From: a virus
IMG/VR virus record: IMGVR_UViG_3300036768_000752
Coordinates: 1-34,766 of that record
Reading direction: 5' to 3' (one strand)
Length of the DNA: 34,766 nt
The translations under genes and the position numbers were made by a program. The notes below the pieces were generated by a model. The model was not told where the DNA came from and searched no databases. It saw nothing but the letters and a program-made list of their open reading frames with translations. Of this stretch, positions 1 to 34,766 are shown piece by piece (the stretch's first letter is position 1; the number at the start of each line of letters is the position of its first letter).

Positions 1-274
1 GCGGTTTGGGGGCGATTACGACGCCCCGCTGGAGGTAGTGCTCGATGGGGAGGTAGTTGCCCGCGTGGTCCCGTTGCCACCAGGTCCGAACGCGGCGGAG
101 CCGAATGAGGTCTGGTGGGCGGCTGCGTGGGCGACTGGCGCCGCCAGCTTCGCCGCAGGCCCAGCCATTGGGCAATACGGGTTCGTCTGGTTCAAGCTGG
201 ATGTGCCGGCTGGCGCCGAACTCCGCCACCCGGCGCTGCGCCAGACGCCGAGCGCGTACGTGATTGATGGCTGA
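1..274 (+). CDS. C-terminal part of accessory protein A' (cut by window edge)
   Basis: The open frame runs from base 2 to a TGA at 272-274 with no upstream boundary in the window. Its 90 residues match the C-terminal third of the complete protein at 32916-33755 with only six base differences over the coding part. The segment is rich in Ala, Pro and Val, has no recognisable catalytic motif, and includes the segment WFKLDVPAGAELRHP. I do not recognise a family. The next frame starts 11 bases after the stop, so the two are probably translated together, as in the right-hand copy. Whether the missing N-terminal part exists upstream cannot be seen. Confidence 0.75.
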   Translation, partial: RFGGDYDAPLEVVLDGEVVARVVPLPPGPNAAEPNEVWWAAAWATGAASFAAGPAIGQYGFVWFKLDVPAGAELRHPALRQTPSAYVIDG

Positions 275-284
275 ATCAGTCGCG

Positions 285-638
285 ATGGAGGATGTCATGA
301 CTCTACGCGATTACATCCACAGCATGAAGCAAGGGTGGTGGCTGTACCACCCATACCGGGCGATGCAGATTGGCCGGCGGCTTGAGGCCATGGCCATTGA
401 ACTTGGGCTTGACCTCGGTCGGCAGGTGGAGGTGGAGTTCCGGATGGGAACACACACCTCCGGCCCGGATACCAGGTACTGGTACGAGTGGCGGGTGAGC
501 GGAGTGGTTTTCCCCGCCACGTCCTCTGCCTGGCGACTTACGCCTTCAGATGCGGACAGAATCTTCGGTTGCAAGGAAAGAAATCTCCCGTTCATCGAGC
601 CTACGGATGATGGGTTTGTGGCTGGCTTCGCATGGTAG
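285..638 (+). CDS. Accessory protein B', unknown function, paralog of 33766-34119
   Basis: A 117-residue protein of unrecognised family. Distinct features are the N-terminal LRDYIHSMKQGWWLYHPYRA segment, an amphipathic helix-like stretch, a central RYWYEWRV segment and the C-terminal GFVAGFAW. The right-hand paralog is about 85% identical. The start ATG at 285 is chosen because it is conserved in the paralog (33766); an ATG at 267 overlapping the preceding stop is the alternative. No clear Shine-Dalgarno sequence precedes either, so translation is probably coupled to the upstream gene. Aromatic residues and a lone Cys near the end are conserved in both copies. No signal peptide or membrane segment is evident. 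Confidence 0.75.
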   Translation: MEDVMTLRDYIHSMKQGWWLYHPYRAMQIGRRLEAMAIELGLDLGRQVEVEFRMGTHTSGPDTRYWYEWRVSGVVFPATSSAWRLTPSDADRIFGCKERNLPFIEPTDDGFVAGFAW

Positions 639-653
639 GAGGCTTGCGATTGG

Positions 654-681
654 CCCCTGCCGGAAGCCGGGCCGGCAGGGG
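654..681 (+). terminator. Long GC hairpin after gene B', possible terminator or attenuator
   Basis: A perfect 10-base-pair stem (CCCCTGCCGG / CCGGCAGGGG) with an 8-base loop begins 16 bases after the B' stop. It is followed by ATTTGG, which is only a weak U tract, so termination may be partial. It separates B' from the next small gene and its hairpin leader. Confidence 0.5.
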
Positions 682-695
682 ATTTGGAAAAAAGG

Positions 696-738
696 CCGGC
701 ATGGGCCCATCCCCGGGGCAAAGCGGGGAAATGGAGGG
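696..738 (+). promoter_or_regulatory. Octaloop hairpin leader 1
   Basis: CCGGCA (696-701), then 9 bases, then the stem CCCCG (711-715), 8-base loop GGGCAAAG (716-723) and CGGGG (724-728), followed closely by the ribosome site (GGAGGG) and the ATG at 743. It belongs to a family of seven such leaders in this window. It shares the CCGGCATGGGCCCA prefix with the leader at 29041. Confidence 0.65.
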
Positions 739-742
739 AACG

Positions 743-988
743 ATGGCGCAGTACACATGGGTCGTAGTGGTAGAGCCTTCTGGTGGCGAGGAAAAAGAAG
801 TGGGGCGCTACGCCTCGGAGGGCGAGGCGCTCAAGGCGGCGGCCGACGCGGCTGGCGTGAAGAACGTACGCCGGTTGCCGCCGGTGTACACGCCCTACTT
901 GAACTGGGAGGGTTGGTACCACCCGCGGACCGGGCTTTCGGTGTTCGTTATCCGGCGCCCGGCCGACGATGCCGGGTCCCGTGGATAA
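743..988 (+). CDS. Small accessory protein D', paralog of 30981-31244
   Basis: An 81-residue protein starting MAQYTWVVVVEP, with a GGAGGG ribosome site 5 bases upstream of the ATG. It shares a layout with the product of 30981-31244: a short beta-strand-like start, a VGxY/F turn, an Ala-rich helix (EGEALKAAADAAG), then GW(Y/F)HPxTGLxV(F/Y)V. I do not recognise the family. It sits between B' and C' only in the left copy of the duplication, so it looks like an inserted or lost cassette. It has its own hairpin leader upstream, and its TAA stop lies within the loop of the next leader hairpin. Confidence 0.7.
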   Translation: MAQYTWVVVVEPSGGEEKEVGRYASEGEALKAAADAAGVKNVRRLPPVYTPYLNWEGWYHPRTGLSVFVIRRPADDAGSRG

Positions 989-1001
989 CCGGGGAAAGGA
1001 T
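978..1001 (+). promoter_or_regulatory. Octaloop hairpin leader 2 (weak member)
   Basis: Stem CCCG (978-981) / CGGG (990-993) with the 8-base loop TGGATAAC (982-989). The TAA stop of the upstream gene lies in the loop. AAGGA follows, then the ATG at 1008. The stem is only 4 pairs, so this is the least certain family member. Confidence 0.45.
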
Positions 1002-1007
1002 GGAAAC

Positions 1008-1337
1008 ATGGCGGTCTGGGTGCTGAACGCCCTTGTACCACCTGAAAACGGGGGCACGATGGTCGTCTGGCCACCCATGGGCCTAGACCAGCCTAAGGCG
1101 CTCTCGGCGGCCAAGGCGGCTGCGAAGGAAGCCGCTGCGGCAGGGAGGTGCCTGATTGGCCACCCCCAAACGGCGGCGTTGCTAGGCGTCGCTCCGTCTC
1201 GCGGGGAGGCCAAGCCGACCGCTGGGGATGTGGCGTACGTGGTGCGGCTGCGGAGGCGCGCGGCTGCGCCTGGCGACGTGGACGTAACCCCTGGCGCCCT
1301 GGAGATGTTGGTGGTGCACTATAAGCCACTGCCATGA
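1008..1337 (+). CDS. Accessory protein C', paralog of 34162-34548
   Basis: A 109-residue protein of unknown function beginning MAVWVLNALVPPE. It contains a strongly Ala/Lys-rich helix (KALSAAKAAAKEAAAAG) and the loop GDVAYVVRLRRRAAAPGD. It is about 95% identical to the right-hand copy up to residue 105, then diverges: this copy ends early, while the right one continues another 19 residues. The high conservation of both copies argues they are expressed proteins. The stop TGA is in the loop of a perfect 8-base-pair hairpin. Confidence 0.75.
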   Translation: MAVWVLNALVPPENGGTMVVWPPMGLDQPKALSAAKAAAKEAAAAGRCLIGHPQTAALLGVAPSRGEAKPTAGDVAYVVRLRRRAAAPGDVDVTPGALEMLVVHYKPLP

Positions 1338-1351
1338 GGCAGTGGTATACT
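1326..1351 (+). promoter_or_regulatory. Palindrome with stop codon in its loop, joined to an extended -10
   Basis: CCACTGCC (1326-1333), loop ATGA, GGCAGTGG (1338-1345), immediately followed by TATACT (1346-1351). TGG before TATACT gives an extended -10 (TGn-TATACT). No good -35 is present. Inference: an early promoter for the recombination genes whose -10 is flanked by an operator-like palindrome; as RNA the same sequence would cap the C' message. Confidence 0.5.
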
Positions 1352-1373
1352 GATACGGGAGTTAGCATGCCCG

Positions 1374-1400
1374 CCCCCGGGGCCAAGCGGGGGAAGGAGG
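1374..1400 (+). promoter_or_regulatory. Octaloop hairpin leader 3
   Basis: Stem CCCCCG (1374-1379) / CGGGGG (1388-1393) with loop GGGCCAAG (1380-1387), followed without a gap by AAGGAGG and the ATG at 1406. This is the only member of the hairpin family in front of a core early gene rather than a small accessory gene. Confidence 0.65.
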
Positions 1401-1405
1401 GAACG

Positions 1406-2170
1406 ATGGCAGACGAACTTACCGTAACGCAGCCGGCGATTCTGCTGGCAGAGGACGCGACCTCTGAGCTTGCGGAGGCCGCACGGATTGCCGAGCTCCA
1501 CCGGGAGCTGCGGCTGGCCACCCTCCGGCTCACCAAGCCGGAGGACTGGGTGGATTACGACGGCCAGCCGTACCTGTCGGCGTCGGGAGCTGACAAGCTC
1601 AAAGCCCTCTATCGCATCAGGACCAGAAATGTCAGGTGGGAGAAGGTGGAGGAGCCAGGTCGCTACCTGGTGGTGGTGACCGGGGAGGCAGCGTCTGAGC
1701 TCCTGGACCCCAACGGGTGGTGGGAGGTGGTTGGGGCCTGCGCCTCAGACGACCGCTTCTTGACCCGCGGCGGCCGCATCCGTCCGACCTTCGGTGATGT
1801 CCTGAAGAAGGCCCAGACGAACTGGAGGGCGCGGGCGGTGAAGCAGCTCGCTGGCCTTGCCGGGGTGACCTGGGAGGAACTGGAGCGGCACGGCATCCGC
1901 AGGGACCGGGTCAAGCGCGTGGAGCTCTCCAAGGCGGATGACTCCGCTGTGGAGTGGGTGGCGGTGAAGCTGCGCGAGTACCGCCACAAGGACGACTTCA
2001 AGGCGGCAGTGCGGAAGGCGGCTGGCATCAGCCCACGCTGGGACGGAGCCCGCAGCGTGTGGATGGTACCCGCTCCTGCGCTGGCCGCTGAGGATGTGGT
2101 GCAGTATGTGACCCCGGTTGAAACCGTGGAGCAAGAGCAGACCGAGAAAGGAGGAAGCCATGATAGTTGA
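1406..2170 (+). CDS. Putative single-strand annealing/recombination protein
   Basis: 254 residues. An N-terminal acidic helical part is followed by a central region (about 50-165) with WVDYDGQPYLSASGADKL, VVGACASDDRF and VLKKAQTNWRARAVKQLAGL-type segments ending in TWEEL. Patterns like these occur in uncharacterised phage proteins encoded beside PD-(D/E)XK nucleases, where annealing proteins are expected. I cannot assign it to RecT, Erf, Redbeta or Rad52 families by motif, so the role is inferred from position: it overlaps the start of a Cas4-like nuclease by 11 bases. A strong AAGGAGG precedes the ATG at 1406, and the gene follows an extended -10 promoter and an octaloop leader. A fold search would settle this. 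Confidence 0.55.
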   Translation: MADELTVTQPAILLAEDATSELAEAARIAELHRELRLATLRLTKPEDWVDYDGQPYLSASGADKLKALYRIRTRNVRWEKVEEPGRYLVVVTGEAASELLDPNGWWEVVGACASDDRFLTRGGRIRPTFGDVLKKAQTNWRARAVKQLAGLAGVTWEELERHGIRRDRVKRVELSKADDSAVEWVAVKLREYRHKDDFKAAVRKAAGISPRWDGARSVWMVPAPALAAEDVVQYVTPVETVEQEQTEKGGSHDS

Positions 2171-3125
2171 GCGTGTGAGCAACGAGCTGATGGCAACCCA
2201 GCGGGTAAGCAAGCCGTCCGGCTTCAGGGCCTCGGAGGCTGGGCACCTGTGTTCCCGCTACCAGTACCACGCTGTAGCGGACTGGGACAAGCGTCCGGCT
2301 CCTGGTGAGGGGCTTGCCTGGATATTTGCCCTGGGCGCCCACCTGGAGCGGTACGTCCTTGACCTTTTGGCGAACGCTGGGGTCAAGGTGATTCGCCAGC
2401 AGGCGATGGCGGAGGACAAAGACCTCGGCCTTGTCGGCCACGTGGACGGCTTTGTCGAAGTGGACGGCCACGCGTGGCCGATGGAAATCAAGTCCGTCGC
2501 CTCGTGGAACTGGGAGAAGATCCAGACGTACGCAGACATGGTGGACGCGTCCACGCCTTACGTGCTGCGCTGGGCTGCCCAGTTGCCGCTGTACATGTAC
2601 CTGCATGGGGAATCCCGCGGCGTCTACCTGCTGGTGAACAAGCAAACTGGGCAGCTGAAGGAGGTATGGGTGACGGTGGAGGAGGCGTGGCCCACGCTGC
2701 AACGCGTGCAGGACGTGCTCCTGGAGGCGAAGGCGGCTCTACGGGCTGGGACACCGCCGACCCCGAAACCCTCCACCCCACAGCTGTGCACTGGGTGCTG
2801 GGCCAGAGACGTTGGGCTTTGCCCCGGTGTGGAGCCGGAGGCTCCGGCGGACGCTGTCGCTGGGCTGCAAGACCCGTCGGTGCTGGAGGCGGCGCGTCTC
2901 GTGGCGGAGCTGCGCGACACAGTCAAGACGTACGAGGAGGCACGGGAACGCCTGCGCGCTGCAGCAGTCAAGCTGGCTCCTGCCTCGCCTGGGAAGGTGG
3001 AGGCCGTGGTGGGGCCGGTTGTTGTGCGGGTGTCCACCATCGAAAGCACAAGGTACGACGTGCCGAAGGAAGTGAAGGAACGCTACGCTACCAAGGTACT
3101 TAGCACAAGAGTGGATGTACTCTAG
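2160..3125 (+). CDS. Cas4/RecB-like PD-(D/E)XK exonuclease with Fe-S cysteines
   Basis: 321 residues. The nuclease motifs are visible in order: Glu63 in a HLERYV helix, GHVDG (Asp96), EIKS (Glu109, Lys111) and the QLPLYM motif (Gln141). Four cysteines, Cys31 and Cys210/213/221, match the split arrangement that holds a 4Fe-4S cluster in Cas4 and AddB-type nucleases. The family resects DNA ends; together with the upstream protein it would supply phage recombination, as Red or RecE/RecT pairs do. GGAGG lies 6 bases before the ATG. The C-terminal 100 residues form a helical region of unknown role. No CRISPR array or other cas gene is nearby, so a CRISPR role is unlikely. Confidence 0.85.
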   Translation: MIVERVSNELMATQRVSKPSGFRASEAGHLCSRYQYHAVADWDKRPAPGEGLAWIFALGAHLERYVLDLLANAGVKVIRQQAMAEDKDLGLVGHVDGFVEVDGHAWPMEIKSVASWNWEKIQTYADMVDASTPYVLRWAAQLPLYMYLHGESRGVYLLVNKQTGQLKEVWVTVEEAWPTLQRVQDVLLEAKAALRAGTPPTPKPSTPQLCTGCWARDVGLCPGVEPEAPADAVAGLQDPSVLEAARLVAELRDTVKTYEEARERLRAAAVKLAPASPGKVEAVVGPVVVRVSTIESTRYDVPKEVKERYATKVLSTRVDVL

Positions 3126-3139
3126 GAGAGGAGGGGACT

Positions 3140-3424
3140 ATGCTAGACAAAGTTGTATGGTTCAGCATCCGCCCACTCTGTGAGCCGGCTGCTTGGCGAA
3201 AAGCGCTTGGAGCACTGCTACGCAGCCGGAGAACGTCGCTCGGACTGACTGCGTCCGAGGTGGCGGCTTTGGTGGGTACCTCGGACGCCCAGGTGTACCG
3301 GTGGGAGGCTGGGACTGTGGCTCCGTCCGTCTTGCACATGCTGCGGCTTGCTGAGCTGCTCCAGCTCCAGCTCACCGACCTGCCGTCCCCGTGGGGCGAT
3401 GGCCATGTACGTCAAGCTCTTTGA
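3140..3424 (+). CDS. XRE-family helix-turn-helix regulator
   Basis: 94 residues. A helix-turn-helix of the Cro/CI type spans about residues 24-78: LGALLRSRRTSLGLTASEVAALVG, then TSDAQVYRWEAGTVAPS. It has no extra dimerisation or protease domain, so it resembles a Cro-type repressor or an early-region autoregulator more than a full CI. It has a strong AGGAGGGG ribosome site. The downstream replication gene begins 26 bases inside its 3' end, so the two are translationally linked. No divergent promoter with a facing repressor gene is present, so a classical lysogeny switch cannot be claimed. Confidence 0.85.
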   Translation: MLDKVVWFSIRPLCEPAAWRKALGALLRSRRTSLGLTASEVAALVGTSDAQVYRWEAGTVAPSVLHMLRLAELLQLQLTDLPSPWGDGHVRQAL

Positions 3425-4565
3425 GAGGATGCTGCGGTCAAGCGTGTGGGCCGGGCAGCCGCTGCACGTCCGGGTAGCTTGGGTCGGACTGCTGCTGCTT
3501 GCCCGGCCCGGGTATCTTGAGGACGGAACGCGGGTCGGCATCGTGTACGGGACACGCCTCGCGCTCGCCAGGGCGCTGGACATGGACCCGGAGCAGTTCT
3601 CCGAGGCCCTTGACCTGCTGATGTCACCCGACCCGGACTCCACCTCACCAGAATGGGACGGGCGCAGGGTGATAGAGGTGGCCAAGAACACCTACGCCAT
3701 CCCGCAGTACTGGAAGTACAGGGAGATGCGAGACGGCGAGATGGAACGCGAGGAAGCCAGGCTGCGGATGCGAGCGCGCAGGGCGGCAGAGCGTGCGGAT
3801 GCTAACACCAGCGAAAAGGGTTCGGGCACTTCCGTGGATGTTCGTGAACGTTCCGATTGTTCCGAGACGTTCGCGGATGTTCGCGATTGTTCGGAAGTGT
3901 TCGGCGATGTTCGCGAGAGTTCGCGTTGTTCGGAGATGTTCCACGATGTTCCGGATGTTCGACATGCAGAAGCAGAAGCAGAAGCAGAAGCAGAAGCATA
4001 TACATGTATAGGTGGGCAACACGGTCTCGCATCCGAGACGTGGGTGGAGGACACGAAAACCTACCCTCCACCATTCCACAGGGAGACGCCAGATGAAAAA
4101 CCAACCCTCACGTGGCACTGCAAGGGGAAGCCCGATACCTGGGTGCTGTGGCCGTCCGCGGTGAAGCGCCTGGAAGCCCTGTACGCCGGAATGGACGTGC
4201 AAGCGGTGATCCAGCGCCTGTACAGGTGGCACCTAGCCAACCCCAACCGGAGGAAGACGGCGCGCGGAATGCCGCGGTTCATCATTGGCGCGTTGAACAG
4301 GGAGCAGTCGGGCGAGTTCGCTAGGGAGCGGAGACCAAAACCGTCGGCTGCCCGCCCGGGTGTCAACTGGCGGGAGGAGCTCCCACCGGAAAAGCGGAGG
4401 TGCACGGTGTGCGGCGGCATGGGCATCGTGGCAGTCATAGACGAGGATGGGGTGGAAGGGACTGCCGCCTGTCCGCACTGCGAGGTGGGAGCCATGGCCC
4501 ACGAGCGCGATGGGGTTCGGCTTGCATCGCCGAGCGATAAGGTGCTACGAGGTGGGCTGGTGTGA
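3399..4565 (+). CDS. Replisome-organizer-like replication initiator with C-terminal zinc finger
   Basis: 388 residues. Residues 4-110 (YVKLFERMLRSSVW start) resemble the winged-helix N-terminal domain of phage replisome organizers/DnaD-like proteins, which bind the origin and help load the helicase. A charged helix follows (111-133), then a low-complexity linker (146-200) encoded by the repeat array described separately, including AEAEAEAEAEA. Residues about 210-330 form a second helical domain, and the C-terminus has a CTVC...CPHC zinc site. ATG 3399 overlaps the regulator gene; ATG 3405 is an alternative. The linker composition, rich in Cys, Asp, Ser and Val, is unlike the rest and seems dictated by DNA function. 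Confidence 0.75.
   Translation: MAMYVKLFERMLRSSVWAGQPLHVRVAWVGLLLLARPGYLEDGTRVGIVYGTRLALARALDMDPEQFSEALDLLMSPDPDSTSPEWDGRRVIEVAKNTYAIPQYWKYREMRDGEMEREEARLRMRARRAAERADANTSEKGSGTSVDVRERSDCSETFADVRDCSEVFGDVRESSRCSEMFHDVPDVRHAEAEAEAEAEAYTCIGGQHGLASETWVEDTKTYPPPFHRETPDEKPTLTWHCKGKPDTWVLWPSAVKRLEALYAGMDVQAVIQRLYRWHLANPNRRKTARGMPRFIIGALNREQSGEFARERRPKPSAARPGVNWREELPPEKRRCTVCGGMGIVAVIDEDGVEGTAACPHCEVGAMAHERDGVRLASPSDKVLRGGLV
3837..4010 (+). other. Candidate replication origin: iterons plus purine repeat plus AT-rich palindrome
   Basis: Thirteen GTTC boxes (G at 3840, 3850, 3859, 3869, 3879, 3889, 3899, 3909, 3919, 3928, 3938, 3948, 3957) are spaced 9-10 bases, about one helical turn. Most read GATGTTCG or close variants. 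Five GCAGAA units follow (3966-3995), then the palindrome TATACATGTATA (3999-4010), an AT-rich island in a GC-rich genome. The 10-base period is out of phase with codons, so selection is on DNA. Lambda O and similar initiators also carry their origin inside the gene. Origin function is inference. Confidence 0.7.
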
Positions 4566-4578
4566 AGGGAGGTGACCC

Positions 4579-4800
4579 ATGATTGCATGGCTTGACCGAC
4601 GTGACCTCATGGTGCGGGGGCACAAGATAGTCCACACGCACGCCGAGGGCGGGGCAGTGACGGATGGGCGCGTGCTGCTTCGCGAGGTGCGCATGGAGGA
4701 GTGGGACCCGACGGTCTCCGGGGAACCAATCATCCTGCGCGTCGCGGCTTGCGAACGCTGCGGGGCAATCCTCGCTGTGGTATCGGTCGCGAGGACCTAG
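4579..4800 (+). CDS. Small early protein, unknown
   Basis: 73 residues following a strong GGGAGGTGA ribosome site, 13 bases after the replication gene. The C-terminus carries a CERCG pair, one half of a possible zinc site, and the middle contains RVLLREVRMEEWDP. No family is recognised. It is probably a cytoplasmic protein co-transcribed with the replication gene. Length and good ribosome site support it as real; function cannot be stated. Confidence 0.6.
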   Translation: MIAWLDRRDLMVRGHKIVHTHAEGGAVTDGRVLLREVRMEEWDPTVSGEPIILRVAACERCGAILAVVSVART

Positions 4801-4829
4801 TGGTGAATGCGGCGGAAGGAGGGGACCCT

Positions 4830-5063
4830 ATGTGGTGCGACATTAGACCAACGGTGGGGCTGTACGGGTCAAACAGGGCATACCACGCCAGTGTCGAGGT
4901 TCGCGGCTGCGGGACATGCGTGATTCGCTTCGAGGCTGGGTACGTGTTCGTGGAGCTGGTGGCTGGATCGCCGGAAGAGATGCTGCGTTACCTCCGCGAG
5001 CTCGCGGAGGCAGTAGAGGCCGAGGCAAAGACCGCGGCCAGGAAAGGAGGAGACGATGCATAG
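4830..5063 (+). CDS. Small early protein, related to the next gene
   Basis: 77 residues starting at ATG 4830 after GGAGGGG. It begins MWCDIRPTVGLYGSN; beta-strand-like segments (YHASVEVRGCGTCVIRF, YVFVELVAGS) lead into a C-terminal helix PEEMLRYLRELAEAVEAEAK. The order of strand pair, SPEE/SPDE turn, then long acidic helix is repeated in the downstream protein (VRVYANSPDELRHVLETALKLLDEA), so the two are probably distant paralogs. The two genes overlap by 8 bases. No known family; possibly a small regulatory or host-takeover protein, which is only inference. Confidence 0.6.
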   Translation: MWCDIRPTVGLYGSNRAYHASVEVRGCGTCVIRFEAGYVFVELVAGSPEEMLRYLRELAEAVEAEAKTAARKGGDDA

Positions 5064-5322
5064 TGAAGGAGTTGTTGCTGCGTGTGAAACAAACTTTGGG
5101 GTAGAGACGATGTGGTCTGATGGCATCATGAGGACAACATGCAGAGGACTAAGGTTGATCATCGGGGACGACGGCAGAAGCAGTCTCACTCTCGACGGCG
5201 ACCACGACGTGCGTGTCTACGCAAACTCGCCAGACGAGCTGCGCCATGTGCTCGAGACGGCGCTCAAGCTCCTGGATGAGGCCGTCGCCGAGCGTAACGG
5301 ACCCAAGGACGGCCAGGATTGA
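5056..5322 (+). CDS. Small early protein, paralog-like to previous gene
   Basis: 88 residues with GGAGGAG upstream of ATG 5056. The central part, GLRLIIGDDGRSSLTLDGDHDVRVYANSPDELRHVLETALKLLD, gives short strands, an NSPDE turn and a C-terminal amphipathic helix, mirroring the preceding protein. A later start at ATG 5110 is possible. No family recognised and no membrane segment. It lies in an operon-like run of short genes between the replication gene and the DUF1064 nuclease. Confidence 0.6.
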   Translation: MHSEGVVAACETNFGVETMWSDGIMRTTCRGLRLIIGDDGRSSLTLDGDHDVRVYANSPDELRHVLETALKLLDEAVAERNGPKDGQD

Positions 5323-5333
5323 GGAGGTGGACC

Positions 5334-5555
5334 GTGGAACTGGCGATCACCCTTTCTCTTTTCGGCCTCGCCGCCGCTGCGGCCGGGGCGCTGTGGTTCA
5401 TCGCCAGGGTGCCAGACGAGCTCTACTGCTGGCGGTGCGGGAAGGAGCTGGGCTACGATGACGAGTGGCACGTTGACCTCACCAGGTTGCCGGGGAAGGT
5501 GTTCTGCGGGCGATGCTGGCAGAAGATGGAGTCCCCTAGCGGCTGTGGAAAGTGA
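5334..5555 (+). CDS. Small membrane-anchored zinc-ribbon protein
   Basis: 73 residues from GTG 5334, placed 5 bases after GGAGGT. An N-terminal transmembrane segment (LAITLSLFGLAAAAAGALWFI) is followed by a four-cysteine ribbon: CWRCG near residue 32 and CGRCW near residue 60. The likely topology is one membrane pass with a metal-binding domain. A TTG at 5319 would add five residues but lies inside the ribosome site. Function unknown; the next gene starts 9 bases later. Confidence 0.6.
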   Translation: MELAITLSLFGLAAAAAGALWFIARVPDELYCWRCGKELGYDDEWHVDLTRLPGKVFCGRCWQKMESPSGCGK

Positions 5556-5563
5556 GGTGCGCC

Positions 5564-6145
5564 ATGATGTTGGCAGTGGTCTGGGTGGTGTGGTACGGAA
5601 CATGCTACGGGCCGGTCTTCGACCGGCCCGTGTCTTACCCAGGGGTCTCGCTGGTGCGTCAGTGCCCGGACGGGGCAGCTGTAGTGAATGGCTTGCCGCC
5701 TGACATCCGGCTGGTGGTGGCCCTTCACGCGGAGCGACTTGGCCTGCCCGGGATTGGTTGGCTGATGCCGAGCCCGCGCATGCTGCCGCGTGACGGCGTG
5801 GCCAGGATCCTGTGCCTGATTGAGCCGCTTTCCGGGAGAGTGGGGCGATGCGTGCTTGCGTCCGATTTTCCGACACTTGACCCAGCGTCCTGGGCGGTGG
5901 CCTATTTCCCCTGCGTGTCGCCTCCCCAGGCGAGACCGCAGGTCAGGGGAACCACGGAGGGTGAGCCTCTGTGGCTAGACTCGGACAGGGGACATGTGGT
6001 CTACGTGATGCCGCTGTGGACGGTGTGCTATCTCGGATGCTGGCGGGAGCACATGCGGGTGTGCGGCTGGTACTGGCGCGGAGGGATTTCGGCGGTCGAA
6101 CGTGCCTTGCAGCGCGGAGCGTTGCTGCCTGGGGAGGAGCCATGA
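5564..6145 (+). CDS. Putative exported protein with CYGPV...CPDG motif
   Basis: 193 residues from ATG 5564. A hydrophobic N-terminus (MMLAVVWVVWYG) resembles a short signal peptide. Residues 14-37 hold CYGPV and CPDG 20 residues apart, a pair that reappears in the lysis-region protein at 27909. The rest is a globular-looking region (PLSGRVGRCVLASDF, WAVAYFPC) with several cysteines, and then VVYVMPLWTVCYLGCWREHMRVCGWYWRGG, which is very rich in aromatics. No family recognised. The stop overlaps the next start as ATGA. Export is inferred from the N-terminus only. Confidence 0.55.
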   Translation: MMLAVVWVVWYGTCYGPVFDRPVSYPGVSLVRQCPDGAAVVNGLPPDIRLVVALHAERLGLPGIGWLMPSPRMLPRDGVARILCLIEPLSGRVGRCVLASDFPTLDPASWAVAYFPCVSPPQARPQVRGTTEGEPLWLDSDRGHVVYVMPLWTVCYLGCWREHMRVCGWYWRGGISAVERALQRGALLPGEEP

Positions 6146-6663
6146 TGGTGGAGCTTGACCCGGCAGGCATGCGTGCGGGAGGGATGCAGCGCGGCGGCAT
6201 CCGGTTGTCGTACGTTCGGGCGAAGCAGCGCGGCAAGCGCCGGCTGCAGCTCGTGGTGCCGGAGGCGCTGGTGGAGACGGTCCTCGGGGAGTGCGTTGAC
6301 GTGTCGGTGGGCCTGGACGGAACCGCGGACGCCGGGCTGCTTGTGCTGCGGCCGGGCAAGTCGCTGCGGCTGTGGGGGCGCACGCGGTCGCATGTCCGCG
6401 CCACGTGGTTGCCGAACATCGGGGACCTCGGGGAGAACATTCCATCGACCGAGTGCAAGTGGTGGACGGACGGAAAGGCTGTATGGATTGCAGTGCCCGG
6501 GGCGTTCCGGGCGCACCTGGAGCGCCTCGGCCAAGTCTTGGCCGTGTTGGCCATGAAAAGGAGGAAACGCGATGTCGCTCGGAGCCATCATCCTGTATCT
6601 AGCGTCGCTGTGGTTTGCCCAAGGTGTGGAGAGCGGATACCAGTCGGTGGTCCCGCAGAGTAA
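6142..6663 (+). CDS. Early protein with C-terminal zinc-like pair, unknown
   Basis: 173 residues from ATG 6142, overlapping the previous stop by 4 bases and preceded by GGGGAGGAG. The N-terminal half has strand-like segments (RRLQLVVPEALVETVL, VDVSVGLDGTADAGLLVLRPG) and a middle WGRTRSHVRATWLP. The C-terminus contains CPRCGERIP, half of a zinc ribbon. The last 92 bases also encode the start of another reading frame (6572) with its own ribosome site. The distal residues may therefore be less constrained, or the gene really overlaps. Function unknown. Confidence 0.55.
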   Translation: MMVELDPAGMRAGGMQRGGIRLSYVRAKQRGKRRLQLVVPEALVETVLGECVDVSVGLDGTADAGLLVLRPGKSLRLWGRTRSHVRATWLPNIGDLGENIPSTECKWWTDGKAVWIAVPGAFRAHLERLGQVLAVLAMKRRKRDVARSHHPVSSVAVVCPRCGERIPVGGPAE

Positions 6664-6865
6664 CTGCCAGCTGGTGGCGCCGCCTGATGGGTGGCTGTGC
6701 ACGGTGTACACCCCCAGGCGCCGCCTGCGGAGAGAGCCCGCCCGGCACCCACGCCGCTACCTTCGGCGCGGCGTGGCTCCCGATGTTGAGTGTCCAGAGT
6801 GCCCGGGTTACGGAGGTCCCGACCTGGACACGCCCTGGGCGAACAGCGAATGGAGGAACGACTAA
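6572..6865 (+). CDS. Small putative secreted or membrane protein, overlapping frame
   Basis: 97 residues from ATG 6572, preceded by an excellent AAAAGGAGGAAA site. The N-terminus MSLGAIILYLASLWFAQGVESG reads as a signal peptide or single membrane segment. The remainder is rich in Arg and Pro with cysteine pairs (NCQLVAPPDGWLC and ECPEC). It overlaps the 3' end of the preceding gene by 92 bases in a different frame, and the downstream nuclease gene starts 1 base after its stop region. The strong ribosome site and spacing support it; function unknown. Confidence 0.5.
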   Translation: MSLGAIILYLASLWFAQGVESGYQSVVPQSNCQLVAPPDGWLCTVYTPRRRLRREPARHPRRYLRRGVAPDVECPECPGYGGPDLDTPWANSEWRND

Positions 6866-6866
6866 C

Positions 6867-7250
6867 ATGGGCTTGGGCACTCGAATCAAGCTGGCAGTTC
6901 CGGCCTACAAGTCGAAGCTTGAGGAAGCGTGGGCGCTCGAGCTGGAAAAGCTCCGCGCTGCCGGTGAAGTGGTCCTGTGGCGATACGAGGCGATGGCACT
7001 GCGAATCGGCCCGGACTGCGTCTGGTGGCCCGACTTCGTGGCGCTCCGACGCGACGGGCAGATGGTGGTCTACGAGGTGAAGGGGCGACGGCGTGACGAT
7101 GGAATGGCCAAGCTGAAGGTGGCTGCTCAGCAATGGCCGGAGCTGCGGGTGTACCTAGTGACGCGGGATGGAGGCTCGCGTGGCGCGTGGAAGGTCGAGC
7201 AAGTGGTGCCGCACGGCATGGCCTGGCCCCCTGGGAGACTGGAGCGGTAA
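6867..7250 (+). CDS. DUF1064-type PD-(D/E)XK nuclease (Holliday-junction-resolvase-like)
   Basis: 127 residues. It begins with YKSKLEEAWALELEKL (the family's SK-E helix), followed by VLWRYEAMALRI, WWPDFVAL (catalytic Asp) and MVVYEVKGRRR (Glu-x-Lys motif), then a Lys-containing helix. This order and length match DUF1064 proteins of phages, predicted endonucleases related to archaeal-type resolvases. Likely role: branch resolution or DNA processing before packaging. The ribosome site is moderate (TGGAGGAACG). Its 3' end overlaps the next gene by about 70 bases. Confidence 0.8.
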   Translation: MGLGTRIKLAVPAYKSKLEEAWALELEKLRAAGEVVLWRYEAMALRIGPDCVWWPDFVALRRDGQMVVYEVKGRRRDDGMAKLKVAAQQWPELRVYLVTRDGGSRGAWKVEQVVPHGMAWPPGRLER

Positions 7251-8007
7251 GCGGTACTGGCTGCGGGACCCAGCGTTGCTTGCCGTGCTCGGTCCCTGGG
7301 ACGCTGCGGCCCCACTTCGGCGCCGGCGGTGGCTGCTGCGCGCGTGGCTAAAAAGGGCCGCGACCTCCAGGCTGTGGACCGTCCGAAAGGCCGCGGCGTA
7401 CTTCGCCGGGGTCTCGCGGCGCGAGGTTGCTGCCATGCTGGGGATGTCAGAGCGGACGGTCAAGCGGTGGATGCTCGGGCATGACGTTCCTGGCGGGGAG
7501 CGGGTGGAGGAGGCGCTGGTGGAGATGGCGTCCGAGGAGCTCGACGGACACGTTGACCTACTTCGAGCTGGCATCGTAGGCAGCACGATGGCCCCGCTGC
7601 TGAGCTTGACGGCGGTCTACGGTCTTTCGGAGCGGCGAAGTCTAGCGGTCGCGGTCATGGGGGAGCGGGAGTACAAGCGTCTCACGTCGGGGAAGCACAG
7701 TCCGAAGCTGCCAGTCTTGCGGACAGTACGCGACATCCTGGGCCTGCCAGTGTGCCGACTGGTCACGACGGTCTACGACCTTCCCGTCGGCGTGGCGGCT
7801 GCGGCGTTCGCATGCGGGCTGCTGACCGAACGTGAGGCGGCGGGCTTCCTTGGGGTTGACGTGGAGTGGCTGCAGAGGAAGCGGGAGGCGGGCCATGGAC
7901 CCGCCTGGGTCGGCACGCCGACAGGGCCGAAGTACTGGGCAGGCGACGTGCTGCGATGGGTGCGGGCGCGCACTATAAGCCTTGACAAAAGCGACATGCA
8001 GGGTTAG
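7180..8007 (+). CDS. Two-domain DNA-binding protein (HTH plus MerR/excisionase-like HTH)
   Basis: 275 residues from GTG 7180, chosen because GGAGG sits 5 bases upstream; ATG 7168 would add four residues. A first helix-turn-helix lies near residue 80-100 (SRREVAAMLGMSERTVKRWMLG). The C-terminal 50 residues (LLTEREAAGFLGVDVEWLQRKREAG ... YWAGDVLRWVRAR) look like a MerR/excisionase winged helix. The middle is helical. Probable role: transcriptional regulator at the early/late boundary, since the gene ends exactly where a TTGACA promoter begins. No activator domain is recognised. It could alternatively be a terminase-like or partition DNA-binding factor. Confidence 0.6.
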   Translation: MARGRSSKWCRTAWPGPLGDWSGKRYWLRDPALLAVLGPWDAAAPLRRRRWLLRAWLKRAATSRLWTVRKAAAYFAGVSRREVAAMLGMSERTVKRWMLGHDVPGGERVEEALVEMASEELDGHVDLLRAGIVGSTMAPLLSLTAVYGLSERRSLAVAVMGEREYKRLTSGKHSPKLPVLRTVRDILGLPVCRLVTTVYDLPVGVAAAAFACGLLTEREAAGFLGVDVEWLQRKREAGHGPAWVGTPTGPKYWAGDVLRWVRARTISLDKSDMQG

Positions 8008-8010
8008 ATT
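7982..8010 (+). promoter_or_regulatory. TTGACA-N17-TAGATT promoter, likely giving a leaderless transcript
   Basis: A perfect -35 (TTGACA, 7982-7987), 17-base spacer, and -10 TAGATT (8005-8010, 4/6 to consensus). Transcription would begin about 7 bases downstream, which is the ATG at 8017. No Shine-Dalgarno sequence precedes that ATG, unlike nearly every other gene here. Likely start of the middle/late operon. Confidence 0.6.
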
Positions 8011-8016
8011 GTTGGC

Positions 8017-8694
8017 ATGATGATGGCGAAGCAGATGTCGCTGTTTGATGCCCCCCAAGATGGGGGGCAGTACAGCGAGTCTGCGTGGAAAAGTCTAGTC
8101 GTGAAGGCCATCCGCATAGGGTGGCCTTCCGCCGTTTATGCCGCCGAGAAGGAGCTCGGCAGGTCCAAGGTGTCCGGGGTGGTGTGGGTGCAGGTGTGGG
8201 AGGACATTTTCCCGGCCCCGGAGGACCTGCCGGAGCTTTCGGCCGCCATCTCCGCCGGCGACTGGGACGCGGTCTGCCGGTGGGAGACGCATCACGGGCG
8301 GCAGGGCATCACGGACAGGTGGTTCTCGTTCAAGGAGTGGGGGTTGAACGAGGCCGCGCTCCGTCCTGAGATTATCCGGTCCGTGATGCGCGACTCCTAC
8401 GGCGTCACGGTGATGCCGCCGCGCGGCTTGCACTGCGCAGCAATCTGGCTGCGCATGGAAGATGAGCTGCGCGGCACGGGCCGGAAGCGTGAGGTGCTGG
8501 AGGTGGAGTTCGACGGCAGAATCCCCACCGCCGTCCTGGACCTGCACACGTACGAGCGCGTGTGCGTGGTGTCCATGCTCTCCGGTCTGTGGGAGCGGCA
8601 CGTGGAGCTGGCCAACTTCGTTCAGAGGTGGGGATGGCGTCCCGTGTGGGATGCCATGCTTGCCGGCTTGATTACCCTGCCAAAGATGAAGTAA
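8017..8694 (+). CDS. Unknown protein with N-terminal sliding-clamp-binding motif
   Basis: 225 residues starting with three Met codons. Residues 6-11 read QMSLFD, very close to the bacterial beta-clamp-binding consensus QL(S/D)LF, placed at the N-terminus where it would be accessible. The body (SLVVKAIRIGWPSAVYAAEKELGRSK, IFPAPEDLPELSAAISAGDWDAV) is helical; a resemblance to the C-terminal part of clamp-loader/MgsA-like proteins is only a weak impression. No nucleotide-binding loop is present. Inference: it contacts the host DnaN to act on phage replication or repair. It begins directly at the predicted transcription start. Confidence 0.6.
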   Translation: MMMAKQMSLFDAPQDGGQYSESAWKSLVVKAIRIGWPSAVYAAEKELGRSKVSGVVWVQVWEDIFPAPEDLPELSAAISAGDWDAVCRWETHHGRQGITDRWFSFKEWGLNEAALRPEIIRSVMRDSYGVTVMPPRGLHCAAIWLRMEDELRGTGRKREVLEVEFDGRIPTAVLDLHTYERVCVVSMLSGLWERHVELANFVQRWGWRPVWDAMLAGLITLPKMK

Positions 8695-8713
8695 TGTGTC
8701 CCGGGAGGGCCGT

Positions 8714-9322
8714 ATGGAGGTCCGAGTCCTGGGATTACAGTATGTGAAGCGTGAAGACCTCGTGCCGATGGCGCGGAACGTCCGGCGCCACGGCTCGGTC
8801 CAGCGTCGGCGGTTCCGGGGCCTGCTAGAGCGCTTCGGCTTCGCTGGAGCGCTGCTTGGGGCGAGGCGGGCGGATGGAAAGGTCCAAATCCTTGATGGCC
8901 ACATGCGCCTCGAGGAGGCGGCCCTTGAGGAGTATCCCGTCGTGCTTGTGGACCTCCCAGAGAGCGACTGGGCGGAGTTCTCGGCCGCGGTTGACCGCAT
9001 TACGGCACAAGCCGACTGTGACAACGACGCGCTAGCGGAGATGTACGAGCAGATGAGCGACGCCGTCAAGGCCCTGTTCAGCGAACTGGAGGCGCGGTGC
9101 GCTGAGCTGGCGAAGTCGGAGAAGCCGAAGTACGAGTTGGTGCCGGAGTGGGATGAACACTATGACGCTGTGCTCGTGTTTTGCAGGACGCAGGCTGAGT
9201 GGGCCTGGCTGCAGACGGTCTTGGGCCTGGAGAGGCGGGAGGACCGCTGGGGAAACGTGGGCATCACGCGGGTGATTACCTGCCCGGAGTTCAAGGCGAA
9301 GTGGGAGGCTCGCGGTGCCTGA
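8714..9322 (+). CDS. ParB/sulfiredoxin-fold protein
   Basis: 202 residues from ATG 8714 (GGGAGGG 5 bases upstream; a GTG at 8696 is less likely). The ParB N-terminal-type domain is seen in LVPMARNVRRHG, FGFAGALLGARRADGKVQILDGHMRLEEAALE and YPVVLVDLPE. GHMRLEEA corresponds to the GxxR box that binds CTP or has nuclease/phosphotransfer roles in related proteins. The second half is helical and lacks the ParB centromere-binding HTH, so plasmid partition is unlikely. Phage members often lie beside DNA-modification or terminase genes, as here. It overlaps the following gene by 8 bases. Confidence 0.75.
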   Translation: MEVRVLGLQYVKREDLVPMARNVRRHGSVQRRRFRGLLERFGFAGALLGARRADGKVQILDGHMRLEEAALEEYPVVLVDLPESDWAEFSAAVDRITAQADCDNDALAEMYEQMSDAVKALFSELEARCAELAKSEKPKYELVPEWDEHYDAVLVFCRTQAEWAWLQTVLGLERREDRWGNVGITRVITCPEFKAKWEARGA

Positions 9323-10112
9323 TGCGAAGGTGAAGATCGTGGTGGTGTCCCACAAGCGCTGGGACACCATCAGCACCCACCGGATAGTGGCCGTGGACTG
9401 CGTGTGCGTGCCGAAAAGCCAGGCCCCGCTGTACCGCGAGCGGCTTGGGGACACGGTGGAGGTGGTGGAGCGGCCGGATGAAGTGCGCGGGGTCTGGAGC
9501 ACAAGAAGCTGGGTGATGCGGCACTTTGGTGGCGTCTTCATGTTAGACGACGATTTGCAGCGCATGGTACGGCTGTGGAACCGCGAGAAGAACTCCCGCA
9601 GCATGCAGCTGTCACCCACGGAGGCGCGGAACGTCATTCTTTCCTCGGCAGACACGTGCAAAGAGCTAGGCGCCTACCTGTACGGGTATCTGCCGTTCAC
9701 CTCCTTTGTTGCGTCGCCGCACCTGCGGCCTTTTGGATTTGTCGGGACCATCATGGGCGGAGCGATGGGCATCTTGCCGGGGTCGCGCCTGTACCTGCCG
9801 GAGGGGCTTTTCTGCTCAGGCGAGGACGCGTGGCTGTGCCTGCTGAATGCCTTCTATCACCGGTACTGCTGGATTGACAAGCGATTCGGCGTGGCTTTCG
9901 CGAAAAGTGGAGCAAACCCGGGCGGGCACATGGAGTTCCGAGGTCTTGGTGATGGAGAAAACGATGGAGCGAAGCTGCTACGCGAGGCGTTCGGCAACGC
10001 GGTGCAGCTGCACTTCGGCGGGAAGTTTCCGGATGCGAAGGTGTGCGGCCGCAACCCGCGGCGGTATACCAAGTTCATCAGGTGGCGGCTGAAGATTCCT
10101 TGGGGGGCGTAG
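9315..10112 (+). CDS. GT-A-fold glycosyltransferase-like protein (TAGT-like)
   Basis: 265 residues from GTG 9315. The N-terminal strand KIVVVSHKR, then ERPDEVRGVWSTRSWVMRHF and the acidic triplet FMLDDDLQRM (Asp78-80), fit a GT-A nucleotide-sugar fold with a DxD metal motif. Later GTIMGGAMGIL and CSGEDAWLCLL fit acceptor-site and catalytic-acid positions. This pattern recalls TAGT proteins, glycosyltransferases predicted to modify hypermodified phage DNA bases and often found with ParB-fold genes. No TET/JBP oxygenase or base-modifying gene is visible here, so the acceptor is unknown; a protein acceptor is possible. Confidence 0.65.
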   Translation: MPDAKVKIVVVSHKRWDTISTHRIVAVDCVCVPKSQAPLYRERLGDTVEVVERPDEVRGVWSTRSWVMRHFGGVFMLDDDLQRMVRLWNREKNSRSMQLSPTEARNVILSSADTCKELGAYLYGYLPFTSFVASPHLRPFGFVGTIMGGAMGILPGSRLYLPEGLFCSGEDAWLCLLNAFYHRYCWIDKRFGVAFAKSGANPGGHMEFRGLGDGENDGAKLLREAFGNAVQLHFGGKFPDAKVCGRNPRRYTKFIRWRLKIPWGA

Positions 10113-10121
10113 GAGGGCGCC

Positions 10122-10562
10122 GTGCGAGTCCCGAAAAAGCGCTGGGACGCGTTTGTGCGAGCCATCGAGATGGGGCTGCCGCCGGCACGTGCTGCCGCTA
10201 TAGCTGGGCTGCCGAGAGGCGTCCCGGGGCGCGTACGGACCCTGGCGGCCGCTGCACGGGAGGCGATGGAGACGGGGGCGCCTGTGACGAAGGAAATGGC
10301 GAAAGCGCTGCGCCTCGCCGACGCTTGGGAGGCGGCGGAGGCGAAGTGCGTCAGGGACGCCATCACCATGCTCCGGGCTCACGCGCTCAACGGGGCATGG
10401 CAAGCCGTCGCCTGGCTGCTGGAACGCCGCTGGCCTGACGAGTGGGCACAGCGAACCCAGTGGCATGTTGACCTTTCCGACCTCCGGCTGGAGGCGCTGT
10501 CGGATGAAGAAGTCGAGCGCCTTGGCAGGCTGCTGGGCCTCCGCAACCTGTCCCAGAAGTGA
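10122..10562 (+). CDS. terS: Terminase small subunit
   Basis: 146 residues from GTG 10122. The N-terminal part (WDAFVRAIEMGLPPARAAAIAGLPRGVPGRVRTL) is a helix-turn-helix typical of small terminases, followed by a helical oligomerisation region and a C-terminal EVERLGRLLGL tail. The subunit recognises the packaging site on phage DNA and stimulates the large subunit. The stop overlaps the next start by 4 bases (GTGA), giving a tightly coupled terS-terL pair. Identification rests on position plus the HTH. Confidence 0.75.
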   Translation: MRVPKKRWDAFVRAIEMGLPPARAAAIAGLPRGVPGRVRTLAAAAREAMETGAPVTKEMAKALRLADAWEAAEAKCVRDAITMLRAHALNGAWQAVAWLLERRWPDEWAQRTQWHVDLSDLRLEALSDEEVERLGRLLGLRNLSQK

Positions 10563-11890
10563 CCGTGCGCCGAGCGGAGGTTGCCGAAGCAATCGCCCGC
10601 GAGCTCAGGTACAGGAGCCTGCGACGCCTGCCGCTGCTGGAGTTTGTGCCGCAGGCGTCCCCTCACCTTGACCCACCGAAGCATCTTGGCCCAGTAGCCG
10701 AAGTGTTCGAGCGTGCGTGGCAGCAGGAGGTGCGGGTGGTGGTCACCTGCCCTCCGCAGCACGGAAAGACGATGTTGGCCTTGCACGCGCTGGTGTGGGG
10801 TCTAGCGCGCCACCCGGAAAGGCGGAATGCCTACGTTTCCTACTCGTGGGACGCCGTGCTGGAAAAAATGAGGATTGCGCGGCGCATCGCGGAGTCGGCC
10901 TGTCTCCCAGTGACCGAAGGAACGCTGTCCCATTGGGTCACCAGGGCTGGCGGTGGCCTGTGGGCGACAGGCATCGGTGGGCCTCTTACTGGCCGAGCGG
11001 TTGACGGCGTGCTGGTCTTGGATGACTACGTGAAGGGGCGAAGCGACGCGGACTCAGCCACCCACAGGACGGCAGTAAGCGATTGGTGGCGGTCAGTAGC
11101 CATGACGCGACTCCACCCAGGGGCCTCTGCAATCATCATCTGCACCAGGTGGCACCCAGACGACCTCGCTGGGGAGCTGATACGTGCCGGCTGGGAGGTG
11201 GTGGCGCTGCCGGCCATCAAGGAGGACGGCACGCCTCTGTGGCCAGAGCGGCGCCCGATGGACTTTTTACGGGCCCAGCGTGAAGCAGTTGGGGAGCGCG
11301 ACTGGTGGGCGTTGTACATGTGCTCCCCACGGCCGAGGGAGGGGCAGTTGTTCGGGCCTCCGAGCTTCTACGCCGAACCGCCGAGGAAGGGTAGAGTCGC
11401 CATCGGAGTGGACTTCGCTTACACCTCACGAGCGCAATCGGACTACAACGCGGCGGTGGTGCTCATGGCGTCCGAGGGAAACGGCTACGTGCTGGAGGTT
11501 GTTCGGGAGCGGTGCAGCGCGCCTGAATGGGTGCAGCGCCTCAAAGGCATACAGGCGCGGTACCCGCACGCCACCATGGCCAGCATCATCGGGGGCAGCG
11601 AGCGCGGGGTGGTGGACCTCATGGCGTCGCTCGGTCTGAAGGTGCGGGCCACCATCGCCACCCAGGACAAGTACCTTAGGGCGCAGCGGACCGCCGCGGC
11701 ATGGAACTCCGGACGCCTGCTAGTCCCCCAGACCGCGCCGTGGCTGTCAACGTTTCTCCGGGAGCTGGAGGAGTTCACCGGCACCGGTGACGAACATGAC
11801 GACATGGTGGACGCCCTGGTTTCGGCGTGGGAGGCTACGTCAACTGGGCCAGTAGCCGTCGCGGTGACCGGGAAAACGACCTGGAGTTGA
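10559..11890 (+). CDS. terL: Terminase large subunit
   Basis: 443 residues from GTG 10559. Walker A VTCPPQHGKTM (about 62-72), Walker B VLVLDD (151-156) and a coupling motif IICTRWHPDD (193-202) form the packaging ATPase. The C-terminal RNase H-like nuclease shows IGVDFAY (Asp285) and a terminal DEHDDMVDAL with the last catalytic acids. Length is normal for this Mu/T4-related terminase family. It packages DNA into the prohead through the portal encoded next. Confidence 0.95.
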   Translation: MTVRRAEVAEAIARELRYRSLRRLPLLEFVPQASPHLDPPKHLGPVAEVFERAWQQEVRVVVTCPPQHGKTMLALHALVWGLARHPERRNAYVSYSWDAVLEKMRIARRIAESACLPVTEGTLSHWVTRAGGGLWATGIGGPLTGRAVDGVLVLDDYVKGRSDADSATHRTAVSDWWRSVAMTRLHPGASAIIICTRWHPDDLAGELIRAGWEVVALPAIKEDGTPLWPERRPMDFLRAQREAVGERDWWALYMCSPRPREGQLFGPPSFYAEPPRKGRVAIGVDFAYTSRAQSDYNAAVVLMASEGNGYVLEVVRERCSAPEWVQRLKGIQARYPHATMASIIGGSERGVVDLMASLGLKVRATIATQDKYLRAQRTAAAWNSGRLLVPQTAPWLSTFLRELEEFTGTGDEHDDMVDALVSAWEATSTGPVAVAVTGKTTWS

Positions 11891-11914
11891 CACGGCACGA
11901 GCGCGTGCCATCAT
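11887..11914 (+). promoter_or_regulatory. Possible promoter with internal hairpin, leaderless portal transcript
   Basis: TTGACA (11887-11892), 16 bases, then CATCAT (11909-11914, 4/6 to TATAAT). The spacer is almost entirely a GGCACG/CGTGCC hairpin. Transcription would start close to the GTG at 11921, which lacks a good ribosome site. The weaker -10 makes this less certain than the 7982 promoter. Confidence 0.35.
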
Positions 11915-11920
11915 AGAGGC

Positions 11921-13363
11921 GTGAGCGCCGAGCCGCTGGCTGCCGGTATCCCGTGGCAACAGAAAGTCCGGGCCTACGAGTCCCCGGTGACGCCGGAGGT
12001 AGCTGCGTGGGCCGTCCAGGCGGCCTCGCAGGACTCCAGGTACGTCCGGCGTCTGTACGAGACGATGTTGTCTTCGGACGCGGAGTTGGCGGCGGCCGTA
12101 TCGCTGCGCGTGTCCTCCATGCTGAATGCGGAGTGGACCCTATCAGACCAATCGGGCAACGAGGTCCCCCTGCCGGACAAGTGGAGCCACGCCATGCGCC
12201 ACCTCGCCATGGCGCCGCTGCTAGGCTTCGCGGCAGTCGAAGTGGTCTGGGGAAAGAACTGGGTGCCGAAGGAGCTGGTGCCATGGCCCCACGCGGCCAT
12301 CTACGAGCGTGGCGGAACCATCTACCTAATCGTGTCGGGAGGCAGGGAGATAGAAGCCGCGAGCGTCTCGGACCGTCTGTGCCTTGTGCTTGCCGACCCA
12401 GTGGACCCATCCGGTGCTGCCATCCTGCGCCCCCTTGTGTCTGGCTGGCTTGAGCGGTTGTACCTGCGCCGGGACTGGCGCCGATACGTGGAGCGATACG
12501 CGGACCCGCTTGTGGTAGCCCGCCCGCCATCCGACGCCGGGGAGATGGACGGGGAGCATCCGGTGATGGCGCTGGCGCGCGCCATCGAGTCAGCGAAACG
12601 CTCGGGGTCCACCATCGCGGTCTCTGCGGGTACCGAGGTGGACGTGCTGTCTGACCAACGCGGTGACGCCACCGCGGCATTCGACGGGCTTTTGCGCCGC
12701 TCGCTTGAGGAGATGTACCGCGCAGTGCTAGGCGACGCCGAGGTGGCTCTCGGGGGGAGGTACGGCACCAAGGCGTCCACAGAGGTGCGTTACCGCCAGC
12801 TGGAGGCTGTTGCCGAGTCAGACTGCGCGTTGCTCCAGGAGGCGCTTCAGCGCCAGGTGTTCGACCGGGCCGGGTTGCGCCTGTCGTACAGCTGGAGCCG
12901 CGAACTCGGGGCGCTTGACAAGGCGAAGCTGTACGTAGCAGCTCAGCAGGCAGGAATCCCATTCGACCCGGTCGGCGCGGCGGAGGAGCTCGGGCTTGCG
13001 CTGCCGCAGCAAACGCAGGCGGCGGCGAGCCGGCAGTACCGGAAGTTGCACCAGCTGGCGCGAGGTTCGCGTCGCACGCAGAGCAGGCGCGTTCCTAGCA
13101 AGGAGCTTGAGGCGGCCACGGACGGGGCGTCCGCGATGCTCGGCGACCTCATGCGCGGCTGGGCTAGGTCCGTGGCCGCGCGGGCGGCGAAGGCTGGGAC
13201 GCCAGCGGAAGCTCTTGATGCGCTGAGACTTGAGCGCAAGGCGAACCCGAAGGTTGTGGAGGCGCTGGAACGAGTAGTCTGGCACGTCGCCGCTACAGCA
13301 GTACAGGACGCAGAGGCCGAGGTGCGAGAGGTCATGTCTCGGAGGCGGCCGGATGCCGGGTAG
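11921..13363 (+). CDS. Portal protein, DUF935 / Mu gp29-like
   Basis: 480 residues. The DUF935 signatures are visible: YVRRLYETMLSSDAELAAAVSLRVSSML near the N-terminus, a LLGFAAVEVVW segment, WLERLYLRRDWRRYVERYADPLVVARPP in the middle, GTEVDVLSD, and ALGGRYGTKASTEVRYRQLEAVAESD before the crown. This family forms the dodecameric ring through which DNA enters the head. The start GTG 11921 is used because no better in-frame start lies between it and the terminase stop; ribosome binding is weak. The 3' end overlaps the Mu F-like gene by 11 bases. Confidence 0.9.
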   Translation: MSAEPLAAGIPWQQKVRAYESPVTPEVAAWAVQAASQDSRYVRRLYETMLSSDAELAAAVSLRVSSMLNAEWTLSDQSGNEVPLPDKWSHAMRHLAMAPLLGFAAVEVVWGKNWVPKELVPWPHAAIYERGGTIYLIVSGGREIEAASVSDRLCLVLADPVDPSGAAILRPLVSGWLERLYLRRDWRRYVERYADPLVVARPPSDAGEMDGEHPVMALARAIESAKRSGSTIAVSAGTEVDVLSDQRGDATAAFDGLLRRSLEEMYRAVLGDAEVALGGRYGTKASTEVRYRQLEAVAESDCALLQEALQRQVFDRAGLRLSYSWSRELGALDKAKLYVAAQQAGIPFDPVGAAEELGLALPQQTQAAASRQYRKLHQLARGSRRTQSRRVPSKELEAATDGASAMLGDLMRGWARSVAARAAKAGTPAEALDALRLERKANPKVVEALERVVWHVAATAVQDAEAEVREVMSRRRPDAG

Positions 13364-14024
13364 CAGCTGGCGCCCAATGAGTCCGGAGAAGGCGCGCGAC
13401 ATCCTGCAGTCGAAGCTGCTGCTGCGGAAGGAGGATTTGGAGAAGCTCGGCCATCTGGCCTACACCATCGCTTGGACTGTCGCGCGAGTTGCGGAGCTTC
13501 GAGTGCTTGAGGCACTTCGGCAGGGGCTGGTTAGAGTGATTGAGGAAGGCGGGACGCTGGATGACTGGATGGATGCGCTGGATAGCATCCTGGATGCCAC
13601 CGGCTGGGGCACGTCGCCATGGCACGCCGAGACCATCATGCGTACCACAATCGGGTCTGTCTACGAAAGCGAGCGGTTCGCCTACCTCAAGGGAGCCCAG
13701 GAGGTCGAGTGGCTAGTCTATGACGCCATCAATGACGATAGGGTGCGGCCGGAGCATCTGGAGCTTGACGGGCTGGCGTACCCGAGGGAGGAGTTCCCGG
13801 AGCACCTGTGGCCCCCCAACGGCTACAACTGCCGATGCACGGTCGTGCCGGCTCTCCGGGAGGACCTTGCTGAGCTAGGAGCGTGGACGCCGACGTGGCA
13901 GGATGAAATCCCCGAGCCGGACCCTGGGTTTGACCACCCTCCAACCATCGAGGGGGCCAGCGAGGCAGTGGTACGCGCGGCGGAAATCGCGTACACTAAG
14001 GCACGGCAGGGAGGCATCTTATGA
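13353..14024 (+). CDS. Minor head / head-morphogenesis protein, Mu F-like
   Basis: 223 residues. The C-terminal Mu F-type domain shows WHAETIMRTTIGSVYESERFAYL, then VEWLVYDAINDDRVRPEHLELDGLAYPREEF and NGYNCRCTVVP, the family's conserved block with its Cys-x-Cys. N-terminal helices (SPEKARDILQSKLLLRKEDLEKLG) probably contact the portal. Mu F is a minor head protein incorporated before packaging. It overlaps both neighbours by 11 and 4 bases. Confidence 0.85.
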   Translation: MPGSSWRPMSPEKARDILQSKLLLRKEDLEKLGHLAYTIAWTVARVAELRVLEALRQGLVRVIEEGGTLDDWMDALDSILDATGWGTSPWHAETIMRTTIGSVYESERFAYLKGAQEVEWLVYDAINDDRVRPEHLELDGLAYPREEFPEHLWPPNGYNCRCTVVPALREDLAELGAWTPTWQDEIPEPDPGFDHPPTIEGASEAVVRAAEIAYTKARQGGIL

Positions 14025-15265
14025 CGGTCAACCCCGATGGCGTGGCCCACGCGAGGCAGCTGATAGCCGACGGGAAGGTTGACAAGTCGTACCCGTGGGG
14101 CTTCTCTGCCGATGATGGGAACCGCATCCTGGGCGACCCACCCGACTGGGCGGAGTACAGAAAGTGGTTCCTGGGCCGGCGGGAGGAGGAGGACCCGGAA
14201 ACGAAGGCTGCGTGGGCGTACCCGTACGGCAAGAACGGCAAGGTGTACCGCTCAGGCCTAATCGCGGCGAAGGCGAGGGCTGCCCAGCAGGGCCACGCCG
14301 AGATTGCCAGGGCGGCCGACCGCTTGCTTGCGATGGTGGACGGTGAGAAGGCCTCAAGGCTGGTGTCCTGCGCCATGGTTGAGGCCGCGGCCACCGGGCA
14401 GTGGGTACAGCTCCTGCCGTGGGGCGTGGTGCGGACTCTTGACGGGCGCGAGTTTGTCTTTGACGAGCAGGCAGCGGCGGCGGTGATGGCAGCATGGGAT
14501 GCGCGCTTTGGCGACCTGGCGGTGGATTATGACCACCAAAGCCTAAACCCGCTTGCACCACGGGCGCCGGCCGCAGGCTGGATTGTTGAGCTTGAGGTCC
14601 GCGCTCCAGCCGAAGGCGAGGAGCCGACGGCGGAGCATGGCCTCTGGGGAATGGTGGAGTGGACCCCGGCGGCGCAGCAGCACTTGGCGCAGAAGGAGTA
14701 CCGGTACATCTCCCCAGTGGTCTACGTGGATGATGAATGGCGGGTCGAGGAGCTGGTTGGGGCAGCTCTCACGAACTCCCCGGCGATTGATGGGATGGCT
14801 GCGGCCGCCTCAAGGCGACTGCGTGAACCATCCGAAACTGGAGGTGAGGAGATGAACGAGGAACACGTGTCGGTCGAGGAGTACCGCGCTGCGGTCGAGC
14901 GCGCCGAGGCAGCCCAGCGCGAGCTGGACGCTCTCCGAGAGCGCCTCCGGCAGCTGGAAGAAGAACGAGCGCTGTCCGAGGTGGCTCCGCTGGCGACGGA
15001 GGAACAGCTCGCGTTCGGGAGGGAGCTGTTCCGCAAGGCCCCGGAGCTGTTCGGGCGGTGGGCGGAGATGCTGAAGAAAACCGCCCCGCCAACCGAACGA
15101 TTGGAGCGGCCGAGTCCGGTGGACCTCCCTACGCCACCGGCTAGGGAGACGTTCCCCGGGGAGGCCAAGGTCCTGTCACTGGCACGCCGCATCGCCGAGC
15201 AGAAGGGCGTCCCTATGGTGGACGCTGTGATGGAGGCGGCGGCCCAGGTCGGAATGGAGGTGTGA
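14021..15265 (+). CDS. Prohead protease-scaffold, Mu I-like, with extra N-terminal domain
   Basis: 414 residues. Residues 20-105 form an N-terminal domain (SYPWGFSADDGNRILGD, AYPYGKNGKVYRSGLIAAKARAAQ). Residues about 115-270 are the Mu I-like protease, with DYDHQS at 169-174 supplying catalytic Asp/His and PAAGWI after it. The remainder is a Glu-rich coiled coil (about 290-325) plus a C-terminal segment, fitting a built-in scaffold. The protease would cleave itself and scaffold during head maturation. It precedes the decoration and major capsid genes, as in Mu-like heads. Confidence 0.8.
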   Translation: MTVNPDGVAHARQLIADGKVDKSYPWGFSADDGNRILGDPPDWAEYRKWFLGRREEEDPETKAAWAYPYGKNGKVYRSGLIAAKARAAQQGHAEIARAADRLLAMVDGEKASRLVSCAMVEAAATGQWVQLLPWGVVRTLDGREFVFDEQAAAAVMAAWDARFGDLAVDYDHQSLNPLAPRAPAAGWIVELEVRAPAEGEEPTAEHGLWGMVEWTPAAQQHLAQKEYRYISPVVYVDDEWRVEELVGAALTNSPAIDGMAAAASRRLREPSETGGEEMNEEHVSVEEYRAAVERAEAAQRELDALRERLRQLEEERALSEVAPLATEEQLAFGRELFRKAPELFGRWAEMLKKTAPPTERLERPSPVDLPTPPARETFPGEAKVLSLARRIAEQKGVPMVDAVMEAAAQVGMEV

Positions 15266-15266
15266 G

Positions 15267-15596
15267 ATGTTCGAGCAGCCCTTGACTGTCGTTACGGTGA
15301 AAGCGTCTGGCGCCGTCTCGGCCGGCCTCGCTGTCGGGCCGACCGGGAGTGTGGCCTCTTCTGGCGGCTACGCGGCGGGCATCGCCATGGGGGACGCCCA
15401 GGCCGGCGAGCCAGTGCCCGTGGCGACCTCCGGGAGCATCGTGAAGGCCATCGTTGGTGGTGCCGTGGCCGCCGGTGCTGCCCTGGAGGTAGGGGCCGGC
15501 GGGAAGCTTGTGACCATGTCCACGGGCAAGCTGGTGGCGTTGGCGCTGGAGGCGGCCTCGGCCGCTGACCAGAAGGTGTTTGTCTTGGTCAAGTGA
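15267..15596 (+). CDS. Capsid decoration / cement protein, DUF2190-like
   Basis: 109 residues made mainly of Gly, Ala and Val in short strands: AVSAGLAVGPTGSVASSGG, GIAMGDAQAGEPVPVATSGSIVKAIVGG and AGAALEVGAGGKLV. This is the small beta-barrel pattern of DUF2190 proteins that stabilise the capsid exterior. Its place between the protease-scaffold and the major capsid gene is usual for decoration genes. It starts 1 base after the preceding stop with GGAGG upstream. Confidence 0.75.
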   Translation: MFEQPLTVVTVKASGAVSAGLAVGPTGSVASSGGYAAGIAMGDAQAGEPVPVATSGSIVKAIVGGAVAAGAALEVGAGGKLVTMSTGKLVALALEAASAADQKVFVLVK

Positions 15597-15607
15597 GGAG
15601 GTGAAAG

Positions 15608-16579
15608 ATGAACCGTCTTGACGAGCTGCGGTTGCAAACCTCGCCGGTGCTCACCGCGCTGGCGGCTGGTTACAAGCCCGCCGGAGTGATTGGTGACTCG
15701 GTCCTGCCAATCATCCGGGCCACCAGCGACAGCATCAAGCTTCCGAAGTTCAGCGCCGACGCGCTCCCGACCGGAGACGACCTGCGGGCGCTCCGCGCGG
15801 CTCCGAAGCAGGGGAAGTGGGGCGTCACGTACGTGACGGTGACCCTGGAAGAGCACGCGGTGGACTACCCGGCCGACTGGCGCGAGCTGCAGGCCGGCGA
15901 CGTGGTTGGCCTTGATGTGCTGGCGCGCAACGCGCGGTCTGCCAAGCGCGCCGTTGTGCTGGGCCGCGAGAAGGCGGTGGCCACGTTGCTCACCAACCCG
16001 ACTTCCTACGCCACTGGCAACAGCGAGACGGTCGGGTCTGGCTCCGGGTGGAACGAGAAGACCTCCGGCAAGAGCAACGTGGACGTGGTGGACGTGATTC
16101 TCGCCAAGGCCGAGCTGCTGCGCCAGAAGGTCGGGGTGACGCCGAACGTGTTCTGGTGCGGGGCCCAAACCTGGAACGCAATCTCCAGGAACACCTACGT
16201 GCTTGACCGCCTCGCGTTCGCCCCGGCCACCATTGCGGCCCGCCAGGTGACCAAGGAGGCGTTTGCCGCGGCCATCGGCGTGTCCCGCGTGCTGGTGGGC
16301 GGGGCGGTTGCGAGCTCCGATGGCGCCACCATCAGCGACATTTGGGGCGACGCCGCGGGGCTGTGCTACGTGGAGGACAACCCCAACGAGGTGGAGGCGC
16401 CGACCTTCGGGATGTTGGCGATGCGGGTTTGGCAGCAGGGCGCTGAGAACACCTACGGCTTCACCGCGACCTGGGACGATGCTGGGGGTCTGGTGCGCCA
16501 TGTGGCGTACGTGGAGTTCTACAAGCCCTTCATCGCCATGCCGGAGGCTGGGTACCTCTGGCTTGACACGGTGAAGTGA
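15608..16579 (+). CDS. Major capsid protein, HK97-fold (Mu T-like)
   Basis: 323 residues with GGAGGTGAAAG upstream. The N-terminal part (LPKFSADALPTGDDLRALRAAPKQ) and VTLEEHAVDYPADWRELQ are typical of Mu T/major-capsid-E type proteins. A P-domain spine helix may be seen at NARSAKRAVVLGREKAVATLL. Later segments include VFWCGAQTWNAI, GVSRVLVGGAV and a C-terminal VAYVEFYKPF. The length fits a head protein without a long delta domain; scaffolding is provided by the upstream protein. Position after protease and decoration genes strongly supports it. Confidence 0.85.
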   Translation: MNRLDELRLQTSPVLTALAAGYKPAGVIGDSVLPIIRATSDSIKLPKFSADALPTGDDLRALRAAPKQGKWGVTYVTVTLEEHAVDYPADWRELQAGDVVGLDVLARNARSAKRAVVLGREKAVATLLTNPTSYATGNSETVGSGSGWNEKTSGKSNVDVVDVILAKAELLRQKVGVTPNVFWCGAQTWNAISRNTYVLDRLAFAPATIAARQVTKEAFAAAIGVSRVLVGGAVASSDGATISDIWGDAAGLCYVEDNPNEVEAPTFGMLAMRVWQQGAENTYGFTATWDDAGGLVRHVAYVEFYKPFIAMPEAGYLWLDTVK

Positions 16580-16587
16580 GGTGAGCC

Positions 16588-16776
16588 ATGCCCAAGGTAG
16601 TCGGTGAAATCGGGTACGGCCGGGGGGTGGAAACCATTCCCCTCGGCCAGGTCTTTGAGGTCGAGGACGAGGAAGCGGAGCGCCTGGTGGCGTCCGGCTA
16701 CTTTCGCTTGGTCTCCGACGCCGCCGATGAAGCGAAGCCTGATAAGGGCGAGACGACCCGGAGGAAGGCGAAGTGA
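16588..16776 (+). CDS. Small head-region protein
   Basis: 62 residues after a GAGGTGAGCC site. The motif GQVFEVEDEEAERLVASGYFRLV (a strand, then an acidic helix ending in Gly) is common in short phage proteins placed after the major capsid gene, and the tail is Lys/Arg rich. Equivalent positions in Mu-like heads hold gp35-type proteins. It probably assists head completion, but this is inference from order. It overlaps the gp36-like gene by 4 bases. Confidence 0.6.
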   Translation: MPKVVGEIGYGRGVETIPLGQVFEVEDEEAERLVASGYFRLVSDAADEAKPDKGETTRRKAK

Positions 16777-17177
16777 GCTACGCGGACCCGGCCGACCTGG
16801 CGCAGTACATTGACACCAGGGTCCTGGGGAGGCTGTCGAGTGACCAGGGGGCCTACACGGTGGACCTGGCGGCGCTTTTGGATGATGCCTCGGCGCAGAT
16901 TGACGCGGCGCTGCGCGCGTCTGGGCAGTCCACGCCTCCGGGCCCGCCTTACCCCCGGGAGGTAAAGTGGCTTGCGTGCATGCTTGCCATCGGCTCCCTG
17001 TACGCGAGGCGCCCTGAGGTGGAAATGGCGGAGCAAACCAGGGCGGCGGTGGAGAGCGCGAGGACCATGTTGGACCGCGTGGCAACCGGAGCCGTGAGGC
17101 TGACATGGGAGCAGGACGCTGGCTTCCGCGCCGCCCCGGCGGTCATGCCAACGGTCTGGAGGGATAGCGTTCCATGA
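16773..17177 (+). CDS. Head-tail connector, DUF1320 / Mu gp36-like
   Basis: 134 residues from GTG 16773. It begins SYADPADLAQYIDTRVL and continues LAALLDDASAQIDAAL, PYPREVKWLACMLAIGSLYARRPEV and a C-terminal helix with ARTMLDRVATGAVRL, the usual DUF1320 layout. The family sits at the head-tail joining site below the portal. Gene order before the virion morphogenesis gene agrees with Mu and related prophages. Confidence 0.8.
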   Translation: MSYADPADLAQYIDTRVLGRLSSDQGAYTVDLAALLDDASAQIDAALRASGQSTPPGPPYPREVKWLACMLAIGSLYARRPEVEMAEQTRAAVESARTMLDRVATGAVRLTWEQDAGFRAAPAVMPTVWRDSVP

Positions 17178-17617
17178 GTGACGCCTCCGGCGGCTTCCGA
17201 GTGACGGTGGACGTTGGGCCAATGGCGTCCCGCATCGAGCGGATGCGCAGGGAGGCCTTGCTGGCCTGGCTGGGTCGGGTAGGCGCCCAGGCAGCGATGG
17301 TGATGATGCGCGACTCTACGCAGAGCTTCCAACGGCAGGCCGACCCGGTGACCGGAGCCCCATGGAAGCCGTCGGTGAGGGCCATCAAGCAGCACGGCCA
17401 AACCCTCTTGGACACCGGGAGGCTGCGGCGCTCGGTGCGAGCGGAGTACGAGGTGGGCGGCGACATGGTTCACGTCTACGGCGGGACGCTGCCTTTGGCG
17501 TACGCCGCGGTGCATCAGTTCGGCGGGCGACGGACACCCAAGCGGCGGTTCGTTGGGCTGGGCCAGGATTCCATCGGGTACCTGAGGCGCGTGTTTGGGG
17601 AGCTGTGGCATGAGTGA
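17174..17617 (+). CDS. Virion morphogenesis protein, Mu G-like (PF05069-type)
   Basis: 147 residues. It shows FQRQADPVTGAPWKPSVRA, then LLDTGRLRRSVRAEYEVGGDMVHVYGG, YAAVHQFGGR and RRFVGLG, the hallmark sequence order of phage virion morphogenesis proteins (DP-tG-W-p, L-dTG-L--S, yA--hqfG, R-Flg). Members act in head-tail joining. It overlaps the preceding gene by 4 and the following by 8 bases. Confidence 0.9.
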   Translation: MSDASGGFRVTVDVGPMASRIERMRREALLAWLGRVGAQAAMVMMRDSTQSFQRQADPVTGAPWKPSVRAIKQHGQTLLDTGRLRRSVRAEYEVGGDMVHVYGGTLPLAYAAVHQFGGRRTPKRRFVGLGQDSIGYLRRVFGELWHE

Positions 17618-18032
17618 ACCCAGGTCCGACGTGCTGAGCCAGGTGTTGGCAGCACTTGCGGCGGCAATGCCGGGGGTGGAGGTGAGTCCCCTAGGCGGTG
17701 AGGAGGAGCTTCGGGCGCAACTGCAGCGGGCTCCCGGGGTTTACGTTGCCTTGGAAAGCATCGTCTGGGACCCTCCGCGTGTCCACTCCGACCGGCGTGT
17801 TCAGAACGAGTCCTGGACGTGGCACGTTTGGGTCGTGGGCGGGCGGTACGGTGACCAGGTGACCACTACGGCCTACGAGCTGGCCGATAGAGTGCGAGTC
17901 ACGCTTGGCGGGTGGTCCCCTTCGGGCTACCCGGGCGGGAGCTTCGAGCTAGTCCGGGAGTGGCTGGCCGACCTCGTTTACGGGCTTGAGGTCAGGGTAG
18001 TGGAGCTCCGTTGGTGGAGGCAGTGGGCATGA
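17610..18032 (+). CDS. Tail terminator / completion protein, Mu gp37-like
   Basis: 140 residues from ATG 17610, overlapping the virion morphogenesis gene. SDVLSQVLAALAAAMPGVEVSPL is followed by APGVYVALESIVWDPP, ESWTWHVWVVGG and ADRVRVTLGGWSPSG, the alternating strands and helix typical of DUF1834-type tail terminators. They cap the growing tail tube before joining to the head. The assignment rests on layout and position. Confidence 0.65.
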   Translation: MSEPRSDVLSQVLAALAAAMPGVEVSPLGGEEELRAQLQRAPGVYVALESIVWDPPRVHSDRRVQNESWTWHVWVVGGRYGDQVTTTAYELADRVRVTLGGWSPSGYPGGSFELVREWLADLVYGLEVRVVELRWWRQWA

Positions 18033-18274
18033 AGATGATGGTCAGACTTCCCGACAGCATGCCGTGGGAGGCGCTAACCCTCCTTGGCGTGGGGACCTTG
18101 ACCCACGAGTGGCGCGAAGTGGAAATCAGCGAGCAGCTGGCGAACTGGCTGGAGGTCAAAGGCCTGGAGGTCCGCGCCTCCGATGCGCCTGAAAACAGCG
18201 AAACGGCTCGGCCGGAAGCCGGCGTGAAGCAAGGCAAGAAGGGAGGTAGCCATGGGCATCCGGTACGCGGGTGA
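18029..18274 (+). CDS. Small tail-region protein
   Basis: 81 residues from ATG 18029 (ATGA overlap with the preceding stop; TGGAGG upstream). MKMMVRLPDS and WREVEISEQLANWLEVKGLEVR give a strand, a helix and another strand, similar in style to the short protein after the capsid gene. The C-terminus is charged and disordered-looking, and its last 23 bases overlap the tail tube gene and its ribosome site. Function unknown. Confidence 0.55.
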   Translation: MKMMVRLPDSMPWEALTLLGVGTLTHEWREVEISEQLANWLEVKGLEVRASDAPENSETARPEAGVKQGKKGGSHGHPVRG

Positions 18275-19265
18275 CGTTGCGCTTGCAATCTGGGGCGAGG
18301 CCACGGCTGGGCAGAGGCCTTCGCCTGTGACCAAGGCGGCCCAAATGCCGATTATCTCGTGCAACCTCGGGAGAACCGAGCAGGCGGTCCCGAGCGAGGT
18401 GCTGTCCGGGAACAGGATGCCTTCCCAGCCAGCCAGAGGGCTGTGGGCGGTGCGCGACCGGGAGATTGTGGTGCCGTTCCAGCGTGGCAGCATCGGCGTG
18501 TGGCTCTACAAGGCGTGCGAGCAGTACTCTGTGAGCGGGTCCGCCGCCCCTTACGCCCACCGGTTCAAACTCGGCGGAGCATCGTGGCACTCGGCAGGGC
18601 CGTACTTCGGCGCTGAGCTGTGGAACGCCGGGGTGAGCCGCGGCGACGTGCTTGATGGGCTCGCCATCACGGGCTTTGCCTTCGACCTCTCCGAGGAGTC
18701 TACGAGGGAGGCGCGCCTGTCCCTGTCGGTCGCCGGCCTTGGCAAGGGCGACTTCGACCTAGCCAGCCGCCAGGATTCGACGCCGACGGTGTTCAACGAT
18801 GCATACTGGGGGGAGCGCAGCGTGGAGGTGAAGATTGACGGGGCGTCTTCTCTCTGGGTGACCCGCGCCGCTTTCGAGGTCAAGCGGAAGTACGCGTTGC
18901 GGAAGGCGCACGATGGGACGGACTACCACACGCACTGCGTGCTGGGCGGTATCGAGTCGGCGACGCTGCGCATCGCTGGCATCTGGGATGATACGTCGGC
19001 CATTCGCGCGCTTGCGACCGGGCAGGGTAGACATGAACTGGAAATCACCGTCAAGGACCCAGCAGACCCCGCGAACTACTTCTGCAAGTTCCGGTTTCAG
19101 GAGTTCCTTGCCTTCTTGACCAACGCAACGGCGGTGGCAGCTGGCACCAACGAGCTTGAGGTGGAGCTGGAGGCCCAGGCGTACTACGCAAATGGGTCGC
19201 TAGGCTCGGTGTGCGTGATTGACCTCAACGACCCAACTGCCACCTACGTCGGGTTCATCCAGTAG
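18252..19265 (+). CDS. Major tail tube protein
   Basis: 337 residues with AAGGGAGGTAGCC upstream. The protein is strand-rich: ELWNAGVSRGDVLDGLAITGFAF, ARLSLSVAGLGKGDF, SVEVKIDGASSLWV, IESATLRIAGIW and GTNELEVELEAQAYY, typical of siphovirus tail tubes that polymerise as hexameric rings. It lies directly before the frameshifted chaperone and tape measure. No contractile sheath gene is present, so the tail is non-contractile despite the Mu-like head. Confidence 0.8.
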   Translation: MGIRYAGDVALAIWGEATAGQRPSPVTKAAQMPIISCNLGRTEQAVPSEVLSGNRMPSQPARGLWAVRDREIVVPFQRGSIGVWLYKACEQYSVSGSAAPYAHRFKLGGASWHSAGPYFGAELWNAGVSRGDVLDGLAITGFAFDLSEESTREARLSLSVAGLGKGDFDLASRQDSTPTVFNDAYWGERSVEVKIDGASSLWVTRAAFEVKRKYALRKAHDGTDYHTHCVLGGIESATLRIAGIWDDTSAIRALATGQGRHELEITVKDPADPANYFCKFRFQEFLAFLTNATAVAAGTNELEVELEAQAYYANGSLGSVCVIDLNDPTATYVGFIQ

Positions 19266-19278
19266 GGGGGGGGCGGCG

Positions 19279-19770
19279 ATGCTGCCTGTTGCGTTTGCTA
19301 CCGACTTCTCCGAGCCGAAGTGGGTTGAGGTGCCGCTGAATGGCGATGGGCACCCCCCGGCGAGGATGCTGCTGAAGCCGTTGACGCTTGACGATTACCT
19401 GGTGCTGTGCGCGAAGCACGGCGTTTGCTCCACATGCTGGGGCGTCGGTGCAGTGGACGGCGAGCCGTGCAAGGTGTGCGGTGGGAAGCAGCGAATCCCG
19501 GAGATGATCCCCGAGTTCCGCGTGGACCTCCTGCGCCTTGTTGTGCACGATTGGCAGGGGCTCATGGCTGTTGACGAAAACGGCGAGGTGGTGGAGGTGC
19601 CGTTCAGCGAGCAGGCCCGCGACGGACTCGCCAGGATGGTGCGAGAGGCATGGGAGCCCATCAGGCAAGCCGCGCAGTCTTTGGGCGAGGCAAAAGCTGC
19701 TGCAAAAAAAGGCTCCGCGACTTCGCAGAGCTTGCCTACAGGCGCGGCAAAGAAGCGGCAGAAGAGATAG
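19279..19770 (+). CDS. Tail assembly chaperone, short (gpG-like) product
   Basis: 163 residues from ATG 19279. The N-terminal half includes KPLTLDDYLVLCAKHG followed by a CSTCWG...CKVCGG zinc-like quartet (roughly residues 52-74), an unusual addition for this family. It ends in a Lys/Ala-rich tail after the slippery site. Position between tail tube and tape measure and a -1 overlapping frame are diagnostic of the gpG/gpGT arrangement. The chaperone coats the tape measure during tail assembly and is absent from mature virions. Confidence 0.8.
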   Translation: MLPVAFATDFSEPKWVEVPLNGDGHPPARMLLKPLTLDDYLVLCAKHGVCSTCWGVGAVDGEPCKVCGGKQRIPEMIPEFRVDLLRLVVHDWQGLMAVDENGEVVEVPFSEQARDGLARMVREAWEPIRQAAQSLGEAKAAAKKGSATSQSLPTGAAKKRQKR

Positions 19771-20012
19771 CAGGCGCGGAGCTCGGAGCCTGGGAACGGA
19801 CGTGCTGGCTGGCATGGGAGATGGTCGGAGGAAAGCTTCTGGTCGCTGGGACCATCGGGGGCATCGCAGTAATGGGCCTGGACTGGGTCGCGGCCAGAGC
19901 CATCCTTGAACCACTCGGTGCTTGGACTCCAGCCATCGTTGAAGGGCTGCTAGAAGTCGAGCGAGGGGCAATCCCGGTCATCCAGGAGAGGTGCGCCAGT
20001 GGCCGGGATTGA
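19279..20012 (+). CDS. Tail assembly chaperone, -1 frameshifted (gpGT-like) product
   Basis: If ribosomes slip -1 at the A-AAA-AAA heptamer, the protein continues as KK-RLRDFAELAYRRGKEAAEEIAG and ends at 20012, about 244 residues in total. The extension has no ribosome site of its own, carries a helical WERTCWLAWEMVGGKLLVAG segment, and overlaps the tape measure start by 14 bases. The frame relation (zero frame to minus one) is exactly that of lambda G/GT. Confidence 0.75.
19704..19710 (+). promoter_or_regulatory. Slippery heptamer for -1 frameshift
   Basis: A AAA AAA in the zero frame, followed by G, inside codons GCA-AAA-AAA. A hairpin with stem GCTC-C-GCG / CGC-A-GAGC follows within a few bases (about 19712-19731). 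This resembles dnaX-type signals. Confidence 0.75.
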
Positions 20013-23000
20013 TGTCCTTTTCAGGGCCGCGTTCGACGCGTCAGGCGTTGCTCAAGGCCTAACCTCGCTGTCCTCTGACCTCCAGAAGTTCAAGCGTGAC
20101 ACCGAGGACGTAACCCAGGCCTCCGAGGGAGCCGACCGCGCCTTAGCCGGCGTCTCGGGCAAGCTTATCGAGCTTGCGAAGGCAGTCGGTGGCGCCTACG
20201 TGATAGGGCAGCTAGTCGGCCATCTCCGCGCAGCCGCCGAGGAAGCCATCAAGGCCGAGGTGTCCCAAGCGCGCCTGGCCGCCGTCATTCAGGCGACCGG
20301 GAAAACGGCAGGCTTCACCGCAGACGAGTTGGCCGATTTCGCAACGCAGCTGCAGGAGACCACTGGCATCTCGGATGAGGCAATCAAGGACGCGATGGCC
20401 GTCCTGGCCACCTTCAGGTCAGTCTCGGGCCCGACCTTCCTCGAGGCGACCCAGCTGGCGGCGGACATGGCTGCCGTTTTCGGAACAGACCTCCGGTCCG
20501 CTGCGGTCATGCTCGGAAAGGCCCTGGAGGACCCTGTCCAGGGCATCATGGCGCTGCGCCGCGCCGGCATCACGTTCAGCGAAGATCAAAAGGCGCTTAT
20601 CGCGTCATTCGTAGAGGCTGGTGATACGGCCAAAGCCCAGGGCGTGGTTCTGGAGGCCCTCCGGACGCAGGTTGGCGGTGCGGCAAAGGCGGTCGAGGAC
20701 GCATCCCTGGGTCTGCACAGGATGAAGGAGGCTCTTGGCGATGCGAAGGAGGGCATTGGCGAGCTCGTGCTAAATGCCGTGCGGGCCTCCGGTGTAATCC
20801 AGGCCCTCACGAAGGCCTTTTCAACACTTGCCGAGGGGCTTTACATGCTGGCGAAGGGCCAGCGAGACTATGACTACACCTCCCAACTGACCGCGAAGTC
20901 GCTTGAGAACCTGCTGAAGAAGAAGCAGGAGATGCTGGCAGCCGCCGAGGAGGAGCTCAAGCAGCTGGACCGCTCCTCCCCAGCTTACGCAGCGCAGCGT
21001 GAGAAGGTGGCCCAGCTGCGGATGGAGGTGAAGGAGCTCACCACGAAGCTGGGAGAAAAGCGGAAAGAGGAGGAAATCGCCACAGCCGCGCAACAAGCGG
21101 CGATGGCAACAGCGGATGCCCACATCAAAACCAAGAAGAAGGAGAAGGAAACCACCGCGGAGGTAGCCAAGGCGGTAAGCGACGAGGCGAAGGCGAAGGC
21201 GGAAGCGACTACCAAAACCATTGAGCACACGCGGGCTACCGAGGCGGAGACCACGGCGGTCAGCAACCTGGTTGGGGAGCTGAAGGCCACCAAGGTGTTC
21301 GAAAACCTGTGGAAGCCGCCAGCGCAGCCGGTGTACGCGCCGAAGGTTGACGAGTTTGCGAGGTACGTGTCTCGGCAGCTTGGCAGCGCAATCACGGACG
21401 GCATCCTAGGAACGCTGCGTGGGGACAAGTTTGCAGACGCATGGGGAGGTGTCTGGAAGGCTCTGTCGAACGTCGCTGCGGAGCGCCTGGATAGGGGCCT
21501 TGCCACGCTGCTGTCTGGCGGGGACTTCAAGTCCGCGCTGCAGTCCATGGGGGTCCTTGACGAAAGCGGCAAGGTGTCCATCACCGGAGTGGGGACGCTG
21601 GTGGGCTCCGCGATGCTGTCTTACGGAGTCCAAAAGCAGAACCGTGGCGTGGGCGCCGCTGGTGGAGCGATTGCCGGGGCCTCGATGGGCTTCACCATCG
21701 GCGGACCGTGGGGGGCGGTTATTGGAGCCATAATCGGCGGGCTGTACGGATATTTTGCGTCGGGCCAGCAGAAGAAAGGCGTCCACGTGCGGTACGGGGG
21801 TGGAGCCACCCCCCTGGTGGACATCAGCGGGCCGACGGAGGATGAGGAGAAGGACATGCTCCGGCAGCTGCGGTCCACCTGGAAGGCCTATCGGGTCGCG
21901 CTGTTGGACGTGTTCGACGCGCTTGGTGGTATTCCCGAGGAGGCTCTGAAGCGGCTCGAGGAGGTCCGCATCGAGGTGAGCGACCGCGTGGAGGACCCCG
22001 GGTCCTGGTGGCGCAGGTTGCTGTCTGGCACCATCCCGCGGGCGATGGTTGATGCGGTCCGGCCGCAGCTGGAGGCGGGGCTCCAGGCGCTCGGCGTGTC
22101 GGCCGAGCGTGCGAAGCAAGAGCTTGACGCAGTGTTCGCTGGCGACTTCAATGAGGCCCTGAAGGAGCTGGCGCACTACATCACGGTGTTTTCTGGGCTG
22201 CGGGAGGTGTCGGAGAACCTCGGGCAGTCGCTTGATGAAGTTCGCGACAAGGTGAACCAGACGATGCGGGAGTCTTTCCTGCAGTCGTTTGACGAAGCTC
22301 TCCAGCGTGCTGACCAGTTGGGGCGCGGGTTGTCTGACATGCTGTCGGAGGAGCAAGTACACAGGGCGGAGCAGCTGCTTGAGCTTGCGCGTGAACAGTA
22401 CCAGCAAACCCTGCGGTACATCGCGGATATTGAGCGCGTCGCTGCTGGCATCCAGGATTCGGTGGAGCATGTTTTCGCCAGCTTTGAAGAGCAGCGCGCA
22501 AGAGAGCAGGGCCCAGCGGCCTTGGCGCAGTACTACCAGGAGCGGATGTCGGAGCTCCAGCGGGCAATCCAGGAGGCTACCTCCCCGGAGCAGGTCCAGC
22601 GCCTGTGGCAGGACTTCCTCCAGACCGCCAGGCAGCTGTGGGGCCTGAACGTCGGCGACAACCAGAATGCCAACTACGCCTGGCGGCAGTGGGTGGAGGA
22701 GCAAATCCGGGCCACCGAGAACGTAGCGAAGCAGATGCTCGAGCACTGGGAGCAGGAGGCCCTGCAGCGGCAACAGCAGCTGAAGGACAAGGTTGACGCC
22801 ATGACCGGCGCGCTCGCTGGAGCCGCTACCAACCTGGAATCCCTCGAAGGGGCTTCCAGACGCAGCCAGGAGTCTATGGACAGTCTATCGGACGCGACGG
22901 ACCGCGCAGCCCTGGCTGTGGAGAACTTGGCTTCCGCACTCCAGAGCGGTGCAACTGCAGTCGGCGGCGGGGCGAGTCTCCTTCATGAGTCCTTGATTGC

Positions 23001-23094
23001 GGCAGCAGCCGGCCTGGAGGAGCTGGTACAGGCCCTAGCCGCCGCCGCTGAGCAGGTGCCTGACATCACACCGGCCACGAGGACTACATCATGA
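19999..23094 (+). CDS. Tape measure protein
   Basis: 1031 residues, the longest gene, from GTG 19999. The N-terminal third is helical (LSSDLQKFKRDTEDVTQASEGADRAL), with a TMP-type segment around AELADFATQLQETTGISDEAI and LRSAAVMLGKALEDP. A long Lys/Glu coiled coil follows (about 290-430). A Gly/Ala hydrophobic stretch (AAGGAIAGASMGFTIGG to GAIIGGLYGYF, about 550-590) may form the membrane-inserting part. The C-terminal 400 residues are again coiled coil. Such proteins set tail length and leave the tail at DNA ejection. Confidence 0.9.
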   Translation: MAGIDVLFRAAFDASGVAQGLTSLSSDLQKFKRDTEDVTQASEGADRALAGVSGKLIELAKAVGGAYVIGQLVGHLRAAAEEAIKAEVSQARLAAVIQATGKTAGFTADELADFATQLQETTGISDEAIKDAMAVLATFRSVSGPTFLEATQLAADMAAVFGTDLRSAAVMLGKALEDPVQGIMALRRAGITFSEDQKALIASFVEAGDTAKAQGVVLEALRTQVGGAAKAVEDASLGLHRMKEALGDAKEGIGELVLNAVRASGVIQALTKAFSTLAEGLYMLAKGQRDYDYTSQLTAKSLENLLKKKQEMLAAAEEELKQLDRSSPAYAAQREKVAQLRMEVKELTTKLGEKRKEEEIATAAQQAAMATADAHIKTKKKEKETTAEVAKAVSDEAKAKAEATTKTIEHTRATEAETTAVSNLVGELKATKVFENLWKPPAQPVYAPKVDEFARYVSRQLGSAITDGILGTLRGDKFADAWGGVWKALSNVAAERLDRGLATLLSGGDFKSALQSMGVLDESGKVSITGVGTLVGSAMLSYGVQKQNRGVGAAGGAIAGASMGFTIGGPWGAVIGAIIGGLYGYFASGQQKKGVHVRYGGGATPLVDISGPTEDEEKDMLRQLRSTWKAYRVALLDVFDALGGIPEEALKRLEEVRIEVSDRVEDPGSWWRRLLSGTIPRAMVDAVRPQLEAGLQALGVSAERAKQELDAVFAGDFNEALKELAHYITVFSGLREVSENLGQSLDEVRDKVNQTMRESFLQSFDEALQRADQLGRGLSDMLSEEQVHRAEQLLELAREQYQQTLRYIADIERVAAGIQDSVEHVFASFEEQRAREQGPAALAQYYQERMSELQRAIQEATSPEQVQRLWQDFLQTARQLWGLNVGDNQNANYAWRQWVEEQIRATENVAKQMLEHWEQEALQRQQQLKDKVDAMTGALAGAATNLESLEGASRRSQESMDSLSDATDRAALAVENLASALQSGATAVGGGASLLHESLIAAAAGLEELVQALAAAAEQVPDITPATRTTS

Positions 23095-24392
23095 GCAACT
23101 GGAGCTTGCCTGGGTACATCCTTGACGTGGCGTTCGTGACGAACACAGGCTTCGGGGCGAGTACCAGGCCTGGCGGGCAACAGCTGACCCTGTACTGGTA
23201 CTCATCCGATGACGCTGGAGGAAACGAGGTTCGGCAGGTTCCCGAGGGTGTGGTGGAAGTCGGAGACGTAGACACCGCTGACGGGTACGTGACGGTGCAA
23301 GTTGCCGACCCTGGCGCGAGCCTGCTGTCGGCCGCTGGAGCCCAGGCTCACGTCGTCATGACGCTACGGTCGCCAGCAGGTGCGGAGGAGAAGGTAGACT
23401 GGCACATGATGGTCGCGGACGTGCGATGGGCGCGAGACATGGCGACCGTCACTCTGCACCCCTTCCGCTTCAGCTCGCTGAAGGGGCCAGGTCATGTCGG
23501 CAGGATGCTGCTGGAGCGCTGCAACTGGACCTTCGGCGGGCTGCAGTGCCTGGTATCAGACGCGGTAGGCTGCGATAAGACGCTAGCGACGTGCAAGACC
23601 AAGCGACGCAACAGGTTGGCCGACGATAACACCGCCAGCATCGAAACATCGGCTGCAGGCTGGGAAGCGCTTGGCGGAGCGACCGTCAGTCGCGTAACTG
23701 GCATCGCCTACCACGGGACGGCTAGCCTTGGGGTCACAACCACGGGTGCGAATCAGGGGACGCGGACATCGGCGGGCGGGAGAGCATCGAATCCGAACGG
23801 CGGTGGCGAGTGGACAGCCTCGGCTTACCTTCGCGCATCCTCGGGCAGCCCGGTCGTGCGCGTGCGCCTTGAATGGTTCGACTCCGCTGGCAACTCCATC
23901 GGGCTGTCCACGCAGTACACCGACGCCACGCTCGGCGCGTCCTGGCAGCGTGTTTCGGTGACTGCGACCGCGCCGGCCAACTGCCGCTCGGTGGCCATCC
24001 GCATCCTGCAGCAGTCGACCGGAGGCGCTACGTGGTATCTTGATGCGGCGATGCTGGAGGTCACGTATTCGTACCTGCAACAGTTGCCGTCGCCATGGTG
24101 CCTGCCTAGCGACGGGAATGCGCTGCGCTTTGGGGGCTTCCCAACAGCGCCGCGGACAGGGCAGGTCCTGCGCTGGCTGCAATCGAGCCGAGCGCCGGCC
24201 TACGTGGTTAGTCCATCTCCTCCGCCTGATGCTCCGGCGGCAGAGCCAACAAGGCAAGTGCGCCGGCACATAACGCAACACCTGCCGAAGAGCACACCGC
24301 AGATACGTCGGCACCTGAGCCGGGAACCGTCTCCGACCGGTGGCGGCGGTGGCGGAGGTGGCGGCCCAACTAGACGTCTGCGGAGGGGATGA
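23091..24392 (+). CDS. gpL-like Fe-S tail-tip protein with inserted jelly-roll domain and Gly-rich tail
   Basis: 433 residues. The first 140 are strand-rich. Cys144, Cys153, Cys161 and Cys168 (RCNWTFGGLQC ... GCDKTLATCK) match the four-cysteine cluster of lambda gpL/DUF2163-type tail-tip proteins. The FGGFP block that normally follows closely appears only at 347-351. In between (about 171-335) lies a carbohydrate-binding-module-like jelly roll (GEWTASAYLRAS, WQRVSVTATAP, ATWYLDAAMLEV). After FGGFP the protein ends in a Pro-rich stretch, two similar QVRRH/QIRRH segments and nine glycines. The insertion probably adds a host-surface-binding domain. Confidence 0.75.
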   Translation: MSNWSLPGYILDVAFVTNTGFGASTRPGGQQLTLYWYSSDDAGGNEVRQVPEGVVEVGDVDTADGYVTVQVADPGASLLSAAGAQAHVVMTLRSPAGAEEKVDWHMMVADVRWARDMATVTLHPFRFSSLKGPGHVGRMLLERCNWTFGGLQCLVSDAVGCDKTLATCKTKRRNRLADDNTASIETSAAGWEALGGATVSRVTGIAYHGTASLGVTTTGANQGTRTSAGGRASNPNGGGEWTASAYLRASSGSPVVRVRLEWFDSAGNSIGLSTQYTDATLGASWQRVSVTATAPANCRSVAIRILQQSTGGATWYLDAAMLEVTYSYLQQLPSPWCLPSDGNALRFGGFPTAPRTGQVLRWLQSSRAPAYVVSPSPPPDAPAAEPTRQVRRHITQHLPKSTPQIRRHLSREPSPTGGGGGGGGGPTRRLRRG

Positions 24393-25477
24393 TGGCGCTT
24401 GCGCTGTACCCTTGGCCGTCTGTTGACGGCACCTCGCGTAGCGAGGACTGGCACGCGATCGAGCTGCGCTCCATCTCCGGGGCGCTGTCCCAGGCGGTCG
24501 GCACCAGAAGCACGCCATACCACCGGCTGAAGCTCTCCTTCCGCAACGTCCCGACATCCGACCTCGCCGACCTGCTGCGCACCATCCGCTCCGGAGCCGG
24601 TCCCGTCAGCCGCTGGCACATCTGGACGCCATTTCAAGAGCCGTGGGTGATTTCTGTTGGAGCCGGCGATGGGTCTACGCGGGTCTGGGCCGTCCCCGTT
24701 CGGGAGATTGCCGGCACGCCGACCGTGCTGGTTGGCGGAGCCCAGGTGACCGCCTGGCTGGGTGTAGAGAACCTGCTGAAGCATTCGGAGGACCTGTCCC
24801 AGGCGTCAGTGTGGCAGGCTTTTGGCGGCGCGACCGTGACGCGGACCTCCGGGCGCACGGACCCGCTCGGGGGCACGACCGCTTGGCGGATTCAAACATC
24901 CGGTGGCTCATACAACGAAAAGATAGTGCAGGACCGGACGGACATCCCCACCACTACCGCCTCAAGGTGGGGCATCAGCTGCTGGGTCAAGAACAACGGC
25001 AGCAGAACTGTCCGTGTGGGCATCCGGTACTCCGGCAACGCTGGCACTTACGTAGACGTGCCAGGCGGCGCGGGCTGGACTGAGGTCCGGGCTGCCGGGT
25101 CGCCGACCATTGCATACTACCTTGGCATCGAGTTTCGGGCGCTGGCTACCTCGGACGCCCTGGACTTTGATGTCTGGCACCCGGCAGCCGCGATGTGGCG
25201 CAGCCCGTGGGATGCGGTAACCTCGCCAGACCACATGGCGGAGGTGGGGTACGTCCTGACCGGAGCAAACCCGGCACCGGTTGACTCGCTCGGCCGGGCG
25301 TATCTCACGCTCGCCGCCGCACCAGCGAGCGGTGCCGCGATTGAGCTCCGGGCGGTGGCGAAGCGGCTGTTGTGGGGACGCTTTGGTGCCGCGACTGAGG
25401 TGGCATCGGAGCTGCCAGGCCGTGTATCGTTCGTTCTCTCATTTGAGGGCGAGGAGGCTTCCGGAGCGGAGTCATGA
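24389..25477 (+). CDS. Tail-tip/distal tail protein with carbohydrate-binding-like domain
   Basis: 362 residues. Residues 1-120 (ALYPWPSVDGTSRSEDW, YHRLKLSFRNVPTSDLADLL, RWHIWTPFQEPW) look like a distal-tail type module. About residues 127-270 form a phage-style jelly roll starting NLLKHSEDLSQASVWQAFGGATVTRT, with SCWVKNNGSRTVRVGIRYSG and FDVWHPAAAMWR. The C-terminal part resumes a tail-like sandwich. The domain sits mid-protein, as in the upstream gene, suggesting repeated acquisition of receptor-binding modules. The start overlaps the previous stop. Confidence 0.65.
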   Translation: MMALALYPWPSVDGTSRSEDWHAIELRSISGALSQAVGTRSTPYHRLKLSFRNVPTSDLADLLRTIRSGAGPVSRWHIWTPFQEPWVISVGAGDGSTRVWAVPVREIAGTPTVLVGGAQVTAWLGVENLLKHSEDLSQASVWQAFGGATVTRTSGRTDPLGGTTAWRIQTSGGSYNEKIVQDRTDIPTTTASRWGISCWVKNNGSRTVRVGIRYSGNAGTYVDVPGGAGWTEVRAAGSPTIAYYLGIEFRALATSDALDFDVWHPAAAMWRSPWDAVTSPDHMAEVGYVLTGANPAPVDSLGRAYLTLAAAPASGAAIELRAVAKRLLWGRFGAATEVASELPGRVSFVLSFEGEEASGAES

Positions 25478-27168
25478 GCGAGCTGCCCTACGGCTCGGAT
25501 GTGCGCACCGTTGAGCTGCGGACTGGGCAGAGCCCCATCGGCGGGGCGTGGCCCATCGTTTACGGCAGGTGCAAGGTGGAGCTGCCGCTCGTCCACCTTC
25601 ACCTTGCCAGCGCTGGGCAGCTTGAATGCATTGGTGTGGTCTCGCTGGGTGAGATTGATGCCATCGAAAAGGTGTACGTGGGCGAGACGGAGGTCTATCC
25701 TTCCGTGCAAGGCTGGTGCCAGGTCGAGTTGCGGACTGGGTCGCTGTGGCAGTCGCCGCCAACCATCTTGCGCCACACCGCCGCGAAGAGTGCGCTGCCT
25801 GGCGTGGCATACGTCGCGCTGAGCATGGACCTTGCGCAAGCCCCGGTCTCCGGGATGCCCCAGGTGACCGCCGTGGTGCGCGGGCGGAAGGTGGGACCAG
25901 GCGGGGCCTACACCACGAACCCAGTATGGTTCCTCAAGGACCTGTTGGAATCCACCGATTACGGGGCAGGTATCGTGCTAAAGGCACCACCAGGTAAGAC
26001 GCTTGACGACCTCGCAGGGGCGGTAACAACGCCGGCGTGGTGGGTCTGGACCACGCGCGAGCCCATGATTCCATGGCCAGAGCGCCTGCGCGCGCTGCTG
26101 TCTGCGATTGGCGGTAGGTTGTACTGGCTCGGCGAGTGGCGCCTCGTGCTGGACTCGCAGGCGCAGAATGTTGGCACTGTCTCGTACGATGGGCCAATCC
26201 GCCTGTTGGAGGAGCCGGCCGTCGAAAGCTCGCTCTTCCGGGCGCCAAACCGGGTGACTGGCACCTGGTTGGACCAGTCAACTTGGGCGCAGAAGCAGCT
26301 GGCTCTCGAGCGCGCCGAGGTTGCAACTGGGCTGGAGGCACCGCGGGAACTGCACCTGGGTCTTTTGCCGCTCGTCAACTACCAGGACTGCATGCGGTTA
26401 CTGGCAACAGCGCTCAATCGGGCGCGGAGGGCCGCCGTGACCTGGGCTCTGCTCACCGATGGCTCGGGCGAGGTCGCCTTGCCAGGCACCCGCGTGACCT
26501 TGCAGCACCCGCGCCTCGGAACGCGCGAGATGATCGTGCTCGGCCATGAAATCACAGGCTGGAAACGGAAGCTCACTTGCGTTGAGTGGTCTGCGAGTGA
26601 CTGGGACGCCGGTACCTACCCGGACCCGCAGGACCCAGCAGGCACTACCACCTCAGCGACCGAGGTGGTGGTGCTGTCTGATGAGTTCACCGGGGGAGGC
26701 GACGGGGCGGGCGACGGCTTCCTAGGCGAGCTCGGCTGGCAATACAGCGGGACGGGGACGGTGACCTATACCTCGGAGCCTGGCCACCCCGGGGTGGCTG
26801 GCTGGTCGACAGGCTCCGCCTCGCTGAATAGCGTTGCCCTTGGAGCGGGGGCTGATTGGAGCGCCAGGGCGAAGATCTACTTCGATAGTTCAAATAACTC
26901 GAGCATCACAATGGGCGTTGACGTGACGATGGGCCCAGGAGGCACGCTCAAGATCGGTGGCGAGACGGTGGCGACCGGAGCTCCAACCGGGTGGTACGAC
27001 ATCACATGGTTGTCTAGTTCGGCTGGGGTGCTGGTCACTTTAGTGGGGCCTACTGGCACGGTTTACCAGCGTATGAAGCAGGCGGGTGCGGGCTCGCCGG
27101 CCATCTCGGCTGGAGGCACAGGGCTCGCGAGAGTGGACTATGTCCAGGTCGCTGTGGGGAGGGCCTGA
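25474..27168 (+). CDS. Central tail-tip hub, gpJ-like, with C-terminal lectin-like domain
   Basis: 564 residues. The N-terminal GAWPIVYGRCKVELPLVH resembles the YG-x-x-x-V opening of gpJ-type tip proteins, and CIGVVSLGEIDAIEKVYVGE continues the family pattern. The middle (PWERLRALLSAIGGRLYW; LHLGLLPLVNYQDCMRLLATALNR) fits a baseplate-hub core. From about residue 400 a separate beta-rich domain begins (LSDEFTGGGDG, LGWQYSGTGTVTYTSE, VDYVQVAVGRA), similar to concanavalin-like jelly rolls. It is much shorter than lambda J and probably ends the tail with the receptor-binding domain. Confidence 0.75.
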   Translation: MSELPYGSDVRTVELRTGQSPIGGAWPIVYGRCKVELPLVHLHLASAGQLECIGVVSLGEIDAIEKVYVGETEVYPSVQGWCQVELRTGSLWQSPPTILRHTAAKSALPGVAYVALSMDLAQAPVSGMPQVTAVVRGRKVGPGGAYTTNPVWFLKDLLESTDYGAGIVLKAPPGKTLDDLAGAVTTPAWWVWTTREPMIPWPERLRALLSAIGGRLYWLGEWRLVLDSQAQNVGTVSYDGPIRLLEEPAVESSLFRAPNRVTGTWLDQSTWAQKQLALERAEVATGLEAPRELHLGLLPLVNYQDCMRLLATALNRARRAAVTWALLTDGSGEVALPGTRVTLQHPRLGTREMIVLGHEITGWKRKLTCVEWSASDWDAGTYPDPQDPAGTTTSATEVVVLSDEFTGGGDGAGDGFLGELGWQYSGTGTVTYTSEPGHPGVAGWSTGSASLNSVALGAGADWSARAKIYFDSSNNSSITMGVDVTMGPGGTLKIGGETVATGAPTGWYDITWLSSSAGVLVTLVGPTGTVYQRMKQAGAGSPAISAGGTGLARVDYVQVAVGRA

Positions 27169-27431
27169 TGTCGGTAGAGCAAACGGTCTGGTGGATGGTC
27201 ACGACGGCTGTCGCGGCGCTCGCAACCATCGCCCTGGCGCTGGCACGGCGGCAGCTGTCGGTGATTGACGACTCGCTCCGGTCGCTGAGGGCGGAACTGG
27301 CCGAGCAGCGGGCGGAGCTGGCCGCGCTGCGGAGGGAGGTCGCGGAGGTGACTCGCGAGCACGAGGGTCGCATTGCACGGGTAGAGGCAAAGGTCAACGG
27401 TCGCGGGGTCTTCCCCCCGCCTGGAGCGTGA
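27168..27431 (+). CDS. Single-pass membrane coiled-coil protein (holin- or spanin-like)
   Basis: 87 residues. One N-terminal transmembrane segment (VWWMVTTAVAALATIALALA) is followed by a long coiled coil (DDSLRSLRAELAEQRAELAALRREVAEVTREHEGRIARVEAKV). This layout is seen in small lysis-accessory proteins such as i-spanins and some holin-associated proteins. It lies directly before the lysozyme-like gene. It overlaps the tail-tip stop by one base. Whether it is spanin or holin depends on the host envelope, which is unknown. Confidence 0.6.
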   Translation: MSVEQTVWWMVTTAVAALATIALALARRQLSVIDDSLRSLRAELAEQRAELAALRREVAEVTREHEGRIARVEAKVNGRGVFPPPGA

Positions 27432-27432
27432 G

Positions 27433-27912
27433 ATGTTGCCGCATCAGCTGGCCATAGCGGAGTGCGTCGTGGCCGCAGCGCGCCACCTGTGGCCACGACC
27501 TTGGGGGAGCCGGCCCGCGGTGCGGATGTTGTTGGCCATCGCGCTCCAGGAGTCGAGTCTCGCGAGCCGGAGGCAGCAGCCAGCTGGCCCGGCGCGGACG
27601 TACTGGCAGCTCGAACCACAAACCGTCCAAGCCGTGCTGGCGCACCCATCGGTCGGTCCCGTAGTCACCTCGGTGCTCCGGCAGTTGTCTGTGGTTGACG
27701 TGTGGCACCCCGACGTTGACCCCATGGCCGCAGCTACCGTGGCCAGGGGCCTGTTGCGCACATCGCCTCGGCCCCTGCCGATGGCGGAGGCCGAGGCCTG
27801 GGAGGAGTACACTAGGATTTGGCGGCCTGGGAAGCCCGCCCCCGAACGCTGGCCCCAGAACTGGGCGCTGGCCGGCGAGCTGACCGCGGCTGCCTGGAGG
27901 GAGGAACCATGA
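27433..27912 (+). CDS. Lysozyme-like endolysin (transglycosylase fold)
   Basis: 159 residues. RMLLAIALQESSL places a Glu (residue 40) at the catalytic position of lysozyme/transglycosylase folds, followed by TYWQLEPQTVQAVL, close to the G-x-WQ-x-P-x-T pattern of phage lysozyme-like enzymes, and a C-terminal EAWEEYTRIWRPGKP segment. It would cleave peptidoglycan glycan strands at lysis. There is no signal peptide, so a holin is needed. It lies between a membrane coiled-coil gene and a multi-pass membrane gene. Confidence 0.75.
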   Translation: MLPHQLAIAECVVAAARHLWPRPWGSRPAVRMLLAIALQESSLASRRQQPAGPARTYWQLEPQTVQAVLAHPSVGPVVTSVLRQLSVVDVWHPDVDPMAAATVARGLLRTSPRPLPMAEAEAWEEYTRIWRPGKPAPERWPQNWALAGELTAAAWREEP

Positions 27913-28436
27913 AGCGAGTGGTCACTGTCCTGTTGGCGCTGCTGGCCGCGGCCCCAGCCGTGGCCGGCTGGCTCGTTGACGAGTCGGCCCGGGTCTGCTA
28001 TGGGCCGGTGGCGGGTCCACCTGGCATCGGCCTCGGCAGCCTCAAGTACGCAGACGCGTGCCCCTCCGGGTACGCGCAGGCGCAGCTGCCGCAGGCGCCA
28101 AAGCCTTGGTGGCAGTCGGCGCTGGAGCAGCTTGATACTTGGTTTGGTTTGAGCCGCAAGGTGCTCTGGGTGCCGACCCTGAAGCAGCTCGCAGTGCTGA
28201 CCATGATTATCGCCATCTTGCGACATGGGGTCGGCCTCTCGCGCTGGGTGAGTGGTCCCTGGACCATCGTTCTTTCCGCTATCCTCTCCGTTGCGCTGTA
28301 TATCCAGGGTGCTGTTACCGACGGCTCCCTCACCCTCATGGAGGCCATCTTGGCGGTCGTGACCACTGTGGCCGGGTCGGCCGGCTTGTGGGAGGCTATG
28401 AAGCGCCTGGTGCGACGGCGCCTTACCCAGGGCTAG
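27909..28436 (+). CDS. Exported/multi-pass membrane protein, holin candidate
   Basis: 175 residues. MKRVVTVLLALLAAAPAVAG is a clear signal peptide. CYGPV and CPSG (Cys30, Cys51) follow, as in the early protein at 5564. Three hydrophobic helices come after residue 95: LKQLAVLTMIIAILRHG, WTIVLSAILSVALYIQG and LMEAILAVVTTVAGSAGLWEA, then a basic tail. Position after the endolysin and the membrane helices suggest a holin or lysis regulator with a periplasmic/extracellular N-terminal domain. It overlaps the endolysin stop by 4 bases and is the last gene of the late operon. Confidence 0.6.
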   Translation: MKRVVTVLLALLAAAPAVAGWLVDESARVCYGPVAGPPGIGLGSLKYADACPSGYAQAQLPQAPKPWWQSALEQLDTWFGLSRKVLWVPTLKQLAVLTMIIAILRHGVGLSRWVSGPWTIVLSAILSVALYIQGAVTDGSLTLMEAILAVVTTVAGSAGLWEAMKRLVRRRLTQG

Positions 28437-28466
28437 GACACTTGCGGCAAGAACAGGACCCACGGA

Positions 28467-28516
28467 GGCCCTACGTCCCGGTGGGGCCTAGCAGCGAGCC
28501 CCCGTCTCGGGGGCTC
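28467..28516 (+). terminator. Double hairpin at end of late operon
   Basis: AGGCCC.../...GGGCCT (about 28467-28489) is followed by GAGCCCCC-GTCT-CGGGGGCTC (28496-28516), then TTGCGTCTCC. Strong stems but a poor U tract; likely marks the end of the late transcript. Confidence 0.55.
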
Positions 28517-28662
28517 TTGCGTCTCCTGCTTGCGGTGGCCTCCGACCTCGCCAAGCGCTTGCTCCGCAGGCTGATGTCAACATAGTCTCTCAGCGTCAAA
28601 GCACAGACAATCTTGTCTCGCGGCTCTAGGCGCATTACCACCGCGTCGAAAGCCGAAGTGTC
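28517..28662 (+). other. Non-coding interval, part of the 335-base gap 28437-28771
   Basis: Between the late-operon hairpins and the conserved promoter block I see no convincing + strand gene. Local base composition is less GC-rich than elsewhere. A 72-codon minus-strand frame (TTG start at 28689) is discussed under rejected items. The 11-mer GTCGAAAGCCG at the downstream end recurs upstream of the second promoter block. Confidence 0.4.
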
Positions 28663-28746
28663 GCATTTTGCATCCCAATGAGCTGACAAAAAAGTGCACT
28701 AGCACCGTACCAAATGGCATGATGAAAGTGGCACGCATATTGCTCT
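28663..28746 (+). promoter_or_regulatory. Conserved 84-base block with sigma-54-type promoter, copy 1
   Basis: Gapless match to 31344-31427. The block opens with GCATTTTGCATC, continues with GAGCTGAC-A-AAAAGTGCA, then 30 variable bases, and ends in TGGCACG-N4-TTGCT at 28729-28744 (GG and GC separated by exactly 10 bases). Transcription would start near 28755, just before AAAGGAGG and the ATG at 28772. The GCATTTT/AAAAGTGC arms could be an activator site. Sigma-54 use is inference from the motif. Confidence 0.7.
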
Positions 28747-28771
28747 ACACTATGGTGGAAAGGAGGTTGCT

Positions 28772-28978
28772 ATGGTGGTTGAAAGGATGAGGACGGCCGA
28801 AGGGATGAGGTACGGGGTTCGTTTCGGCCGGGCATTCGTTGTTGTCGAGGTGCCCGACTTCGGGCCGCTCCGAGCCACCGTCCCGGACGGCTACAAGGCA
28901 AGCAAGAAGGCTGTCGCGGCGGCGGTCCGCGAGGTCCGCCGCCTGCAGGAGACGATTCGGAGGCAGCGGGGATGGTAA
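28772..28978 (+). CDS. Small accessory protein, first cassette of the right arm
   Basis: 68 residues with AAAGGAGG 5 bases before ATG 28772. Strands MRYGVRFGRAFVVVEVPDFG and LRATVP lead to a basic helix KASKKAVAAAVREVRRLQETIRRQRGW. The strand pair plus Ala/Lys helix resembles the other small arm proteins in style, without clear homology. It follows the sigma-54-type promoter, and its TAA stop lies in the loop of a strong terminator, so it seems to be a single-gene transcription unit. Function unknown. Confidence 0.65.
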   Translation: MVVERMRTAEGMRYGVRFGRAFVVVEVPDFGPLRATVPDGYKASKKAVAAAVREVRRLQETIRRQRGW

Positions 28979-28995
28979 GTCCCCGCTGCTTTTTT
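28963..28995 (+). terminator. Intrinsic terminator with stop codon in its loop
   Basis: A perfect 10-base-pair stem (GCAGCGGGGA / TCCCCGCTGC) with loop TGGTAAG, which contains the TAA stop of the upstream gene, followed by TTTTTT (28990-28995). Confidence 0.85.
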
Positions 28996-29040
28996 GCCCC
29001 CAGCCGCGATGCCGGCGCGGCTGGCAAGGTGGACCGGAAG

Positions 29041-29082
29041 CCGGCATGGGCCCAGCCCTGGGGGAGAAGCCAGGGCAAGGAG
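29041..29082 (+). promoter_or_regulatory. Octaloop hairpin leader 4
   Basis: CCGGCA, 8 bases, then stem GCCCTGG (29055-29061), loop GGGAGAAG (29062-29069), CCAGGGC (29070-29076), then AAGGAG and ATG 29089. The T-A pair replaces C-G pairs of other members, evidence for a paired stem. Confidence 0.7.
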
Positions 29083-29088
29083 TGCGGT

Positions 29089-29463
29089 ATGGAGCGCTTC
29101 GAGCGCCTGTTGGAGTCGCTGGTCACCCCCCGGCGCCGGTCGCTCAGCGGTGACCTCCACGCTTCCTTCGGCTGGGCGCAGGAGGCCGTGCGCCTGGCCG
29201 AGGAGAGCCACCTGTTCATGGAGCGGGAGCTGTCGCTCCTGCGCGCGGCCGAGGCGCAGGTGCGGCACGTGACCGCCTACGACCTGGCCTACGGCGAGGG
29301 GGTGTACCCCCTGCCGTGGGCGGCTGAGGTGTTCCGCCGCGCCGCCAAGGTGGTGGGCGCGTTTCTGTACTGCAGGGGAGACGAGGAGGCTGGCCTCCTC
29401 GCCCGCGCCCGCCTCGTGGCGATGGCGGCGGGTGAGGATGCTTACAAGAGGGGCTACTGCTAG
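29089..29463 (+). CDS. Accessory helical protein, unknown
   Basis: 124 residues, predicted mostly helical: ERFERLLESLVTPRRRS, GWAQEAVRLAEESHLFMERELSLLRAAEAQVRHV and WAAEVFRRAAKVVGAFLYCRGDEEAGLLARARLVAMAAGED. No motif is recognised and no membrane segment is convincing. It is flanked by an octaloop leader in front and a long terminator whose apex loop is the stop codon, so it is an independent cassette. The start ATG 29089 follows AAGGAG by 6 bases. Confidence 0.65.
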   Translation: MERFERLLESLVTPRRRSLSGDLHASFGWAQEAVRLAEESHLFMERELSLLRAAEAQVRHVTAYDLAYGEGVYPLPWAAEVFRRAAKVVGAFLYCRGDEEAGLLARARLVAMAAGEDAYKRGYC

Positions 29464-29483
29464 GCAGTGGCCCCTCTCTTTTT
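29447..29483 (+). terminator. Intrinsic terminator whose 3-base loop is the stop codon
   Basis: A 14-pair stem (29447-29460 with 29464-29477, one G-T pair) closes on the loop TAG, the stop codon at 29461-29463. CTTTTT follows. The last four or five codons of the gene form one arm. Confidence 0.9.
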
Positions 29484-29527
29484 GCCACCCGCCGCCAAGC
29501 CGGGGTGGCGGGGCAGGCGAACAGAAG

Positions 29528-29568
29528 CCGGCAAGACCCCGGCCCCGGGGGTAAACGGGGCAAGGAGG
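29528..29568 (+). promoter_or_regulatory. Octaloop hairpin leader 5
   Basis: CCGGCA (29528-29533), 8 bases, stem GCCCCG (29542-29547), loop GGGGTAAA (29548-29555), CGGGGC (29556-29561), then AAGGAGG and ATG 29574. Confidence 0.7.
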
Positions 29569-29573
29569 GAACG

Positions 29574-30101
29574 ATGGAGTTCACGGTTCACGAGGTCGGA
29601 TACCCAGAGTTCGAGGAGGTTGTTGAGGCCGACAGTCCCAGCGAGGCGGCGGAGCTGGTGGCCGCCTGCGACTGGGAGCCAGGCGACCGCACCTACTGGG
29701 TGCGGTTCATTGTCGAGGACCCCGGCGGGAGGCGCCGGTGGCGCGTCACCGTGCCGGTGCACCCCGAGGAGCCCGACTGCCCGGGGGGCGGGCACGAGTG
29801 GTGCTCGCCTGTCGAGGTTGTGGGCGGGCTCAAGGAGAACCCCGGCGTCTGGGCCCACGGCGCCGGGGTGGTGTACCGGGAGGTATGCCGGCATTGCGGC
29901 TGGTACCGCATCACCGACACCTGGGCCCAGGACCCAGATACGGGGGAGGAGGGCCTGGAGTCGGTGGCGTACGAGGAGCCGGACGAGGCGTCGCTCGCCT
30001 GGGTGCGGCGCCTGCGCGGCGAGGAGGAGGAGGATGATGAGCCGGTTGATGAGGAGTGGCCGCCTGACGAAGGTCCAGGCGGCTGGTATGGGTCCATCTA
30101 G
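29574..30101 (+). CDS. Accessory protein with zinc-like HEWC...CRHC site and acidic tail
   Basis: 175 residues. It begins with strands EFTVHEVGYPEFEEVVEADSPSEAAELVAAC, where the ADSPSEAA turn resembles the small early proteins at 4830 and 5056. A metal-site candidate is formed by CPGGGHEWC and, about 35 residues later, VCRHCGWYRI. The C-terminal 30 residues are strongly acidic (EEEEDDEPVDEEW) and may mimic DNA charge or be disordered. AAGGAGGG precedes ATG 29574. Function unknown; an anti-restriction-type role from the acidity would be pure speculation. Confidence 0.65.
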   Translation: MEFTVHEVGYPEFEEVVEADSPSEAAELVAACDWEPGDRTYWVRFIVEDPGGRRRWRVTVPVHPEEPDCPGGGHEWCSPVEVVGGLKENPGVWAHGAGVVYREVCRHCGWYRITDTWAQDPDTGEEGLESVAYEEPDEASLAWVRRLRGEEEEDDEPVDEEWPPDEGPGGWYGSI

Positions 30102-30111
30102 GGAGGCGGCA

Positions 30112-30438
30112 ATGATGGAGCCTCTTACGCCACGTCGCGAGTTCTTCTGGAGAGTGTACCAGCTCCGTGTGTACGCCCAAGGGGGCTGGTGGAGATGTGC
30201 GGAGGACGGCGTCGCCAAGCTAGGCGATGTCGCCATCCGCCTCGGACTGGATTACTGCCGCGCAGTGAGGGAGATGGCCAGTGCCCTCAAGCGCGGTGAC
30301 AAGCGCCGCTTCGCCAAGCTGGCCGAGCTGTGGTACCGCCAGCTCGGATGGAGCGATGAAGACCTGGCCGCCATGTTCATGCGTGACCGCCGGGACGCCT
30401 GGCGGTCCTACGTCGAGTCGGAAGGAGGTAAGCGATGA
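30112..30438 (+). CDS. Accessory helical protein, unknown
   Basis: 108 residues from ATG 30112 after GGGAGGCGG. It is helical and basic, rich in Trp and Arg: REFFWRVYQLRVYAQGGWWRCAEDG, LGLDYCRAVREMASALKRGDKRRFAKLAELWYRQLGW and a C-terminal MRDRRDAWRSYVESEGG. No helix-turn-helix can be firmly assigned, although the charge would fit nucleic-acid binding. It overlaps the following gene by 4 bases, and both lack an octaloop leader, forming a small operon with 30435 and 30981. Confidence 0.6.
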   Translation: MMEPLTPRREFFWRVYQLRVYAQGGWWRCAEDGVAKLGDVAIRLGLDYCRAVREMASALKRGDKRRFAKLAELWYRQLGWSDEDLAAMFMRDRRDAWRSYVESEGGKR

Positions 30439-30977
30439 AAGCCAAGAGGTATTACTACCGGTGTGGCGACTGCCTGAGCACGGTTGTGCTTGAGGAAAGG
30501 CTTTTCGAGGTGGAGTGCATCTGCGGAGGCGAGCTCGAGTACTTGGGCCCGGTCACCGATACCGGGCACTGGAAAAAGGTGGAGGAGAAATCCCCCTGCG
30601 ACGGCCGTTGCACCGGCGCGCGCGGCTGGAAGTGCGACTGCGTCTGTGGGGGAGAGAACCACGGCACCAAGCTCGTGGTGACCGTGGAGCGCATCGGTGG
30701 CGTGGCACGCGTCAGACCGCCAGACCAGGACGCCATCCGCCGCGCCGAGGAGTACCGCGCGGCGCGCCAGGAGGTGAAGGACGCGCTAGCGCGTGTGTTC
30801 GGCGAGGACTACAGGCGCTTCGTGGAGCGGCGTTGGGTTCAGTCGAGAACCGCTTGGGAGAGCATGTGGGCCGTGAAGCGGGAGATGAAAGCCATCGCCC
30901 GCCTGGCCACCCATGCAACGAGAATCCGCCGGCTCCGCGAGCTTGCGGAGCGCGTGTCGAAGCTCAAGGGGAGGTGA
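30435..30977 (+). CDS. Cysteine-rich zinc protein with C-x-C-x-C-GG-HG signature
   Basis: 180 residues. An N-terminal ribbon uses Cys10, Cys13, Cys28 and Cys30. A second cluster uses Cys55, Cys59, Cys67, Cys69, Cys71 and the following GGENHG. The second signature is widespread in uncharacterised phage and plasmid proteins. The C-terminal 90 residues are basic helices (AEEYRAARQEVKDALARVFG, RRLRELAERVSKLKGR), likely for nucleic-acid contact. Ribosome site GGAGGTAAGCG. Function unknown. Confidence 0.65.
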   Translation: MKAKRYYYRCGDCLSTVVLEERLFEVECICGGELEYLGPVTDTGHWKKVEEKSPCDGRCTGARGWKCDCVCGGENHGTKLVVTVERIGGVARVRPPDQDAIRRAEEYRAARQEVKDALARVFGEDYRRFVERRWVQSRTAWESMWAVKREMKAIARLATHATRIRRLRELAERVSKLKGR

Positions 30978-30980
30978 GCC

Positions 30981-31244
30981 ATGTGGTACGTCGCCACCTA
31001 TGAGGACGTGTCAGTCAACGGCGGGCCAGTGGAGGTTGGGTCGTTCCCGACCCAGCGCGAGGCACGGCGGGCTCTTGCCGAGCGCCTCGGCCTGCCGAAC
31101 CTTCGTGGGCTCAAGCGAGTGCGGACGGCATCGGGAGCGACCGGGTGGTTTCACCCAGCTACCGGCCTCGTGGTCTACGTGACCACGCGCGCCGAGGAGC
31201 GGTATGTGCTCCGGCTCCCCGCGGTCTGGCAAGCGCCCAGGTAG
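30981..31244 (+). CDS. Small accessory protein D, paralog of 743-988
   Basis: 87 residues with GGGGAGGTGAGCC upstream. It shares with the left-end protein the order VGSFPTQREARRALAERLG (strand, then Ala/Arg helix), a linker, and GWFHPATGLVVYV, with similar lengths. Identity is low, so the two diverged long ago. Unlike D' it has no octaloop leader and is the last gene of a three-gene run that ends at a strong terminator. Function unknown. Confidence 0.65.
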   Translation: MWYVATYEDVSVNGGPVEVGSFPTQREARRALAERLGLPNLRGLKRVRTASGATGWFHPATGLVVYVTTRAEERYVLRLPAVWQAPR

Positions 31245-31272
31245 GGAGTGTGCGATGCCAAAAAAGTCGAAA

Positions 31273-31320
31273 GCCGCTTCCGGGGAGACAACGATGCCCC
31301 ACCCCGGAAGCGGCCTTTCT
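31273..31320 (+). terminator. Intrinsic terminator
   Basis: A 13-base-pair stem (GCCGCTTCCGGGG at 31273-31285 with its complement at 31302-31314) with a 16-base loop and the tail CTTTCTTTC. It ends the 30112-31244 operon and insulates the second promoter block. Confidence 0.85.
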
Positions 31321-31343
31321 TTCACGCTACAAGTTCCACGGTT

Positions 31344-31427
31344 GCATTTTGCATCGCAAAGAGCTGACGAAAAAGTGCATTTCGGCAAGCATAAAAGCCA
31401 TGGCGAACATGGCACGCATTTTGCTCT
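31344..31427 (+). promoter_or_regulatory. Conserved 84-base block with sigma-54-type promoter, copy 2
   Basis: Same layout as 28663-28746: GCATTTTGCATC, GAGCTGAC, AAAAAGTGCA, 30 variable bases, then TGGCACG-N4-TTGCT at 31410-31425 with GG and GC 10 bases apart. The expected start is near 31436, about 12 bases before ATG 31448, with GGAGGGAG between. TTTGC-ATC-GCAAA forms a small dyad in this copy. Confidence 0.7.
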
Positions 31428-31447
31428 CTAACGTCGTGGAGGGAGAG

Positions 31448-32590
31448 ATGATGGCCAACCGAAAGCCCAACAGCCCCGCCGCAGAGGCGGGGAAGTTCGC
31501 CCCGGCGGCTGGGCTGGCCACCCGGCAAGCCGTGGCTTTTTGCGTGCCCGAGGGCTGGCGGGTCTTCGAGGCTCGCGCCGTTGACGGGCGCGCCGTCCGG
31601 TGGGTAGCGCCTGCCGTGAGCGGCGGGCGGACCCTTGTCCGTTGGCTTGGGGCCTACGGCAAGGGTCCGTCGCTGGCGGCGGCGCTGGATTGGGAGCTCG
31701 GTCCGGTGAGCCGGTCCCGCTCCGCTGCCATCCCCCGCGACGGCTGCGGCCCGCTCGGAGGCGTGGGCCTGTTGCTTGACCCCGCCCGGGCGCACCTGGC
31801 GAGGGCGGTCCCGCGGGACTGCTGGGCCCAGGACGTGGAGGGGGCGTACGTCCCCACCAGGTTCCGCCGGACCCAGACGCGGTCCTGGCGGGTGGCCTTC
31901 GCGTGGGCCGGTGACGGGCCGGCGGACGAGCCTTGGGGCCCGGGCCGGTACGTGGAGACCCTGGTCGGCTTCGGCCGCGAGGCCGTGGTGGCCATCGTGG
32001 TAGCCACCGATAAGGTCCGGCCGGAGGTCGAGGCCGCTGGCCTGCCGGTGGTGCGCTGGGCGGAAATCCGCCCAATGGCGCGCGGCTTGGAGGCGCCCGA
32101 GCCGGAGGGGCCGGCCGATGAACCGGCGGGGCAGGTGCCGCACGTGCCCCGCGGCTGGGTGTTCGCTGCCTTCAATGGCGACTGGCGCAAGGTCGGGGTC
32201 TGGGCGCCAGAGCTCGCCGGAGAATGCGAGGGCGGCTGGTTCCGCGGCGACTGGCCGCCAGGCTACCGCACCTGCCGCCGGCATGCGGCTGGCAAGGTGT
32301 TCATGGCACGGAGCATTGAGCAGGCGCGGGCCGCAATCCGCCGGCTGCTCAGGCGCGACGGGTGGCGTGGCGCGGACATCGGGGCCTGGCCGCTTCCGTT
32401 GCCATTCGAGGCGGCCTGGGCGCTGGACCACCGGGTGGCGAAGGAGTGCGACGCCATCCTCGATGAGGCGCGCCTGCGCTTCCGCGACGCCACCGCGGCA
32501 GCCAAGTACGCGGCGCACGCGCTTGCCTCCTTGCTCGAGGCGGCAGGCGCGTACGCCGCTGCTGGCGGGAGAGGAGGTCGCCATGACTAG
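31448..32590 (+). CDS. Largest accessory-arm protein, unknown
   Basis: 380 residues from ATG 31448 (ATG 31451 possible), with GGAGGGAG before it. Two similar-looking halves may exist: an N-terminal part with EGWRVFEARAVDGRAVRWVAP and GLLLDPARAHLARAVPRDCWAQ, and a second part with PRGWVFAAFNGDWRKVGVWAPE and CRRHAAGKVFMARSIEQARAAIRRLLRRDGW. The C-terminus is a long Ala-rich helix (DATAAAKYAAHALASLLEAAGAYAAAGG). Scattered Trp, Arg and Cys residues do not form a known motif. It is the first gene after the second sigma-54-type promoter. Function unknown. Confidence 0.65.
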   Translation: MMANRKPNSPAAEAGKFAPAAGLATRQAVAFCVPEGWRVFEARAVDGRAVRWVAPAVSGGRTLVRWLGAYGKGPSLAAALDWELGPVSRSRSAAIPRDGCGPLGGVGLLLDPARAHLARAVPRDCWAQDVEGAYVPTRFRRTQTRSWRVAFAWAGDGPADEPWGPGRYVETLVGFGREAVVAIVVATDKVRPEVEAAGLPVVRWAEIRPMARGLEAPEPEGPADEPAGQVPHVPRGWVFAAFNGDWRKVGVWAPELAGECEGGWFRGDWPPGYRTCRRHAAGKVFMARSIEQARAAIRRLLRRDGWRGADIGAWPLPLPFEAAWALDHRVAKECDAILDEARLRFRDATAAAKYAAHALASLLEAAGAYAAAGGRGGRHD

Positions 32591-32742
32591 GGCACCGCCC
32601 AGGCCGGGCCGCCCGCACCTTCGCTGCGGGTGCGGAGCGGCCTAGTGGTGGCAGCGCGGGCGAGGACGCGGCCTGCCCCAACTGCTACGTCCCGGGACCC
32701 GCGGCCCGCTGCGGCCCACCGCGGGAGGGAGCCCCGCCGTAA
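32583..32742 (+). pseudogene. Frameshifted small zinc-ribbon gene
   Basis: ATG 32583 follows GGAGAGGAGG and reads MTRAPPRPGRPHLRCGCGAA then TAG. A +1 shift near 32640 continues as PSGGSAGEDAACPNCYVPGP to a TAA at 32740-32742, joining CGCG with CPNC into a plausible four-cysteine ribbon of about 54 residues. The TAA sits in a CCCC/GGGG hairpin loop. Could be a decayed gene, a sequencing error or recoding. Confidence 0.45.
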
Positions 32743-32866
32743 GTGGGGTTCTGGCCCACCCCGAGGCGCACGGGGTGGCGCCGCCAGGGCAGCCGGAGAA
32801 CCGGATGTCCTGGCGGCGAGGCGGCCGCCGCCGGCAGCCGGGCCGGCGGGGAAGGCCAAGGCGGAA
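32743..32866 (+). other. Non-coding interval with GC hairpins
   Basis: Between the broken zinc-ribbon gene and leader 6 I see no supported gene. It contains an inverted repeat CCACCCCG / CGGGGTGG (about 32757-32779) and other GC-rich dyads without U tracts. Confidence 0.35.
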
Positions 32867-32910
32867 CCGGCAGGACGGCGGCCCCGGCGCCGTAAGGCCG
32901 GGGAAGGGAG
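32867..32910 (+). promoter_or_regulatory. Octaloop hairpin leader 6
   Basis: CCGGCA (32867-32872), 9 bases, stem CCCCGGC (32882-32888), loop GCCGTAAG (32889-32896), GCCGGGG (32897-32903), then AAGGGAGGAG and ATG 32916. The inner G-C pairs differ in orientation from other members, supporting covariation. Confidence 0.7.
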
Positions 32911-32915
32911 GAGCC

Positions 32916-33755
32916 ATGAAAGAGTTTACGTGGACGCAAGAGTTGGCGCCGCGCTCGCGGGCGGCATGGCTGGTGTTCTTCAAGGACGGGGAAGCCAGGC
33001 CGTTCGAAGGCCGGGACATCCCCGGCTGGTGCGTGGTCCGCGAGAGGCAGTCGGGGCCACGCAGGGGGAAGTGGACCCCCACTATCTGGAGGCTGGTCCT
33101 GGCGGACAGTGTCCTGGCCGTAGCCGGGCACTACGGCTGGAACACTGGCGACTTCCCTGAGGGCCTGTGGTCGGCGCTCGGGAAGCGTGGGTCAATCCCA
33201 GCCTCATGGGCTGAATGGGCCGCCCTCCTGGCCGGCACAGTCGGGGTCCCGGCTGAGGAGGCAAGGGCGCTCCTGCGGGCGATGGACCCGGAGGTGGCGG
33301 CCCGGTGGGACCGCGCCGAGGAGAAAATCCGCGAGCTCCTCGGCGGCGGCGAAGCATCAACCGGGCCGGCCCAGGCGCAGCTCCATCCGTCCGCCGAGCG
33401 GAACCGGAGTCTCCTGCACGAGGCGCTACCTGCGGTGCAGTCAGCGAGCCGCACCATCGTCACAGTGGAGGTCCGACCAAGGCGGTTTGGGGGCGATTAC
33501 GACGCCCCGCTGGAGGTAGTGCTCGATGGGGAGGTAGTTGCCCGCGTGGTCCCGTTGCCACCAGGTCCGAACGCGGCGGAGCCGAATGAGGTCTGGTGGG
33601 CGGCTGCGCGGGCGACTGGCGCCGCCAGCTTCGCCGCAGGCCCGGCCATTGGGCAATACGGGTTCGTCTGGTTCAAGCTGGAGGTGCCGGCTGGCGCCGA
33701 ACTCCGCCACCCGGCGCTGCGCCAGATGTCGAGCGCGTACGTGATTGAGGGCTGA
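32916..33755 (+). CDS. Accessory protein A (complete copy)
   Basis: 279 residues with AGGGAGGAG before ATG 32916. The N-terminal 80 residues contain strands and aromatics (AAWLVFFKDGEARPFEG, WTPTIWRLVLADSVLAVAGHYGWNTGDFP). The middle is helical (AEWAALLAGTVGVPAEEARALLRAMDPEVAARWDRAEEKIRELLGGG). The C-terminal 90 residues are nearly identical to the frame at the left end. No known family. The segment from about residue 190 on is the part shared between both window ends. The next gene follows after 10 bases, as on the left. Confidence 0.7.
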   Translation: MKEFTWTQELAPRSRAAWLVFFKDGEARPFEGRDIPGWCVVRERQSGPRRGKWTPTIWRLVLADSVLAVAGHYGWNTGDFPEGLWSALGKRGSIPASWAEWAALLAGTVGVPAEEARALLRAMDPEVAARWDRAEEKIRELLGGGEASTGPAQAQLHPSAERNRSLLHEALPAVQSASRTIVTVEVRPRRFGGDYDAPLEVVLDGEVVARVVPLPPGPNAAEPNEVWWAAARATGAASFAAGPAIGQYGFVWFKLEVPAGAELRHPALRQMSSAYVIEG

Positions 33756-34119
33756 ACCGGGCGCGATGGAGGATGGCACGACTCTACGCGATTACATCCA
33801 CAGCATGAAGCAAGGGTGGTGGCTCTACCACCCTTACCGGGCGATACAGATTGGCCTGCGGCTTGAGGGTATGGCCGCTGAGCTTGGCCTTGACCTCGGC
33901 CGGCATGTGGAGGTGGAGTTCCGGAGGGGCACACATGGCTCCGGTCCGGATACCAGGTACTGGTACGAGTGGCGGGTGAGGGGCGTCACTCTCCCCGCCA
34001 CGACCTCTGCGTGGCGCCTTGCGCCTTCAGATGCGGACCGAATCTTCAACTGCAAGGAAAGCGGCCTACCGTTCATCGCGCCAACAGAAGATGGGTTGGT
34101 GGCTGGCTTCGCGTGGTAA
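33482..34119 (+). repeat. Right copy of diverged A-B duplication
   Basis: Aligns gaplessly with 1-638. After it, the right copy goes directly through one leader to gene C, whereas the left copy has a hairpin, a leader and gene D' before C', making the left copy 327 bases longer between B and C. Confidence 0.9.
33766..34119 (+). CDS. Accessory protein B, paralog of 285-638
   Basis: 117 residues from ATG 33766 (TTG 33745 is an alternative overlapping the A stop). It keeps LRDYIHSMKQGWWLYHPYRA, the PDTRYWYEWRV core and the final VAGFAW of the left copy, with substitutions spread along the chain and no frameshift. The pattern of mostly amino-acid-tolerant changes suggests both copies are under selection. 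Family and function are not recognised. Confidence 0.7.
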   Translation: MEDGTTLRDYIHSMKQGWWLYHPYRAIQIGLRLEGMAAELGLDLGRHVEVEFRRGTHGSGPDTRYWYEWRVRGVTLPATTSAWRLAPSDADRIFNCKESGLPFIAPTEDGLVAGFAW

Positions 34120-34127
34120 GCGGCCCG

Positions 34128-34156
34128 GCTCCGGGGGCTAAGCCGGAGCAAGGAGG
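34128..34156 (+). promoter_or_regulatory. Octaloop hairpin leader 7
   Basis: Stem GCTCCGG (34128-34134), loop GGGCTAAG (34135-34142), CCGGAGC (34143-34149), then directly AAGGAGG and ATG 34162. The stem sequence differs from leader 2, which precedes the paralogous gene C', while pairing is kept. Confidence 0.75.
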
Positions 34157-34161
34157 TGAAC

Positions 34162-34548
34162 ATGGCTGTATGGGTGCTGAACGCGTTAGTGCCACCGGAG
34201 GGCGGGGGCACGATGGTCGTGTGGCCACCGCTTGGCTTAGACCAGCCCAAGGCGCTCTCGGCAGCAAAGGCGGCTGCGAAGGAAGCCGCTGCGGCCGGGA
34301 GGTGCCTGATTGGGCACCCCCAAACGGCAGCGCTGCTAGGCGTTGCCCCGTCTCGCGGGGAGGCGAAGCCGACCGCTGGGGATGTGGCGTACGTGGTGCG
34401 GCTTCGGAGACGCGCGGCTGCGCCTGGCGACGTGGACGTGACCCCTGGCGACCTGGAACTGCTCATGGTGCACTACGAGCTGCTGCCACCAGCCACGTCA
34501 GAAAACCAGCAGCCGCGGCTAAACTCGGCAGGAACGGAGGCCAAGTGA
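34162..34548 (+). CDS. Accessory protein C, paralog of 1008-1337
   Basis: 128 residues with AAGGAGG before ATG 34162. The first 105 residues are about 95% identical to C' at the left end, including MAVWVLNALVPPE and the Ala/Lys helix. The C-terminal 20 residues (PPATSENQQPRLNSAGTEAK) are unique to this copy and look disordered; in C' the corresponding place holds the stop and the operator-like palindrome. It overlaps the following gene by 4 bases. Function unknown. Confidence 0.7.
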   Translation: MAVWVLNALVPPEGGGTMVVWPPLGLDQPKALSAAKAAAKEAAAAGRCLIGHPQTAALLGVAPSRGEAKPTAGDVAYVVRLRRRAAAPGDVDVTPGDLELLMVHYELLPPATSENQQPRLNSAGTEAK

Positions 34549-34766
34549 CTGCCGCTGAAAAGACCCTGGGCAAAACGGTTGGCGGGTCGCTGGCAGTGGT
34601 GCTGCTGCCCTGCCCCAAGGCGGTCACGTTTTCCCGCGGCCCAGACTCGCCGATGGCGAAGCACCAGGTGCCGCGGTCGGCCCTGCCGCATGATGCGCTG
34701 GAGGCTCTGGGACGTGGTGTGCCGGTCGTGCTCACCGGCTGCCCGGCAGCACGCGGCTCCCGGTGG
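34545..34766 (+). CDS. Protein of unknown function, cut by window end
   Basis: Open frame from GTG 34545 (overlapping the preceding stop; ACGGAGG upstream) to the window end, 74 residues without a stop: VTAAEKTLGKTVGGSLAVVLLPCPKAV and LPHDALEALGRGVPVVLTGCPAARG. Too short to assign. In the left part of the window C' is followed instead by the recombination gene. Confidence 0.5.
   Translation, partial: MTAAEKTLGKTVGGSLAVVLLPCPKAVTFSRGPDSPMAKHQVPRSALPHDALEALGRGVPVVLTGCPAARGSRW

Follow-up and report, generated by a model that had tools for sequence, protein, structure and literature searches.

Sigma-54 promoters usually serve bacterial stress and nutrient genes, and they stay silent without an activator that reads the physiology of the host. 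In phages, such promoters are as such not new: the record of Pseudomonas phage YuA (NC_010116) already annotates three promoters as 'high activity (2000 MU), -24/-12 consensus sequence'. Allowing up to 2 mismatches to TTGGCACGN4TTGCT with GG/GC kept, we did not find a near-consensus core on the coding strand of these annotated promoters. Phages under host regulators include LexA-controlled prophages, phi29 with Spo0A and CtrA-controlled phages of Alphaproteobacteria (PMC9437464). A systematic report on phage sigma-54 promoters was not found in the open literature, subscription papers being outside the scope of the search. A Pectobacterium phage case was set aside, as it concerns a weak putative phage sigma-54-like protein, not promoters.

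Source record and gene content

The window, that is, the whole stretch of DNA analysed here, comprises 34,766 bases (66% GC) of IMG/VR virus record IMGVR_UViG_3300036768_000752, an unclassified phage with its main genes on the + strand. The main phage modules were all found. Recognized families are a terminase, a Mu-like portal, F and protease set, a capsid-E-like protein, a TAGT glycosyltransferase, a Cas4-type exonuclease and HTH regulators; there are no tRNAs and no Rfam families. The lysis side and the recombination/replication side are separated by orphan genes, among which both blocks described below are located. Two of the proteins are phage-encoded HTH regulators:

3140-3424, XRE-type protein
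7168-8007, HTH protein

The contig was called linear and lacks end repeats, and the record may be incomplete, with genes missing. Diverged duplicates carrying the same small genes lie at opposite contig ends (1-640 / 33482-34119 and 989-1288 / 34143-34442), with 96% and 89% identity over the 300-nt stretches compared. They suggest a tandem duplication of a gene block, perhaps in a circularly permuted genome cut inside the duplication. At 8696-10112 a ParB-like/DNA-methyltransferase-associated protein adjoins a TET-associated glycosyltransferase (PF20691), a pairing that may mean that the phage hypermodifies its DNA bases. A GC-rich leader, GCCGGCA..CCCCGGGG-NAAN-CGGGG-N-GGAGG-AACGATGG, is repeated before at least five window genes and possibly is a hairpin translation or attenuation element:

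687-746, 972-1011, 1370-1409, 29032-29088 and 29519-29577, copies of the GC-rich leader (also at 200-302 in the relative L006)

Two copies of a promoter-like block

The two 84-bp blocks (28663-28746 and 31344-31427) form a gap-free alignment, as the earlier note had it; the offset between them is 2681 bp throughout, and 63/84 positions are identical. The note's partition into a conserved upstream element and a variable 30-base middle was likewise borne out, and the parts are as follows:

28660..28698, + strand, upstream element copy 1, putative activator site (GTCGCATTTTGCATCCCAATGAGCTGACAAAAAAGTGCA; 35/39 identical to copy 2)
28699..28728, + strand, spacer 1 (length constant, sequence diverged, 13/30)
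28729..28744, + strand, core 1, sigma-54-type -24/-12 (TGGCACG-CATA-TTGCT, exact consensus; predicted start ~28755)
31341..31379, + strand, upstream element copy 2 (half-sites TGCATTTT / AAAGTGCA, 7/8 inverted)
31380..31409, + strand, spacer 2 (length equal to spacer 1)
31410..31425, + strand, core 2, sigma-54-type -24/-12 (TGGCACG-CATT-TTGCT, exact consensus; predicted start ~31436)

Identity is 15/16 in the core and 14/27 in the leader. The flanks are close to background, with 27/60 identical before the element and 17/60 after the ATG. Element and core together differ from the spacer in identity with Fisher P = 3.5e-6. A duplicated cassette with a drifted spacer but with element, core and all distances preserved carries the footprint of a regulatory site.

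TGGCACG-N4-TTGCT (TGGCACGNNNNTTGCW) matches at 28729 and 31410 and nowhere else in the window on either strand. Both copies fit TGGCAC-N5-TTGC exactly, with GG and GC exactly 10 bases apart, and neither has T or C at the weakly conserved -27 position. The exact core is expected by chance ~0 times (0 in 60 third-order Markov simulations), though both cores are copies of a single cassette and so do not count as two independent chance events. The putative activator element, 39 bp long and 35/39 conserved, stands at a constant short distance from the core; copy 1 contains imperfect inverted half-sites GCATTTT / AAAGTGC, 28-29 bp apart. We did not find a third copy, since elsewhere in the window the 39-bp element is matched at 21/39 positions at best, and we know of no activator site or consensus that matches it.

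Placement and downstream genes

The features surrounding the two blocks are:

28485..28525, + strand, strong GC hairpin (28495-28520; -30.8 kcal/mol fold; poor T tail) that follows the last gene of the lysis side and lies upstream of block 1, a possible terminator
28772..28978, + strand, 68-aa orphan gene right behind promoter 1
28960..28995, + strand, intrinsic terminator right where the 68-aa gene ends (GCAGCGGGGA..TCCCCGCTGC TTTTTT; -25.9 kcal/mol fold)
29089..29463, + strand, 124-aa orphan ORF, then a terminator at 29447-29482
29574..31244, + strand, four co-directional ORFs (29574-30101, 30112-30438, 30435-30977, which is phrog_6842-like, and 30981-31244)
31274..31321, + strand, terminator directly upstream of block 2 (hairpin 31274-31316; GCCGCTTCCGGGG..CCCCGGAAGCGGC TTTCTTTC tail; -31.5 kcal/mol fold)
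31448..32590, + strand, 380-aa orphan gene right behind promoter 2

Both cores are in non-coding positions, with a hairpin upstream and a plausible leader and a gene behind. Leaders of 12-17 bases with ribosome sites are predicted here as in the earlier note: 17 nt from ~28755 to the ATG at 28772, with AAGGAGG, and 12 nt from ~31436 to the ATG at 31448, with GGAGGG. We searched for relatives of the 68-aa and 380-aa proteins and found none. The 68-aa protein gave a confident small beta-beta-beta-beta-alpha model (pLDDT 88) without a significant structural match, and structure prediction for the 380-aa protein gave no usable model (pLDDT 37). Because terminators end the 68-aa gene and follow the 124-aa gene, promoter 1 may produce a one-gene message, serving the 68-aa gene alone barring read-through.

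The layout had been read in the earlier note as a sigma-54 promoter with an upstream activator site controlling an arm of accessory genes. The putative promoters are well supported by sequence, placement, conservation pattern and other phages. The downstream genes have not been established as an 'accessory arm': they are orphans, and terminators follow the first and the second of them.

We propose, with a probability of about 0.74, that each block acts as a promoter dependent on sigma-54 (RpoN), shares an upstream activator site with the other and answers to a host activator. In brief, host sigma-54 polymerase would bind the -24/-12 core as a closed complex, and a host enhancer-binding protein, on its usual signal, would bind the ~39-bp element ~55-95 bp upstream of the predicted start and open the complex. 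The 68-aa and 380-aa genes, plus anything escaping the terminators behind them, would be made only while the host signal is on. Both promoters would be co-regulated because the upstream site is common to both.

It is unlikely that the blocks are instead promoters served by an ordinary sigma of the host, or controlled by a phage regulator such as the XRE or HTH protein binding the 39-bp element, with the -24/-12 match a coincidence. The phage does encode HTH regulators, the element does contain imperfect inverted half-sites, and the sigma-70 consensus varies in non-model hosts. Against this stand the near-zero expectation for the exact core and its recurrence in unrelated phages. We also found no -35/-10 pair at a constant place common to both blocks, and a simple scan found no sigma-70-type site in 26.5-34.8 kb.

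Searches for the block and its relatives

The search of phages and bacterial genomes for the block that the earlier note proposed gave no match in viral contigs, phages, plasmids or 84,980 GTDB genomes. The exact element is absent from IMG/VR viral contigs, blastn of the block against phages and plasmids returned chance-level matches only, and the element with TGGCAC has no match in the GTDB genomes. So far a single phage is known to carry the cassette. By terminase and by capsid alike there is one near relative (L006/L016), and its record stops before the block region. The block, having no phage match, does not place the phage with the YuA type (Mesyanzhinovviridae), and there are no YuA-like phages among the best 20 matches of the window terminase (~28-33% identity).

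A pattern scan returned several candidates that were rejected: L001 and L002-L003, AT-rich phages that have sigma-54-like cores but not the window element, and L004/L005, where the matches are chance-like. In L002 (2200-2440) and L003 (6600-6850), several GTAAGT-NNAATAAAAACAANGACTTA repeats occur, with the sigma-54-like core TTGGCACG-ATTT-TTGCA at the repeat end.

Sigma-54-type sites in other IMG/VR phages

A perfect sigma-54 core followed by AGGAGG at 10-40 nt occurs in 21 IMG/VR contigs, versus 5 when the spacing is increased by one (binomial P = 0.0012). Because the 21 seed records were selected for the pattern, independent evidence comes solely from this spacing control, from the extra sites and from the placement. 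Their virus status is IMG/VR's call, with a phrog_2 terminase in 6/21. The seed records contain 48 TGGCACN5TTGCW sites, and the reversed pattern, taken as a control, occurs once. Within a record nearly all sites lie on the same strand, and some records have 3-5 of them on one strand; ten unseeded phage records (483 kb in total) have none. When the array of L030 described below is excluded, a ribosome site and open frame stand behind 7 of the 9 non-seed sites, versus 11% of random places.

L038 is unrelated to the window. Upstream of two of its promoters, GCAGATTGCAC recurs at -108 and AGGAACCACAGG at -47 without any shift in register; of 1891 random pairs, 0 were as similar in the same register. 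L038 thus repeats the window design in a different text. This twin design and the spacing survey go beyond the earlier note.

Several further arrangements were observed. L033 and L038 (G015 and G020), seemingly the same kind of phage and not mutually independent, have five sigma-54-type promoters within ~7 kb with a gene behind each, and the start-region text TATAGG-GTAGAACGCAA is common to several of them:

873, 2080, 2858, 6589 and 7644, sigma-54-type sites of L038

L035 (G017) has three sigma-54-type cores, at 9780, 10141 and 10778, each between a gene end and the next gene start; a shared upstream element is absent. L030 (IMGVR_UViG_3300033149_004421) carries tandem sigma-54-like arrays of TTTGGCAC-N5-TTTGCT at 1041-1237 and 1796-1868, with seven copies 18-53 bp apart and then three 27-28 bp apart. 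The array elements are mostly without a gene start behind, and one promoter-like site, at 560, lies just upstream of terminase-like genes. The arrangement may be a decoy array or a multi-start promoter.

Activator, sigma-54 and host

The earlier note saw no sigma-54 activator gene, and we confirm that the activator domain PF00158 is missing from the window at E<=1. Sigma-54 itself (sigma-54 AID, PF00309) was not found there either, so the record gives no sign of a self-encoded sigma-54 system. We infer a host activator because the window record encodes neither protein, and a host RpoN is likewise assumed; expression of some window genes probably awaits a signal from the host. Control genomes of Thermus/Deinococcus and an actinobacterium are without sigma-54, and such a host would lack it. 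The window proteins match those of mixed Gram-negative phages, indicating no single host, and the window terminase was not found in the 84,980 GTDB genomes.

The sigma-54 promoters could alternatively be under a phage-encoded activator beyond the recovered contig, which is linear without end repeats and may lack genes. We regard this as quite improbable: the main phage modules are all present, and PF00158 is found in none of the 21 other phage records with sigma-54 sites, which also lack sigma-54 (PF04552).

We consider it very improbable that the repeat serves replication, packaging or recombination instead of being a promoter. It is duplicated intergenic DNA in a contig with gene duplications at its ends, but in both copies the distances to a consensus promoter core and to the gene starts are kept, on the same strand and after terminator hairpins.

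It is scarcely credible that the cores are decoys or roadblocks titrating host sigma-54 polymerase in inactive closed complexes instead of expressing genes, as the ten -24/-12-like elements of L030, mostly with no gene start behind, might suggest, because the window has two copies only, each exactly in front of a gene with its ribosome site, and a conserved activator-like element would be needless for a decoy.

Comparison with known systems

On the reading of the blocks as sigma-54 promoters under a host activator, a phage that has such promoters and no activator places some of its genes in effect under a host sensor. The survey suggests that reliance on sigma-54 promoters without an own activator is recurrent in uncultured phages. 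We tentatively speculate that phages without an activator, from many unrelated lineages, rely on private sigma-54 cassettes (shared element plus -24/-12 core) to make chosen genes conditional on a host enhancer-binding protein and hence on nutrient or stress state. Each activator element would be a concrete handle for tracing the host sensor used.

The window resembles phage YuA in being from a tailed phage with -24/-12 promoters. Those of YuA are in the structural-gene region, and the YuA record notes no activator site for them, whereas the window combines an exact core with a duplicated upstream element. With bacterial promoters of the NtrC/PspF/NorR type the blocks share TGGCAC-N5-TTGC, the GG-GC spacing, an upstream site less than ~100 bp from the start and a gene directly behind; unlike these, the window pair is phage-borne, consists of two copies that would be co-regulated, and has no cognate activator in the record. 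The phages under LexA, Spo0A and CtrA are alike in that sites for host master regulators in phage promoters tie infection to host state. Those regulators are DNA-binding proteins acting at ordinary promoters, whereas the window phage would borrow the whole sigma-54/activator route.
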